Shown here in pieces: positions 1 to 64,000 of a stretch of 64,000 nt of DNA. Below the pieces are notes generated by a model. It saw only the letters and a program-made list of their open reading frames with translations. It was not told where the DNA came from and made no database searches. The position numbers were made by a program, and so were the translations under genes. This stretch comes from Geoalkalibacter sp. (GTDB lineage Bacteria; Desulfobacterota; Desulfuromonadia; Desulfuromonadales; Geoalkalibacteraceae). Position 1 is the first letter of the stretch. Every line of letters begins with the position of its first letter. The stretch is taken from positions 1 through 64,000 of the forward strand of contig NZ_JAUWAV010000017.1 in the NCBI RefSeq assembly GCF_030605225.1, in the 5' to 3' direction.

Positions 1-430
1 CCAGCAACCCCAGGTGGGCTTCCTCGTAGCGGGCAAAGCGGCTGAACATGGTTTTCAAGCGTTCCTCGGGAAAGCTGGCGACGGCAAAGAGGTGCATGCG
101 GCGAAAATCCTGCTCCAGGTCCATGGCGATGCGCAAGGCAGCCGCCTGTGACTTTGGATGCTCGCCTACATCCGCCAGCATTGCCTTGGCCCTTTGTAAA
201 AGGTCATGGGCCAGATGTTTCGCTTCGGGGAGTTCGACGCAGGGAGAAAGTTTGTCGTCAGGCACCTCAAGGGCGCATTCAATCTGCACCGCATGATCTT
301 CCTCATCGAGAGCCAGTTCCTGGAAGGTTTTTCGCACCTCGACGTCCAATCCGTCCATCTTCGCCATCAGGCGATATATCTGAGCGATCGTCCGCTCCAC
401 CTCGCAACACTGCGTCATCAGGTTTCTCAT
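1..430 (-). CDS. Ferritin-like / rubrerythrin-type protein (3' end cut by window edge)
   Basis: Reading the minus strand from an ATG at 430 gives at least 143 residues with no stop before the window edge, so the C-terminus is missing. The start follows a GAGGGAG ribosome site. The protein is mostly helical, with ELALDEEDHAVQI near residues 38-50 and YEEAHLGLL at the cut end; both carry the E..H spacing of di-iron ferritin-like four-helix bundles. That family handles peroxide reduction or iron storage in the cytoplasm. Family membership is inferred from these motifs only, and a rubrerythrin C-terminal rubredoxin domain cannot be checked. An 8-iron ferredoxin diverges from it about 240 bases away. 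Confidence 0.6.
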   Translation of the reverse strand, partial: MRNLMTQCCEVERTIAQIYRLMAKMDGLDVEVRKTFQELALDEEDHAVQIECALEVPDDKLSPCVELPEAKHLAHDLLQRAKAMLADVGEHPKSQAAALRIAMDLEQDFRRMHLFAVASFPEERLKTMFSRFARYEEAHLGLL

Positions 431-595
431 GGTATCGACTCCCTCAAGAAATCCTCCGGCCCATCCAGAATAAACAAGCAAATTTAAGTCATTAGACTCG
501 CATAAAAGCGAAGTGTATACAAGTGGGCGGCGCGTGCTCTTGTGTCTCTTCTGATCTGGTCCTGAATAAACCGGGGGATGAATCAGGGGCCGCGA

Positions 596-623
596 TTGCA
601 TTCGAGAAAAACAGCGCTATAGT
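596..623 (+). promoter_or_regulatory. Sigma-70-type promoter for the ferredoxin gene
   Basis: TTGCAT at 596-601 and TATAGT at 618-623 are separated by 16 bp, about 50 bp upstream of the ferredoxin ATG. The rest of the 431-673 gap shows no gene on either strand; a matching promoter for the divergent ferritin-like gene was not found. Confidence 0.5.
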
Positions 624-673
624 GAGCGCCGTGGCCTTGTGCCCATCACGCCAACCATGCAAGGAGGAGAGCT

Positions 674-844
674 ATGGGAACGCATTACATTACCGAAGAC
701 TGCACGACCTGCGGGGCCTGCGAGCCGGTTTGTCCGGTGGAGGCCATCAGTCCGGGCGACCCCATGTATGTCATCGACAAGGAGACCTGCACGGATTGCG
801 GAGCCTGCGATGATGTCTGCCCCGTGGAGGCCATCAAGTACTAG
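674..844 (+). CDS. 2[4Fe-4S] ferredoxin, 56 aa
   Basis: This is a short bacterial ferredoxin that carries low-potential electrons between cytoplasmic oxidoreductases. Two cluster motifs are complete: CTTCGACEPVCP and CTDCGACDDVCP, each C-x2-C-x2-C-x3-C-P followed by VEAI, in the pseudo-twofold arrangement of clostridial-type 8Fe ferredoxins. The ATG lies five bases after an AAGGAGGAG ribosome site, which fixes the start. It has its own promoter and a hairpin terminator, so it is monocistronic. Its redox partner cannot be told from context. Confidence 0.93.
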   Translation: MGTHYITEDCTTCGACEPVCPVEAISPGDPMYVIDKETCTDCGACDDVCPVEAIKY

Positions 845-873
845 CCCGCCCCGCCGGTGAATCGCAAATTAAG

Positions 874-905
874 CGGCCCGCCAGGTGACGGGCCGTGTCT
901 TTTTG
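874..905 (+). terminator. Intrinsic terminator of the ferredoxin gene
   Basis: CGGCCCG at 874-880 pairs perfectly with CGGGCCG at 889-895 around an 8-base loop and is followed by TGTCTTTTT. Confidence 0.8.
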
Positions 906-914
906 CAGGACCAT

Positions 915-951
915 CCCCCCTCCCGTGCCCGATCGGTATTCGGGAGGGGGG
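915..951 (-). terminator. Hairpin downstream of the subtilase gene
   Basis: An 11-bp perfect stem (915-925 with 941-951) encloses a 15-base loop, 22 bp beyond the stop codon of the minus-strand subtilase gene. No clean U-tract follows on the minus strand, so it may stop transcription only weakly or protect the 3' end. Confidence 0.5.
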
Positions 952-972
952 CGAAAACTTCACTCCAGGCTT

Positions 973-3900
973 TCAGGAACGAGTCCGGCGAATGCCGTAG
1001 CCCGCCGAAATCTCGCCGTCGCCGCGCCGCTGGGCGAGTTGCAAATCACCTTCGGCAGGTCCGCTGACCGCTACCAGCAAGGGCACGTACTGGTTTCCGG
1101 CCAGACGCATGGGGACTTCGATCCGACCGCGCAATCCCACCAGTTCGACCGCCTCCAGATTCTGATGCTTGATGAAATTGACCTTCGCGGGTTCGCCGGA
1201 GCGACCGCCGCAGGTGAGGATCCTTGATCCGGGCGCCGCTTCGATCACCGTCTCGCAGGGCCCACAGACGATTCTGAGGCGGGTATGCTGTTCGATGATT
1301 ACCGCGCAGGGATCGCCCGTTTCGCCCTGCGGCGCCGGAACCAGTTGCTCGGCCACGGCCTGGCGGATGCCCGCCGTCAGCTGCTTCATGGCCCGCGCGT
1401 CGGCCAGGTGCAGCCGAATGGCGGCGGCGCCGCGCAGGAGGCTGGCGTCTAGGATCAGGGTCGCCACGCCGAAGGCACTGCGGGTGCCGGCGATCATGCC
1501 CACGAAGAGGTCGGCATCCGGGTCGCCGGCATCGACGATGCTGATGTTGCGCTGGGCGATGTTGTTGTTGCCCTGGACCGGCACCGCCAACCCGCCGACG
1601 GGCGCTGGGCCGTCGTGGGGCGAGGCTTCCACCAGCAGGCAGGGATGCCAATGAACGGTGGCTCCCCCGACCATGACCGTTGCGGGTGGAATCAGCGCCT
1701 GCGGCCAGGTGAATTTCACGATCTGATCGGCGCCGACCCCGAGATTGTCGATGCGCGCTTCGCCGATCAGGTAGGTGCCAGGCACCAGGGGATTGGGGAG
1801 CGGCGCGCCGACGTTGTTCGAGGGTTGGAAGTCCGCCGGGTAGACGAATTCCAGGCCGGCCCAATGGGTCAGCATGGCCCGTACATAGACGGTTGTCGCC
1901 ACCGCCGTGCCGCGGTTGCGCACCCGGCAGAACACCGCGTTGTCCTGCCCGCGCCGCGCATTCTGATGGGGCGGAGGATCGCTCCAGGCCAAGGCCGGAA
2001 TGGGGGTCGCGGCATCCTGGCGCACCCAGATGTCCGGGCTTGCCCACCAGTTGCCGGCGGAGGGCACGGTGCCCGTGTCGGCGAGATTTTCGCGCACGTA
2101 GACGTCCGCGAGCGGCAGCGTCCCATCCAGGGCCAGGCCCACGGCGGCCTGCACGTCAAGGCGCCCGGCGCCGTACCAGCGGCTGTAATCGCTCAGCCCA
2201 TCGCCGTCGAGATCCTGCCATTGACCGATGGCGTTGGCCTGGGCCGCGTCGATGCGTGCGCAGGATTGGCGCAGGATGTCGCGCACCTGCACCCAGTTCA
2301 ACGTGGGGCGCGCCGAGAGGATGAGGGCCACGGCGCCCGCCACCGTGGGCGTGGAATGACTGGTGCCGCCGAAGGAAACGGCGTAGTCGTTGCATGTGGC
2401 AGGCCCCGGGCAACCGTCCACGTTGCCCGTGCCGACCCGCACCGCCGAGAGGATCGGGTCGATGGGGTTGCCCGCACCGTTGTAGGCGGTGTGCGAAGGC
2501 GAAACCAGGTCGGGCTTGCGCAGGGCGGTGGCGCCAAAGGGGCTGAACAGAGCGCGCCGGTCGACGGCCGTGGCGATATTGTTCACGTTGCCGTTAGGAT
2601 CGGCGTGAAAGGATACGGGAATCGGGTTGGTCGGATTGACGTTGATGCTTGAGCCGACGGCGATGGTTTTTTGGTAGGTCGGCCAAGCGCGAAAAGAGGC
2701 GCCCGCGGCGTTGGTGAAGTCGATATAGCCGGTGTTGCCCAGGGAAAAGCACAGCACGCAGCCGCGGCCGCCGCGCCCGTAGGTGGTGAGGAAATCAAAG
2801 CAGTCGCGGATGGTGTTGGAGAGGGCCAGACCGTTGGACCCCCAGGAACTCGAAATCACATCGGCGGCGCGTGCCGGAGGCGCTGCCGGAAAGCCCGCCG
2901 CCGTGGAGCCGTTGAGGAAACCGCCGACCCACAGGTAGATATCGGCCATGAGCACCGTGTTGGCGGCGCCGCCGATGCGCGCGCCGATGAGGTGGCAGTT
3001 GGGCGCGACCCCCGGCATGCCCCGGTTATCGTCGAAGGCGGCGGTCGCCGAGGCGGCGCACTGGGTGCCGTGGTTGCCGCCCAGGCCAGCCGCGGTTTGC
3101 GCGACGATGGGCGCGGCCGCGAAGTTCATGGAGCTCACCAGTTTGCTGGTGCCGTCGGTCAGGTTGGCCGTCAGATCCGGGTGGTTGGGGGCCACGCCAT
3201 CGAGGTCGATGACGCCGATGGTGATGTCGGGCGACCCCCCGCGCAGGGCGACGGCCACGTTGTCCAGCAGATCCCAAGCATCATCGGCGTTGATGAGGGG
3301 CAGATGCGGCAGCTGTCCCCACAGGGGATCGTTGGGGGTGTATTGATCCGCTTCCACCGCGAAGGTCAGGTTGGGTTCGACGTAGATCACCCGCCCGCTG
3401 CGTGCCAGGGCGTCGGCCGCCTTGAGCAGATCGTAGGAGGGGGCCCCCTCGCGCGTCAGCACAAAGGCGTTGCCCGCATGGCGCAGTTCGCGCAGGATTT
3501 TCAAGCCCGCGCCCCCCGCCAGCCGTTCGGCTTCCGGCCGGCGGACGTCATCGACAAAACGCACGATCAGTTCGTTGGTCAGGCCGAGGGGCGGTCGCTC
3601 GCCGTGCTCGATGGCGCGCGCGATTTCGACATGGAGCTTGGCGGCGCTGAGTTCCTTGGCCAGGGCCTGAACGCTTTCCAGGTACCCTTCGATGTGGGCG
3701 AAAACGTCATCGGAGGCACTGGTCGCCCGCGGCGAGACCGGGCGCCATTTGAGCTTGTGCGCCTTGGCCAGTTTGGCAAACACCTCGGCCGCGTTCTTTC
3801 CCCGGACCCGCAGCAGAAAGGCATCCTCCCTCGGCATGAAGGCCAGGCGGTCAAGACCCTGGCTGTAGGAAAGCTGCCCGGGATGGCGCAGGCCGATCAC

Positions 3901-4125
3901 CACCTGGGTCACCTCATCGCGCAATTCAATGCCGTGGGATTCCGGTTCGAAGCCTTCCGCCGCGACCTCGATCCGCAGCTTCTCGCCGGGGCGGCCGCGG
4001 CCCACCCAGCGGTCTTCCTCGAACTGCAATTTGACCGGTTTCTGCTCGGCTGTGATCGCCTGAACCCGGGCGTCCTTGATCAGCCGAAAGTGGGCATCCA
4101 CGATTCTGAGCCACAGGGTGTGCAT
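973..4125 (-). CDS. Large subtilisin-family (S8) serine peptidase, 1050 aa
   Basis: This is a predicted subtilase. The catalytic triad is Asp307 (GVIDLDG, then NHPDL), His352 (GGNHGTQ) and Ser589 (FGGTSHSTP). Residues 1-175 form an unassigned N-terminal domain. Residues about 185-275 (NELIVRFVDD ... YVEPNLTF) resemble the inhibitory propeptide of fervidolysin-like subtilases. The catalytic domain spans about 285-660 and contains an Asp-rich DLDGDGLSD loop near 625-635 that may bind calcium. About 390 residues of mainly beta-type sequence follow, including CRVRNRGTAVATTVYVRA, which looks like a CARDB/immunoglobulin-like fold. The ATG has AAGGAGAACGACC upstream. No Sec signal peptide or membrane segment is visible, which is unusual for a secreted protease. 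Substrate unknown. Confidence 0.88.
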   Translation of the reverse strand: MHTLWLRIVDAHFRLIKDARVQAITAEQKPVKLQFEEDRWVGRGRPGEKLRIEVAAEGFEPESHGIELRDEVTQVVIGLRHPGQLSYSQGLDRLAFMPREDAFLLRVRGKNAAEVFAKLAKAHKLKWRPVSPRATSASDDVFAHIEGYLESVQALAKELSAAKLHVEIARAIEHGERPPLGLTNELIVRFVDDVRRPEAERLAGGAGLKILRELRHAGNAFVLTREGAPSYDLLKAADALARSGRVIYVEPNLTFAVEADQYTPNDPLWGQLPHLPLINADDAWDLLDNVAVALRGGSPDITIGVIDLDGVAPNHPDLTANLTDGTSKLVSSMNFAAAPIVAQTAAGLGGNHGTQCAASATAAFDDNRGMPGVAPNCHLIGARIGGAANTVLMADIYLWVGGFLNGSTAAGFPAAPPARAADVISSSWGSNGLALSNTIRDCFDFLTTYGRGGRGCVLCFSLGNTGYIDFTNAAGASFRAWPTYQKTIAVGSSINVNPTNPIPVSFHADPNGNVNNIATAVDRRALFSPFGATALRKPDLVSPSHTAYNGAGNPIDPILSAVRVGTGNVDGCPGPATCNDYAVSFGGTSHSTPTVAGAVALILSARPTLNWVQVRDILRQSCARIDAAQANAIGQWQDLDGDGLSDYSRWYGAGRLDVQAAVGLALDGTLPLADVYVRENLADTGTVPSAGNWWASPDIWVRQDAATPIPALAWSDPPPHQNARRGQDNAVFCRVRNRGTAVATTVYVRAMLTHWAGLEFVYPADFQPSNNVGAPLPNPLVPGTYLIGEARIDNLGVGADQIVKFTWPQALIPPATVMVGGATVHWHPCLLVEASPHDGPAPVGGLAVPVQGNNNIAQRNISIVDAGDPDADLFVGMIAGTRSAFGVATLILDASLLRGAAAIRLHLADARAMKQLTAGIRQAVAEQLVPAPQGETGDPCAVIIEQHTRLRIVCGPCETVIEAAPGSRILTCGGRSGEPAKVNFIKHQNLEAVELVGLRGRIEVPMRLAGNQYVPLLVAVSGPAEGDLQLAQRRGDGEISAGYGIRRTRS

Positions 4126-4473
4126 GGTCGTTCTCCTTGGGGAATCAACAAGCGGTTGCGTGGGTTCGGGTGCCCTTTGCCTGCCTTGGGATTCGCAGCC
4201 TTTCGCGGGGATTGCCCTCGGGCCAGAGCGCGTGCACGCCGACAGGTTTTTTCATTAACAAAGTGACCTTTGCGCTAACTATGCCGCAGCCTAGGGCGTT
4301 GTCAAATCGCCAAAAAGGTGTTGGAAAAATTAATTTTCCTAAGCACTGTTCACGCTGGGTAACAGCCCGGCGAGGCTCAAGACAAGGGAGGAAAATGCTT
4401 CAGGATTTGGGATAAGGATGGGGGGCAGGACGCCAAAGCCGAGTCTGGCCAGGACTTCACAAGGAGGCGGGGC
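4126..4473. other. Intergenic region between subtilase and srkA
   Basis: No gene is supported on either strand. The region holds the subtilase promoter (4278-4305) and, 17 bp upstream of its -35, an AT-rich near-palindrome at 4323-4339 (GGAAAA, five bases, TTTTCC). That palindrome could be an UP element or an operator. No convincing terminator for srkA was found. Confidence 0.5.
4278..4305 (-). promoter_or_regulatory. Promoter of the subtilase gene
   Basis: On the minus strand a consensus TTGACA (4305-4300) is followed after 16 bp by CATAGT (4283-4278), leaving an untranslated leader of roughly 145 bases. Confidence 0.55.
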
Positions 4474-5457
4474 TTACAGCAGTTGCAGGGGCATCTCCTG
4501 CAGGGCGGCGAGTTGCTCACGCAGTTCGAGGATATGCTCGCCCCAGTAGCGGGTGGTGTTGAACCAGGGAAAATTGGCGGGAAAGGCGGGATCTTCCCAG
4601 CGCCGCGCCAGCCAGGCGCAATAATGCAGGATGCGCAGGGAGCGCAGAGCTTCGATGAGGCGCAATTCACGGGGATTGAAGTCGAAGAATTCACCGTAGC
4701 CTTCGACGATGTCACTCAGTTGAATTTGCCGGCGACCGCGGTCGCCGGAGAGCATCATCCAGAGATCCTGCACGGCGGGCGCCAGGCGGGCATCATCGAG
4801 ATCGACCAGGTGCGGCGCATTGTCGCGCCACAGAACGTTGCCGGCGTGACAGTCGCCGTGGGTGCGGAGAAAACGAGGACTCACCTCCTGGAAAAGTGCT
4901 TCGACGGCCTGCAGCAGGTCGCGGCTCAGGGCGTCGTAGTTGGCTTTGTAGTCCGGCGGGATGAACCGCTCGCTGATCAACTCCACGCTCTCGCAGCCAA
5001 AGCTCTGTACGTCGAGGGCCGGGCGGTGTCGGAAGGGCTGGGTGGCGCCGATGCGGTGCAGTCGCCCGAGCAGGCGGCCCATGATCAGCAGGTTGTCGCC
5101 GTGATCGAATTCCGGGGCGTGCCCGCCCTGGCGCGGATACAGGGCAAAGCGCATGCCGTGATGATGAAACAAGCTCTCGCCCTGCGCATTGCGCAGCGGC
5201 GCCACCACCGGCAGTTCATGCTCGGCCAGTTCCAGGGCAAAGCCATGTTCCTCGCGGATTTGCGCATCCGTCCAGCGCCCGGATCGATAGAACTTGGCGA
5301 TCAGCGGCGCCCCGTCCTCGACGCCCACCTGATAGACGCGGTTTTCGTAGCTGTTGAGCGCCAGTGTACGGCAGTCGCAGCGATAGCCCTGGCTTTCCAC
5401 CGCATCCATGATGAAATCGGGAGTGAGTTTGTGGAAGGGGTGGGGGGAGAGGGTCAT
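4474..5457 (-). CDS. srkA: Stress response kinase A (SrkA/RdoA/YihE family)
   Basis: A cytoplasmic Ser/Thr protein kinase with an aminoglycoside-phosphotransferase-like fold; E. coli SrkA counters stress-induced cell death. The sequence matches the family along its length: LNSYENRVYQV in the N-lobe, IAKFYRSGRWTDAQI with the ATP-binding lysine, catalytic HGDCHAGNVLW, metal-binding LVDLDDAR, and the conserved C-terminal WEDPAFPANFPWF. Length (327 aa) is normal. The frame opens earlier at a TTG (5487) overlapping the stop of the upstream transporter and has another ATG at 5475. The ATG at 5457 is preferred because family members begin just before FHKLTPDFIMDA. The gene is probably translationally coupled to the transporter. 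Confidence 0.9.
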   Translation of the reverse strand: MTLSPHPFHKLTPDFIMDAVESQGYRCDCRTLALNSYENRVYQVGVEDGAPLIAKFYRSGRWTDAQIREEHGFALELAEHELPVVAPLRNAQGESLFHHHGMRFALYPRQGGHAPEFDHGDNLLIMGRLLGRLHRIGATQPFRHRPALDVQSFGCESVELISERFIPPDYKANYDALSRDLLQAVEALFQEVSPRFLRTHGDCHAGNVLWRDNAPHLVDLDDARLAPAVQDLWMMLSGDRGRRQIQLSDIVEGYGEFFDFNPRELRLIEALRSLRILHYCAWLARRWEDPAFPANFPWFNTTRYWGEHILELREQLAALQEMPLQLL

Positions 5458-5483
5458 GCCGGCGCTTCTTTCCATGGGGGGAT

Positions 5484-7079
5484 TCAAACCAGCAAAAACA
5501 AAACCTTCACCGCGATGATCTTGCTGATCAGGGCGACGGGATAGACCGTGGCGTAGGCCGATTGCGCATAGGGCGTGGCCGAGAGGCCGGCGGCGGCTTC
5601 AAGGCCCGAGGCGCTGGTCATGCCGCCGACCAGCACGCCGATCAGACGCAGAAAGCGGATGCGCAACAGCCACAGGCCAAGCAGGGCGCCGACGGCGACG
5701 GGCAGCAGGGTGACGAGCATGCCGGAGAAAAGTAGTGGCAGGCCGTAGCTTTGCAGGGTGGCGACGAAGGTGGTGCCGGCCGTGGTGCCCACCGCCGCCA
5801 TGAACAGGGCCAGACCCAGGTCGCGGATCAGGCGGTTGCCGGTGGTGGGGATTTCCCAGATGAGTCGCCCGGTCTGATAGCGCGCGCCAAGCAGCAGCCC
5901 CGCGAGCAGCGCGCCGCCGGTGGTGCCGAGGGTGAAATCGCCGATCAGCGGCAGGGGCAGGGTGATCTGGCCAAGCAGCATGCCGAGCAGCAGCCCGAGC
6001 AGAATCGGCAGCAGGCTGATGTCGTAGGTGGCCTTGAGGTCGTTGCCGACGATGCGGCTGATGTTGCGCAGGGAGCGCTCGTCGCCCACCGCGTGCAGCA
6101 CGTCGCCCAGGTGCAGGCGGGTGTTGGCGTCGGCGGGCAGATCCACGCCGTTGCGCGTGATGCGCGCCACCTGCACGTTGAACACCTCGCGAAAGTTGAA
6201 AAAGCCCAGGGTGGCGCCGGCGAACTCGCGCTTGGAGACGACGATGTCCTTTTTCGTCAGCACCCGGTCAAAGGCGATTTCCCCCTCCACCGGACGGCCG
6301 ATGTAGAGCTGCACCTTCTCCAGATCGGCGGGGCGGCCCACCACGCGCAGCCGGTCGCCCTCCTCAAGCACCGTGTCCGCACCCACCAGAATCGGCTCGG
6401 CGGCGCCCTTGCGCAGCAGGCGGGTGATGGTCACCGGAGCGATGCTCTTGAGAAAGATGTCCACCACGCGCTTGCCGAAGAGGTTGGGATTGCTCACTTC
6501 GATATGCTGAAAGGTGATGGGCGGATTGATCTCGGCCAGTTCGCGGGCCAACTGCTCTTCCTCGCGGGCGATGTCGCGCCGCAGCAGCGCGGGCAGCAGC
6601 TTGACGGCCAGGGCCACGCCGATGATGCCGAAGCCGTAGGTCACGCCGTAGGCGGCGGGCGCCTGATCGGGGCCGAGCAGTTCCACCGCCGCCGCCAGCG
6701 AGGGCGTGCTGGTCATGGCGCCCGCGAGCAGTCCCGCGCCGATGCCCGCGTCGAAGCCGAACAGGCGGCAGCACAGGTAGGTGACGCCGATGCCCACGGC
6801 GGTCATGATCAACACCAGCAGGGCCATGATCAAGCCATGGTTGCGAAAGGAGCTGAGAAAGCCGGGCCCGGCCTGCAGGCCGACGGCGTAGATGAACATG
6901 GCCAGACCGATGGTCTGCACTTCCGCGGGCAGGGTGTAGCCGAAATGCCCAAAGGCCAGGGCGACGAAGATGATGGACGAGGAGCCCAGGGAAAGATTCC
7001 ACAGGCGCGCCTTGCCCAGCAGTTCGCCAAGGACGATGACCAGCAGGAGCAGGAAGATGGGGTTGTGCAGCAGATTCAT
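5484..7079 (-). CDS. AspT/YidE-type transporter with two RCK_C domains
   Basis: An inner-membrane protein of the aspartate:alanine exchanger family (YidE/YbjL group). It has the family layout: about five N-terminal hydrophobic segments with GSSSIIFVALAFGHFGYTLP and GLLAGAMTSTPSLAAAVE, a cytoplasmic middle (about residues 170-340) containing two TrkA-C/RCK_C-like domains (VTITRLLRKG ... VLEEGDRLRVVG; LGDVLHAVGDE), then the repeated membrane half with LVGGMTSASGLEAAAG. Length is 531 aa from ATG 7079; the frame stays open to 7199, but the upstream 40 residues are hydrophilic and unlike the family start. Substrate cannot be deduced. It lies upstream of and overlaps srkA by its stop codon. Confidence 0.85.
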   Translation of the reverse strand: MNLLHNPIFLLLLVIVLGELLGKARLWNLSLGSSSIIFVALAFGHFGYTLPAEVQTIGLAMFIYAVGLQAGPGFLSSFRNHGLIMALLVLIMTAVGIGVTYLCCRLFGFDAGIGAGLLAGAMTSTPSLAAAVELLGPDQAPAAYGVTYGFGIIGVALAVKLLPALLRRDIAREEEQLARELAEINPPITFQHIEVSNPNLFGKRVVDIFLKSIAPVTITRLLRKGAAEPILVGADTVLEEGDRLRVVGRPADLEKVQLYIGRPVEGEIAFDRVLTKKDIVVSKREFAGATLGFFNFREVFNVQVARITRNGVDLPADANTRLHLGDVLHAVGDERSLRNISRIVGNDLKATYDISLLPILLGLLLGMLLGQITLPLPLIGDFTLGTTGGALLAGLLLGARYQTGRLIWEIPTTGNRLIRDLGLALFMAAVGTTAGTTFVATLQSYGLPLLFSGMLVTLLPVAVGALLGLWLLRIRFLRLIGVLVGGMTSASGLEAAAGLSATPYAQSAYATVYPVALISKIIAVKVLFLLV

Positions 7080-7147
7080 GGCGATTGCTTTAACGCAAGC
7101 CTTGGGGAAAGTCCAGTGTAAACATTTTGCGCAGCGAAAAGTCGCCT

Positions 7148-7163
7148 CCCCGCCTTGGCGGGG
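7148..7163. repeat. 16-bp perfect GC palindrome between divergent operons
   Basis: CCCCGCCTTGGCGGGG lies in the 180-bp gap between the AspT-type gene and miaB, about 70 bp upstream of the former. It could be a regulator site or a leader hairpin. Confidence 0.4.
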
Positions 7164-7192
7164 ATGGCCCGGGGCGTCCGAGGGCAAATCGT

Positions 7193-7222
7193 TTGACATC
7201 CGCGCGGGCCATTGATTACCAT
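7193..7222 (+). promoter_or_regulatory. Promoter of the miaB operon
   Basis: Consensus TTGACA at 7193-7198 is followed after 18 bp by TACCAT at 7217-7222, placing the start of transcription about 33 bp before the miaB ATG. Confidence 0.55.
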
Positions 7223-7261
7223 GACGGATTGATTTTAGAAAAAAGGTGATATTTTAACGAG

Positions 7262-8605
7262 ATGTCAAAGTTCTTTTATCTTGAGACCTTCGGCTGCCAG
7301 ATGAACGTGGTCGATTCGGAGCAGATCGTTGATCTGCTGGAGCGCGTGGGTTACGCCCAGGTCGAAACTCCCGAGGCCGCCGATCTGATTCTGCTCAACA
7401 CCTGCTCGGTGCGCGACAAGGCCGAGCGCAAGGTCTACGGCCATCTGGGCCGCTTCAAGCCCCTCAAGGACCGGCGCCCCGAACTGATCATCGGCGTGGG
7501 CGGTTGCGTGGCCCAGCAGGATGGCGAGAAGCTGCTCGAGAAGCTGCGTTACGTCGATCTGGTGTTCGGCACCCACAACATCCACCGTCTGCCCGAAATG
7601 CTCGCCGGTGTCGAGCAGGAAGGTCGGCGCCGTCTTGAAACCGAGTTTCTCGATGCCGACACGCGCCGCGGCCTGTTTCCCGAACGCGCCGCCAAGGAGG
7701 CGGTGACACGCTTTGTAACCGTCATGCAGGGCTGCGACAATTTTTGCTCGTACTGCATCGTGCCCCATGTGCGCGGCCGCGAAATCAGTCGCGCCGGCGG
7801 TGAAATCCTCGCCGAGATCCGCGATTTGGCGGCACGAGGGGTCAAGGAAGTGACCCTGCTCGGGCAAAACGTCAATTCCTACGGCCTGCGCGAAACGGGG
7901 GAGATGTCCTTTGCGCAACTGCTTCACGCGGTGCACGAGATCGAGGGCATTGAGCGCATCCGTTTCACCACCTCGCACCCCAAGGATCTCTCCGATGAGC
8001 TGATCGAGTGCTTCGGCAGCCTGCCCAAGCTCGCCCGGCATCTGCATCTGCCCGTGCAATGCGGCGCCGACGCGGTGCTCGCGGCCATGAATCGCGGCTA
8101 CACCCGCGCCCAGTATCTGGACAAGGTGGCGCGCCTCAAGCAGGTCTGTCCCGACATCCGCCTGACCTCGGACATCATCGTCGGCTTTCCCGGCGAGACG
8201 GACGAGGACTTCGGCGAGACTCTTGCATTGGTCGAGGCGGTACGCTACGCCGATATTTACTCTTTTCTCTACTCGCCGCGCCGGGGCACGGCGGCGGCGC
8301 AATGGGAGGAAACCCTCGATCCCAAGGACAAGCAGGCGCGTTTCGATGCCCTGCTCGCCGCGCAGCAGCGCATCAGCGGCGAGATCTGGCAGAGTGATGT
8401 CGGCCGCGTGCTGCCGGTGCTGGTCGAGGGCACCAGCCGCCAGGGCGGCGCGCAGCTCTTCGGCCGCACCACCTGGAACCGCATCGTCAACTTCGCCGGG
8501 CCCGCCGACCGGGTCGGCCAGGTCGTGCCGGTGCGTATTACCACCTCGCTGAAGAACAGCCAGGTCGGTGAACTGGAGATGGAAGAGACGCGCGCGGCAA
8601 GTTGA
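7262..8605 (+). CDS. miaB: tRNA-2-methylthio-N6-dimethylallyladenosine synthase MiaB
   Basis: A radical-SAM methylthiotransferase that adds a methylthio group to isopentenyladenosine-37 of tRNAs reading UNN codons. The N-terminal MTTase domain carries the auxiliary cluster cysteines Cys12 (ETFGCQMN), Cys48 (LNTCSVRDKAE) and Cys82 (GGCVAQ). The radical-SAM motif is Cys158-x3-Cys162-x2-Cys165 (GCDNFCSYC) followed by IVPHVRGRE. The C-terminal 65 residues form a TRAM domain (LFGRTTWNRIVNF). Length 447 aa is typical. Homologous MtaB and RimO differ in the signature around CSYCIVP, which here is MiaB-like. The stop overlaps the first possible start of the response regulator gene downstream, so the genes are probably cotranscribed. 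Confidence 0.97.
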   Translation: MSKFFYLETFGCQMNVVDSEQIVDLLERVGYAQVETPEAADLILLNTCSVRDKAERKVYGHLGRFKPLKDRRPELIIGVGGCVAQQDGEKLLEKLRYVDLVFGTHNIHRLPEMLAGVEQEGRRRLETEFLDADTRRGLFPERAAKEAVTRFVTVMQGCDNFCSYCIVPHVRGREISRAGGEILAEIRDLAARGVKEVTLLGQNVNSYGLRETGEMSFAQLLHAVHEIEGIERIRFTTSHPKDLSDELIECFGSLPKLARHLHLPVQCGADAVLAAMNRGYTRAQYLDKVARLKQVCPDIRLTSDIIVGFPGETDEDFGETLALVEAVRYADIYSFLYSPRRGTAAAQWEETLDPKDKQARFDALLAAQQRISGEIWQSDVGRVLPVLVEGTSRQGGAQLFGRTTWNRIVNFAGPADRVGQVVPVRITTSLKNSQVGELEMEETRAAS

Positions 8606-8670
8606 GCAACTGTTCTTCCCTTGACCAGAGGGGAGAGTTCAATCTTCGACTCATTTCAGCGGACCTCGGC

Positions 8671-10557
8671 ATGGCCAAAGGGCGCATTCTCGCCATCGAC
8701 GACGAAAAATTCTTCCGCGAGCTCTACCGCGACCTCCTCGCCGCCGAGGGATACCTGGTGCGCACGGCGCAGAGCGGTGAAGAGGCCCTCGACATTCTGC
8801 GCCGCGAGGATTTCGACCTGGTCATTTCCGACCTTGGTCTCACGGGGATGGATGGTCTTGAAACCAGTCGCGCCATCAAGCGTTTCAATCCCGAGCAGGA
8901 AATCATCGTCGTCAGCGCCTTGACCGATGTGGCGACGGCGGTGGCGGCGATGAAGGCGGGGGCGACCGATTACGTGTGCAAACCCATCAATCCCGAGGAA
9001 TTCCTGCTGCTGGTCAACAAGACCCTGTTTCGCCGCGCCCTGCATCTCGAACACCGCAAGCTTCTCGACGAAAACCTCGAATACGTCTCCATCGTTTCCA
9101 CCTACCAGAAGTGTCGTGAATTTCTCCATGTGCACGAACTCGACCGCCTCGGCGATCTGATCCTCGATACGCTCATGGAGTTGCTGCGCGCCGAGGGTGC
9201 GGTGCTGTGGCTGGCCGGCTTCGACGGCAGTTACTTTCGCCGCCGTTGTCGGCGCGGCCTGGCGCGCGTCGCCCCGGAGGAGGAAACCCTGCAACCGGGC
9301 GACGAGGAGCCTGGCCTGCCGCGGGAGGAGGAGCCGCTGCTGCTGCCCGGAGGCGATCGTCTCTGGGTGCCGCTGCGTCATAACCGTGAAACCCTGGGGC
9401 TGATCCGCGTCGAGGCGCCCATGGGGCGCGGGCAGTTCACAAGGCGCGATCTCAAGGTGGCCGGGGCCGTGGCCGAATTTGCCGCAAGCGCCCTGCACAA
9501 CGTGCTGCTGCACCGGGCGCTGGAGCAGCGCAGCCTGCGCATGCCCCGCGCCGAGGCCTACAACATGGCTTTTTTCCGTGATCACATGGACAAAGAGCTG
9601 AGCAAAGTGCGCCGTTATGGACGACAGCTGTCCTTGATCCGCCTGCGTGTGGAAAACTACGCCGAACTTCATCATCATTTTCGCAGCCGTGAGCTCGAAG
9701 GGGCCATGACGCGCGTCATCGAGGCGATCAATTCCATCCTGCGCGATGCCGACATCATGGCCATGGCCGCCGGCGACGATTTCTACATCCTGCTGCCCGA
9801 GACCGATTACTGGGGGTCGCTCATCACCCAGAAGCGCATCCGCAAGGCCCTGCGCGGCAAGCTCACCCTGTGCGACATGAAAAAAAGCTTTCCCCTGCAG
9901 GCGCGCATGCGCTCGGCCGCTTTTCCCCTGGACGGCACCAGCTTCGAGCAGCTCAGCGCCACCGCCGAGCGCCGCCTGGAAGGGCTCAGGGGCAGCCTCT
10001 ACTTCAGGGATGACTGGGAGCGCACCTCTTTCTGGGGAGTCGTCGGGCAGATTCTCGGCAAGCCGGAGGATTACCGTTTCAGCGGTGCGGGCCTGGAGCT
10101 CTCCGCGCGTTTGCAGCGCTATCACGAGGACAGTAAAAGCCGCTATCTGCGCTTGCCCGTCGCGGAGATGCCGCGAATCCAGAGCGCGTTTTTTCGCGAG
10201 GTGGTCGAGTCGAGCCGGGTGCGCGGGGTTATTTTTCGCGGCTGCGGCAATTTCGAGGAGATTCGCGCCGACCTGCCCGATCTCGAAGCTCTGGAAAAAT
10301 CGGCGACCTCATTGTTTCTGGTGGGCGGCAGCGAGAGGGTGCAGTGGGATTATCAGCGCACGGTGCCGATCTTCATCGAGGGCGACCCCTTTCACAAGGT
10401 GCCTTTTCTGCTCTATCTCAACGAAGATTCGGCCTATGCTTTATTCGCCCGTCGGCGTGGCAACGAGTTGGTGGGCTTTCACACCTCCGATTTCTATTTC
10501 GTGGAAAACATGATCGCCAAGTTGCAGGAACAGTATCAGCTTCAGGTGCAGATCTGA
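8671..10557 (+). CDS. Response regulator with GAF-like and degenerate GGDEF domains, 628 aa
   Basis: The N-terminal receiver (about residues 1-120) is complete: acidic pair in ILAIDDE, phosphoacceptor Asp in VISDLGLTGMDG, VSALTD, and the lysine in CKPINPEEF. A helical linker and a GAF-like region (about 150-300) follow. A GGDEF-fold domain (about 310-455) reads AAGDDF where GG(D/E)EF is required and lacks the usual substrate Asp/Asn residues, so it is probably catalytically dead. The last 170 residues (ending FHTSDFYFVENMIAKLQEQY) are unassigned. ATG 8671 begins the receiver correctly; the frame is open back to a TTG at 8602 overlapping the miaB stop. No output DNA-binding domain is present, suggesting protein-protein or ligand-sensing output. 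Confidence 0.8.
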   Translation: MAKGRILAIDDEKFFRELYRDLLAAEGYLVRTAQSGEEALDILRREDFDLVISDLGLTGMDGLETSRAIKRFNPEQEIIVVSALTDVATAVAAMKAGATDYVCKPINPEEFLLLVNKTLFRRALHLEHRKLLDENLEYVSIVSTYQKCREFLHVHELDRLGDLILDTLMELLRAEGAVLWLAGFDGSYFRRRCRRGLARVAPEEETLQPGDEEPGLPREEEPLLLPGGDRLWVPLRHNRETLGLIRVEAPMGRGQFTRRDLKVAGAVAEFAASALHNVLLHRALEQRSLRMPRAEAYNMAFFRDHMDKELSKVRRYGRQLSLIRLRVENYAELHHHFRSRELEGAMTRVIEAINSILRDADIMAMAAGDDFYILLPETDYWGSLITQKRIRKALRGKLTLCDMKKSFPLQARMRSAAFPLDGTSFEQLSATAERRLEGLRGSLYFRDDWERTSFWGVVGQILGKPEDYRFSGAGLELSARLQRYHEDSKSRYLRLPVAEMPRIQSAFFREVVESSRVRGVIFRGCGNFEEIRADLPDLEALEKSATSLFLVGGSERVQWDYQRTVPIFIEGDPFHKVPFLLYLNEDSAYALFARRRGNELVGFHTSDFYFVENMIAKLQEQYQLQVQI

Positions 10558-10561
10558 GCCC

Positions 10562-12034
10562 ATGAGCGACGTCAACTCGCGAAAAATTGTTCTGGCCAGT
10601 GCCCGCGGCGACTTCGCCGAGGTCGCCGCTTCCCTCACGCGGCGCGGCTTCGAGGTGCAGGTCTGCGCCGACGGCAGCAAGGCCCTGGAGCGCTCCCTGG
10701 CCCTGTTGCCCGACCTGATGGTGGTCGATGTGGATTTGCCGCTCATCGAGGCGGCGCGCCTGGCGCAGATTCTTCGCGCCAATCCGCGCACCGACAAAAT
10801 GGCTTTCATCTTCGTCGGCGGCGAGGGCGAGGAGGTCGAGGGGTTCCGTCGTCATCGCGATCACTACCTGGTGCGGCCCTTCAACACCGAACAGATGCTC
10901 GCCGTGGTGCTCGGCCATCTGCTGCGCCAGGAGCGCACCGCCCAGGTGACGCGCCAGGGCCGGCAGGTGGAAGGCAGCCTGGAGCAGGTGTCGCTCATCG
11001 ATATGCTGCAGATCTTCGGTCACAGCCGCAAGGACGGCACCCTGACCCTGGAGCGCGATCAGCAGCAGGGCGAGATTTTTCTCCTCGAAGGCAGCGTGAT
11101 CAATGCCCGCTGCGGGCGCGCCGATGGGGAAAAAGCCTTTTTTCGCCTGCTGGGCTGGGAGCGCGGACGTTTTTCCTTCACGCCGGGGCTGCCCGCCGCG
11201 CAGGTCGGCATCACCCAGCCCCTGGAGCATCTGATCATGGAGGGGCTGCGCCAGAGTGATGAACTCAACGCCCTCTCCGCCAAGCTGCCGCGCCTTGACT
11301 CGCTGCTGTTTCTCAGGGTGCCCCTGGATCGCCTGCCGCGCGGCCTGCGCCCGACCACCCAGGAAGTTCTGGTGCTGCTCGAGTACTATCAGCGGGTGGA
11401 GGACATCCTGGATCATTGCCCGCGCAGCGACTACGACATCCTGCAGATCATCCGCATACTGCTGGAAAAGGGCGTGGTGGAAGAGCGGCGCGAGGAAGCG
11501 CTCCTGGTCGAGGAGCGCGAACCCCTGCTGCATTCCGATGAGATCATCCAGATCCGCGATCATCTGGGCGAGCGCGACGCCCTGCTGGAAGAGACCACCG
11601 CCAAGCTGCTCGTGCTGGCGGCGAGCAGCGCGCAGATGGAGGCGCTGCTGAACTATCTGCACGGATTCCCGGAATTCAAGGCCGAATCCGCGCCGCTCGG
11701 CGGCGCTCGGGCGACGGGAATCCGCGATCTCGGGCTGCTGCGCCTGGGCGAAACCTTCGCGCTGCGCCTTTTGTCCCTGCCCGTCCTGGCCGAGGCCGCG
11801 CCCCTGTGGTCGCCTTTTTGCCGACGTCTGTTCGGGGTGCTCTGCCTGGTGGACGCCCGAGGGCCTTCGGCCGCCGAAGGCTATTTTGCCGGTCGCGGCG
11901 ATGTTCCCTTGGCGCGCGTGAGTTTCACCGCCGGCGAGGAGAATGCTTTTTATCTGGAAAAGGGCAGCCGCGCCGGATTGCGGCAGCTGCTCTCTTCCCT
12001 GTTGACCTGTCTCACCCAAAAGGACGCCCCATGA
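10562..12034 (+). CDS. Pseudo-receiver protein with DUF4388 (PATAN-type) domain, 490 aa
   Basis: The first 125 residues have a receiver fold: LPDLMVVDVDLP contains the Asp. However, the acidic pair is replaced by LASARGDF and the conserved lysine by arginine (YLVRPFN), so phosphorylation chemistry is doubtful. Residues about 135-235 (VEGSLEQVSLIDMLQIFGHSRKDGTLTLER ... GEIFLLEGSVINARCGRADGEKAFFRLLGWERGRFSF) are a clear DUF4388 domain, common in Geobacter and myxobacterial signalling proteins. The remainder is helical with no assignable domain. It starts four bases after the preceding response regulator and its stop overlaps the PHP gene (ATGA), so the three are a translationally coupled unit. 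Confidence 0.8.
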   Translation: MSDVNSRKIVLASARGDFAEVAASLTRRGFEVQVCADGSKALERSLALLPDLMVVDVDLPLIEAARLAQILRANPRTDKMAFIFVGGEGEEVEGFRRHRDHYLVRPFNTEQMLAVVLGHLLRQERTAQVTRQGRQVEGSLEQVSLIDMLQIFGHSRKDGTLTLERDQQQGEIFLLEGSVINARCGRADGEKAFFRLLGWERGRFSFTPGLPAAQVGITQPLEHLIMEGLRQSDELNALSAKLPRLDSLLFLRVPLDRLPRGLRPTTQEVLVLLEYYQRVEDILDHCPRSDYDILQIIRILLEKGVVEERREEALLVEEREPLLHSDEIIQIRDHLGERDALLEETTAKLLVLAASSAQMEALLNYLHGFPEFKAESAPLGGARATGIRDLGLLRLGETFALRLLSLPVLAEAAPLWSPFCRRLFGVLCLVDARGPSAAEGYFAGRGDVPLARVSFTAGEENAFYLEKGSRAGLRQLLSSLLTCLTQKDAP

Positions 12035-12681
12035 TCGATTTGCATACCCACACTTTGTTCAGCGACGGCGAACTGCTGCCCGCCGAACTCATCCGCCGTG
12101 CCGCCGTTGCCGGTTACGCGGCCTTGGCGATTACCGATCACGTCGATCTCTCCAATCTGGATTTCATCGTGCCGCGCATCATCGAGAGCGCGCAGGTCTA
12201 CGGAGCGGCCTGGGGCATCCAGGTGGTGCCGGGCGTCGAGCTCACCCACATTCCCCCGGCGCAGATCGCAGCCGCCGCGCGGCGCGCCCGCGAGCTCGGC
12301 GCGCGAATCCTGGTCTGTCACGGCGAAACCCTGGTCGAGCCCGTGGCTCCCGGCACCAACGCCGCCGCCCTGGCCGCGGACATCGATATTTTGAGTCATC
12401 CCGGGCTGATCAGCGAGGACGAAGCACGCCTGGCGGCAGAGCGCGGCATCTGTCTCGAAATCACCACCCGGCGCGGCCACAGCCTGGCCAACGGCCATGT
12501 GGCGCAACTGGCGCGCAAGCACGGCGCAAGGCTGGTGGTCAACAACGACGCCCATGCGCCCGGCGATCTGGTTTCTCCGGAAATGGCGCGCAAGGTGGCC
12601 CTGGGTGCCGGTTTGAGCGATGAGGAATATGCCCAGTGCCTGCGCAACAGCGCGGCGCTGGTGGAAAAAGCTTTGGGGTAA
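12031..12681 (+). CDS. PHP-domain metal-dependent phosphoesterase, 216 aa
   Basis: A small cytoplasmic PHP-fold hydrolase related to histidinol-phosphate phosphatase and PolX/YcdX proteins. Metal ligands visible in order are HTHTLFSDGE (N-terminus), ITDHVD, PGVELTH, CHGETL, SHPGLI and NNDAHAPGD. The ATG overlaps the stop of the DUF4388 gene by ATGA, and the protein begins right at the first metal motif, so the start is secure. No histidine genes are nearby; function in histidine synthesis is therefore unsupported, and the operon points to a signalling- or nucleotide-related phosphoesterase. Substrate unknown. Confidence 0.85.
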   Translation: MIDLHTHTLFSDGELLPAELIRRAAVAGYAALAITDHVDLSNLDFIVPRIIESAQVYGAAWGIQVVPGVELTHIPPAQIAAAARRARELGARILVCHGETLVEPVAPGTNAAALAADIDILSHPGLISEDEARLAAERGICLEITTRRGHSLANGHVAQLARKHGARLVVNNDAHAPGDLVSPEMARKVALGAGLSDEEYAQCLRNSAALVEKALG

Positions 12682-12683
12682 AT

Positions 12684-12758
12684 CGTCCTTTGTCCTTTGT
12701 CCTTGGTCCCTTGTTGAAAAGCAAGACCCCTGGGACAAAGGACAAAGGACAAAGGACA
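12684..12758. repeat. Inverted repeat built of GTCCTTT heptads
   Basis: The left arm (12685-12710) is three near-identical heptads GTCCTTT plus GTCCC. The right arm (12732-12757) is its reverse complement with a single mismatch in 26 bp. The loop is 21 bases. It starts right after the PHP gene stop and ends nine bases before the M42 peptidase ATG. There is no T-tract. The right arm holds the only Shine-Dalgarno-like AAGGA upstream of that ATG. Confidence 0.85.
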
Positions 12759-12766
12759 GCCCTTAA

Positions 12767-13837
12767 ATGACCGACTCCAATTTTTCATTTCTCAAGGAAC
12801 TTGTCGAGGCGCCCAGCCCCTCGGGCTTCGAGCAGCCCGCGCAACGGGTGATCCGGCGTCGCCTCGACGGGGTGGTGGATGAGCTCAAGACCGATGTCAT
12901 GGGCAATGTCATCGGCCTGGTGAAAGGGCAGGGCGCAAACCCCACACGGGTCATGCTCGCCGGTCACTGCGATGAAATCGGCTTCATGGTCAAGTATATC
13001 GACGAGCAGGGCTTCATTTACTTCGCCGCCATCGGCGGGGTCGACGCCCATCTGGTGCCCGGTCAGCGCGTGCATATCCATGGACGGCAGCGTCCGGTGT
13101 TGGGCGTGGTGGGCAAAAAACCGATTCACCTGATGGAGCAGAAGGATCGCGAGACGGTGGTCAAGCTCAAGAGCCAGTTCATCGATATTGGTTGCCGCAG
13201 TCGCGAGGAGGTGCAGGCGCTGGTGGCGGTGGGCGATCCCGTGACCTTCGCCGTGGGCCTCGAGCGGTTGGAGAACGATCGGGTGATCTCACGCGCTTTC
13301 GACGACAAGATGGGTGCCTTCATCGTCGCGCGGGTGCTGCAGGAGGTGCGCGCGCGCGGCGCGGCGCCGGTCGATCTGTACGGCGTCTCGACGGTGCAGG
13401 AAGAGATCGGCCTGCGCGGCGGGGCCACCAGCGTGTACGGCATCAACCCCGATGTGGGCATCGCCGTCGAGGTGGGCTTCGCCACGGACGTGCCGGAAAT
13501 CGACAAGAAGGAAAACGGCGAAACCAAGGTGGGCGCGGGACCGATCATCGCGCGGGGCCCCAACATCAATCCGGCGCTCTTCGAACTGCTCCTCGCCACC
13601 GCCCGCGACGAGAACATTCCCTGCCAGATCATCGGTCAGCCACGCGCCACCGGCACCGACGCCAACGTCATGCAGCTCTCGCGCGGCGGCGTGGCCACCG
13701 CCCTGGTGAGCGTGCCTCTTCGCTACATGCACACCCCGGTGGAACTGCTGTCGCTCGAGGATCTGGAAAACACCGTGCGCCTGCTCAGCGGGCTGATGTA
13801 CCGCATCGGCGAGCGCGAGATGTTCATCCCCCATTGA
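12767..13837 (+). CDS. M42-family glutamyl/deblocking aminopeptidase
   Basis: A cytoplasmic two-metal aminopeptidase of the M42 (FrvX/TET/YsdC) family that trims peptides, typically as a tetrahedral dodecamer. Diagnostic residues are His67 with Asp69 (LAGHCDEIGFM), the bridging Asp in FDDKMGAFI, the catalytic Glu pair in VQEEIGLRGG, the Asp in AVEVGFATDVP and the final His in YMHTPVELLS. Length 356 aa is standard. The annotation endoglucanase used for some relatives is a historic error. Translation may depend on opening the heptad hairpin just upstream. It is not obviously tied to its neighbours. Confidence 0.92.
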   Translation: MTDSNFSFLKELVEAPSPSGFEQPAQRVIRRRLDGVVDELKTDVMGNVIGLVKGQGANPTRVMLAGHCDEIGFMVKYIDEQGFIYFAAIGGVDAHLVPGQRVHIHGRQRPVLGVVGKKPIHLMEQKDRETVVKLKSQFIDIGCRSREEVQALVAVGDPVTFAVGLERLENDRVISRAFDDKMGAFIVARVLQEVRARGAAPVDLYGVSTVQEEIGLRGGATSVYGINPDVGIAVEVGFATDVPEIDKKENGETKVGAGPIIARGPNINPALFELLLATARDENIPCQIIGQPRATGTDANVMQLSRGGVATALVSVPLRYMHTPVELLSLEDLENTVRLLSGLMYRIGEREMFIPH

Positions 13838-13877
13838 TGAAAACGCAAAACGCCGCAAACATTCCCAGCTTTAAATC

Positions 13878-15447
<1,570 letters not shown>

Positions 15448-15480
15448 ACGCGAACATTTTTCGGATACAAGGTAGGGCGA

Positions 15481-15505
15481 GGGGCGGGAGGTCAGCATCC
15501 GCCCC
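15481..15505 (+). other. Hairpin between guaB and guaA
   Basis: GGGGCGG (15481-15487) pairs with CCGCCCC (15499-15505) around an 11-base loop, followed by a poor T-tract (TTGCTGTTTG). It may be a partial terminator or mRNA-stabilising hairpin that tunes guaA relative to guaB. Confidence 0.45.
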
Positions 15506-15534
15506 TTGCTGTTTGCCTGGGGAGCAGGTATTTC

Positions 15535-17097
15535 ATGACACGGGATATTCATCAGGAAAAAATCCTCATTCTCGATTTCGGTTCCCAGTACACCCAGCTC
15601 ATCGCGCGCCGGGTGCGCGAGGCCCACGTCTACTGCGAACTTCATCCCTTCGACATGCCCCTGGAGGAGATTCGCGCCTTCGCGCCGCGCGGCATCATTT
15701 TGTCCGGCGGTCCCAAGTCGGTGTACGACGAGGGCGCGCCGGCGGTGGCGGAAGAACTCTTCGAGTTGGGCGTGCCGGTGCTCGGCATCTGCTACGGCAT
15801 GCAGCTCATGAGCCGCCATTTCGGGGGCGCGGTGGTGCCGGCCGGCAAGCGCGAATACGGCCATGCCGAACTCTTCGCCCAAGGGCGCCCTGGTCCGCTG
15901 TTCGACGGCTTTTTCGTCGAGGGACGCAGCCCCGTGTGGATGAGCCACGGAGATCACGTGGAGCGGATTCCCCCAGGTTTCGAGGTGGTGGCGGGCACGG
16001 ACAACGCGCCGGTGTGCGCCATTCAGAATGTGTCACGCGATCTCTACGGCGTTCAGTTTCATCCCGAGGTCAATCACACCCCCCACGGCGAGACGCTGCT
16101 CAATACCTTCGTGCGCAAGATCTGCGGCTGCCGCGGCCACTGGACGCCGGGCCAGATCATCGAGGACGCGGTGGCGCGCATCCGCGCCCAGGTCGGCTGC
16201 GAGCGGGTGATTCTCGGTTTGTCCGGCGGGGTCGATTCGTCGGTGGCCGCGGCCCTCATCCACCGCGCCATCGGCGAGCAGCTCACCTGCGTGTTCGTCG
16301 ACAATGGCCTGCTGCGCCTCAACGAGGGCGACCAGGTGATGGCGACCTTCGCGCGGAACATGGGCGTGCGTGTGATCCGTGTCGATGCCGAGGAGCGCTT
16401 TCTCGCCGCCCTTGCCGGAGAAAGCGATCCCGAGCGCAAGCGCAAGATCATCGGCAATCTCTTCGTCGAGATCTTCGAGGAGGAGGCGGGCAAGGTGACG
16501 GACGCCCGCTGGCTCGCCCAGGGCACCATCTACCCCGACGTCATCGAGTCGGCGGGCGCCAAGACCGGCAAGGCGCACAACATCAAGAGCCATCACAACG
16601 TTGGTGGATTGCCCGAGCACATGAAACTTAAGCTCCTTGAGCCCCTGCGCGAACTGTTCAAGGACGAGGTGCGCGCCATCGGCGAGGAACTCGGCCTGCC
16701 CCATGCCATGGTGTGGCGTCATCCCTTCCCCGGCCCGGGGTTGGGCGTGCGCATTCTCGGCGCGGTCAACAAGGAGTACGCCGACATCCTGCGCCGCGCC
16801 GACGCCATCTACATGGAAGAGCTCTACAGCAGCGGCCACTACCACAAGATCAGCCAGGCCTTCGCCGTGTTTCTGCCGGTCAAAAGCGTCGGCGTCATGG
16901 GCGATGGGCGCACCTACGAGTACGTTATCGCCCTGCGTGCCGTGGAAACCCGCGATTTCATGACCGCCGGTTGGTACCCCATGCCCTACGCCGATCTGGC
17001 GCGCATCAGTAACCGCATCATCAACGAAGTCAAGGGGGTCAACCGCGTGGTGTACGATATTTCGTCGAAACCGCCCGCGACCATTGAATGGGAATAA
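15535..17097 (+). CDS. guaA: GMP synthase (glutamine-hydrolysing)
   Basis: Converts XMP, ATP and glutamine to GMP. The class I glutaminase domain (about residues 1-200) has the nucleophile elbow LGICYGMQ with Cys86 and the His-x-Glu pair in FHPEVNHT. The ATP pyrophosphatase domain follows with the P-loop [11 protein letters not shown], then the C-terminal dimerisation domain with [13 protein letters not shown] and the closing KPPATIEWE. Length 520 aa is normal and nothing is missing. The ATG is preceded by GGGGAGCAGG. It forms the usual guaBA pair. Confidence 0.97.
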
Positions 17098-17114
17098 ATT
17101 AATTCGGGTGTGTG

Positions 17115-17870
17115 ATGAAGATTTTGTGGAGGGGAATAGCCGGACTGGCGCTGATGCTGCTGGTGCCGGCCCTGGTTCTGGGCGAACAGGCTCCTGACGT
17201 CAAAAAGCGGCTATGGACTCGCGCTGAAACGGTGCTTGCCTTGGGGCTGCTTGGCGGGGCGGGGGTGGTTTCACTGTTTGATGAGGACATTCGGCACGAG
17301 GTTCAGCGCCGCGAGCGCAACACTCTGAACGAAGCGGCTGACGGCTTGAATCTACTGGGGAATCCAGCCACGGGTCTGGGCCTGTCCGCGCTCCTGTGGG
17401 GGGCGGGTCTCTGGCGCGAGGATCGGCCCCTTGCGGAAACCGGGAAGCTGGCCTTCGAAGCGGTCTTTCTCGGACAACTGGCGACGGCGGCAGTTAAGGT
17501 TGGCGCAGGACGAAAGCGCCCCGATGATCGGGAAGACGCTTGGTCTTTTCGGCCCTTTTCCCTGGACAAGGACTACGACGCCATGCCCTCGGGCCATACT
17601 GCCAATGCCTTTGCCATCGCCGGGGTGCTGAGCCGCCGCGGTGAGCAGCCCTGGCTCCCCTGGGTCTGCTACGGGTTCGCCGGGCTGGTGGGCGCGGCCC
17701 GGATTCAAGCCGATGATCACTGGGCGTCCGATGTGCTGGTTGGTGCATTGGCGGGCGAGCTCGCCGCGCGTCTGGTTCTGCGTTTTCACGAACGCCATCC
17801 CGAATATTTCCTGGGGATTGGCGCCATGGGCGATGGCGGTACCGGCGTTGAGCTCAGCTGGCGCTGGTAA
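17115..17870 (+). CDS. PAP2-family phosphatase with signal peptide, 251 aa
   Basis: A membrane-associated or periplasmic acid phosphatase of the PAP2/type-2 phosphatidic acid phosphatase superfamily. It starts with a signal-like hydrophobic segment (MKILWRGIAGLALMLLVPALVLG). Catalytic motifs are KVGAGRKRP (C1), PSGHTANAFA (C2) and AARIQADDHWASDVLVG (C3; the usual Ser of the S-R pair is Ala, while Arg, His and Asp remain). Possible substrates are undecaprenyl pyrophosphate or phospholipids; the sequence does not say which. ATG 17115 is preferred over the GTG one codon earlier. No strong ribosome site is seen. Confidence 0.85.
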   Translation: MKILWRGIAGLALMLLVPALVLGEQAPDVKKRLWTRAETVLALGLLGGAGVVSLFDEDIRHEVQRRERNTLNEAADGLNLLGNPATGLGLSALLWGAGLWREDRPLAETGKLAFEAVFLGQLATAAVKVGAGRKRPDDREDAWSFRPFSLDKDYDAMPSGHTANAFAIAGVLSRRGEQPWLPWVCYGFAGLVGAARIQADDHWASDVLVGALAGELAARLVLRFHERHPEYFLGIGAMGDGGTGVELSWRW

Positions 17871-17884
17871 AAAATTCAAATTAG

Positions 17885-18920
<1,036 letters not shown>

Positions 18921-18975
18921 GAAGGAATGATCATTTCATCGCGGGTGGACCATCCCCGCCAGGAGGCATCAAATT

Positions 18976-20319
18976 ATGAATCTGACCGTGATCGGCACCG
19001 GCTATGTCGGCCTTGTCAGCGGCGCTTGTTTTGCCGAGATGGGCAACACCGTGTATTGCGTCGACATCGACGCGCAGAAAATCGCCCAAATCAAGGAGGG
19101 TGTCATTCCCATCCACGAGCCCGATCTCGAACGCCTGGTGCGGAGCAATTTCAAGGAGGGCCGGCTGCGTTTCACCACCTCCCTGAGCGAGGCCATGGCC
19201 GAGAGTCAGGTGTATTTCATCGCCGTCGGCACGCCGCCCGGCGAGGACGGCTCCGCCGATTTGCAGCATGTGCTGAACGTGGCCCGTGAAATCGGCCGGA
19301 ATCTCAAGGACTATGCGGTGGTGGTCAATAAATCGACGGTGCCCGTGGGGACCGCCGATCAGGTGCGCGCGGCGATCGCCGAGGAATTGGGCAAGCGCGG
19401 CGCCGAGGTTGCCTTCGATGTGGTGAGCAATCCGGAATTTCTCAAGGAAGGCGCGGCGGTGGAGGATTTCATGCGCCCCGACCGCGTCATCATCGGGTCG
19501 GCCAGCGAGCGCGCCACCGAGATCCTGCGCCGGTTGTACGCGGATTTCTCGCGCAATCACGACAAGATCATGGTCATGGGCGTGCGCGACGCGGAGATGA
19601 CCAAATACGCGGCCAACGCCATGCTCGCCACCAAGATCTCCTTCATGAACGAGATCGCCAATCTGTGCGACAAACTCGGCGTGGATGTGGAGAAAGTGCG
19701 CCTGGGCATCGGCTCCGATGCGCGCATCGGTTATTCCTTCATCTATCCGGGCTGCGGCTACGGCGGATCCTGTTTTCCCAAGGACGTCAGCGCGCTGATC
19801 CACATGGCCGAGCAGAATTACCTCTTTCCCTTGGTGCTGCAATCGGTGCATCAGCGCAACCTGTTCCAGAAGATGATTCTCGGCGAGAAGATCGTCGCGC
19901 GCTTCGGCCAGGATCTCTCGGGCAAGGTTTTCGCCCTCTGGGGTCTGGCGTTCAAGCCGGGGACCGACGACATGCGCGAGGCGCCCTCCATCATCCTGTT
20001 GCAGCAGCTCATCAGCTGCGGCGCGCGGGTGCGGGCCTATGATCCCGTGGCCATGGAGGCGGCGCGCCGGGTGCTGCCCAGGGCCTGGTTCGACAACGGC
20101 AGCCTGAGCCTCGCCGAACACCAGTACGACGCTCTCAAGGGCGCCGACGCCCTGGCCCTGGTCACCGAGTGGAAACCCTTTCGCCATCCCGATTTCGGTG
20201 CCATGAAGCGCCTGATGAACAACCCGGTGGTCTTCGACGGCCGCAACCAGTACGATCCGGCGCGCATGGCGGCCGAAGGCTTCGAGTATTTCGGCATCGG
20301 CCGCGGCAGGAAACTCTGA
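18976..20319 (+). CDS. ugd: UDP-glucose 6-dehydrogenase
   Basis: Oxidises UDP-glucose twice with NAD+ to UDP-glucuronate, a precursor of polysaccharide and of LPS uronic acids or pentoses. The NAD-binding site is VIGTGYVGLVSGACF at the N-terminus; the catalytic cysteine is Cys266 in YGGSCFPKD. Other family marks are VNKSTVPVGT, SNPEFLKEGAAVEDFM and the C-terminal WGLAFKPGTDDMREAPS. Length 447 aa is normal. CAGGAGGCAT precedes the ATG. It lies just after galE, separated by the palindromic repeat. Confidence 0.96.
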   Translation: MNLTVIGTGYVGLVSGACFAEMGNTVYCVDIDAQKIAQIKEGVIPIHEPDLERLVRSNFKEGRLRFTTSLSEAMAESQVYFIAVGTPPGEDGSADLQHVLNVAREIGRNLKDYAVVVNKSTVPVGTADQVRAAIAEELGKRGAEVAFDVVSNPEFLKEGAAVEDFMRPDRVIIGSASERATEILRRLYADFSRNHDKIMVMGVRDAEMTKYAANAMLATKISFMNEIANLCDKLGVDVEKVRLGIGSDARIGYSFIYPGCGYGGSCFPKDVSALIHMAEQNYLFPLVLQSVHQRNLFQKMILGEKIVARFGQDLSGKVFALWGLAFKPGTDDMREAPSIILLQQLISCGARVRAYDPVAMEAARRVLPRAWFDNGSLSLAEHQYDALKGADALALVTEWKPFRHPDFGAMKRLMNNPVVFDGRNQYDPARMAAEGFEYFGIGRGRKL

Positions 20320-20336
20320 CCCGCGAGGAGCAACCC

Positions 20337-20726
20337 ATGAGCCAGGCCCCCGACGACCAAAGCACCACCCTGCAGGAGCTCAAGGGACGCGTCGCCGCCT
20401 TTGTCGCCGAGCGCGACTGGCAGCAGTTTCACACGCCGAAGAACCTGAGTATGTCCATCGCCATCGAGGCGGCGGAACTCATGGAGCATTTTCAGTGGCT
20501 GAGTGTCGAGGATTCGCGCAATCTGGGGCCGCAAGCCCTGGCGGAGATCGGTGAGGAGTTGGCCGATATCGTCATCTACTCCCTGTCCCTGGCCAACACC
20601 CTGGGCCTTGATCTATCGCAAACCGTTCAGGCAAAAATGGACAAGAACATCCGCAAATATCCCGCCGACAGGGTCAAGGGCAAGGCGCACAAGTACACCT
20701 GGTATGAAGGCAAGGACGAAGGCTGA
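20337..20726 (+). CDS. MazG-like nucleotide pyrophosphohydrolase, 129 aa
   Basis: A small all-alpha NTP pyrophosphatase of the MazG/RS21-C6 (dCTPase) superfamily, which removes non-canonical or excess nucleotides in the cytoplasm. The magnesium-binding helices read SIAIEAAELMEHFQW and EIGEELADIVIYS, the E-x2-E ... E-x2-D pattern. WQQFHTPKNLSMS and the C-terminal NIRKYP are typical of the dCTPase-like group. ATG 20337 follows GCGAGGAGCAACCC and begins the conserved part; the frame is open far upstream inside ugd but that is a shadow. Confidence 0.9.
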   Translation: MSQAPDDQSTTLQELKGRVAAFVAERDWQQFHTPKNLSMSIAIEAAELMEHFQWLSVEDSRNLGPQALAEIGEELADIVIYSLSLANTLGLDLSQTVQAKMDKNIRKYPADRVKGKAHKYTWYEGKDEG

Positions 20727-20737
20727 AGGACGAAGGC
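20712..20737 (+). repeat. 12-bp direct repeat across a stop codon
   Basis: AAGGACGAAGGC occurs at 20712-20723 and 20726-20737. The first copy encodes the end of the MazG-like protein; the second lies between its TGA and the WYL gene, and may supply the latter's ribosome site. Confidence 0.7.
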
Positions 20738-20749
20738 AAAAGTAAACAA

Positions 20750-21739
20750 GTGGGAAAGCCGGCGAAGAAATACAGCCAGGCGGCGCGTCTGCATGACGTG
20801 ATTCGCATTCTGGAGGCACGCTACGGAGCGACGGTTGATGAGCTGGCCGAGGAATGCCAGGTGAACCGCCGCACCATTTACCGCGATCTGCGCGCCATCG
20901 CCGACGCCGGTTACCCCCTGACCCGCGAGGAGACCGCCGAAGGCACGCTCTATCGCTTTCTGACGGGCTTCAAGAACGTGCCGCCCATCACCTTTTCCCT
21001 GGAAGAGCTCATGACCCTCTATCTTTGTCGAGGTCAGCTCGGATTTTTGCAGGGCACGCCCTTTCAAGACGATCTGGAGGCGATTTTCGGCCGCATCCGC
21101 TCATCCCTGCCGCCGCGCAGCGTGGCGCATCTCGAACGTATCGCCTCGGCAGCCGCGCCGCGTTTTCAGGGCGTGCGCAACTACCGCGACAAAAAAGAAC
21201 TGCTGGCCACCCTGCGCAAGGCGCTGCTGCTGCAACACCGCTGCCGCATCCGTTATGCGCCGCCGCGCCGCGCGGCGGAAAACTATGTGTTCGATCCCTA
21301 TCTGCTGCTGTTCTACCAGAACTCCCTCTATCTCGGCGGCTACGCCCATAACCGCAAGAGCTTGCGGCTGTTTCTCATCGATCGCGTGCAGCGGGTGGAA
21401 CTGCTCGACGAGCGTTTCGAGGTACCGGAGGACTTCCACGCCGAGGATCTCACCGGCCAGGCTTTCGGCCTGATCGACGACGCGCCGCTGGATCTCGATG
21501 TGCGCTTTGGTCCCGCCGTCGCGCATCTGATCCGTGAGCGCGAGTGGCATCCCCGGCAGATTCTCGATGAAGAGGGCGACGGCTCCTTGCGGCTGCGCTT
21601 CACCGCCGCCGGGCGCGCGGAGATTCTCGCCTGGCTCTATTCCTTTCTTCCCCATGTCCAAGTGCTTGGCCCCGCCGTCTTGCGCGAGTCCTTTCTGCAC
21701 GGGCTGCACCAGGCTCTGCAGGGCCAATCCTCGGCCTAG
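20750..21739 (+). CDS. WYL-domain transcriptional regulator
   Basis: A DNA-binding regulator of the DeoR-like HTH plus WYL class. The N-terminal winged helix (LHDVIRILEARYGATVDELAEECQVNRRTIYRDLRAIADAGYPL, about residues 14-57) matches HTH_11. The WYL fold covers about residues 145-240, with YLGGYAHNRKSLRLFLIDRVQRVELLDERFE, and a WCX-like C-terminal extension follows (LHQALQGQ). WYL domains sense nucleic acid or nucleotide ligands in several systems. The start is GTG 20750. The preceding MazG-like gene is 23 bp away, so they may be linked. Target genes unknown. Confidence 0.88.
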   Translation: MGKPAKKYSQAARLHDVIRILEARYGATVDELAEECQVNRRTIYRDLRAIADAGYPLTREETAEGTLYRFLTGFKNVPPITFSLEELMTLYLCRGQLGFLQGTPFQDDLEAIFGRIRSSLPPRSVAHLERIASAAAPRFQGVRNYRDKKELLATLRKALLLQHRCRIRYAPPRRAAENYVFDPYLLLFYQNSLYLGGYAHNRKSLRLFLIDRVQRVELLDERFEVPEDFHAEDLTGQAFGLIDDAPLDLDVRFGPAVAHLIREREWHPRQILDEEGDGSLRLRFTAAGRAEILAWLYSFLPHVQVLGPAVLRESFLHGLHQALQGQSSA

Positions 21740-21812
21740 CGACATATTCTGTCTCGCCCCTCGGGCAGTCTTGGGTCATCGGCAACCCATCCCCCCCGAC
21801 AAGGAGACAGCC

Positions 21813-22247
21813 ATGGTCCCCATCCGCATCGACAGCGCGAGCACGCAGAGTCTTTACCTCGACATCCATCACGTGGACTTTCGGGCCGGTGACGGCCCCG
21901 CGCATCTGGTCATTTCCGCCATCCTCGGCGATGGCTGGTACGAGGGGGAGGTGGCGGTTGAGATCGGCAACGGATTTTCCCTGACCTTTGCCGACCAGTA
22001 TCTGGACGAGGGTCGGTTGGCGCGGTTCTTCGAGCGGGTGGATCGCACGGAACTGGAGCGGGCGGTGATCGCCGCGGCCGGGGCGCTGGTCTTTTCCATC
22101 GGCACGGTTGGTTCCCGGCGCCAGGTGCTGGCTTTTCGTCACGACCGGCGGGTTCTGCCCCTCGTCCAGAAAATCCGCCGCTCCCGCACCTCCGCGGCCA
22201 AACGGCCGACAACTCTAAAGGCGTTGCGCCAGGCGGTGAACGGCTGA
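21813..22247 (+). CDS. Conserved-looking orphan protein, 144 aa
   Basis: Not recognised. The ATG has an excellent ribosome site (AAGGAGACAGCC). Codon use and GC bias match the neighbours, supporting a real gene. The sequence is mixed alpha/beta with acidic character to residue about 95 (HHVDFRAGDGPAHLVISAILGDGWYEGEVAVEIGNGF; DQYLDEGRLARFFERVDRTELERAV). A strongly basic tail follows (FRHDRRVLPLVQKIRRSRTSAAKRP), which might bind nucleic acid. No signal peptide or membrane segment. Confidence 0.7.
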   Translation: MVPIRIDSASTQSLYLDIHHVDFRAGDGPAHLVISAILGDGWYEGEVAVEIGNGFSLTFADQYLDEGRLARFFERVDRTELERAVIAAAGALVFSIGTVGSRRQVLAFRHDRRVLPLVQKIRRSRTSAAKRPTTLKALRQAVNG

Positions 22248-22340
22248 GGGTGTCGTCGTGGCTAGTGGCAGCCGCAATCTGCAAAAACTTTCATGGACGA
22301 TTTGTTGCGACAACCTCATTTCTCGAGTACAACTAACAGC

Positions 22341-22949
22341 ATGTCAAGCGAACAGCCACCTCTGCCATCCCGCGATATCGTGCTCGCGTCCACCAGCCCC
22401 TACCGGCTGCAACTGCTGCGACAGCTCGGTCTGGCCTTTCATGTGGCGGCGCCGCAGGTGACCGAAACCATCGACCAGCAGGTGGCGCCGGAACTGCAGG
22501 TCAAGTATCTGGCCTCGCAGAAGGCCCTGAGCTTGGGCGCCAAGTATCCCGATGCGCTCATCATCGGCGCCGACCAGGTGTTCGTCGATGCGCGTGGACG
22601 TATTCTCGGCAAGCCGGGCAATTTCGAGCGCGCCGAGGAGCAGCTGCGACTCATGGTCGGCAAGTCGCATGTCTTTTACACGGGCTTGTGCGTCTATGAC
22701 AGCGCCGGCGGCCAACTGCTCACCGATTACTCCACCTTCCGCGTGACTCTGCGCACCCTGAGTCGCGAGCAGATCCATCGCTACGTGCGTCGCGAGAATC
22801 CGGTGGACTGCGCAGGCTCCTTCAAGATCGAGGGACTGGGTATCGCCCTCATGGAAAAAATGGAGGGCGAGGACTACACCGCCCTCATCGGCCTGCCCCT
22901 CATTCGCCTGACCGCCATGCTCGAACATTTCGGGGTGCGGATCCTCTGA
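22341..22949 (+). CDS. Maf-family nucleotide pyrophosphatase, YceF (m7GTP) type
   Basis: Hydrolyses nucleoside triphosphates to monophosphates, removing damaged or methylated nucleotides. The fold markers are ILVLASTSPYRLQLLRQL-like start, GADQVF with the catalytic Asp, GRILGKP and the C-terminal IGLPLIRLTAML. Similarity runs specifically to E. coli YceF (FYTGL, RRENPVDCAGSFKIEGLGIALMEKMEGED), which prefers m7GTP, rather than to the dTTP/UTP-specific YhdE group. An upstream ATG at 22293 is in frame, but 22341 sits nearer the conserved start. TTGCGA-N17-TACAAC at 22305-22333 could initiate a nearly leaderless transcript. Confidence 0.9.
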   Translation: MSSEQPPLPSRDIVLASTSPYRLQLLRQLGLAFHVAAPQVTETIDQQVAPELQVKYLASQKALSLGAKYPDALIIGADQVFVDARGRILGKPGNFERAEEQLRLMVGKSHVFYTGLCVYDSAGGQLLTDYSTFRVTLRTLSREQIHRYVRRENPVDCAGSFKIEGLGIALMEKMEGEDYTALIGLPLIRLTAMLEHFGVRIL

Positions 22950-22966
22950 GCCGGGCCAAAAGTGCG

Positions 22967-22996
22967 TTGACCCCCCCGAAGCGCCTGTGCCATAAT
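22967..22996 (+). promoter_or_regulatory. Promoter of dnaE
   Basis: TTGACC (22967-22972) and CATAAT (22991-22996) are separated by 18 bp, giving a leader of about 130 bases that is notably AT-rich compared with the rest of the window. Confidence 0.6.
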
Positions 22997-23135
22997 ACCC
23001 CCTTGGATTTTTACTAAAACTATTGTTTTTTTCTCTGACTGAAAAATCGCCCTGTTCTGCATTTTGTGTCCAAGTCACTAAAAACAGGCGTATTTTTTTG
23101 ATTCAAAAGCACCTTTCCCATCAGGCCGCAAGGAC

Positions 23136-26606
<3,471 letters not shown>

Positions 26607-26638
26607 GGCAAACGATTTCTTCCTCATGGAGATAGACC

Positions 26639-27592
<954 letters not shown>

Positions 27593-27597
27593 CCGCG

Positions 27598-28434
27598 ATG
27601 TTCAAATCGGCCGTCGCCGTCCTGCGCCCCCTGAGCGGGTTGCTGCTGATCGCGCTGCTCGGTGCCTGCGCCGCGCCCGCTCCGCCGCCGTCACGTCCGG
27701 CGCCCTCACCGGCTCCGCCGTCCGTGTCGCCGCCGAGCGCGCCACAACCGGGAGTTTCCGCCGCGCCTGCGCCTCAGCCGAAACTGCGGGGCTGGGAGCG
27801 GCCTTACGAGGTGTTCGGCGAGCGCTATCATCCCTTGCAGGACCATGAAGGGTTCGTCGAGGAAGGTGTCGCCAGTTGGTACGGCCCGGATTTTCACGGC
27901 AAGAAGACCAGCAATGGCGAGATCTACGACATGCACGCCATGACCGCGGCGCATCGGATCCTGCCCCTGGGAATCCATGTCAAGGTCACCAACCTGCGCA
28001 ACGGCCGCGAAGCCATCCTGCGCCTCAATGATCGCGGCCCCTTCGCCAAGGCACGCATCATCGATCTGTCCTTCGCCGCCGCCAAGGAACTCGAGGTGGT
28101 GGGGCCGGGCACCGCGCCGGTGCGGGTCGAGGCGCTGGGGTACAAGCACACCGACGCCGCCGGCAGGATCACCTATCAGGCGCCGCGCACCTGGGAAGTC
28201 GAAAATTACTCGGTGCAGGTCGGCGCCTTTACCGTGCTGGAAAATGCCCAGCGGCTGGCCGAGCAGATGCGCCGTCAGGAAGGCTATTCGGTGATTCAGC
28301 AGGGCTATGTGGGGGGGCAGCTCTTCTACCGGGTGCGCGCCGGCAAGTTTTCCAGCCTCGCGGCGGCCGATGCCGCCACCCTGCGCTTTGAATCCCAGGG
28401 CTTTGGCGGCAGCTTCGTGGTGGCGATGGATTAA
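27598..28434 (+). CDS. rlpA: RlpA-type septal lytic transglycosylase lipoprotein with SPOR domain
   Basis: An outer-membrane lipoprotein that cleaves peptidoglycan lacking stem peptides at division sites. A lipoprotein signal ends in LLIALLGAC (lipobox Cys near 23). A 45-residue Pro/Ala-rich linker follows. The double-psi beta-barrel (about residues 95-190) contains GVASWYGPDFHGKKTSNGEIYDM, MTAAHRILPLG and the catalytic-type Asp in RLNDRGPF. A SPOR domain (about residues 200-278, ENYSVQVGAFTVLENAQRLAEQM ... YRVRAGKFSS) binds denuded glycan. Length is 278 aa. It starts 6 bp after accA. Confidence 0.93.
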   Translation: MFKSAVAVLRPLSGLLLIALLGACAAPAPPPSRPAPSPAPPSVSPPSAPQPGVSAAPAPQPKLRGWERPYEVFGERYHPLQDHEGFVEEGVASWYGPDFHGKKTSNGEIYDMHAMTAAHRILPLGIHVKVTNLRNGREAILRLNDRGPFAKARIIDLSFAAAKELEVVGPGTAPVRVEALGYKHTDAAGRITYQAPRTWEVENYSVQVGAFTVLENAQRLAEQMRRQEGYSVIQQGYVGGQLFYRVRAGKFSSLAAADAATLRFESQGFGGSFVVAMD

Positions 28435-28461
28435 ACTCTTGGGCTGGGGAGTCGTGACGTT

Positions 28462-30631
<2,170 letters not shown>

Positions 30632-30654
30632 GGCGGTGGCGCTCGACTCATTCC

Positions 30655-30682
30655 TTGCCAGGCCCCCAGGAGCCGATATAAT
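30655..30682 (+). promoter_or_regulatory. Promoter of the zinc-ribbon gene
   Basis: TTGCCA (30655-30660), 16 bp, and a consensus TATAAT (30677-30682) lie 35 bp before the ATG at 30717. Confidence 0.7.
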
Positions 30683-30716
30683 TGGAATTAAATCAATTGC
30701 TTGAGTGAGGTGCCTC

Positions 30717-31028
30717 ATGACCGATCTGTGGGATGAAAGAAAAAAAGCCCTCGAAAATCAGTACTTCCGCAAGCTGGAGGAAGAAAAGATCGCCCGCCTT
30801 CGCGAGGACTCCAAGGAGCGTCTGATCCGCGAGTGTTGTCAGGACCGTTGTCCCAAGTGCGGAGAGCCATTGGAGAAAATGGTGTTTCGTGAAGTGCCTC
30901 TCGACAAATGCCCCGACTGCGGCGGAGTATGGCTTGGACCTAAAGATCTTCAGATTCTTGCCGAAAAGGATCATCGGACCTGGTTTCAACGCTGGTTCCA
31001 GGCTGAGGAAGATCGCAAAGCCGGATAG
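30717..31028 (+). CDS. TFIIB-type zinc-ribbon protein, 103 aa
   Basis: A small cytoplasmic protein with one zinc ribbon of the zf-TFIIB (PF13453-like) class: CPKCGEPLEKMVFREVPLDKCPDCGGVWLG, residues about 44-73, two C-x2-C pairs. A charged helical N-terminus precedes it (WDERKKALENQYFRKLEEEKIARLRED). Function of this class is not established; zinc ribbons often mediate protein or nucleic acid contacts. ATG 30717 has GAGG six bases upstream; a GTG at 30705 does not. It has its own strong promoter and terminator, so it is monocistronic. Confidence 0.85.
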   Translation: MTDLWDERKKALENQYFRKLEEEKIARLREDSKERLIRECCQDRCPKCGEPLEKMVFREVPLDKCPDCGGVWLGPKDLQILAEKDHRTWFQRWFQAEEDRKAG

Positions 31029-31061
31029 GGTCGCCCGCGTCGTTTTCCCAGGTGGTGAGGG

Positions 31062-31102
31062 AGCCTCTGTCGGATCCTTGCGGCCCCGGCAGAGGCTTTT
31101 TT
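31062..31102 (+). terminator. Intrinsic terminator after the zinc-ribbon gene
   Basis: A 12-bp stem (31062-31073 with 31086-31097, one G-T wobble), a 12-base loop and a run of six T. It also covers the TTG at 31101, arguing against that codon as the next gene's start. Confidence 0.9.
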
Positions 31103-31130
31103 GTTCCGCGCTTGCGAGAAAGCAGATGTC

Positions 31131-32456
31131 GTGCGCCTGTCCATTTCCCTGAAAATCCTGTCCGGCTATCTGATTCTCGCCGTCTTCCTGGTTGCGGCCT
31201 CCTGGCACGCCCTGTCCTATCTGCATCGGGTTTCCGAAACCTCGCAAACCATTCTCAATCAGTCGGTGCAGGCAACCACCGCCATTGGCGGCATGCAAAC
31301 CGCCATGAGCTCGCTGGAGCAATGCGCCGATATCTATCCCGAATCTCCTTCGCCGGGGATTCTCAATCTCTTCCAATTCTATCGGCGCCAGTTCGAGCAG
31401 GGATTGCTGCGCGTTTCCCTGGCACCGGTCGACGGCCGCCGGCTCGAAGATCTGCGCGCCTCCTATGCCCGCTATCTGGAGCAGTTTGAACTGCAGATCG
31501 AACTGGTTGGCACCGGGCGCGTTCTGGAAGCGAAAAACCGCGCGGCCACGGTGCTCGGACCTCAGGCCGGTCATATTCAAGGGCTGCTCGACACCCTGCA
31601 CCTGGCGGCGCAGCGCACCCTCGACGCCGAACTCATCTCTCTGCGGGGGTTTTCCTCGGGGGTGTCGACGGCGGTTTTCTTCACGTCGCTCTTTGGTGTT
31701 TTGTGCGGCCTGGCCGCGGTGATTCTTACCGCGCTGCAACTCAATGGCGGCATCCGCAAGCTCAAGGAAGCCACCTTCATGGTCGGCAAGGGCAACTTCG
31801 ATCTCAATCTCGGCCTGCGCACCGGCGATGCCCTGGAGGATCTGGCCCGATGTTTTGAAGTCATGGCGCAGAAACTCAAAATGTCCGAGCAACTCTGTCT
31901 CGACGCCAGTCCTCTGACCTATCTGCCCGGCAATATCGCCATCGAGCGGGCTCTGACCGACCGGATCAAGCGCGACGTGCGTTTTGCCCTGTGCTACATC
32001 GATCTTGATGATTTCAAGGCCTTCAATGATCATTACGGCTATGCTCGGGGTAGCGAGGTGATCAAGGCCGTGGCGGATCTGCTGGCCGTCGTGCGCGGCG
32101 AAGTGGGTGGCGAAAACGATTTCATCGGTCATATCGGCGGCGACGATTTCGTCGTCATCACCGATGACGAACGCGCCGAGGACATCTGCGCGCACATCAT
32201 TCAGCGCTTCGATGCCCTGATTCCCGACTTTTATTCCGAGGAAGACCGCGCGCGCGGCTACATCATCGGCGTCGATCGTTACGGACAGACCCGTCAGTTC
32301 CCCCTGATGACCATTTCCATCGCCGTGGTCAGCGACGCGCGGCGCGATATCCACTCGCCGGCCGAGATTGCGCGGGTCGCGGCTGAAATCAAGGACTACG
32401 TCAAAACCCGACCCGGCAGCAACTATCACATCGACCGTCGGCAACGACCCCGCTGA
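31131..32456 (+). CDS. Membrane sensor GGDEF protein; candidate Hypr cyclase
   Basis: A predicted membrane-bound nucleotide cyclase. Residues about 5-30 and 175-205 are membrane helices bracketing a periplasmic helical sensor of about 145 residues. A short HAMP-like stretch follows (LNGGIRKLKEATFMVGKGNFD), then a GGDEF domain from about 280. The domain keeps Asp291 (YIDLDDF) and Asn299 and reads GGDDF at 336-340. Gly307-Ser308 (YARGSEVI) stands where canonical diguanylate cyclases have Gly-Asp. No RxxD inhibitory site precedes GGDDF. The substitution is the one linked to Hypr enzymes making 3',3'-cGAMP in Geobacter; product here is inference. Start chosen as GTG 31131, which lacks a strong ribosome site. 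Confidence 0.82.
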   Translation: MRLSISLKILSGYLILAVFLVAASWHALSYLHRVSETSQTILNQSVQATTAIGGMQTAMSSLEQCADIYPESPSPGILNLFQFYRRQFEQGLLRVSLAPVDGRRLEDLRASYARYLEQFELQIELVGTGRVLEAKNRAATVLGPQAGHIQGLLDTLHLAAQRTLDAELISLRGFSSGVSTAVFFTSLFGVLCGLAAVILTALQLNGGIRKLKEATFMVGKGNFDLNLGLRTGDALEDLARCFEVMAQKLKMSEQLCLDASPLTYLPGNIAIERALTDRIKRDVRFALCYIDLDDFKAFNDHYGYARGSEVIKAVADLLAVVRGEVGGENDFIGHIGGDDFVVITDDERAEDICAHIIQRFDALIPDFYSEEDRARGYIIGVDRYGQTRQFPLMTISIAVVSDARRDIHSPAEIARVAAEIKDYVKTRPGSNYHIDRRQRPR

Positions 32457-32552
32457 AAAACCCCTCCCGCATTTGACAATCCGGCCTTCGGCTTCCATCC
32501 TTTAAGTAGTCTGACTTCCTTGGAAACCTCGCTGTGCGAATGGAAAGACGTG

Positions 32553-34427
32553 ATGGAAAAAGGGCCCTGGAAACAGCTCCTCATTCTTTTTCTGCTGCTG
32601 ATCGCGTTCAATCTGCTGTACGTCGCCACCGTGCCCCCGCCGCCGACCCCCTTGGACATCAGCTACAGCCAATTCAAACAGGAACTGCGCGCCGGCAATG
32701 TGGTGGAGATCTGGTTGCAGGGCGATGCGGTCACCGGCCGTTTTCGCCAAGCCTTGTCCGCCGCCGCGCCCTCGGGTCGCGACGATAAACCCGCCTTGTT
32801 CGAGGAATTTCGCACCACCCTGCCGTCCTTTCAGGATCCGCGCCTCATGGAAGAGTTGGAGGAGGGCGCGGTGATCGTGCATGTCAAGCCGGAGGCCAAG
32901 CCATCCCCCTGGACAACGGCTTTTCTCTACCTGATTCCCTGGGTGCTGATTTTCGGCATCTGGTGGTTCGTTCTGCGCAGCATGCGCGGCAAGGGCGGGC
33001 CGGGCGGCTTCATGAACAGTTTCTCCAAATCGGGAGCCAAGCTCTATACCCGCGAGACCTCTAAAGTCACTTTCGACAACGTGGCCGGTCTGCTCGAGGC
33101 TAAGCAGGAACTCAAGGAAGTCGTTGATTTTCTGAGGGAACCCGGGAAATTCAAGCGCATCGGCGGCAAGGTGCCGCGGGGGGTGCTGCTGGTAGGGCCG
33201 CCGGGCACCGGCAAGACCCTGCTCGCGCGCGCCGTGGCCGGGGAGGCCGGGGTGCCGTTTTTTTCCATTTCCGCCTCCCAATTCATCGAGATGTTCGTCG
33301 GGGTCGGTGCCAGCCGGGTGCGCGATCTGTTCACCAGCGCCAAGAAAAACGCACCGAGCATCATCTTCATCGACGAGCTCGATGCCGTGGGGCGCTCGCG
33401 CGGCACCGGCCTGGGCGGCGGCAGCGACGAGCGCGAACAGACCCTCAACCAATTGCTCTCGGAACTCGATGGTTTCGAGCCCCATTCCGAGGTGATCGTC
33501 ATGGCCGCCACCAATCGTCCCGATGTCCTCGATGCCGCCCTATTGCGCCCGGGGCGCTTCGACCGCCAGGTGGTGGTGGATCGGCCCGATTGGCGGGCGC
33601 GCGAGGAAATCCTCAAGGTGCACAGCCGCCATGTGCCCCTGGCGAATGATGTCGACCTGCGGGTGCTGGCGCGGGGTACGCCGGGCATGTGCGGGGCGGA
33701 TCTGGAAAGCTTGATCAATGAAGCGGCGCTGATCGCCGCCCGCGAAAATGCCGAAGAGGTGAGCATGCGACATCTGGAGCGGGCCAAGGATCGCATTTTG
33801 ATGGGCGCCGAGCGCAAGCTGATGCTGACCGAGAAAGAAAAGCGCATCACCGCCTTTCACGAGGCCGGCCACGCGCTGGTGGCCAAATTCACTCCCGACG
33901 CCGATCCGGTGCATAAGGTATCCATCATCCCGCGCGGGCAGGCTCTGGGGGTGACGCAGCAATTGCCGCAGGACGACCGCTACCACTATCCGCGCTCCTA
34001 TCTGGAAGCGCGCATCGCCGTGTGCCTGGGCGGCCGGGCGGCGGAGAAGGCCGTATTCGGCGAGGTGTCCACCGGGGCGCAGAACGATCTCAAGCAGGCG
34101 ACGGAGTTGGCCGAGAAGATGGTGTGTCAGTGGGGAATGAGCGAGCGCATCGGGCCCATGGCCTTCAGCCGCGGCGAAGAGCATCCGTTTCTCGGGCGCA
34201 AACTGGCGACGGAAAAGACTTTCAGTGAGCAGATGGCCTGGCTGATCGATCAGGAAATCGAGAGCATCCTCAAGCAGGGCGAGGCCGCCGCCGAACATCT
34301 CGTCAAAGAGAAAGCAGAGCTGCTTAAAAGGCTGGCGGATGCCTTGATGGAAGAAGAATCCCTGGATGGGGAACGGGTCAATGAGATTCTCGGCCTGCGG
34401 GCGAAGGACGCGGCAGCAGCAGGTTGA
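32553..34427 (+). CDS. ftsH: ATP-dependent zinc metalloprotease FtsH
   Basis: An inner-membrane AAA+ protease that degrades misassembled membrane proteins and, in enterobacteria, LpxC. Two membrane helices (about residues 7-25 and 125-145) flank a small periplasmic domain. The AAA domain has Walker A GPPGTGKT, Walker [12 protein letters not shown], and the second region of homology [20 protein letters not shown]. The protease domain has zinc motif [11 protein letters not shown] and the third-ligand region [10 protein letters not shown]. Length 624 aa. ATG 32553 starts just before the first membrane helix. A consensus TTGACA at 32473-32478 has only a poor -10 (CATCCT), so the promoter is uncertain. 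Its 3' end overlaps uraA by 50 bp, convergently. Confidence 0.95.
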
Positions 34428-35640
34428 GCAGCACGCCGAGCAGACCGGCCAGGCCGATCCCCTCGATGACGAACTGACCGGCGGAGAACGTCATGCCGCC
34501 GACGCCGAACACCACGACCAGCGAAATGATGGCCAGATTGCGCGGTTCCATCAGATCCTCGCCACAGCGCGCCAGGGAGTTGAGGCCCACGACCAGGATG
34601 GCGCCGAACAGCAGCAGCATGATGCCGCCCATGACGGGGGTGGGAATGGTGCGCAGCAAGGCGCCAAGCTTATCGATGAAGGAGAGGCTGATGGCCGCCA
34701 GGGCCGCCCAGGTCATGATGGCGGGATTGGTCAGGCGGGTGAGGGCCACGGCTCCCGTGACCTCGGAGTAGGTGGTGTTGGGCGGGCCGCCGAGGGAAGA
34801 AGCCAGAATCGTGGCCAGGCCATCGCCCATGAGGGTGCGATGGACGCCGGGATTTTTCAGGTAGTTGCGCTCGGTGACGGAACTGATGGCGAGGATGTCG
34901 CCGAAATGCTCGATGGCCGGAGCGATGGCGACGGGCACGATGAACAGCACCGCCTTCCAGTTCCATTCGGGCAGCACGAAGGCCGGCAGGGCAAACCAGC
35001 TTGCCTCCCCGACGCTGGAAAAATCGATCAGGCCAAAGGGCAGGGCCAGCAGATACCCAACGACAATCCCCAGCAGGATCGGTACCAGCCGCACGAACCC
35101 CCGCCCCAGCAGCGATGCCAGCACCACGGTCGCCAAGGCGCCCATGGAAATGAGCAAGGCCGGACCGCGCGCGACCAGCTCCGCGGAGCCGTCGCCGCTG
35201 CGACCCAGGGCGAGATTGACGGCCACCGGCGCCAGGACCAGGCCGATGACCATGATCACCGGACCGGTCACCACCGGCGGCAAGAGTCTCTGCAACATGC
35301 CGACGCCGCGCCAGCGGATGAACAGGCTTAAAATCACATAAAAAATTCCCGCGGCGATGAGCCCGCACAGGGTCGCCGGCACGCCCCAGGTTTGAACCCC
35401 GTAGAGAATGGGCGCGATGAAGGCGAAGGACGAGGCCAGAAACACCGGCACCATGCGCCTGGTGAGGGCCTGAAAGACCAGGGTGCCGGCGCCGGCGGTG
35501 AACAGCGCCACATTGGCGTCGAGCCCGGTCAGCAGAGGCACGAGCACCAAGGCGCCGAAGGCGACGAAGAGCATCTGCGCGCCGACGAGACTGTCGCGCA
35601 GGCGAAACTGATAATCGCTGGGAGAGGGGTCGCTGAGCAT
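34378..35640 (-). CDS. uraA: Uracil permease, NCS2 family
   Basis: A proton-coupled nucleobase transporter with 14 membrane segments in the UraA 7+7 inverted fold. Substrate-binding signatures are PVAIAPAIEHFGDILAIS (TM8) and GGPPNTTYSEVTGAVALT (TM10), with PTPVMGGIMLLLFGAI further on. These match uracil rather than xanthine members of NCS2. Length is 420 aa. It lies 24 bp after upp in the same direction, so uptake and phosphoribosylation of uracil are coupled. The last 50 bp overlap the end of ftsH on the other strand. Confidence 0.95.
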   Translation of the reverse strand: MLSDPSPSDYQFRLRDSLVGAQMLFVAFGALVLVPLLTGLDANVALFTAGAGTLVFQALTRRMVPVFLASSFAFIAPILYGVQTWGVPATLCGLIAAGIFYVILSLFIRWRGVGMLQRLLPPVVTGPVIMVIGLVLAPVAVNLALGRSGDGSAELVARGPALLISMGALATVVLASLLGRGFVRLVPILLGIVVGYLLALPFGLIDFSSVGEASWFALPAFVLPEWNWKAVLFIVPVAIAPAIEHFGDILAISSVTERNYLKNPGVHRTLMGDGLATILASSLGGPPNTTYSEVTGAVALTRLTNPAIMTWAALAAISLSFIDKLGALLRTIPTPVMGGIMLLLFGAILVVGLNSLARCGEDLMEPRNLAIISLVVVFGVGGMTFSAGQFVIEGIGLAGLLGVLLNLLLPRPSPAGRESH

Positions 35641-35664
35641 GGGGGATCTCGTGGGAGCTGCTTG

Positions 35665-36288
35665 TTATTTGGTGCCGAAGATCTTATCCCCGGCATCGCC
35701 GAGGCCGGGCAGAATGTAGCCCTGTTCGTTGAGCCGCTCGTCGATGGCGGCGACGTAGATGTCCACATCGGGATGGGCGCTGGTGATGCGGGCGATTCCC
35801 TCGGGCGCCGCCACCAGAAACAAACCCATGACCTTGCGGCAGCCGGCGGCCTTGAGCAGATCCACGGTCGCCACCAGGGTGCCGCCGGTGGCGAGCATGG
35901 GGTCGAGAATCAGGGCAATGCGTTCCTCGACGCAACTGGTGATTTTCTCGAAATAGCGGACCGGCTCCAGGGAATGCTCATCACGGTAGAGCCCGACGAC
36001 ACTCACCTTGGCGCTGGGAATCAGATTCAAGGCGCCCTCCATCATTCCCAGACCGGCGCGCAGGATGGGCACCAGGGTAATCTTCTTGCCCTTGATGCGG
36101 CGCACGCCTACGGGGCCGGACCAGCCCTCCTCGATGACCGATTCCATTTCAAGGTGCTTGGTCGCTTCGTAGGTGAGCAGCATGGCCAGTTCCGCGGCGA
36201 GTTCGCGGAAAGCCTTGGTGCTGAGGTCGTGCCGGCGCATCAGGCCGAGCTTGTGCTGCACCAGCGGATGGCTGATTTCATGAACCAC
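35665..36288 (-). CDS. upp: Uracil phosphoribosyltransferase
   Basis: Makes UMP from uracil and PRPP in pyrimidine salvage. The sequence is close to E. coli Upp throughout: [43 protein letters not shown], the PRPP loop [13 protein letters not shown] and the C-terminal uracil site [18 protein letters not shown]. The start is GTG 36288, because GAGGAG lies seven bases upstream and homologues start there; an ATG at 36306 would precede the ribosome site. It is followed by uraA and preceded by an orphan gene in what looks like one operon. Confidence 0.97.
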
Positions 36289-36333
36289 GAAAGGGCTCCT
36301 CGGCATTCAAAGGTGGTTGGGGCGAAGGCGGGA

Positions 36334-36783
36334 TCAGGAGATGCCGGGCCGCGGATCCTCGGCCAGACCCGCCGGGGCGTTAAAGCTGTAACGGCTGTAA
36401 TGCCCGGCGACCTGATCGTTGATCTCGCGCGTTTCGCGAATCTGGCGCACCAGTTCCTGAAAGGCGTGGTTCTCCCAATCATGCCGGGCATCCAGATTGA
36501 GATATTGAGGAGACTTGCGGGTCGCCAGGGCGCGGTTGGGGCCTTCCAGGCGCAGCAGCAGCCAGGCGTCGGCCACATCTTCCTCGACGATGCGCTCGGG
36601 ATCGATTCGTGCCGATTCGGCCATCAGCAGCTGAGCGGAAAACTGCGCCGCCAGCCGCTCTATGGCCTCGCCGTGTTCACGCAGCAGGCGGGCCGCTTTC
36701 TTGCTGTCGCTCACATCGACGAAGATAAGGACGCGGGCCGTGCGAAACTTGCGGTAATCCACCAGCATCTGTGACCTGAGCAT
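36334..36783 (-). CDS. Orphan cytoplasmic protein, 149 aa
   Basis: Not recognised. The ATG has GGGAGG five bases upstream. The first 60 residues suggest an alpha/beta fold (YRKFRTARVLIFVDVSDSKKAARLLREHGEAIERLAAQFSAQLLMAE). The rest is helical and charged (HDWENHAFQELVRQIRETREINDQVAGHYSRYSFNAP). No signal peptide, membrane helix or cysteine is present. It lies 45 bp upstream of upp in the same orientation, so a link with pyrimidine salvage is possible but unproven. Confidence 0.75.
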   Translation of the reverse strand: MLRSQMLVDYRKFRTARVLIFVDVSDSKKAARLLREHGEAIERLAAQFSAQLLMAESARIDPERIVEEDVADAWLLLRLEGPNRALATRKSPQYLNLDARHDWENHAFQELVRQIRETREINDQVAGHYSRYSFNAPAGLAEDPRPGIS

Positions 36784-36872
36784 GGGTGCCTCCCTGATTC
36801 CCTCAACATGAGTCCAAGGCACAAGCTTACCCCGTCGAATTTCAACTCACAAGACGGCGCATCGAAAAAATC

Positions 36873-38036
36873 TCAGGACAAACGATTCTTGAAATCTTCG
36901 TAGCCGAACTCCCGCACCAGTTTCAGGGTGCCGTCCTTGCGCCCGTAGTAAATTGAAGGAAGCTTCATGCCGTTGAAGGTATTGGTCTTGACCATGGAGT
37001 AGATGGCCATGTCGAGGAACACCAGGCGGTCGCCGACGTCCAGGGGCCGGTCGAAGGAATAGTCGCCGATGACGTCGCCGGCCAGGCACGAAAGGCCGCC
37101 CAGGCGATAGGTGTGTGCTTTTTCGCCCGGCAGCCCCGCATCGATGATCTGCGGGCGATAGGGCATCTCCAGCACATCGGGCATGTGGCAGGTGGCCGAG
37201 GTGTCGAGAATGGCGTTGGCGATATCGTGATTGCGGGTGAGATCGAGCACCGAGGCCACCAGGATTCCGGCATTGAGCGCCACGGCCTCGCCGGGTTCGA
37301 GATAAACCTCGAGGTGCGGATGGCGGGCCTTGAAATCCTTGAGAATGCGAATGAGGTGGCCGACATCGTAATCGGCACGGCTGATGTGATGCCCGCCGCC
37401 GAAATTGACCCAGCGGATGCGGTCGAAGAATGCGCCGAATTTCTCCTCGAAATGCACCAGGGTGCGCTCCAGGGCATCGGCGCCCATCTGGCAGAGGGTA
37501 TGAAAATGCAGCCCGCTGATCCCCTCCAGGGCCGTTTCGTCGAATTCCTCGCGAATGATGCCCAGCCGGGAACCGGGACCGCAGGGGTCGTAGATGGCCA
37601 CTTCGGTTTCGACATGCTCGGGATTGCAGCGCAGGCCGAACTCAAGGGCGGGATTGAGCTCGCGGGCCAGCTTGCCGAAGCGTCGCCACTGAGAGATGGA
37701 ATTGAACACCAGATGGTCGCAAAGCGGCGCGATCTCACGGATATCGGCCTCGCTGAAGGCGGCGGCAAAGGCGTGCACTTCCCCGCCGAACAGTTCGCGG
37801 CCGAGGCGCGCCTCGTGCGGGCCGCTCGCGCAGGTGCCCTTGAGGGTGCGGCGCAGCAGGGGAAAGCAATGATGCATGGCAAACCCCTTGAGGGCGAGCA
37901 GGATGCGCACCTCGGCCTGGTCCATGACCCGCCGCAGGATGGCCAGGTTATGCTCCAGGGCTTCCTCAAAAACTACGAATGCCGGAGTCTTGACTTGGCT
38001 CAGGTCGGTTTTGCGGGCACAGAATTTATCCATCAT
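36873..38036 (-). CDS. nspC: Carboxynorspermidine decarboxylase
   Basis: A PLP-dependent decarboxylase of the alanine-racemase-fold (fold III) class that converts carboxyspermidine or carboxynorspermidine to spermidine or norspermidine. The PLP lysine is in ILLALKGFAMHH near the N-terminus; phosphate- and substrate-binding parts are WVNFGGGHHISRADYD and the C-terminal SATCHMPDVLEMPYR and GGLSCLAGDVIGDY. Length is 387 aa. Starts at the first of two adjacent ATGs (38036), with AGGAAAG upstream. It follows the carboxynorspermidine dehydrogenase gene, giving the alternative polyamine route that avoids S-adenosylmethionine. Confidence 0.94.
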   Translation of the reverse strand: MMDKFCARKTDLSQVKTPAFVVFEEALEHNLAILRRVMDQAEVRILLALKGFAMHHCFPLLRRTLKGTCASGPHEARLGRELFGGEVHAFAAAFSEADIREIAPLCDHLVFNSISQWRRFGKLARELNPALEFGLRCNPEHVETEVAIYDPCGPGSRLGIIREEFDETALEGISGLHFHTLCQMGADALERTLVHFEEKFGAFFDRIRWVNFGGGHHISRADYDVGHLIRILKDFKARHPHLEVYLEPGEAVALNAGILVASVLDLTRNHDIANAILDTSATCHMPDVLEMPYRPQIIDAGLPGEKAHTYRLGGLSCLAGDVIGDYSFDRPLDVGDRLVFLDMAIYSMVKTNTFNGMKLPSIYYGRKDGTLKLVREFGYEDFKNRLS

Positions 38037-38065
38037 GAACTGATCTTTCCTGGCGATGAGAGACG

Positions 38066-38098
38066 GCAAAGCCCGGTTACGCGGGTTCCGGGCTTTGC
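38066..38098. other. Hairpin between the two carboxynorspermidine genes
   Basis: GCAAAGCCCGG (38066-38076) pairs perfectly with CCGGGCTTTGC (38088-38098) over an 11-base loop. No T-run follows on the minus strand. It may protect or divide the transcript. Confidence 0.6.
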
Positions 38099-38112
38099 TG
38101 TACTTTGGTGGA

Positions 38113-39306
38113 TCAGTCTTCCAGGCTTCGGTCGAAGACCTCTTTCCAGGGCAAGCCGAAGCGGTTGAGGTCGGCCATGAAGGGATCGGGATCGAACTGC
38201 TCCATGTTGAACACCCCCTCCCCGCGCCAGGCGCCGGTCAGCATGAGTTTGGCGCCGATCATGGCCGGAACGCCCGTGGTGTAGGAGATGGCCTGAGACT
38301 TGACCTCGGCGTAGCAGGCCTGATGGTCGCAGATGTTGTAGATGTAATATTTGCGCCGCTTGCCATCCTTGATGCCGTCGACCATCACGCCGATGCAAGT
38401 GTAGCCCTTGGTCAGGGGGCCGAGGGAGGCCGGGTCGGGCAACAGCGCCTTGAGGAACTGCAGGGGGATAATCTGCTGGCCCTGGAATTCGACGGGCTCG
38501 ATGCCCGTCATCCCGACATTTTGCAGGACTTCCAGGTGCTTGAGATAATTGTCGGAAAAGCTCATCCAGAAGCGGGCGCGCTTGAGGCCGGGAACGAACT
38601 TGGCGAGGGATTCGAGCTCCTCGTGGTACATCAAGTAGATGTTGAGGGTGCCCAGGCCCTCGGGCATCTCGAAGGGACGCTTGACCGAGAGAGGCTCGGT
38701 TTCAATCCACTGGCCGTTTTCGTAATAGCGTCCCTTGGCCGTGACCTCGCGGATGTTGATCTCCGGATTGAAGTTGGTGGCGAAGGGCATCCCGTGGCTG
38801 CCGGCGTTGCAGTCGATGATGTCGAGGGTATGGATTTCGTCGAAATGATGCTTGAGCGCGTGCATGGTCATGACGCTGGTCACGCCGGGATCAAAGCCGC
38901 TGCCGAGCAGGGCCATGATGCCCTTGTCCTTGAAGCGGTCGTGATAGGCCCACTGCCAGCTGTATTCGAATTTCGCCGTGTCCGGCGGCTCGTAATTGGC
39001 TGTATCGAGGTAGTCGACGCCGGTCGCCAGGCAGGCATCCATGATGGACAGATCCTGGTAGGGCAGCGCCAGGTTGACCACCAGGTCGGGCTGAAAGTCT
39101 CTGATCAACGCAACGGTTTCTTCAACATTGTCCGCGTCGAGCTGTGCCGTGCGGATGGGCCGCGGCAGCATGGCGGCGATCTTGTCGCATTTGGACTTGG
39201 TGCGGCTGGCCAGGCAGATTTCCTCGAAAACCTCAGGCAGCATGGCACATTTCCAGGTCGTCACCTGGCTGACGCCGCCGGCGCCGATAATCAGTACTTT
39301 ACCCAT
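38113..39306 (-). CDS. Carboxynorspermidine synthase (saccharopine dehydrogenase family)
   Basis: Condenses aspartate semialdehyde with putrescine or 1,3-diaminopropane and reduces the imine with NADPH. The Rossmann start is KVLIIGAGGVSQVTTWKCA; other family features are VNLALPYQDLSIMDACLATGVDYLDTANYE, LLGSGFDPGVTSVM and the long catalytic insert with FWMSFSDNYLKHLEVL. Length is 397 aa. GGGAGG precedes the ATG. Assignment as the polyamine enzyme rather than lysine saccharopine dehydrogenase rests on sequence type and on nspC downstream. Whether spermidine or norspermidine is made cannot be told. Confidence 0.92.
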   Translation of the reverse strand: MGKVLIIGAGGVSQVTTWKCAMLPEVFEEICLASRTKSKCDKIAAMLPRPIRTAQLDADNVEETVALIRDFQPDLVVNLALPYQDLSIMDACLATGVDYLDTANYEPPDTAKFEYSWQWAYHDRFKDKGIMALLGSGFDPGVTSVMTMHALKHHFDEIHTLDIIDCNAGSHGMPFATNFNPEINIREVTAKGRYYENGQWIETEPLSVKRPFEMPEGLGTLNIYLMYHEELESLAKFVPGLKRARFWMSFSDNYLKHLEVLQNVGMTGIEPVEFQGQQIIPLQFLKALLPDPASLGPLTKGYTCIGVMVDGIKDGKRRKYYIYNICDHQACYAEVKSQAISYTTGVPAMIGAKLMLTGAWRGEGVFNMEQFDPDPFMADLNRFGLPWKEVFDRSLED

Positions 39307-39339
39307 GGGTCATCCTCCCGGAGTTGAAAAATCCCAACA

Positions 39340-39368
39340 ATTTAACCAATTCTCCTCCGGAGTGCAAA
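39340..39368 (-). promoter_or_regulatory. Promoter of the carboxynorspermidine operon
   Basis: On the minus strand TTTGCA (39368-39363) and TTAAAT (39345-39340) are 17 bp apart, about 35 bp before the start codon. Confidence 0.45.
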
Positions 39369-39400
39369 CAGCAAAAGAATCCTGGAAAAAATTTTCCCGC

Positions 39401-39429
39401 TTGACAGGGGTCGGATCGACATATAACAT
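39401..39429 (+). promoter_or_regulatory. Promoter of the small membrane-peptide gene
   Basis: Consensus TTGACA at 39401-39406 is followed by TATAAC at 39422-39427 (15-bp spacer) or TAACAT at 39424-39429 (17-bp spacer). The gene's ATG is about 28 bp further. Confidence 0.6.
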
Positions 39430-39436
39430 CGTTATA
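39422..39436 (+). promoter_or_regulatory. Perfect palindrome over the -10: possible operator
   Basis: TATAAC-ATC-GTTATA is a 15-bp perfect inverted repeat that covers the -10 and the likely transcription start, the position used by repressors. The cognate regulator is not identifiable here. Confidence 0.5.
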
Positions 39437-39456
39437 AAAAAGAGGGAGGTAGGCTC

Positions 39457-39558
39457 ATGGAAAATCAGAAACATTCGGGTTATTTCCTTGTTCAGATTGT
39501 CCTCGTTGCCCTAAGTTGCGCCGTTTTTGGCGCTGTCCTCGTCCATTTCCTAACCTGA
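39457..39558 (+). CDS. Single-span membrane peptide, 33 aa
   Basis: The reading frame is MENQKHSGYFLVQIVLVALSCAVFGAVLVHFLT, with a polar N-terminus of eight residues and one hydrophobic helix of about 24. The ATG follows GAGGGAGGTAGGCTC, a near-ideal ribosome site. A consensus -35, a palindrome over the -10 and a perfect terminator 45 bp downstream enclose it, so the unit is transcribed alone. Similar small membrane proteins act as regulators or subunits of transporters, respiratory complexes or proteases; nothing here says which. It could instead be a toxic type I peptide, but no antisense RNA promoter was seen. Confidence 0.7.
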   Translation: MENQKHSGYFLVQIVLVALSCAVFGAVLVHFLT

Positions 39559-39602
39559 GAACAGCGGCAAAAAAAAGAAACAACGTTCCTCTCTTCCTGA
39601 TG

Positions 39603-39628
39603 TGGCCCGCGATGCGGGCCATTTTTTT
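39603..39628 (+). terminator. Intrinsic terminator of the small membrane-peptide gene
   Basis: TGGCCCGC (39603-39610), a GAT loop and GCGGGCCA (39614-39621) are followed by seven T. Confidence 0.92.
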
Positions 39629-39639
39629 GTAAAGGAGAG

Positions 39640-40035
39640 TTAGTTGTGCATTTCCAGAAGGGTGTAGTCCTGCAGGATGCCGTTCTGGTCGAAAAACAGG
39701 CGCAGGGTGGTGTGCTGGTGAGAGACGGGACGCGGATCGAGGGCATGGGCGTTGGCGATGCGGCGTCCGCTGTAGGTCCAGACTTCGGCGTCGGGGAAAA
39801 GAGGATGGCGTCCGGCGTCGGGGAGCAGAAAGGAGCGCGAGCTGTCGCCGGGACGGATGATCGACTGAGGTGGGCCGAGTAGGTTATAGGCATCCTCGCG
39901 GCTCGTCTGACCGTGGACCAGATGGTAGCCGAGGCTTGTTGCATTGAGATTGCGCGCGCCCGAATCGAGAGAAGGGCCGCAGGCCGAAAGAAAAAAGACG
40001 GTCGCGAGGATCGGCAACCAGCAGTGGGGACGCAT
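39640..40035 (-). CDS. SmpA/BamE-like small lipoprotein, 131 aa
   Basis: A probable lipoprotein: signal MRPHCWLPILATVFFLSAC ends in a lipobox (LSAC, Cys19). The mature part contains LVHGQTSREDAYNLLGPPQS and TTLRLFFDQNGILQDYTLLEMHN, the pattern of SmpA/OmlA-type domains in which a G-x-T-x2-D/E-x3-L-G-P-P segment precedes beta strands. Whether it is part of the Bam complex or an unrelated member of the fold is unknown. The ATG at 40035 has AGGAG eight bases upstream; a TTG at 40041 is less likely. It lies 69 bp after fabH. Confidence 0.72.
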   Translation of the reverse strand: MRPHCWLPILATVFFLSACGPSLDSGARNLNATSLGYHLVHGQTSREDAYNLLGPPQSIIRPGDSSRSFLLPDAGRHPLFPDAEVWTYSGRRIANAHALDPRPVSHQHTTLRLFFDQNGILQDYTLLEMHN

Positions 40036-40104
40036 AAGCAAGGCTCCTGGAGATCAAAAATTTCCTTTCTTATCGACCCCTGGCCTTCGAGAATTTAATT
40101 CTTT

Positions 40105-41088
40105 TTAGAAGCGGATCAGCCCCGCGGCCCAGGTGAAGCCGGCGCCGAAGGTGACCGCCGCCACCAGATGGCCCGGCGCGATGCGGCCCGAGCGGCGTGC
40201 CTCGTCGATGGCCATGGGAATCGAGGCGGCGGAGGTGTTGCCGAACCGATCGACGTTGACGTAGACCCGGTTCTCGGGCATGCCCACTTTTTTGCCCACC
40301 GCCTGAATGATGCGCAGATTGGCCTGATGGGGAATGAGCAGGTCGATGTCCTCAAGCCGCACCCCCGATTTTCCAAGAACCTGATCCAGGCCGTCGCTCA
40401 TGGCGGCTACCGCGTGACGAAAGACCTCGCGACCTTCCATGCGAATGGCGTGCAGATGGAGGTTGTCGGGACGCGGCGGATTGGCGCTGCCGCAGCCGGG
40501 ATTGATGAGCAGTTCGGCATGGCGGCCGTCGCTGGCCAGATGCATGGCAAGGATGCCGCGTTCGTCGCTGCTGGGGCCGATGACGGCGGCGCCGGCGCCG
40601 TCGCCGAAGAGGGTGCAGGTGTTGCGGTCGCTCCAGTCGACCTGGGAGGTCAGCACTTCGCCGCCGATGATCAGGGCGTGGCGAAAATCGCCGGTGCGGA
40701 TCAGGCTTTCGCCGAGACGCAGACTGTAGAGAAAACCCGAGCAGGCGGCAGAGACATCGAAGGCCGCGGCCTTTTCGGCACCGAGTTCTTTTTGCACCAG
40801 GCAAGCGGTGGCGGGAAATTTATAATCGCCGCTCACCGTGCCGACGATGATCAGATCGATGTCCTGGGGCCCGAGTCCGGCGTCGTCCAGCGCGTTGCGG
40901 GCGGCCGCCGCGGCCAGCTGCGCCACGCCGGTGCCGGGTTCGGCGATATGACGGGTGCGAATGCCCGTGCGCTCGATGATCCACTGGTCCGAGGTGTCGA
41001 CCATCTTCTCCAGATCGGCGTTGGTCAGGATTTTCTCGGGAACGGCACGGCCTGTGCCGAGAATTCGTACAAAAGGTTTGTCTGGCAT
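40105..41088 (-). CDS. fabH: 3-oxoacyl-ACP synthase III
   Basis: Condenses acetyl-CoA (or another short acyl-CoA) with malonyl-ACP to start fatty acid synthesis. The thiolase-fold triad is Cys116 (DVSAACSGF), His in IPHQANLRI and Asn in GNTSAASIP. Start and end segments (GTGRAVPEKILTN; VTFGAGFTWAAGLIRF) are typical. Length is 327 aa. Unlike the common arrangement it is not next to plsX, fabD or fabG, so it may be a second copy with a different primer preference. A 16-bp palindrome lies in its leader. Confidence 0.95.
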   Translation of the reverse strand: MPDKPFVRILGTGRAVPEKILTNADLEKMVDTSDQWIIERTGIRTRHIAEPGTGVAQLAAAAARNALDDAGLGPQDIDLIIVGTVSGDYKFPATACLVQKELGAEKAAAFDVSAACSGFLYSLRLGESLIRTGDFRHALIIGGEVLTSQVDWSDRNTCTLFGDGAGAAVIGPSSDERGILAMHLASDGRHAELLINPGCGSANPPRPDNLHLHAIRMEGREVFRHAVAAMSDGLDQVLGKSGVRLEDIDLLIPHQANLRIIQAVGKKVGMPENRVYVNVDRFGNTSAASIPMAIDEARRSGRIAPGHLVAAVTFGAGFTWAAGLIRF

Positions 41089-41106
41089 GCTTGGCTGGCC
41101 TCCTTA

Positions 41107-41122
41107 CGAAAAAACTTTTTCG
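41107..41122 (-). promoter_or_regulatory. A/T palindrome in the fabH leader
   Basis: CGAAAAA-AC-TTTTTCG is a perfect 7+7 inverted repeat about 20 bp upstream of the fabH ATG, downstream of a possible extended -10. It is placed as an operator or leader hairpin could be. Confidence 0.35.
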
Positions 41123-41321
41123 GACGAGGCGAAAAAATAGCACAGGGCACGGAGTTGGCCCAAAGGGAAAATCAGGTGCCACTGTCCAGTCGCGCTGCAC
41201 GCGGGCGTCTGGGGCAGGGCGATTGCGCCTGAAGCAAATGTTTGAGCATGTTTGCCGAATGCGACGGCGTCCTTGCCGGCAAGACGTACCGAACGAAGAT
41301 GGCCGGGCCGGGAAATCCTGG

Positions 41322-41370
41322 GGGAATAAAAGAAAGGCCCGAGCAATGGAAAGATTCCAGCCGGGCCTTG
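41322..41370 (-). terminator. Intrinsic terminator of eno
   Basis: On the minus strand AAGGCCCG (41369-41362) pairs with CGGGCCTT (41341-41334) across a 20-base loop, and TCTTTTATT follows. Confidence 0.8.
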
Positions 41371-41396
41371 TTGTTTGAGCGGAGAAAACTTCTGAT

Positions 41397-42810
<1,414 letters not shown>

Positions 42811-42922
42811 GTCTTCTTTACCCTCGCGCGGCGAGAGGACTCCGCCCGGCAAAAGACATTGATTTTTCTCCGGCCGGGATGCTAATGTTCCCAATTTAAA
42901 GCTGAAAGAATTCTTACGAGGC

Positions 42923-43906
42923 ATGTACTTGGAAGAAAGCGATACAAGCGGCCGTTTCCGGATTGAAGATCAGGGCCTGGCCGTCCTGCTGTTCGGACAG
43001 CAGAACCGAAACCTCAAGCAAATCGAGAGGATTCTTGGGGTGCGCCTTAGCTCCCGGGGTAGCGAACTCTCCATTCAGGGCGATCCCCTGCAGGTCGCCC
43101 TGGCGCAGCGTCTGCTTGAACAGTTGCTGGAGCTGTTGCGCGAGGGCTATCCCCTTTTTCCCCCCGATATCGATTATGCCGTGCGCATTCTCAGTGCCGA
43201 TTCCCGGGCGCGGCTCAAGGATATTTTTCTCGATACCATTTTTGTCTCCTTCCGCAAGAAAATCATCTCGCCCAAAAGTCTCTCGCAGAAAGCCTACATC
43301 GATGCCATTCGCCACAGCGACGTGGTTTTCGGCATCGGCCCGGCCGGGACCGGCAAGACTTATCTGGCCATGGCCATGGGCGTATCCTTTCTCATGAGCA
43401 AGGAAGTCAGCCGCATCGTGCTGGTGCGCCCGGCGGTGGAGGCGGGCGAGAAACTGGGATTTCTGCCCGGCGATCTCGTCGAGAAGGTCAATCCCTACCT
43501 GCGCCCCCTCTATGATGCCCTCTATGATATGCTGGGCTTTGAAAAGGGGCAGGGGCTCATCGAAAAGGGCGTGGTCGAGGTCGCGCCCCTGGCCTTTATG
43601 CGCGGACGCACCCTCAATGACGCCTTCGTGATTCTCGACGAGGCGCAGAACACCACTCCCGAGCAGATGAAAATGTTTTTGACGCGCCTTGGCTTCGGCA
43701 GCCGCGCGGTGGTGACCGGCGATGCCACCCAGACCGATCTGCCCACGGGCAAGGCGTCGGGACTGATGGAGGCGATGCGGATTCTCAAGGGTATCGATCG
43801 TATTACCTTCAACCATTTCACCGATGCCGATGTGGTGCGTCATCCCATCGTCCAGGCGATCGTGCAGGCCTATGACCGCGCAAGCCTGAAATCCGAGGAG
43901 AAGTGA
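42923..43906 (+). CDS. PhoH-family ATPase (YbeZ/PhoL type)
   Basis: A cytoplasmic P-loop NTPase linked to RNA metabolism; in many bacteria it is encoded beside YbeY and is thought to work with it on rRNA. A KH-like N-terminal region (residues about 20-75, FGQQNRNLKQIERILGVRLSSRG) precedes the ATPase domain with Walker A GPAGTGKT (139-146), Walker B AFVILDEAQNTTPEQ and VVTGDATQTDLP. Length is 327 aa. It heads an operon of six genes running to lnt. A weak promoter TTGATT-N16-GCTAAT lies at 42859-42886. Confidence 0.93.
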   Translation: MYLEESDTSGRFRIEDQGLAVLLFGQQNRNLKQIERILGVRLSSRGSELSIQGDPLQVALAQRLLEQLLELLREGYPLFPPDIDYAVRILSADSRARLKDIFLDTIFVSFRKKIISPKSLSQKAYIDAIRHSDVVFGIGPAGTGKTYLAMAMGVSFLMSKEVSRIVLVRPAVEAGEKLGFLPGDLVEKVNPYLRPLYDALYDMLGFEKGQGLIEKGVVEVAPLAFMRGRTLNDAFVILDEAQNTTPEQMKMFLTRLGFGSRAVVTGDATQTDLPTGKASGLMEAMRILKGIDRITFNHFTDADVVRHPIVQAIVQAYDRASLKSEEK

Positions 43907-43934
43907 GCCTGCGGCTGGATTCAAGGCTCTGATT

Positions 43935-46301
43935 ATGACCAGAAACCCACGAAAACAGGATGGCGGCGGCGCACGCGGTCTTTGGCCGGTGGCGCGACCC
44001 CTGAATGAGCGGCAGCAGAACCGCATTCTGCTGCTCCTGCTGTGTCTGACCCTCACGGTCATCATCATGCCGAAGGGTGGATTCATCCCCGACTATTACA
44101 GTCCCGGCGATATCTCCACGCGCGACGTGAAAGCTCCGCGCGAAATGCTCATCCCCGATCAGGCCCTCACCGAAAAACGCCGCATCGAAGCCGAGGAAGC
44201 GGTGCGCCCCCTGTATGATTTCGACAGGCGCGCCGGTCGCGAAACGGCCGCGCATCTGGAGCGCGCCCTGCGTCTGCTGGCTGCGGAGGCGGACAAGGGC
44301 GAACCCGGACCGGGCGTCAAGCAGGCGGTGGAAGATGCCCTGGACGTCACGCTGAGCGAAGAGCAATTCGCCGCCCTGGTCCAGATCGAATTCAGCGACC
44401 CTCTGCTCGAGGGCCTGCGCAATGCCCTGATGGTGACTCTTTCCGCCAAAATCGTGGCGAATCGCAAGCTCTTCGAGGCCGATGCGGAAAAGGGCGTGGT
44501 GGTGCGCGATCTTGAAGCGTTGCAGGATCTCGCGGCCTTCAAGGGCGAGGAGGTGCTGGGCATGGGCGAGGCTCAGGAAGCCCTGCGCGGCCATCTCAGA
44601 AACTTGCCCGAGGTCTCGGCGCGCCAGCGTGACCTGCTCTTCGACATCACCCAGAAAATGTTGCGCCCCACCCTGACGTTCAACAAGAATGAAACCGAAC
44701 AACGGCGCCGCGAAGCGGGCGAAGCGGTCAAGCCGGTTTTTTTTCAGATCAAGAAAGGCGAAATGATCGTTCGCGAGGGCGAGCGGGTGTCCGAGGAGCA
44801 GATCAAAAAGCTGCGTGCCCTCAATGAGGTGGGCAACGATTTCAGTCTTCTGAGCATGGGGCTGGGGTTGTTTTTCTCGACCCTGCTGCTGATGGTCGCC
44901 GGCCATCGCTTCGCCCTGCGCAACATCCGCAAATATCGGCCCAACAGCCGCGATCTGCTCTTCATCTCCCTGGTTTTCATCGGTCTGTTCATACTTCTCA
45001 AGCTGGGAATTTTTGTCGCCACGGCCCTGGAAAGCGCTTTTCCCTACATCGAATCGACCAGTTACCACTATGCCTTTCCCTTTGCCGTCGGGGCCATGCT
45101 GATCCGCCTGGTGCTCAACTCGGAGGTGGCCCTGGTTTTCGCAGCGGTGTGCGCCATTCTCATCGGGATTCTCTTCGGCAACAATCTCATCATCGCCGGT
45201 TTCGCCCTGGTAAGCAGCATCACCGGCGCCCATTGGGTGCGCCAGTGCAAGACCCGCGCGACCCTCTATCGGGCCGGTATGTGGGTCGCGTTGGCTAATG
45301 TGGGTCTGGTCGTCGCGCTGCATTTTCTCGCCGGTCGCACCCTGGAACTGCACCTGCTGCATAAAATCGGTTTTGCCCTGCTGGGCGGATTTTTGTGCGC
45401 GATCATCGTCAACGGCACCATTCCTCTGGTCGAATCCCTGTTCAAATACACCACCGATATCAAGCTGCTCGAACTGGCCAACATGAATGCGCCGGTGCTG
45501 CGCGAGCTCATGGTGCAGGCGCCCGGCACCTACCATCATTCCATCATCGTCGGCAATCTGGTGGAGGCCGCCGCCGAGGCGATCAACGCCAATCCCCTGC
45601 TGGCCAGGGTGGCGGCTTACTACCATGATATCGGCAAGATCAAAAAGCCCCTGTATTTCATCGAAAATACCGGCAACGCCGCCAATCGTCACGACAAACT
45701 CGCCCCCTCCATGAGCGCGCTGATTCTCATGGCCCACGTCAAGGACGGTGTGGAACTGGCTCGCGAAAACAAGCTCGGCGAACCTCTGGTCGACATCATT
45801 CGCCAGCACCACGGCACCGCGCTTATCAAGTATTTTTACGACAAGGCCAAAAGCAAGGAAGATCCCGGCATGCAACAGGTCGACGAGCGCGACTATCGCT
45901 ACCCCGGGCCGCGACCCCAGACCCGCGAGGCGGCGCTGATCATGCTGGCCGATGCCGTCGAGGCGGCGAGCCGCACGCTCACCGAACCGACCCCGGCGCG
46001 CATTCAGGGCATGGTGCAGAAGATCATCAACAATATCTTCATCGACGGGCAACTCGACGAGTGCGAGTTGACCCTCAAGGATCTGCATAATATCGCCAAG
46101 AGTTTCAACCGCATCCTGGCCGGCATCTTCCATCACCGGATCGATTATCCGGAGCCGGCCTACAAGGAGCGCGACCGCGACGGGGGCAAGAAGAAAAACG
46201 GTGAGGATTCAAATCGAGAACCGGCAAAGGAAGCAAAAGATCGAGAAGCGCCTGCTGCGAAAGGTAGCACAGAGGATCTTAAACGCCTTGGGATGTCCTA
46301 A
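43935..46301 (+). CDS. 7TM-HD family phosphohydrolase (YqfF/PgpH type)
   Basis: An inner-membrane receptor-like phosphodiesterase. An N-terminal membrane helix (about residues 30-46) is followed by a long extracytoplasmic 7TMR-HDED domain, seven membrane helices (about 305-490) and a cytoplasmic HD domain. The domain has YHHSIIVGNL, the metal pair His564-Asp565 in YYHDIGKIKKP and IRQHHGTALIKYFY. Length is 788 aa. In Firmicutes the family hydrolyses c-di-AMP; no c-di-AMP gene is in this window, so the substrate here is open. It lies between phoH and ybeY and its end overlaps ybeY by 101 bp. Confidence 0.92.
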   Translation: MTRNPRKQDGGGARGLWPVARPLNERQQNRILLLLLCLTLTVIIMPKGGFIPDYYSPGDISTRDVKAPREMLIPDQALTEKRRIEAEEAVRPLYDFDRRAGRETAAHLERALRLLAAEADKGEPGPGVKQAVEDALDVTLSEEQFAALVQIEFSDPLLEGLRNALMVTLSAKIVANRKLFEADAEKGVVVRDLEALQDLAAFKGEEVLGMGEAQEALRGHLRNLPEVSARQRDLLFDITQKMLRPTLTFNKNETEQRRREAGEAVKPVFFQIKKGEMIVREGERVSEEQIKKLRALNEVGNDFSLLSMGLGLFFSTLLLMVAGHRFALRNIRKYRPNSRDLLFISLVFIGLFILLKLGIFVATALESAFPYIESTSYHYAFPFAVGAMLIRLVLNSEVALVFAAVCAILIGILFGNNLIIAGFALVSSITGAHWVRQCKTRATLYRAGMWVALANVGLVVALHFLAGRTLELHLLHKIGFALLGGFLCAIIVNGTIPLVESLFKYTTDIKLLELANMNAPVLRELMVQAPGTYHHSIIVGNLVEAAAEAINANPLLARVAAYYHDIGKIKKPLYFIENTGNAANRHDKLAPSMSALILMAHVKDGVELARENKLGEPLVDIIRQHHGTALIKYFYDKAKSKEDPGMQQVDERDYRYPGPRPQTREAALIMLADAVEAASRTLTEPTPARIQGMVQKIINNIFIDGQLDECELTLKDLHNIAKSFNRILAGIFHHRIDYPEPAYKERDRDGGKKKNGEDSNREPAKEAKDREAPAAKGSTEDLKRLGMS

Positions 46302-46653
46302 GGGCGAACTCTCGGTCGTGATCGTCGATGATGCCGGAATTCGCGCGCTCAATCGCGATTATCTGGGCAAGGATCGCCCCACCAACGTCATTTCCTTTGC
46401 CATGCAGGAAGGCGAGGGCGCAGGCGTGGCGCCGCAGTTGCTCGGCGATGTGGTGATCAGCGCCGAAACCGCCGCGCGCGATGCCGCCGAGGCCGGGCAG
46501 CCCTTTGTGAGCGAACTCTATTTTTTGCTGCTGCACGGGATTTTGCACCTGCGCGGCTACGATCACGAGCGCGGCACGGCCGCGCAGGCTCTGGAGATGG
46601 AGCAGGCCGAACAGGACATCTTCTGCGCGATTCGCCGTGAATTCCTCGCCTGA
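46201..46653 (+). CDS. ybeY: Endoribonuclease YbeY
   Basis: A zinc-dependent RNase needed for 16S rRNA 3' maturation and 70S quality control. The diagnostic motif is LLHGILHLRGYDHERG, with His112, His116 and His122; N-terminal VVIVDDAGIRALNRDYLGKDRPTNVISF is also typical. Length is 150 aa. The start is GTG 46201, 101 bp inside the upstream gene, placing MRIQIENRQ at the usual N-terminus. It sits in the classical phoH-HD-ybeY-dgkA-corC-lnt order. Confidence 0.95.
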   Translation: MRIQIENRQRKQKIEKRLLRKVAQRILNALGCPKGELSVVIVDDAGIRALNRDYLGKDRPTNVISFAMQEGEGAGVAPQLLGDVVISAETAARDAAEAGQPFVSELYFLLLHGILHLRGYDHERGTAAQALEMEQAEQDIFCAIRREFLA

Positions 46654-47362
46654 GCAACCCGAGCAACTCAAGCCGCGCAATTGGTACCAGAGCGTCAACT
46701 GTGCCATCGAGGGCATCCTCTGGGCGGCGCGCACTCAGCGTCACATGCGCGTGCACCTGCTGGCGGCGCTTGGCGTGCTGGTCGCCGCGGCGCTTTTGCG
46801 GGTCAGTGCCTTGGAGTTCATCCTGCTGACCCTGGCGGTGATCCTGGTCCTGTTCGCCGAACTGTTCAACACCGCCATTGAAGTTGTGGTCGATCTGGTG
46901 TCGCCCGGTTATCATCCCCTGGCCAAAACCATCAAGGATCTAGCGGCGGGCGCGGTATTGATGGCGAGCATCGGCGCGGCCATTCTGGGCTACCTGGCGA
47001 TTTCGAGTCATTTCTTCGGCACCCTGGGCGAGGGCTTGGCCTTGCTGCGGCCGCCGGCGGGTGAAGTGGCGGTGGTGTCGATCCTCATCGTCACCATTCT
47101 CGTGGTCCTGCTCAAATCTCTTATTGGGCGCGGGCGTCCGCTGCACGGCGGGATGCCGAGCGGCCACAGCGCCGTGGCGTTTTCCATCGCCACGGCGGTG
47201 GCGTTGAGCGGGGTCGGTCCGGTCATTATCTTGTTGACCCTGATGCTGGCGGTGATGGTGAGTCACAGCCGCCTGCTCATGGAAATCCATTCGTTGCAGG
47301 AAGTTCTGGTCGGTGCCCTGCTCGGGGTGGCCGTGACCCTGGCGATCTACTTTATCCTTTGA
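46637..47362 (+). CDS. Fusion of diacylglycerol/undecaprenol kinase (DgkA) and PAP2 phosphatase
   Basis: One 241-residue membrane protein carries two opposing activities. The N-terminal 115 residues are a DgkA-type kinase with three helices and the signature LFAELFNTAIEVVVDLV followed by HPLAKTIKDLAAGAV. From about residue 130 comes a PAP2 phosphatase: KSLIGRGRPL (C1), MPSGHSAVAF (C2) and SHSRLLMEIHSLQEVLVG (C3, with Glu replacing the usual Asp after His). Likely substrates are undecaprenol and its phosphates or diacylglycerol and phosphatidate. The GTG start overlaps ybeY by 17 bp, so the gene is translationally coupled. Confidence 0.88.
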   Translation: MNSSPEQPEQLKPRNWYQSVNCAIEGILWAARTQRHMRVHLLAALGVLVAAALLRVSALEFILLTLAVILVLFAELFNTAIEVVVDLVSPGYHPLAKTIKDLAAGAVLMASIGAAILGYLAISSHFFGTLGEGLALLRPPAGEVAVVSILIVTILVVLLKSLIGRGRPLHGGMPSGHSAVAFSIATAVALSGVGPVIILLTLMLAVMVSHSRLLMEIHSLQEVLVGALLGVAVTLAIYFIL

Positions 47363-47412
47363 AGCAATTTTTCATGCGCCGAGGGGCGGGACGAAACAGG
47401 GAGGAAGGTCTT

Positions 47413-48306
47413 TTGGACGACGACAGTTCGAGTGGGCGAATCAATGGTCGCACGAACCCCAGGGGATCCTGGCGCGGGTTGATGGAGAAGCTCATCTTCG
47501 GCAAAAGGCGCGCCTTGACCGAGGAGGATCTGCAGAACATCATCGACGAATCGGAGGAAGAAGGGATCATCAACGAAGGGGAGGGCGAAATGCTCCACTC
47601 CATCTTCGAGTTCGGTGATACCGTCGTGCGCGAGATCATGGTGCCGCGCACCGACATGGTCTGTTGCCCGACCACCGCCGGTTTCCGTCAGATTCTCAAT
47701 GCGATTCTCACCAGCGGCCACTCGCGCATCCCCATTTACGAGGGTTCGCCGGATCGCATCGTCGGCGTGGTTTACGCCAAGGATTTGCTGCGCTATTGGG
47801 GGCGTTCCGAAGAGGACATCAGCATTCCCCGCGTCATGCGCACGCCCTTCTTCGTGCCGGAAACCAAGAACGTGCAGGAATTGTTGCAGGATTTTCGCTC
47901 GCGGCGGGTTCATCTGGCGATTGCCGTGGATGAGTACGGCGGCACCTCGGGCCTGATCACCATCGAGGATCTCATCGAGGAGATCGTCGGCGATATCCAG
48001 GATGAATATGATCTGGAAGAAGAATGGCTGCAACCGCAGGAGGACGGCTCGGTTCTGGTGGACTGCCGGCTCAATATCGAGGAATTCGAGGAATATTTCA
48101 GCACCGAGGTCGAGCGGGAAAAGTTCGACACGGTGGCGGGCTATGTCTTCAATCTGCTCGGGCGCGTGCCCCACGAAGGCGAGGAAATACGCGATCGCGA
48201 CCTGCTGCTGACCGTGACCGAGTGCGATACGCAGAAAATCCGCAAGGTCCGCGTACGTCGGGTGCCCCTTGATGCGGAGAGCAATTCGAGCTCCGGCGCT
48301 TCATGA
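47413..48306 (+). CDS. CorC/HlyC-family protein with CBS pair
   Basis: A cytoplasmic CBS protein of the CorC group, linked to magnesium/cobalt efflux. A CBS pair (about residues 55-175) includes GDTVVREIMVPRTDMVCC, ILTSGHSRIPIYEGSPDRIVGVVYAKDLL and RRVHLAIAVDEYGGTSGLITIEDLIEEIVGDI; a CorC_HlyC domain follows (DCRLNIEEFEEYF ... VAGYVFNLLGRVPHEGE). The start is uncertain: TTG 47413 has GGGAGGAAGG at ideal distance, whereas ATG 47374 and TTG 47359 (overlapping the previous stop) have none. No DUF21 membrane part, so it is the short CorC form. It overlaps lnt by ATGA. Confidence 0.88.
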   Translation: MDDDSSSGRINGRTNPRGSWRGLMEKLIFGKRRALTEEDLQNIIDESEEEGIINEGEGEMLHSIFEFGDTVVREIMVPRTDMVCCPTTAGFRQILNAILTSGHSRIPIYEGSPDRIVGVVYAKDLLRYWGRSEEDISIPRVMRTPFFVPETKNVQELLQDFRSRRVHLAIAVDEYGGTSGLITIEDLIEEIVGDIQDEYDLEEEWLQPQEDGSVLVDCRLNIEEFEEYFSTEVEREKFDTVAGYVFNLLGRVPHEGEEIRDRDLLLTVTECDTQKIRKVRVRRVPLDAESNSSSGAS

Positions 48307-49823
48307 AAGGGCCGCTTCTGGACAGAACGAGCATTGCCGCGGCTGTTTCGGGCGTGCTGCTGGCCTTGGCCTTTCCGCGTCCCGATCTGGCGGAATTGGC
48401 CTGGGTCGCGCTTGTTCCGCTGTTCCTGGTCATGGAAAAGCGTCCCTTTCGCAGCGGCTTCACGGCGGGCGTGGTCTTTTTCGCTCTCGTTCTCTACTGG
48501 CTCAACATCGTCATGACCACCTACGGCGGCCTGCATCCCGTGCTGTCGGCCGCCGCCTACCTGATGCTGGTTCTCTATTTGGCGCTCTTCTTCGGCACCA
48601 CCACCTGGGCCGCTTGCCGCATCCGGGAAAGGCTCGGTGTTCCCCCGACCCTGACCCTGCCGGTCCTCTGGGTGGCGCTGGAGTTCCTGCGCTCCTTTGT
48701 GCTCACGGGCTTTCCCTGGGCAACCCTGGGCTACTCGCAGCAAAGCCGTCTGGCGATGATCCAGTCCGTCGATCTTTTCGGGGTGTACGGCTTGAGCTTT
48801 CTTCTGGTGCTGAGCAATGGCCTTGTGGCGGCGCTCATTCGCCGGGCGCGGGGCGCGGGAGCTTTTCCGAGGGTGGCCCTGCCGTTGTTCGTCGTGCTCT
48901 TTGCCGCCAATCTCGCTTACGGCCTGCGCTGCCTCGCGATGGATCTGGATGCGCGGGATCGTCGGATGCTGGTGGCCCTGGCGCAAGGCAACATCGATCA
49001 GGGAGTCAAATGGGATCCGGCCTACCAGCAGGAAACCATCCGCATTTACCGGGATCTGAGTCTAAAGGCTCTTGACGGGCAGGCACCGGAGTTGATGATC
49101 TGGCCCGAGGCGGCGACGCCTTTCTATTTTCAGGAGCCGGGCGTCTTATCCGAGGAGGTGCGCCAGGTTGCGCGGGAGATGGATGCTTTTCTGCTCTTCG
49201 GCAGTCCGGCCTATGAGGTGGTCAATCGCCAATACCAGTATCTCAACAGCGCCTTTCTGCTGGGGCCGGACGGCGAAATACTCGGCCGCAGCGACAAGGT
49301 GCATCTCGTGCCCTTCGGCGAGTACGTCCCCCTCAAGCCGTTTTTGCCTTTCGTCGACAAACTGGTGGTCGGAATCGGCGATTTCTCGCCGGGAACCATC
49401 AGCCCCTTGCCCATGAATGGCGCAAGGCTCGGGGTGCTGGTCTGCTACGAGGCGATTTTTCCGGAGTTGGCCAGGGACTATGTGCGCCAGGGCAGCGAGC
49501 TGTTGATCAACATCACCAACGATGCCTGGTTCGGCCGTTCCTCGGCGCCTTATCAGCATCTGGCCATGAGCCGCTTTCGCGCGGTGGAGAATCGCATCTG
49601 GCTGGCGCGTGCCGCCAACACGGGAATTTCGGCCTTCGTCACTCCCAGCGGGCGGGTGCTGGAAGCAACTCCCATTTTCGAGCAGGCCGTGGTGCGGGCT
49701 CAGGTCGGCCTGGGCGCGGGTGAAAGTCTCTATCGGCGCATCGGCGATACGGTGCCGACGCTGTTTCTGGGACTTTCCACCTTTTGGTTGGTCCGCACCC
49801 GCCGTCGTTTCGGTGTGACGTAG
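48303..49823 (+). CDS. lnt: Apolipoprotein N-acyltransferase
   Basis: Adds the third acyl chain to the N-terminal cysteine of lipoproteins in the inner membrane. Six to seven hydrophobic helices cover about residues 8-215, with FVLTGFPWATLGYSQ. The nitrilase-like periplasmic domain (about 220-480) has the triad Glu269 (MIWPEAATP), Lys332 (RSDKVHLVPFGEYVP) and Cys381 (VLVCYEAIFPEL), plus NITNDAWFG. Length is 506 aa. ATG overlaps the corC stop (ATGA). Its TAG stop coincides with the end of a palindromic repeat. It ends the phoH operon; matching clients (RlpA and other lipoproteins) are in the window. Confidence 0.96.
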   Translation: MKGPLLDRTSIAAAVSGVLLALAFPRPDLAELAWVALVPLFLVMEKRPFRSGFTAGVVFFALVLYWLNIVMTTYGGLHPVLSAAAYLMLVLYLALFFGTTTWAACRIRERLGVPPTLTLPVLWVALEFLRSFVLTGFPWATLGYSQQSRLAMIQSVDLFGVYGLSFLLVLSNGLVAALIRRARGAGAFPRVALPLFVVLFAANLAYGLRCLAMDLDARDRRMLVALAQGNIDQGVKWDPAYQQETIRIYRDLSLKALDGQAPELMIWPEAATPFYFQEPGVLSEEVRQVAREMDAFLLFGSPAYEVVNRQYQYLNSAFLLGPDGEILGRSDKVHLVPFGEYVPLKPFLPFVDKLVVGIGDFSPGTISPLPMNGARLGVLVCYEAIFPELARDYVRQGSELLINITNDAWFGRSSAPYQHLAMSRFRAVENRIWLARAANTGISAFVTPSGRVLEATPIFEQAVVRAQVGLGAGESLYRRIGDTVPTLFLGLSTFWLVRTRRRFGVT

Positions 49824-49880
49824 GGGCGCGGCATGCCGCACCCGTCCCCTCGCCCAGGGCGACCCAGCGGGGCGGCCCTA
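49821..49880. repeat. Intergenic palindromic repeat, copy 2 (between convergent stops)
   Basis: This element shares TAGGGGCG at its left end, the core CTCGCCCAGGGCGACCCA and a CCTA right end with the copy at 18871-18920, but the arms have drifted. A perfect inner palindrome GCGGCATGCCGC lies at 49828-49839. Its left TAG is the stop of lnt and its right CTA is the stop (TAG) of the minus-strand PrcB-like gene. Confidence 0.75.
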
Positions 49881-50378
49881 GGGCACCAGTTCCATGCGAT
49901 GCAGCACCTTTCCCGCGCCGTCGATAAATTCGACGCCCTTGAGTACGCTTGGCCGCTCCACGAGGGCCAAGGCGTAGGGCTGGGTCATGACGGCGGCGCG
50001 GATGCTGTCGGCGGGCGGCTCGCTGGTTCGCACGTAAACCCGCAGGGTCTCGCCCATGAGCTCCACGCGGGAGATGTCCACCTGATAGCCTGCGCTGGGT
50101 TTCCAGCCCGAGGCCACCATCAGAACGAGATGTCCTTGCCAATCAACGCCGGGCGGCGTGGGTGGCGGAATCCGATGAGCATGAATCCGGCCGTAAAGCT
50201 CCTGCCAACTGTCCTGGTTGGTTGCTGCGGCAAAGGTGAACCCTTCGGTCTCCATGGCGGCGCTGCCTCGCTCAAGGACACTGAAAGGTTGCGGATTGGC
50301 GGCGGCGCAGCCGGTGGACAGAGTCAAGATCAGCATCAGGATCACCAGGGTTTGCAGCACATCGCGGTTGGCATGCAT
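49878..50378 (-). CDS. Lipoprotein with PrcB-like domain, 166 aa
   Basis: A probable lipoprotein: TLVILMLILTLSTGC provides the lipobox (Cys about 24). The mature part resembles the PrcB C-terminal domain: SWQELYGRIHAH near residue 60, then HLVLMVASGWKPSAGYQVDISRVELMGETLRVYVRTSEPP and a final YALALVERPSVLKGVEFIDG. In spirochaetes PrcB is an accessory of the PrtP protease complex; no partner protease adjoins this gene. ATG 50378 has GGAG nine bases upstream; the frame is open to 50420. The stop codon lies in the palindromic repeat shared with lnt. Confidence 0.7.
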   Translation of the reverse strand: MHANRDVLQTLVILMLILTLSTGCAAANPQPFSVLERGSAAMETEGFTFAAATNQDSWQELYGRIHAHRIPPPTPPGVDWQGHLVLMVASGWKPSAGYQVDISRVELMGETLRVYVRTSEPPADSIRAAVMTQPYALALVERPSVLKGVEFIDGAGKVLHRMELVP

Positions 50379-50461
50379 AAAGATGATCTCCATGACGAGA
50401 GCTATGCAACACCATACCATGAAATTTCCCGCTGGGTAAAAGGACCCGGGTCGCCCATGGC

Positions 50462-50490
50462 TTGCGGGCGCGGGGCGAACAGGCTATAAT
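50462..50490 (+). promoter_or_regulatory. Promoter of prfB
   Basis: TTGCGG (50462-50467), 17 bp and consensus TATAAT (50485-50490), about 85 bp before the prfB ATG. Confidence 0.7.
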
Positions 50491-50575
50491 CGCCGCGTTT
50501 TTGTTTGTTTCATCTGAAATTTGCATAAAAATCAATCTCTTATCCGGATTTATCGGTTCCTGAAAGGATTTCTGC

Positions 50576-51671
50576 ATGTTCCGCGAAGAAAAGGATGCCC
50601 TGGTCGCCCTTGAAGAAAAAGCCCGCGAACTCTGGAGGTATCTTTGACGTCGATAGCAAGAAGGAACGCATAGCCGAACTCGAAGCCGAAATCGCGCGTC
50701 CCGAATTCTGGAACGACGCCGAGCGTGCCCAGGAACGCCTGCGCGAGCGCACCGGGTTGCAGAAAGTCGTCGATTCCTTGGACGACATCGTGCAGCGCAT
50801 CGAGGATCTCAAGGTGCTGGTGGATCTCGGCGAGGAATCGCAGGACGAGGACGTGCGCGCCGAGGTCGCCGAGGCGCTGCCGGCTCTGGAGGCGGATCTG
50901 CGAGGGATGGAGCTGGCACGCATGCTCTCCGGGCCCCACGATCAGCGCAACGCCATCTTCAGCATCAACGCCGGCGCTGGCGGCACCGAGGCCCAGGACT
51001 GGGCCGAGATGCTGCTGCGCATGTATCTGCGCTACTGCGAGCGCAAGGGCTGGCGCACGGAGATTACCGACTACCAGCCGGGCGAGGAGGCCGGCATCAA
51101 GGGCGCGACCTTCACGGTGGAGGGCGAGTGTGCCTACGGCTATCTGCGCGCCGAGATGGGCATCCATCGCCTGGTGCGCATTTCACCCTACGATTCGAGC
51201 GCCCGTCGGCACACCTCCTTTTCGTCGGTCTTCGTGTTCCCCGAGTTGGATGAGGACATCGAAATCGATATCGACGAAAAGGATCTCAAGGTCGATACCT
51301 ACCGCTCCAGCGGCGCCGGCGGCCAGCATGTCAACAAAACCGATTCGGCGATTCGCATCACCCATATTCCCACGGGCATCGTCGTCGCCTGCCAGAACGA
51401 GCGTTCCCAACACAAAAACCGCGCCACGGCCCTCAAGCAGCTCAAGGCCCGTCTCTACGAATTGGAAGCGCGCAAGAAAGAGGAAGAAGCGGCCGCGATT
51501 TCCGGAGAAAAGAAGGACATCGGCTGGGGCAGCCAGATCCGCTCCTATGTGCTGCATCCCTATCGCATGGTCAAGGATCATCGCACGGGCCACGAGGTGG
51601 GCAACACCGAGGCGGTTCTCGGCGGCGACATCGAGGATTTCATCGAAGCCTACCTGCTCAGCCGCAGCTAG
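50576..51671 (+). CDS. prfB: Peptide chain release factor 2, programmed +1 frameshift
   Basis: Releases proteins at UGA and UAA. The gene is read as 50576-50644 joined to 50646-51671: ATG to CTT (23 codons), then one base is skipped at the in-frame TGA. Total is 364 aa, normal for RF2. The catalytic motif is SSGAGGQHVNKTDSA. The stop-recognition tripeptide, SPF in E. coli RF2, reads Ser203-Pro-Tyr205 here, within ISPYDSSARRHTSF. The frameshift lets low RF2 raise its own synthesis. A gene call starting at an internal codon of the second frame would lose the N-terminus. Confidence 0.96.
50633..50648 (+). promoter_or_regulatory. prfB autoregulatory frameshift site
   Basis: TGG AGG TAT CTT TGA C: an internal Shine-Dalgarno (GGAGG), slippery CTT, stop TGA and following C, exactly the bacterial RF2 autoregulation signal. 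Confidence 0.95.
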
Positions 51672-51692
51672 CCTTCGCCGCCCCCTTTTCCC

Positions 51693-51721
51693 TTGACTTG
51701 CCCGGGGCCGGGGGGTAAGGT
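51693..51721 (+). promoter_or_regulatory. Candidate lysS promoter
   Basis: TTGACT (51693-51698), 17 bp and TAAGGT (51716-51721) lie between prfB and lysS; the -10 is weak. Confidence 0.4.
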
Positions 51722-51758
51722 ACCTGCCTTGAAAAAACGCCGAAAGGTATTGGAATTA

Positions 51759-53240
51759 ATGGAAGAACTCAACGATATCCTGTCGCAGCGACGCGACAAG
51801 CTCACCAGTTTGCGGGCCGAGGGCATCAACCCTTTCGCCAATGATTTTGCGGTTTCGCACACCACCGCCGACATTCACGCCGCCCATGGCGCGCAGGATG
51901 CCGCGACTCTCTCGGTAAGCCCCGTCGAGTATGTGATCGCCGGGCGCATTCTGGCGCGCCGCGATTTCGGCAAGGCGGCCTTCGTTCAGTTGCAGGATCG
52001 CGCCGGGCGGCTGCAGGTTTATGTGGCGCGCGATCAGTTGGGGGAGGAGGGGTTTGAGCTGTTCCGCAAGCTGGATCTCGGGGATGTGATCGGCGTGGTC
52101 GGCACGCCGTTTCGCACCAAGACCGACGAGCTGAGTCTTCGTGCTTCCAGCCTGCGTTTGCTGACCAAGTCCCTGCGTCCCCTGCCGGAGAAGTGGCACG
52201 GTCTGACCGACGTTGAAACCCGCTATCGCCAGCGCTATCTTGATTTGATGGTCAATCCGCAGGTGCGCGAGGTTTTCCTCAAGCGCAGCCGCATCATCAG
52301 TCTGGTGCGTGAATTCATGCAGAGTCGCGATTTTCTCGAAGTGGAAACGCCGATGATGCAGCCCATCGCCGGCGGCGCGACGGCGCGCCCTTTCAAGACC
52401 TTTCACAATACCCTCAAGATGGATCTGTTCCTGCGCATCGCCCCGGAGCTCTATCTCAAGCGCCTGGTGGTCGGGGGCCTGGAGCGGGTGTTCGAGATCA
52501 ACCGCAACTTCCGCAACGAAGGCATCTCCATCCAGCATAATCCCGAATTCACCATGATGGAGTTCTATCAGGCCTACGCCACCTACGAAGATCTGATGGA
52601 TTTCACCGAGGAGCTGATCTGTCACGTGGCGGCGGAGGTCTGCGGTGGCCTCAAGCTCAGCTACGGCGGCCGCGAGGTGGATCTGACGCGCCCCTGGAAG
52701 CGGCTGAGCTTCACCGAGGCCATCGCCCATTACGGCAAGGTGGAGGCCGCGGTTCTGGAAGATCACGGCCGTGCCTTTGAGTATGCCGGTCGTCTGGGGT
52801 TGGAACTCGATCGACGCATGCCCCTGGGTAAGATTCTCGCCGAGATTTTCGACGAGGTGGTCGAGCCCCATCTCTGGCAGCCGACCTTCATCACCCAATA
52901 TCCCACGGACATCTCGCCGCTCTCGCGCAAAAACGACCTGCGGCCCGAGGTCGTCGATCGTTTCGAGCTGTTCATCGTCGGACGCGAGCTGGCCAATGCG
53001 TTCTCCGAGCTCAATGATCCCATCGATCAGCGCGAGCGTTTCGTGCAGCAGCTGAGCGAAAAGGAGGCCGGCGACGAAGAGGCTCACGCCATGGATGAGG
53101 ACTACATTCGCGCCCTTGAATACGGTCTGCCGCCCACCGCGGGCGAGGGCATCGGCATCGACCGGCTGGTGATGCTGCTGACCGATGCGGCGTCCATTCG
53201 CGACGTCATTCTGTTCCCCCAATTGCGTCCTGAAAGGTAG
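51759..53240 (+). CDS. lysS: Lysyl-tRNA synthetase, class II
   Basis: Charges tRNA-Lys. An OB-fold anticodon-binding domain (about residues 50-150, VIAGRILARRDFGKAAFVQLQDRAGRLQVYVARD) precedes the class II core: motif 1 near FMQSRDFLEVETPMMQP, motif 2 FEINRNFRNEGISIQHNPEFTMMEFYQAY and motif 3 GEGIGIDRLVMLLTD. ELYLKRLVVGGLERV is typical. Length is 493 aa. ATG 51759 is the usual N-terminus; a TTG 30 bp upstream is possible. The lol genes start 37 bp downstream. Confidence 0.97.
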   Translation: MEELNDILSQRRDKLTSLRAEGINPFANDFAVSHTTADIHAAHGAQDAATLSVSPVEYVIAGRILARRDFGKAAFVQLQDRAGRLQVYVARDQLGEEGFELFRKLDLGDVIGVVGTPFRTKTDELSLRASSLRLLTKSLRPLPEKWHGLTDVETRYRQRYLDLMVNPQVREVFLKRSRIISLVREFMQSRDFLEVETPMMQPIAGGATARPFKTFHNTLKMDLFLRIAPELYLKRLVVGGLERVFEINRNFRNEGISIQHNPEFTMMEFYQAYATYEDLMDFTEELICHVAAEVCGGLKLSYGGREVDLTRPWKRLSFTEAIAHYGKVEAAVLEDHGRAFEYAGRLGLELDRRMPLGKILAEIFDEVVEPHLWQPTFITQYPTDISPLSRKNDLRPEVVDRFELFIVGRELANAFSELNDPIDQRERFVQQLSEKEAGDEEAHAMDEDYIRALEYGLPPTAGEGIGIDRLVMLLTDAASIRDVILFPQLRPER

Positions 53241-53277
53241 GGTCCGCGTCCCGGCGCGGCCCCGTTTCCCCCGATCT

Positions 53278-54528
53278 ATGAGCTACGAACTTTTCGTCAG
53301 CCTGCGCTATCTGCGGGCCAAGCGTAAGCAGACCTTCATTTCCGTCATCTCCTTCATCTCCATCGGCGGCGTCACCCTCGGGGTGGCCGCCCTCATCGTG
53401 GTGCTGGCGGTCATGACCGGCTTTCACGACGGGGTGCGCCAGCAGATTCTCGGCAACCTTCCCAACATCCTCATCCAGAAATACGGGGACGCCATCGCGG
53501 AATACGAGGACATCGCCGAACAGGCCCGCCAGGTGCCGCGCGTCAGCGAGGTGACGCCCTTTATCTCGCGCGAGGCGATGCTCCTGTCCCAGGGCAACGT
53601 GGCGGCGGTGCAGGTCAAGGGCGTCGAGCGCGGACACAAGGCCTTCGGCCAGGAAGCCCTCACCCTGGAAGGCGGCGAACTCGAAGATTTGCTGTTTGAG
53701 GGTCGCGGAACGCGTCCCGGCATCGTCATCAGCATCGATTCGGCGACCAGTCTCGGGGTGGCCATCGGCGACACCATCAACGTCATCCCGCCCATGTTCA
53801 CCATCACCCCCTTCGGCATGATCCCCAAGATGAAGCCTTTCCAGGTGGTGGGCATCCTGCGCCAGCAGGGCAGTCTCGTCGATACCTTCAACGCCTATGT
53901 GCCTCTGTCGGTCGCTCAGGAATTTTTCGACCTGCCGGGCCAGGTCACCGGCATCGAGGTCGACGTCATGCACTTCGACGACACCCAGCCGGTGGTTTCC
54001 GCCTTGCGCCGGAATTTTGAGTTTCCCTACCTGGTGCGCTCCTGGGAGGATATGTTCGGCTCCTTTCTCTCGGCGCTGCGCCTGGAAAAGCTCGGCCTGT
54101 TCATCGTACTGGGCATCATCGTGCTGGTGGCGGCCTTCAACATCGCCACCACCCTGATCATGGTGGTCATGGAAAAGCATAAGGATATTGCGATTCTGCG
54201 TTCCATGGGGGCGACCTCGCGCAGCATCATGAAAATTTTCGTGCTGGAGGGCGCCATCATCGGCACCCTCGGTACCAGTCTGGGGACGGCCCTGGGGCTG
54301 CTCATCGCCAAAAACGCCGATCCCATCATCAAAAAGGTGGAGAGCGTTTTTCAGCTCAAGATTTTCGATCAGGCCGTCTACGGCATGGATCGGTTCCCCT
54401 CCGTGGTCAATCCCGGTGATGTGATCGCCGTGGTCGTGGTGGCGATGAGCATTTCCCTGCTCGCCACCATCTATCCGGCCTGGCATGCCTCGCGCATGGA
54501 TCCGGCCGAAGCGCTGCGCTATGAATAA
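53278..54528 (+). CDS. Lipoprotein-releasing ABC transporter permease (LolC/E family)
   Basis: The inner-membrane permease that, with LolD, releases outer-membrane lipoproteins to LolA. MacB/FtsX architecture: one N-terminal helix (about residues 20-45, SVISFISIGGVTLGVAALIVVLAVMTGFHDG), a periplasmic domain of about 210 residues, and three C-terminal helices (about 265-300, 315-345, 375-400) ending HASRMDPAEALRYE. Length is 416 aa. Only one permease gene adjoins lolD, so the transporter is likely a homodimer (LolF-like) rather than LolC-LolE. The ATG at 53278 has no clear ribosome site. lolD begins 15 bp downstream. Confidence 0.92.
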   Translation: MSYELFVSLRYLRAKRKQTFISVISFISIGGVTLGVAALIVVLAVMTGFHDGVRQQILGNLPNILIQKYGDAIAEYEDIAEQARQVPRVSEVTPFISREAMLLSQGNVAAVQVKGVERGHKAFGQEALTLEGGELEDLLFEGRGTRPGIVISIDSATSLGVAIGDTINVIPPMFTITPFGMIPKMKPFQVVGILRQQGSLVDTFNAYVPLSVAQEFFDLPGQVTGIEVDVMHFDDTQPVVSALRRNFEFPYLVRSWEDMFGSFLSALRLEKLGLFIVLGIIVLVAAFNIATTLIMVVMEKHKDIAILRSMGATSRSIMKIFVLEGAIIGTLGTSLGTALGLLIAKNADPIIKKVESVFQLKIFDQAVYGMDRFPSVVNPGDVIAVVVVAMSISLLATIYPAWHASRMDPAEALRYE

Positions 54529-54543
54529 GCATTGGGGGCTGGC

Positions 54544-55212
54544 ATGATTCAGGTGCAGGGCGTGAAAAAGCACTTTTCCACCCCCCATGGCGTGGTTCAG
54601 GTGCTCAAGGGCATCGACCTCAAGATCGCCGCGGGAGAGCGGGTGGCCATCGTCGGCTCCTCTGGCGCGGGGAAAACCACCCTCATGCACATCCTTGGGG
54701 CCCTTGATCGGCCCAATGAGGGGCGCGTGTCCTTCGAGGGCGAGGATATTTTTTCCTTGCGCGGCGCCGCCCTCGATGATTTTCGCAACCGCCGGGTCGG
54801 CTTCGTCTTTCAGTTTCATCAGTTGTTGCCGGAATTCAACGCCCTGGAAAACGTGATGATGCCTGGTCTGGTGGCGCGCCTCGGTCGTCGTGAGGCGGCC
54901 GAGCAGGCGCGCGCGCTGCTGGAGGACGTGGGGCTGGGGCATCGCCTGCTGCACAAGCCCGGCGAACTCTCCGGCGGCGAGCAGCAGCGCGTGGCCATCG
55001 CCCGTGCGCTGGTTCGGATGCCGCGCCTGTTGCTGGCCGATGAGCCCACGGGCAATCTGGACAGCGGCAGCACGGATGAAATCTATCGCCTCCTGGAGCG
55101 TCTCCATCGAGAGCGCGGCCTCACCATGGTCGTGGTGACGCACAGCGCGACCCTTGCCGAGCGCATGGATCGCATGATTCGCATGCAGGATGGCCAGTTG
55201 TGCCCGGCATGA
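54544..55212 (+). CDS. lolD: Lipoprotein-releasing ABC transporter ATPase LolD
   Basis: Powers lipoprotein release by the Lol permease. Walker [14 protein letters not shown]-loop [21 protein letters not shown] (the LolD-type Q-loop context), signature [15 protein letters not shown], Walker [13 protein letters not shown] and switch VVVTHS are all intact. Length is 222 aa. The ATG at 54544 is preferred over a TTG at 54532. A short CCCC-GAG-GGGG hairpin with a T-run lies just past its stop, within the bamA promoter. Confidence 0.95.
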
Positions 55213-55225
55213 GCCGAGAATTGAG

Positions 55226-55254
55226 TTTACACCCCGAGGGGGTTTTTCTATAAT
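55226..55254 (+). promoter_or_regulatory. Strong promoter of the bamA-lpx operon with a hairpin in its spacer
   Basis: TTTACA (55226-55231), exactly 17 bp, then consensus TATAAT (55249-55254). The spacer contains ACCCC-GAG-GGGGT (the second arm flush with a run of T), which could terminate lolD transcription while being part of the next promoter. The ATG at 55253 overlaps this -10 and so cannot be the bamA start. Confidence 0.75.
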
Positions 55255-55294
55255 GCCTACCTTTGACAACTGTTTTTCCGGAGATCCGCGGCGC

Positions 55295-57535
55295 ATGGTC
55301 AAACGGACCCTCTTGTCTCTTCATGTCCTTTTTTTGTGCCTGACCACCGGCGCTTTCGCCCAGCCTCACACCTTTCAGGACATCAGCGTGCGCGGCAACC
55401 AACGGGTGGAGCGCGCCGTCATCGACGCGGTCATCCAGGCGCGCCCCGGACGTCCCCTGACCCTGGAGGAGATCGATCAGGATCTGCGCAACATTTACCA
55501 GTTGGGTCGCTTCCAGGATGTGTCCGCGGTCATCGAGGAAGCCGCGGGAGTTCGCACCCTGGTTTATCAGGTCAGCGAGCGGCCCCTGGTGCGCGAGATC
55601 CGCTTCGCGGGCGAGCGCAAGCTCAAGGAAGACAAGCTGCGGGAACTGGCCGCGTTGCGGGCTCCTGATCTCTACGATCCGAAAAACGTGGAGCGCGCAA
55701 TCACCGCCATGCGCAAGGCGTATCGCGACGAAGGCTTTCATGCGGCACAGATCACGCCCGAAGTCGACATCAACGAGGCCAATGAAGCGACCATCACCTT
55801 CGTTATCGACGAAGGCAAGAAAATCAGGGTCGAACGCATCACCTTCGGCGGCAACAAGGTCTTGTCCGACAAGGAACTGCGCAAGGCGATTGAAACGCGC
55901 GAGCGTTGGTGGCTTTCCTGGTTGACCGGGCGCGGTACCTTCAATGAAGACGTGCTGCAAAACGACCTCGATCTGATCGCCGATGAGTACTTCAATCGCG
56001 GCTACGTGCAGGTGCGGGTGCGCGAACCGGTCATCAGTTTCAGCGATGACATGCGCACCCTCGATATCCACATCGAGATCGAGGAGGGCGAGCAGTTTCG
56101 CGTCGGCGATATCGACATCCAGGGCGATCTGCTGAAGGAAAAGGAAGAGCTTCTCGCTTTGGTCAAGCTCAAATCCGGCGAGGTGTTCAGTCGCGCCAAG
56201 CTGCGTCAGGACGTCTTCGCCCTCAATGATCTCTATGCCGACAGCGGCTATGCCTATGTCAACGTTTCGCCCCTGACCCGCCTGGACAATCAGGAGCGTC
56301 TGGTGCATTTGCTCTTCGACGTGGAGCAAGGGCTGCAGGTGCACATCGATCGCATTCTCATCGGCGGCAACTCGAAAACGCGCGACAAGGTCATTCGCCG
56401 GGAAATGCGCCTCACGGAAGGCGAGCTCTACAGCGCCAGCAAGCTCAAGGAAAGCCGCCGTCGCATCAACAACCTCGGCTTTTTCGACGAAGTCAATGTG
56501 GCTACCGCCCGCGGCGCCGAGGAAGATCTGATGAACATCGAGGTCGATGTGAAGGAGCGACCCACCGGCACCTTCAGTGTCGGCGCCGGCTATTCATCCG
56601 TGGACGGCGTCATCGCCCAGGGATCTCTCCAGCAGGACAACTTTCTTGGGCGGGGCCTGCGTTTCGACCTGTCCGCGGCTTTTGGCGGCAAGTCGACGAC
56701 CTACCGCTTCGGCATGACGGATCCCTACTTCCTCGACAAGGATCTGACCCTCGGTTTTGATCTATATCGCACCGATCGCGAATGGCCCAGTTTCAGCGAG
56801 AAGCGCACCGGCGGCAATCTCAAGCTCGGCGTACCCCTCAGTGAAAAACTTCGCGCCTTTTTCCTCTATCGCTACGAGGACAAGGAGATTTACGATGTGT
56901 CGGCCACGGCCTCGCGCTTCGTGCAGGAGCAGGTCGGCACCTCGACCCTGTCCTCCATCACTTCCATGCTGCGGCGGGACACCACCGATTACCGCTTGGA
57001 TCCGACCCGCGGATCCATGTCGGAAGCGTCCATCGAATTTGCCGGGGTCGGCGGCGATCAGCGCTTCGTCAAATACATTCTCGATCACCGCCATTACCTG
57101 CCCTTCAAATGGGACACCTATTTCAGCGTGCATGGCCAGATCGGCTATGTGGAAGGCTGGGGCGGCAAGGATGTGCCCATCGAGGAGCGCTTCTTCCTCG
57201 GCGGCATCAACAGCCTGCGCGGCTTCAAATCGCGCCGTGTCGGGCCGCGCGACGGCGATGATTACATCGGCGGCGAAAAGTCGGCCTATGGCAATCTCGA
57301 ATATATTTTCCCCTTGATCAAGGACGTCGGGCTCAAAGGAGTCATCTTTTTCGATATCGGCAACGCCTGGCGCGATAATGACCAATACTTTTCCGACATG
57401 CGCTACAACACCGGCGCGGGGATTCGCTGGTTTAGCCCTCTGGGTCCCCTGCGCCTGGAATGGGGCTACAACCTCGATCCGCGCGACGATGAGAGCAAGA
57501 CCGAATGGCAGTTTTCCATCGGCCGATTTTTTTAA
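55295..57535 (+). CDS. bamA: Outer membrane protein assembly factor BamA
   Basis: The Omp85 protein that inserts beta-barrel proteins into the outer membrane. A signal peptide (MVKRTLLSLHVLFLCLTTGAFAQ) precedes five POTRA domains (about residues 25-345; first TFQDISVRGNQRVERAVIDAVI). The 16-strand barrel follows, with the loop-6 motif in FFLGGINSLRGFKSRRVGPRDGD and an FSIGRFF C-terminal signature ending in Phe. Length 746 aa is slightly short but usual. ATG 55295 gives a clean signal peptide and a leader of about 35 bases from the promoter. It heads the envelope operon running to msbA and beyond. Confidence 0.95.
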   Translation: MVKRTLLSLHVLFLCLTTGAFAQPHTFQDISVRGNQRVERAVIDAVIQARPGRPLTLEEIDQDLRNIYQLGRFQDVSAVIEEAAGVRTLVYQVSERPLVREIRFAGERKLKEDKLRELAALRAPDLYDPKNVERAITAMRKAYRDEGFHAAQITPEVDINEANEATITFVIDEGKKIRVERITFGGNKVLSDKELRKAIETRERWWLSWLTGRGTFNEDVLQNDLDLIADEYFNRGYVQVRVREPVISFSDDMRTLDIHIEIEEGEQFRVGDIDIQGDLLKEKEELLALVKLKSGEVFSRAKLRQDVFALNDLYADSGYAYVNVSPLTRLDNQERLVHLLFDVEQGLQVHIDRILIGGNSKTRDKVIRREMRLTEGELYSASKLKESRRRINNLGFFDEVNVATARGAEEDLMNIEVDVKERPTGTFSVGAGYSSVDGVIAQGSLQQDNFLGRGLRFDLSAAFGGKSTTYRFGMTDPYFLDKDLTLGFDLYRTDREWPSFSEKRTGGNLKLGVPLSEKLRAFFLYRYEDKEIYDVSATASRFVQEQVGTSTLSSITSMLRRDTTDYRLDPTRGSMSEASIEFAGVGGDQRFVKYILDHRHYLPFKWDTYFSVHGQIGYVEGWGGKDVPIEERFFLGGINSLRGFKSRRVGPRDGDDYIGGEKSAYGNLEYIFPLIKDVGLKGVIFFDIGNAWRDNDQYFSDMRYNTGAGIRWFSPLGPLRLEWGYNLDPRDDESKTEWQFSIGRFF

Positions 57536-57566
57536 CCACAGCTCTACCTAAAAGGAGTTCCTCAAC

Positions 57567-58085
57567 ATGAAACGCCTCATGTTACTCGTTCTGGCTTGCG
57601 TCCTGGTTTCGGCGGCGCCTGCTTTTGCGCAAACCGTGAAAATCGGCTATGTCGATCTGCAAAAGGCCCTTAATCTCTCTTCCGCCGGCAAGAGCGCCAA
57701 GGATCAAATTGCCGCGAAGGTCAAGGAATACGAAGGTCAGGTCGCAAAGCGCCAGGACGAACTGAAGAAAATGAAGGATGAACTGGAAAAGCAGGCTGTG
57801 CTGCTCTCCGATGAGGCGCGCGGCCGCAAGGAGCGCGAATATCAGCAGAAACTCAAGGATTTCCAGCGCTTCACCAAGGATATTCAGGATGAATTGCAGC
57901 AGAAGGACGCCGATTTCACCCGACGCATTCTTGAGGAATTGCTGCAGGTCATCAAGGAGTTCGGCGATCGCGAAGCCTACACCATCATTCTTGAAAAATC
58001 GGAGAGCTCCTTGTTGTATGCAGCGGATCACACGGATCTGACCGATCGCATCATCGAAGCCTACAACGCGCGCGGCAGAAAATAA
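57567..58085 (+). CDS. Periplasmic chaperone, OmpH/Skp family
   Basis: A periplasmic holdase for outer-membrane proteins. The signal peptide is MKRLMLLVLACVLVSAAPAFAQ; the mature protein starts VKIGYVDLQKALNLSSAGK, continues as a long charged coiled coil (about residues 50-120, VKEYEGQVAKRQDELKKMKDELEKQ) and ends with the trimerisation strands. Length is 172 aa. AAAGGAG precedes the ATG. Its place between bamA and lpxD is the conserved one. Confidence 0.93.
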   Translation: MKRLMLLVLACVLVSAAPAFAQTVKIGYVDLQKALNLSSAGKSAKDQIAAKVKEYEGQVAKRQDELKKMKDELEKQAVLLSDEARGRKEREYQQKLKDFQRFTKDIQDELQQKDADFTRRILEELLQVIKEFGDREAYTIILEKSESSLLYAADHTDLTDRIIEAYNARGRK

Positions 58086-58109
58086 TTAAGGGGCGCAAGG
58101 ACTGATTCC

Positions 58110-59141
58110 ATGGTCCAACTCAAGGAACTTGCGGAACTCGTCGGCGCTCGGCTGATCGGCGACGAGACTCTCTCGATTTCGCGCGTTGCGCCCATCGATT
58201 CGGCCGCTCCCGGCGAAATCACTTTTCTCGCCAACCCGCGCTATGCCGCCAAGCTCGCAGGCTGCAAAGCCTCGGCCATCATTGTTCCCCCGGGCGTGGA
58301 ATCCGCGGGGCATAGCCTGCTGGTCTGCGCCAATCCCTATCTGGCCTTCGCGCGCATCCTCGCCCGGCTGCAACCGCCGGTCGATGTGCCACGCGAAATC
58401 ATGGCCGGTGCCCAGGTGCATCCCTCGGCGCGTCTCGGCGAGGGAGTCTGCGTTCATCCCGGTTGCTATGTAGGGCGGGAGGTCCGCATCGGCCGCGATA
58501 CGATCCTTCATCCGGGCGTGGTGCTCTATGACGGCGTCAAGGTCGGTGACGCGTGCGTTCTTCATGCCAATGTCGTGGTCCGCGAAGACTGTCGCCTTGG
58601 CGATCGGGTGATCGTGCAGCCCAACGCGGTGATTGGTTCGGATGGTTTCGGCTATGCCCCGGACGGGCGGCGTTACGTGAAGATCCCGCAGGTCGGCATC
58701 GTGGAGATCGACGACGATGTGGAAATCGGCGCCGCCACGTGCATCGACCGCGCCGCCATGAGCGTGACGCGCATCGGGCGCGGCACCAAGATCGACAACC
58801 TGGTGCAGATCGCTCACAACGTGATTGTCGGCGAGGATACCATCATCGTGTCGCAGGTGGGGATTGCCGGCAGTACCCGCATCGGCGATCATTGCACCTT
58901 CGGCGGGCAGACGGGCATAGCCGGCCATGCCAAGATCGGCAATGACGTGACCATCGCCGCGCGCGGCGGGGTCACCGGCGACATCGCCGACGGCCAGGTT
59001 CTCTCCGGCGCGCCGGCCATGCCGCATAAGGATTGGCTCAAGGCGTCCATGACCTTTCCCAAGCTTCCCGAAATCCGCCGTGACGTTCAGCAACTCAAGA
59101 AAAAGCTGGCCGAACTCGAAAATCTGCTCAAGGAGAAGTGA
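58110..59141 (+). CDS. lpxD: UDP-3-O-acylglucosamine N-acyltransferase
   Basis: Adds the second hydroxyacyl chain, at the 2-amino group, in lipid A synthesis. An N-terminal uridine-binding domain ([28 protein letters not shown]) is followed by a left-handed beta helix of hexapeptide repeats (about residues 105-290) with [15 protein letters not shown] and the catalytic His in [12 protein letters not shown], then a C-terminal helix. Length is 343 aa. Fourth step of the pathway; fabZ, lpxA and lpxB follow. Confidence 0.96.
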
Positions 59142-59147
59142 TCCGTC

Positions 59148-59591
59148 ATGGTTCTTGATATTCATGACATCATGAAACTGTTGCCGCACCGCTATCCCTT
59201 CCTGCTCGTCGATCGCATCGATCTGCTTGAGCCGGGTGCGCGGGTGGTCGGAACGAAAAACGTCACGATCAATGAGCCGTTTTTTCAGGGTCATTTTCCC
59301 GGTCACCCCATCATGCCCGGGGTGCTCATCATTGAGGCCATGGCCCAGGTGGGCGGGGTATTCGCCATGGTCAGCGACAAGATCGGACCGGATAAAGTCA
59401 CCTACTTCGTCGGGATCGACAACGCCCGATTCCGCAAGCCGGTGCGACCCGGAGATATCCTGCGCATGGAACTCGACCTGGGGAATTGCAAACGAGGCCT
59501 TTACTGTTTCAAGGGCCGTGCCTTCGTCGGCGAAACTCTGGTGGCCGAAGCCGATCTCAAGGCAACTTTTGCCGATCGCGACACGAATTAA
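59148..59591 (+). CDS. fabZ: 3-hydroxyacyl-ACP dehydratase FabZ
   Basis: Dehydrates 3-hydroxyacyl-ACP for fatty acid elongation, competing with LpxA and LpxD for hydroxyacyl-ACP. The hot-dog fold carries LLPHRYPFLLVDRI and the catalytic His/Glu of GHFPGHPIMPGVLIIEAMAQ. Length is 147 aa. It sits in its classical place between lpxD and lpxA, which balances membrane phospholipid and lipid A. Confidence 0.96.
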   Translation: MVLDIHDIMKLLPHRYPFLLVDRIDLLEPGARVVGTKNVTINEPFFQGHFPGHPIMPGVLIIEAMAQVGGVFAMVSDKIGPDKVTYFVGIDNARFRKPVRPGDILRMELDLGNCKRGLYCFKGRAFVGETLVAEADLKATFADRDTN

Positions 59592-59597
59592 GGTCCA

Positions 59598-60368
59598 ATG
59601 ATCCACTCCACGGCCATCATTCATCCCGCGGCACAACTCGGACACGATGTGCATGTCGGGCCTTACGCGGTCATCGGCGAGCATGTCGTCATTGGTGATC
59701 GCACCACCATCGGGCCTCACGCGGTCATCGAAGGACGTACCACCATCGGCTGCGACAACCGGATTTTTCAATTCGCCTCGGTGGGAGCCATTCCCCAGGA
59801 TCTCAAGTACCGCGGGGAAGAAACCACCCTGCGCATCGGGGATCGCAATACCATCCGCGAGTTCGTCACCCTGCATCTTGGCACCGAGAGCGGGGGCGGG
59901 CAAACGGTCATCGGCAACGGCAACCTGTTCATGGCCTACTGTCATGTCGCCCATGATTGTCACGTCGGCAACCAGGTCATCATGGCCAATGGGTCGACCC
60001 TGGCCGGGCATGTCGAGGTTGGGGATCATGCTATTCTCGGCGGCTTGTCCGCCATTCACCAGTTTGCCCGGGTCGGTGCCCACGTGATGATCAGCGGCGG
60101 CGCCATGGTGAATCAGGACATCCCGCCCTATACCATCGCCCAAGGCGATCGCGCCCGCACGGTGGGGCTGAATCTGGTGGGCCTCAAGCGCCGCGGTTTT
60201 CCCCCGGAAACCATCGCGGCCATCAAGCTTGCCTACCGCCTGGTGTTTCGTGCGGGGTTGCGGCTCGAAGAAGCGCTGACACGGATCACCGCGGAGGTCG
60301 GATCTGTTCCTGAAGTGCTCGCGTTTGTCGAATTCATTCGCAACAGTCAGCGCGGTATCGCCCGCTGA
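59598..60368 (+). CDS. lpxA: Acyl-ACP:UDP-N-acetylglucosamine O-acyltransferase (LpxA)
   Basis: Performs the first step of lipid A synthesis. The left-handed beta helix has the catalytic His in MAYCHVAHDCHVG and the C-terminal helical domain GLKRRGFPPETIAAIKLAYRLVFR. Length is 256 aa. Compared with the E. coli enzyme, HRGT reads HLGT. The acyl-chain ruler residue that aligns with E. coli Gly173 is Gly here (HVMISGGAM), which would favour a long (C14-type) hydroxyacyl chain. With gnnA and gnnB next door, the sugar acceptor may be the 3-amino analogue, giving an amide at both positions. Confidence 0.95.
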   Translation: MIHSTAIIHPAAQLGHDVHVGPYAVIGEHVVIGDRTTIGPHAVIEGRTTIGCDNRIFQFASVGAIPQDLKYRGEETTLRIGDRNTIREFVTLHLGTESGGGQTVIGNGNLFMAYCHVAHDCHVGNQVIMANGSTLAGHVEVGDHAILGGLSAIHQFARVGAHVMISGGAMVNQDIPPYTIAQGDRARTVGLNLVGLKRRGFPPETIAAIKLAYRLVFRAGLRLEEALTRITAEVGSVPEVLAFVEFIRNSQRGIAR

Positions 60369-60386
60369 GGGAGAAAGGATCAAGGG

Positions 60387-61337
60387 ATGAGCATTCTGCG
60401 CGCCGGTGTCATCGGAGTTGGCTATCTTGGCCGCTTTCATGCCCAGAAATATGCCGCCCTTGAGGGCGTCGAACTGATCGGGGTTGCCGACAGCGATCCG
60501 AACCGTGCTGAGGAGGTGGCCCGGGAGGTGGGCTGCCGCGCTTTTGGCAACTATCGTGAGCTGCTCGGCCAGGTCGATCTGGTTTCCATCGTCGTGCCGA
60601 CCCAGTACCACCACGAGGTGGCGCGTGCCTGCCTGGAAGCCGATGTGCATATTTTGCTGGAAAAACCGGTCACGCAGACCGTGGCCGAGGCCGAGGATCT
60701 GATTCGCCTGGCGGCCGAGAGAAGAAGAGTGTTTCAGGTCGGGCACCTGGAGCGGTTCAACCCGGCGGTGGTGGCGTTGAGCGGCGTCCTGAAAAACCCC
60801 ATGTTCATCGAATCCCACCGCATGGCGCCCTACAAGCCGCGCGGCACCGATGTGAACGTGGTGCTGGATCTGATGATCCATGACATCGACATCATTCTTA
60901 CGCTGGTCAAATCGGATCTGAAGCTGGTCAATTCAGTGGGGGTGCCGGTCATTTCCGATGAAGTGGATATCGCCAACGCGCGCCTGCAGTTTGAAAGCGG
61001 CTGCGTGGCCAATGTCACCGCCAGTCGGGTCAGCGTCGATACCATGCGCAAAATTCGCATCTTTCAGCCCGACGCCTACATCACCATCGACTATCAGGCA
61101 CGCAAGATCGGCATTTTCCGCAAGGGCGGCGCGGGCATGCCCCTGCCCATGATTCCCAACGTGACCCTGGAGGAGCGCAGCTTCGATCAGGGCGACTCGC
61201 TCATGGACGAGGTTCGCGCATTTGTTCACTCCGTGCGCGAGGGCAAGCCGCCGGTGGTGTCCGGCGAGGACGGCAAGCGCGCCCTGGCCGTGGCACTTGA
61301 GATCAGCGGCAAGCTCGCCCCCAAATTCCAGGGCTGA
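60387..61337 (+). CDS. Gfo/Idh/MocA oxidoreductase, GnnA-like (UDP-GlcNAc 3-dehydrogenase)
   Basis: An NAD-dependent sugar dehydrogenase of the Gfo/Idh/MocA family: nucleotide motif AGVIGVGYLGRFHAQKY, cofactor/substrate lysine in LLEKPVTQTVAEAEDL, VGHLERFNPAV and catalytic His-type VVLDLMIHDIDIIL. Length is 316 aa. It lies between lpxA and lpxB with an aminotransferase after it; in Acidithiobacillus the same position holds gnnA and gnnB, which make UDP-GlcNAc3N for lipid A. The specific function here is inferred from that context. Alternatives are other 3-keto sugar routes. Confidence 0.82.
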   Translation: MSILRAGVIGVGYLGRFHAQKYAALEGVELIGVADSDPNRAEEVAREVGCRAFGNYRELLGQVDLVSIVVPTQYHHEVARACLEADVHILLEKPVTQTVAEAEDLIRLAAERRRVFQVGHLERFNPAVVALSGVLKNPMFIESHRMAPYKPRGTDVNVVLDLMIHDIDIILTLVKSDLKLVNSVGVPVISDEVDIANARLQFESGCVANVTASRVSVDTMRKIRIFQPDAYITIDYQARKIGIFRKGGAGMPLPMIPNVTLEERSFDQGDSLMDEVRAFVHSVREGKPPVVSGEDGKRALAVALEISGKLAPKFQG

Positions 61338-61367
61338 CAACAAGGTACACGCGTTCCCCAACCAGGG

Positions 61368-61397
61368 AGGCGAGGGTCTGCGAAGACGGCCTCGCCT
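61368..61397 (+). other. Hairpin with GNRA loop between gnnA- and gnnB-like genes
   Basis: AGGCGAGG-GTCT (61368-61379), a GCGA loop, AGAC, a two-base GG bulge and CCTCGCCT (61390-61397) make a 12-bp stem. TTTCGCGTTTT follows. It may act as a partial terminator or a stability element. Confidence 0.65.
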
Positions 61398-61455
61398 TTC
61401 GCGTTTTCGTCGCGACATTCTTTTTCATCCAAAACCACAGAAGGACGCTTTGTTT

Positions 61456-62550
61456 ATGAACATCCCCATGGTCGACCTCAAGCAGCAGTACCATGCCCTG
61501 AAGCATGACATTGATCAGGCGCTGGAGAAGGTGCTGGAATCCACCCATTTCATCCTCGGCCCCAATGTCCAGGCCTTTGAACAGGAAGCCGCCGCCTACC
61601 TCGGCGTCAAGCATGCCATCGCCTGCGCCTCGGGGACCGATGCCCTGCATCTGGCCCTGCGCGCGGCGGGAATCGGGGCGGGCGATGAGGTCATCACTCC
61701 GGCCTTCACCTTCATCGCCACGGCCGAGGCCATCTCCTACGTTGGCGCCACGCCGGTGTTCGTCGATATCGACCCGCGCACCTTCAATCTTGATCCGACT
61801 CTGATCGAGGCCGCGATCACGCCGCGCACCCGCGCCCTGCTGCCGGTGCATCTCTTCGGTCAGCCGGCCGATCTGTCGCCCATCAAGGAACTATGCGCCA
61901 AGCACAACCTGCTGCTCATCGAGGATTGCGCCCAGTCCTTCGGTGCCGCCCACGGGGGACGCATGACCGGAAGCCTTGGGCTGGCCGGATGCTTTTCCTT
62001 CTTCCCCAGCAAGAACCTGGGCTGTTACGGCGACGGCGGTCTGGTGACGACCAACGACGACGGACTGGCCCGCGAACTGCTGGTACTGCGCAATCACGGC
62101 AGCCGCGAGCGCTATCACCATGCCGTCATCGGATACAACAGCCGCCTGGACGAAATGCAGGCCGCCATCCTGCGGGTCAAGCTCAAGCATATCGACGAGT
62201 ACAATCGCCTGCGCCGACGCAATGCGCACCTCTACAATGACGGTCTCAAGGGTCTTTGCCTGACGACCCCTCACGAAGACGGCAAGGGGGTGCACGTGTT
62301 TCATCAATACACCCTGCTCATCGAGGGGCGCGACCGGGTGCAGAAGGCCCTGAGCGACGCCGGCATCGCCTCGGCGATCTATTACCCCATTCCCCTGCAT
62401 CGTCAGGAAGTGTACCGCGAGCTGATGGCCGGGGTGTCGCTGCCGGTGACCGAGCAGGTGGCCGAGCGGGTGCTGTCCCTGCCCATGTTTCCGGAGCTTT
62501 CTCCGGAGCAGATCCGCCGCATTTGCCAGGTGATCGCTGGAGCGCTCTGA
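61456..62550 (+). CDS. DegT/DnrJ/EryC1 aminotransferase, GnnB-like
   Basis: A PLP-dependent sugar aminotransferase. PLP lysine in FSFFPSKNLGCYGDGGL; other family marks are VDLKQQYHALKHDI at the start, ACASGTDALHLALRA, LLIEDCAQSFGAAH, YNSRLDEMQAAILRVKL and YPIPLHRQEVYREL. Length is 364 aa. It follows the GnnA-like dehydrogenase and precedes lpxB, so it probably transfers an amino group to the 3-keto sugar nucleotide to give UDP-GlcNAc3N. ATG 61456 begins the conserved N-terminus. Substrate specificity cannot be proved from sequence alone; O-antigen aminotransferases look alike. Confidence 0.85.
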   Translation: MNIPMVDLKQQYHALKHDIDQALEKVLESTHFILGPNVQAFEQEAAAYLGVKHAIACASGTDALHLALRAAGIGAGDEVITPAFTFIATAEAISYVGATPVFVDIDPRTFNLDPTLIEAAITPRTRALLPVHLFGQPADLSPIKELCAKHNLLLIEDCAQSFGAAHGGRMTGSLGLAGCFSFFPSKNLGCYGDGGLVTTNDDGLARELLVLRNHGSRERYHHAVIGYNSRLDEMQAAILRVKLKHIDEYNRLRRRNAHLYNDGLKGLCLTTPHEDGKGVHVFHQYTLLIEGRDRVQKALSDAGIASAIYYPIPLHRQEVYRELMAGVSLPVTEQVAERVLSLPMFPELSPEQIRRICQVIAGAL

Positions 62551-62554
62551 GCCG

Positions 62555-63739
62555 ATGACCGAATTTCGCACGTCCGCACAGCGTCGTGCGCTGATCGTCA
62601 CCGGCGAGGCCAGCGGCGATCTGCATGGCGCCAACCTGATCCGCGCGGCCGCGGAGCTTGATCCCGAGCTCGGCTTTTTTGGTGTCGGCGGCAAGCGCAT
62701 GGAGGCGCAAGGCTGCGAGATCTTGTTTCGCGGCGAAGAACTCGCGGTGGTCGGCCTGGTCGAGGTGGCGGCTCATTTCCCCGCCATTTATCGGGCCTTC
62801 AAGCAGCTGGAAAAAATCCTTAAGAGCGATCAGCGGCCCGACGTGCTGATTCTCATCGATTTTCCCGAGTTCAACCTGCGCCTGGCCGCCAAGGCCAAGG
62901 CCGCCGGAGTGCCGGTGCTTTATTACGTGAGCCCCCAGGTCTGGGCCTGGCGGCGCGGCCGGGTGAAGACAATTGCGCAACGGGTGGATCGACTGGCGGC
63001 CATCTTTCCTTTTGAACCGCAACTGTATGATGGGTTGGATATCGATGTGGAGTATGTCGGCCATCCTCTGGTGGCCGATATGAAGCTGACCCTTGATCGT
63101 GAAGCCTATCTGGTGCGCCATGGCCTGGATCCGCAACGACCGGTGGTCGGTTTGTTCCCCGGCAGCCGGCGCAGTGAGTTGAAATACATTTTCGACACCA
63201 TCGCCGACACGGCGCGCCTGCTCAGGCGGCAACGCCCGCAGGTGCAGTTTCTGTTGCCCGTGGCGCCCTCCCTCAAGCACACCAGTTTCCACGAGCGTCT
63301 TCTCGGCAGCGGCCTTGACATCAAAATGGTGCAGGACAATATCTACGATACGGCAAAGGCGTGCGATGCGGTGATCAGCGTGTCCGGCACCGTGACCTTG
63401 CAGATCGCCCTGGTGGAGACGCCGCTGTGCATCCTCTACCAGATGAATCCTCTGACCTATGCCATCGGCAAGCGTCTGGTTAAGGTGCCGCATATCGGCC
63501 TGGTCAATATCGTCGCCGGAAGACAAGTGGTGCATGAATTCATTCAGGACGGCGCGACTCCCGAGGCCATCGGCGCGGAAGTCCTGCGCATGCTTGAGGA
63601 CCAGAACTACCGCGCGCGCATCCAGGCAGATCTGCGGGACGTGCGCCGTCTGCTCGGTGAGGGCGGTTGCTCGGAAAAGGTGGCGCGCATGGCCTCGGAG
63701 ATGAGTCGGGGACGGATCCGCAGGAGTGGGGCGGCATGA
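62555..63739 (+). CDS. lpxB: Lipid-A-disaccharide synthase
   Basis: A peripheral inner-membrane GT-B glycosyltransferase (GT19) joining lipid X and UDP-diacylglucosamine. TGEASGDLHGANLI at the N-terminus, IDFPEFNLRLAAKAK, YYVSPQVWAWRRGRVK and the donor site LFPGSRRSELK with VSGTVTLQIALVETP are all family signatures. Length is 394 aa. It follows the aminotransferase by 4 bp and its stop overlaps the msbA start. Confidence 0.96.
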   Translation: MTEFRTSAQRRALIVTGEASGDLHGANLIRAAAELDPELGFFGVGGKRMEAQGCEILFRGEELAVVGLVEVAAHFPAIYRAFKQLEKILKSDQRPDVLILIDFPEFNLRLAAKAKAAGVPVLYYVSPQVWAWRRGRVKTIAQRVDRLAAIFPFEPQLYDGLDIDVEYVGHPLVADMKLTLDREAYLVRHGLDPQRPVVGLFPGSRRSELKYIFDTIADTARLLRRQRPQVQFLLPVAPSLKHTSFHERLLGSGLDIKMVQDNIYDTAKACDAVISVSGTVTLQIALVETPLCILYQMNPLTYAIGKRLVKVPHIGLVNIVAGRQVVHEFIQDGATPEAIGAEVLRMLEDQNYRARIQADLRDVRRLLGEGGCSEKVARMASEMSRGRIRRSGAA

Positions 63740-64000
63740 GCCAAAAAGGCGTGGTCCTCTATCGTCGCCTGGCCGGTTATGCCTGGCCTTACCGTTGGCG
63801 CATCGCCCTGGCCATGGTGGCTTCACTGGGCATCGCGGCGTCCGATGCGCTTCTCGCCAAGCAGGTGCAGCCGTTCATGGACGAGGTGATCGTGGCGGGC
63901 GATTGGGCCCTGGCTCGTCTGGTGCCGCTGTTCATCGTCGGAATTTTTGCCTTCAAGGGGCTCTCGCGCTACCTGCAGGAATATTTCATCATGACCTCGG
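63736..64000 (+). CDS. msbA: Lipid A export ABC transporter MsbA (3' end cut)
   Basis: The ATG overlaps the lpxB stop (ATGA). The visible 88 residues (MSQKGVVLYRRLAGYAWPYRWRIALAMV ... LARLVPLFIVGIFAFKGLSRYLQEYFIMTS) match the first two membrane helices of type I exporters of the MsbA group. The ATPase part is beyond the window. The place after lpxB supports MsbA, which flips core-lipid A across the inner membrane. Confidence 0.85.
   Translation, partial: MSQKGVVLYRRLAGYAWPYRWRIALAMVASLGIAASDALLAKQVQPFMDEVIVAGDWALARLVPLFIVGIFAFKGLSRYLQEYFIMTS

Follow-up and report, generated by a model that had tools for sequence, protein, structure and literature searches.

A membrane-bound GGDDF protein of Geoalkalibacter as a candidate Hypr-type synthase of the GSU1937 kind

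Does the open reading frame at 31131–32456 of a 64,000-nucleotide stretch of Geoalkalibacter DNA (the window) encode a synthase of 3',3'-cGAMP, and how does its product relate to the enzymes already described for that signal? An earlier note on this DNA had taken the protein, here called P0001, for a candidate cGAMP (Hypr) synthase and for a new, membrane-borne input to cGAMP signaling. Altogether, our results support a model in which P0001 is a membrane-bound Hypr-type GGDEF synthase of the kind represented by GSU1937 of Geobacter sulfurreducens, probably promiscuous in that it would make 3',3'-cGAMP and some c-di-GMP; we give this reading a probability of about 0.7. The candidacy itself thus survives as the best reading, backed by the alignment column shared with GacA, by a likely GacA orthologue in the same genome and by an A20 riboswitch, while the claim of novelty does not. 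The features of the protein are the following.

31131..32456, + strand: membrane Ser/GGDDF Hypr-type GGDEF protein P0001 (predicted), 441 aa, GTG start and TGA end (ORF list, Pfam)
31155..31214, + strand: first transmembrane helix, residues ~9-28 (hydropathy; helix 5-68 in the AlphaFold model)
31215..31655, + strand: periplasmic four-helix-bundle sensor, residues ~29-175 (AlphaFold helices; sub-cut-off Pfam 4HB_MCP_1 and CHASE3)
31656..31754, + strand: second transmembrane helix, residues ~176-208 (hydropathy)
31731..31880, + strand: HAMP-like linker, residues 201-250 (Pfam HAMP 16.2 bits, cut-off of 25 not reached)
31902..32432, + strand: PGN-type GGDEF domain, residues ~258-434 (Pfam GGDEF; Foldseek against the PDB)
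31932..31934, + strand: Asn268, probable GacA Tyr304 column, the cross-dimer residue (alignment)
32001..32003, + strand: Asp291, metal-site Asp of DLD (kept in 79/79 membrane homologues)
32025..32027, + strand: Asn299, equivalent of GacA Asn339, sugar-face base contact (alignment; role from eLife 2019)
32052..32054, + strand: Ser308 (codon AGC), Hypr signature position, GacA Ser347/348 (alignment)
32136..32150, + strand: GGDDF motif, residues 336-340 (ORF translation)

The ORF and the alignments agree with the earlier note on the coordinates, the frame, the Y-A-R-G-Ser308 string, the GGDDF motif and the missing I-site. The GTG codon at 31131 is the start also used by the homologues, whose first residues align with those of P0001. 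Hydropathy marks hydrophobic stretches at residues ~1-32 and 176-208, and the AlphaFold model, built from 18 homologues (mean pLDDT 87, pTM 0.48), consists of four long helices (5-68, 75-96, 102-127 and 131-219) followed by a GGDEF fold; two membrane helices and a four-helix bundle bear out the description of a membrane GGDEF protein with a periplasmic sensor. Foldseek comparison of this model with the PDB returned GGDEF cyclases, including GacA (6d9m), and the Pfam GGDEF match spans residues 261-366 at 51 bits (cut-off 23.8). P0001 does not look degenerate, since D291, D293, K296, D300, GGDD and K425 are all retained.

A joint alignment with the crystallized G. metallireducens GacA domain places Ser308 in the column of GacA Ser348, which is occupied by Asp in ordinary diguanylate cyclases from the genome that encodes P0001; the comparison with Hypr and canonical GGDEF domains that had been proposed as a check thus puts Ser308 at the Hypr position. 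Hypr enzymes carry Ser or Thr there, and Asp, the third residue of the P0001 GGDDF motif, is the central residue that Ser348 needs according to the 'Goldilocks' rule formulated alongside the role of Ser348 in GacA (eLife 2019). At the cross-dimer stacking position (GacA Tyr304), most diguanylate cyclases have Arg and a non-Arg residue favors cGAMP; P0001 has Asn268, a placement that is probable on an alignment in which a four-residue gap adjoins it. The fourth motif residue departs from the Hypr pattern, with Asp339 in place of the Glu that acts as general base, and in the eLife 2019 survey Ser/Thr348 occurred only alongside GGDE[F/Y]. Canonical diguanylate cyclases have Asp as the base contact and a [G/A/S]G[D/E]E[F/Y] motif, neither of which P0001 shares. 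What it does share are the traits of the GSU1937 family, namely a membrane sensor with a HAMP region (here below the Pfam cut-off), a single GGDDF domain and the Ser. Ser is not sufficient alone, because of five canonical enzymes given a D-to-S substitution, four lost their activity and the fifth, GSU3350, made c-di-GMP only (eLife 2019).

The membrane-borne input had already been published when the earlier note presented it as new to the cGAMP signal. Tan et al. 2022 (PMC8835794) describe GSU1937, which besides GacA is alone among the G. sulfurreducens GGDEF proteins in having the Hypr Ser, as a membrane protein with HAMP and a GGDDF motif, so that both the membrane-bound and the GGDDF features were in print. 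Deletion of GSU1937 lowered a cGAMP reporter by ~25% on fumarate and by 70% on Fe(III) citrate. Of four constructs in which its domain was fused to GacA, one was active and made cGAMP and c-di-GMP, the latter at a level comparable to GacA and the former at a lower one, and a GADDF mutation abolished this activity; in E. coli, full-length GSU1937 and three of the four fusions were inactive (PMC8835794). Because GSU1937 also has Asp as fourth motif residue and is active in the fusion, Glu is not required at this position in its subfamily. The same authors report many GSU1937 homologues in Deltaproteobacteria.

Our comparison with GSU1937 was made through its published deletion primers (PMC8835794); G. 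sulfurreducens itself does not occur in the genome set, where the best matches to its PilA are 78-88% identical. In frame, the ends of the primer arms encode VQKLIAS and STPGSNY. The first fits the N-terminus of a Geobacterales homologue (L149/L190), and the outer primer maps 744 nt further upstream (stated ~750); the second reads TRPGSNY in P0001, and at the DNA level it matches L159/L191 close to the C-terminal end. The primers match P0001 homologues with four mismatches, and a primer search in one genome family (f25) returned only matches with two to three mismatches, of doubtful relation. The match of both peptides to homologues of P0001 places GSU1937 in the same homologous family.

This family is widespread. 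Matches to P0001 at E <= 1e-30 occur in 112 of the 136 genomes of the window's order and in 131 of the 141 genomes of the order containing Geobacter relatives, counts that include some Asp-type relatives matched in the domain alone. Ser308 is invariant in 79 of 79 non-redundant membrane homologues of the class, as are D291, D293, K296, D300 and GGDD, whereas Asp fills the Ser308 column in all 25 non-membrane (soluble or multidomain) relatives that share LPGN and GGDDF. Given such invariance, Ser308 is no chance occurrence, and a Ser fixed in the membrane clade opposite an Asp fixed in its sisters suggests selection for altered base recognition. The GGDDF motif and the missing I-site, listed in the earlier note as further departures, are both present and are family traits not special to P0001: the Arg of the RxxD I-site is missing, and an R..D pair is found in only 2 of 86 homologues. 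The Asn299 column is always Asn in the Asp-type set and is Asn, Gly, Ser or Thr in the Ser-type set, with one of the last three in 18 of the 79 members. Some clade members (L034-L041, L119-L123) measure ~320-340 aa in all and largely lack the periplasmic bundle, so these proteins may respond to a different input or to none.

A family tree of the 79 membrane rows, the Asp-type relatives and GacA was built without the Ser column; in this tree, where long branches were flagged and the outlying Ser rows L045 and L050 were not firmly placed, the 79 membrane rows form one group (support 95) and Ser requires two changes over the whole tree including GacA, which suggests that the Ser of the membrane clade arose independently of GacA. 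The Ser-type proteins fall into three clades: one of Geobacterales relatives, which includes the GSU1937-like genes, one from the window's order in which GGDDY predominates, and that of P0001 (18 rows, support 96). The last joins the GSU1937 clade in one tree (SH-aLRT 82), and the tree without the Ser column gives no firm branching order among the three. P0001 is 88% identical to a protein from one Geoalkalibacter MAG, and its GGDEF domain is 61-67% identical to those of more distant members of its own clade. We place even odds on a wider proposal, in which the Hypr Ser would have at least two origins, one leading to GacA and the other ancestral to a membrane GGDD(F/Y) clade widespread in Desulfuromonadia, so that membrane cGAMP synthesis coupled to many different periplasmic sensors would be a class-wide trait and P0001 would stand for a Desulfuromonadales branch of it.

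The Geoalkalibacter-like host genome encodes 28 GGDEF domains, and three of its proteins have Ser at the Hypr position: P0001, L022 and L025. L022 joins a receiver domain to a GGDEF domain and has GacA (6d9m, 192 bits) as its best solved-structure match, which makes it the likely GacA orthologue. L025 (G000:C46:8680-9150) is a membrane protein of CHASE4-HAMP-GGDEY layout in which Val takes the place of Asn339, possibly another Hypr-like enzyme or a degenerate one. The genome has four GEMM-I riboswitches, by alignment three of the G20 (c-di-GMP) type and one of the A20 (cGAMP) type (L030), where position 20 was placed from the Rfam consensus and the known features of this riboswitch class. In a Geobacter riboswitch, replacing A20 with G changes the ligand from cGAMP to c-di-GMP. 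The A20 element (L030 1501-1579, + strand) lies upstream of a subtilase-like ORF and not of one of the electron-transfer genes to which the earlier note had tied the signal; within the 64-kb window no cGAMP riboswitch was found at Rfam gathering thresholds. Rfam labels the L030 element c-di-GMP-I-UAU, and its A20/A47/C92 pattern departs from the consensus of that family. A20 riboswitches are also found in related genomes that carry the P0001 family, including G041, G042, G072, G095, G105 and G124.

Upstream of the gene, the window contains three features on the same strand.

29696..30631, + strand: Cas6-family protein, upstream neighbor (Pfam PF10040; synteny)
30705..31028, + strand: TFIIB-type zinc-ribbon protein, upstream neighbor (Pfam; synteny)
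31062..31102, + strand: terminator-like hairpin with a T6 tail after the zinc-ribbon ORF (fold z = -3.71; stem kept in L033)

The order tgt, Cas6-like gene, zinc ribbon and GGDDF gene is common to many clade members (such as L033-L038, L040, L044 and L054). The hairpin, which a terminator scan missed and which folding and the alignment with L033 revealed, stops 28 bases short of the GTG codon that opens the GGDDF gene, and it may either close the upstream operon or act as an attenuator. The only promoter-like site lies at 30655-30682, upstream of the zinc-ribbon ORF, with none found after the hairpin. A defense link through the orphan Cas6-like neighbor was considered and set aside: no tie to the GGDDF gene was shown, and the single Cas1 match is on another contig. 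Elsewhere in the window, 8602-10557 (+ strand) encodes a REC-GAF-GGDEF response regulator (GGDEF Pfam 42.8 bits) that has VEN for the metal-site DxD and AAGDDF for GGDEF; its domain looks degenerate, and the protein is probably not a cyclase.

Which product should be expected of P0001? We consider it unlikely that P0001 is an active cyclase making only or mainly c-di-GMP in the cell, its Ser tolerating GTP while ATP is still excluded. GSU3350 remained a pure diguanylate cyclase after D-to-S substitution (eLife 2019), the active GSU1937 fusion made about as much c-di-GMP as GacA and less cGAMP (PMC8835794), and three of the four host GEMM-I riboswitches are of the G20 type; however, GSU1937 deletion lowers the cGAMP reporter in its own host (PMC8835794), a non-Arg cross-dimer residue favors cGAMP, and the clade-fixed Ser opposite the sister-fixed Asp points to a selected change in base recognition. 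It is quite improbable, moreover, that the GGDDF domain is catalytically dead and serves as a nucleotide-binding or signaling module only. The motif is non-canonical, PA3258, a GGDDF protein of P. aeruginosa, showed no activity and full-length GSU1937 none in E. coli (PMC8835794), and the Pfam score of 51 bits is low, but the metal and base residues are invariant in 79 homologues, P0001 has no second catalytic domain to regulate, and the GSU1937 GGDDF fusion was active until changed to GADDF (PMC8835794). That relaxed base recognition makes P0001 a source mainly of another purine dinucleotide, such as c-di-AMP, seems very remote: Hypr enzymes do accept ATP and other purine NTPs (eLife 2019) and the 18 clade members mentioned have Gly, Ser or Thr, a relaxed choice, at the position of Asn299, but P0001 retains Asn299, and GacA, although promiscuous in vitro, is still a cGAMP synthase in vivo.

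For P0001 as a promiscuous Hypr-type synthase, we infer the activity, product mix and signaling path from these comparisons as follows. The periplasmic four-helix bundle would sense a signal and pass it through the second membrane helix and the HAMP-like linker, thereby changing the relative orientation of the two GGDEF domains. Each of these would bind one purine NTP, GTP or ATP, with Ser308, in place of the usual Asp, able to hydrogen bond with G and A alike at the Watson-Crick edge. The metal would be held by Asp291 and Asp338, and Asp339 would act as general base in the place of Glu, a replacement that could weaken catalysis. The product would be 3',3'-cGAMP, probably with some c-di-GMP, free of I-site feedback.

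If P0001 makes cGAMP, Geoalkalibacter-like bacteria have at least one membrane input to this signal besides soluble GacA, and the synthase family reaches well beyond Geobacter. Because the idea of a membrane GGDDF Hypr synthase was already published, the gain here is one of breadth and not of mechanism. The Ser-versus-Asp split between two close GGDDF groups moreover offers a natural experiment in the conversion of a c-di-GMP enzyme into one that makes cGAMP.

Finally, we compare P0001 with known systems. GacA (GSU1658 / Gmet_1914; PDB 6d9m) resembles it in the Ser on the Watson-Crick face, the central Asp of GGDxF and the non-Arg cross-dimer position, but is a soluble receiver-GGDEF protein with a GGDEF motif and an I-site, and the domains are ~25% identical. 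Asp-type soluble and multidomain proteins (e.g., L046-L049, L234-L247) share its LPGN...GH(I/V)GGDDF domain subfamily at ~36-46% identity, yet lie outside the membrane clade and have Asp for Ser in 25 of 25. Bd0367 of Bdellovibrio, described as a promiscuous Hypr GGDEF enzyme that makes c-di-GMP and cGAMP (PMC9140294), would share that promiscuity with P0001. GSU1937 shares with P0001 the membrane anchor, the HAMP or HAMP-like region, Ser at position 348, GGDDF and the lack of a second catalytic domain; P0001 differs in belonging to a separate Desulfuromonadales clade, with 49-57% identity to GSU1937-clade members in the GGDEF domain and a divergent sensor (15-20%). Judged by sequence, P0001 is therefore a relative of the GSU1937 kind, from a probable sister clade and not a proven orthologue, rather than a new type of enzyme.
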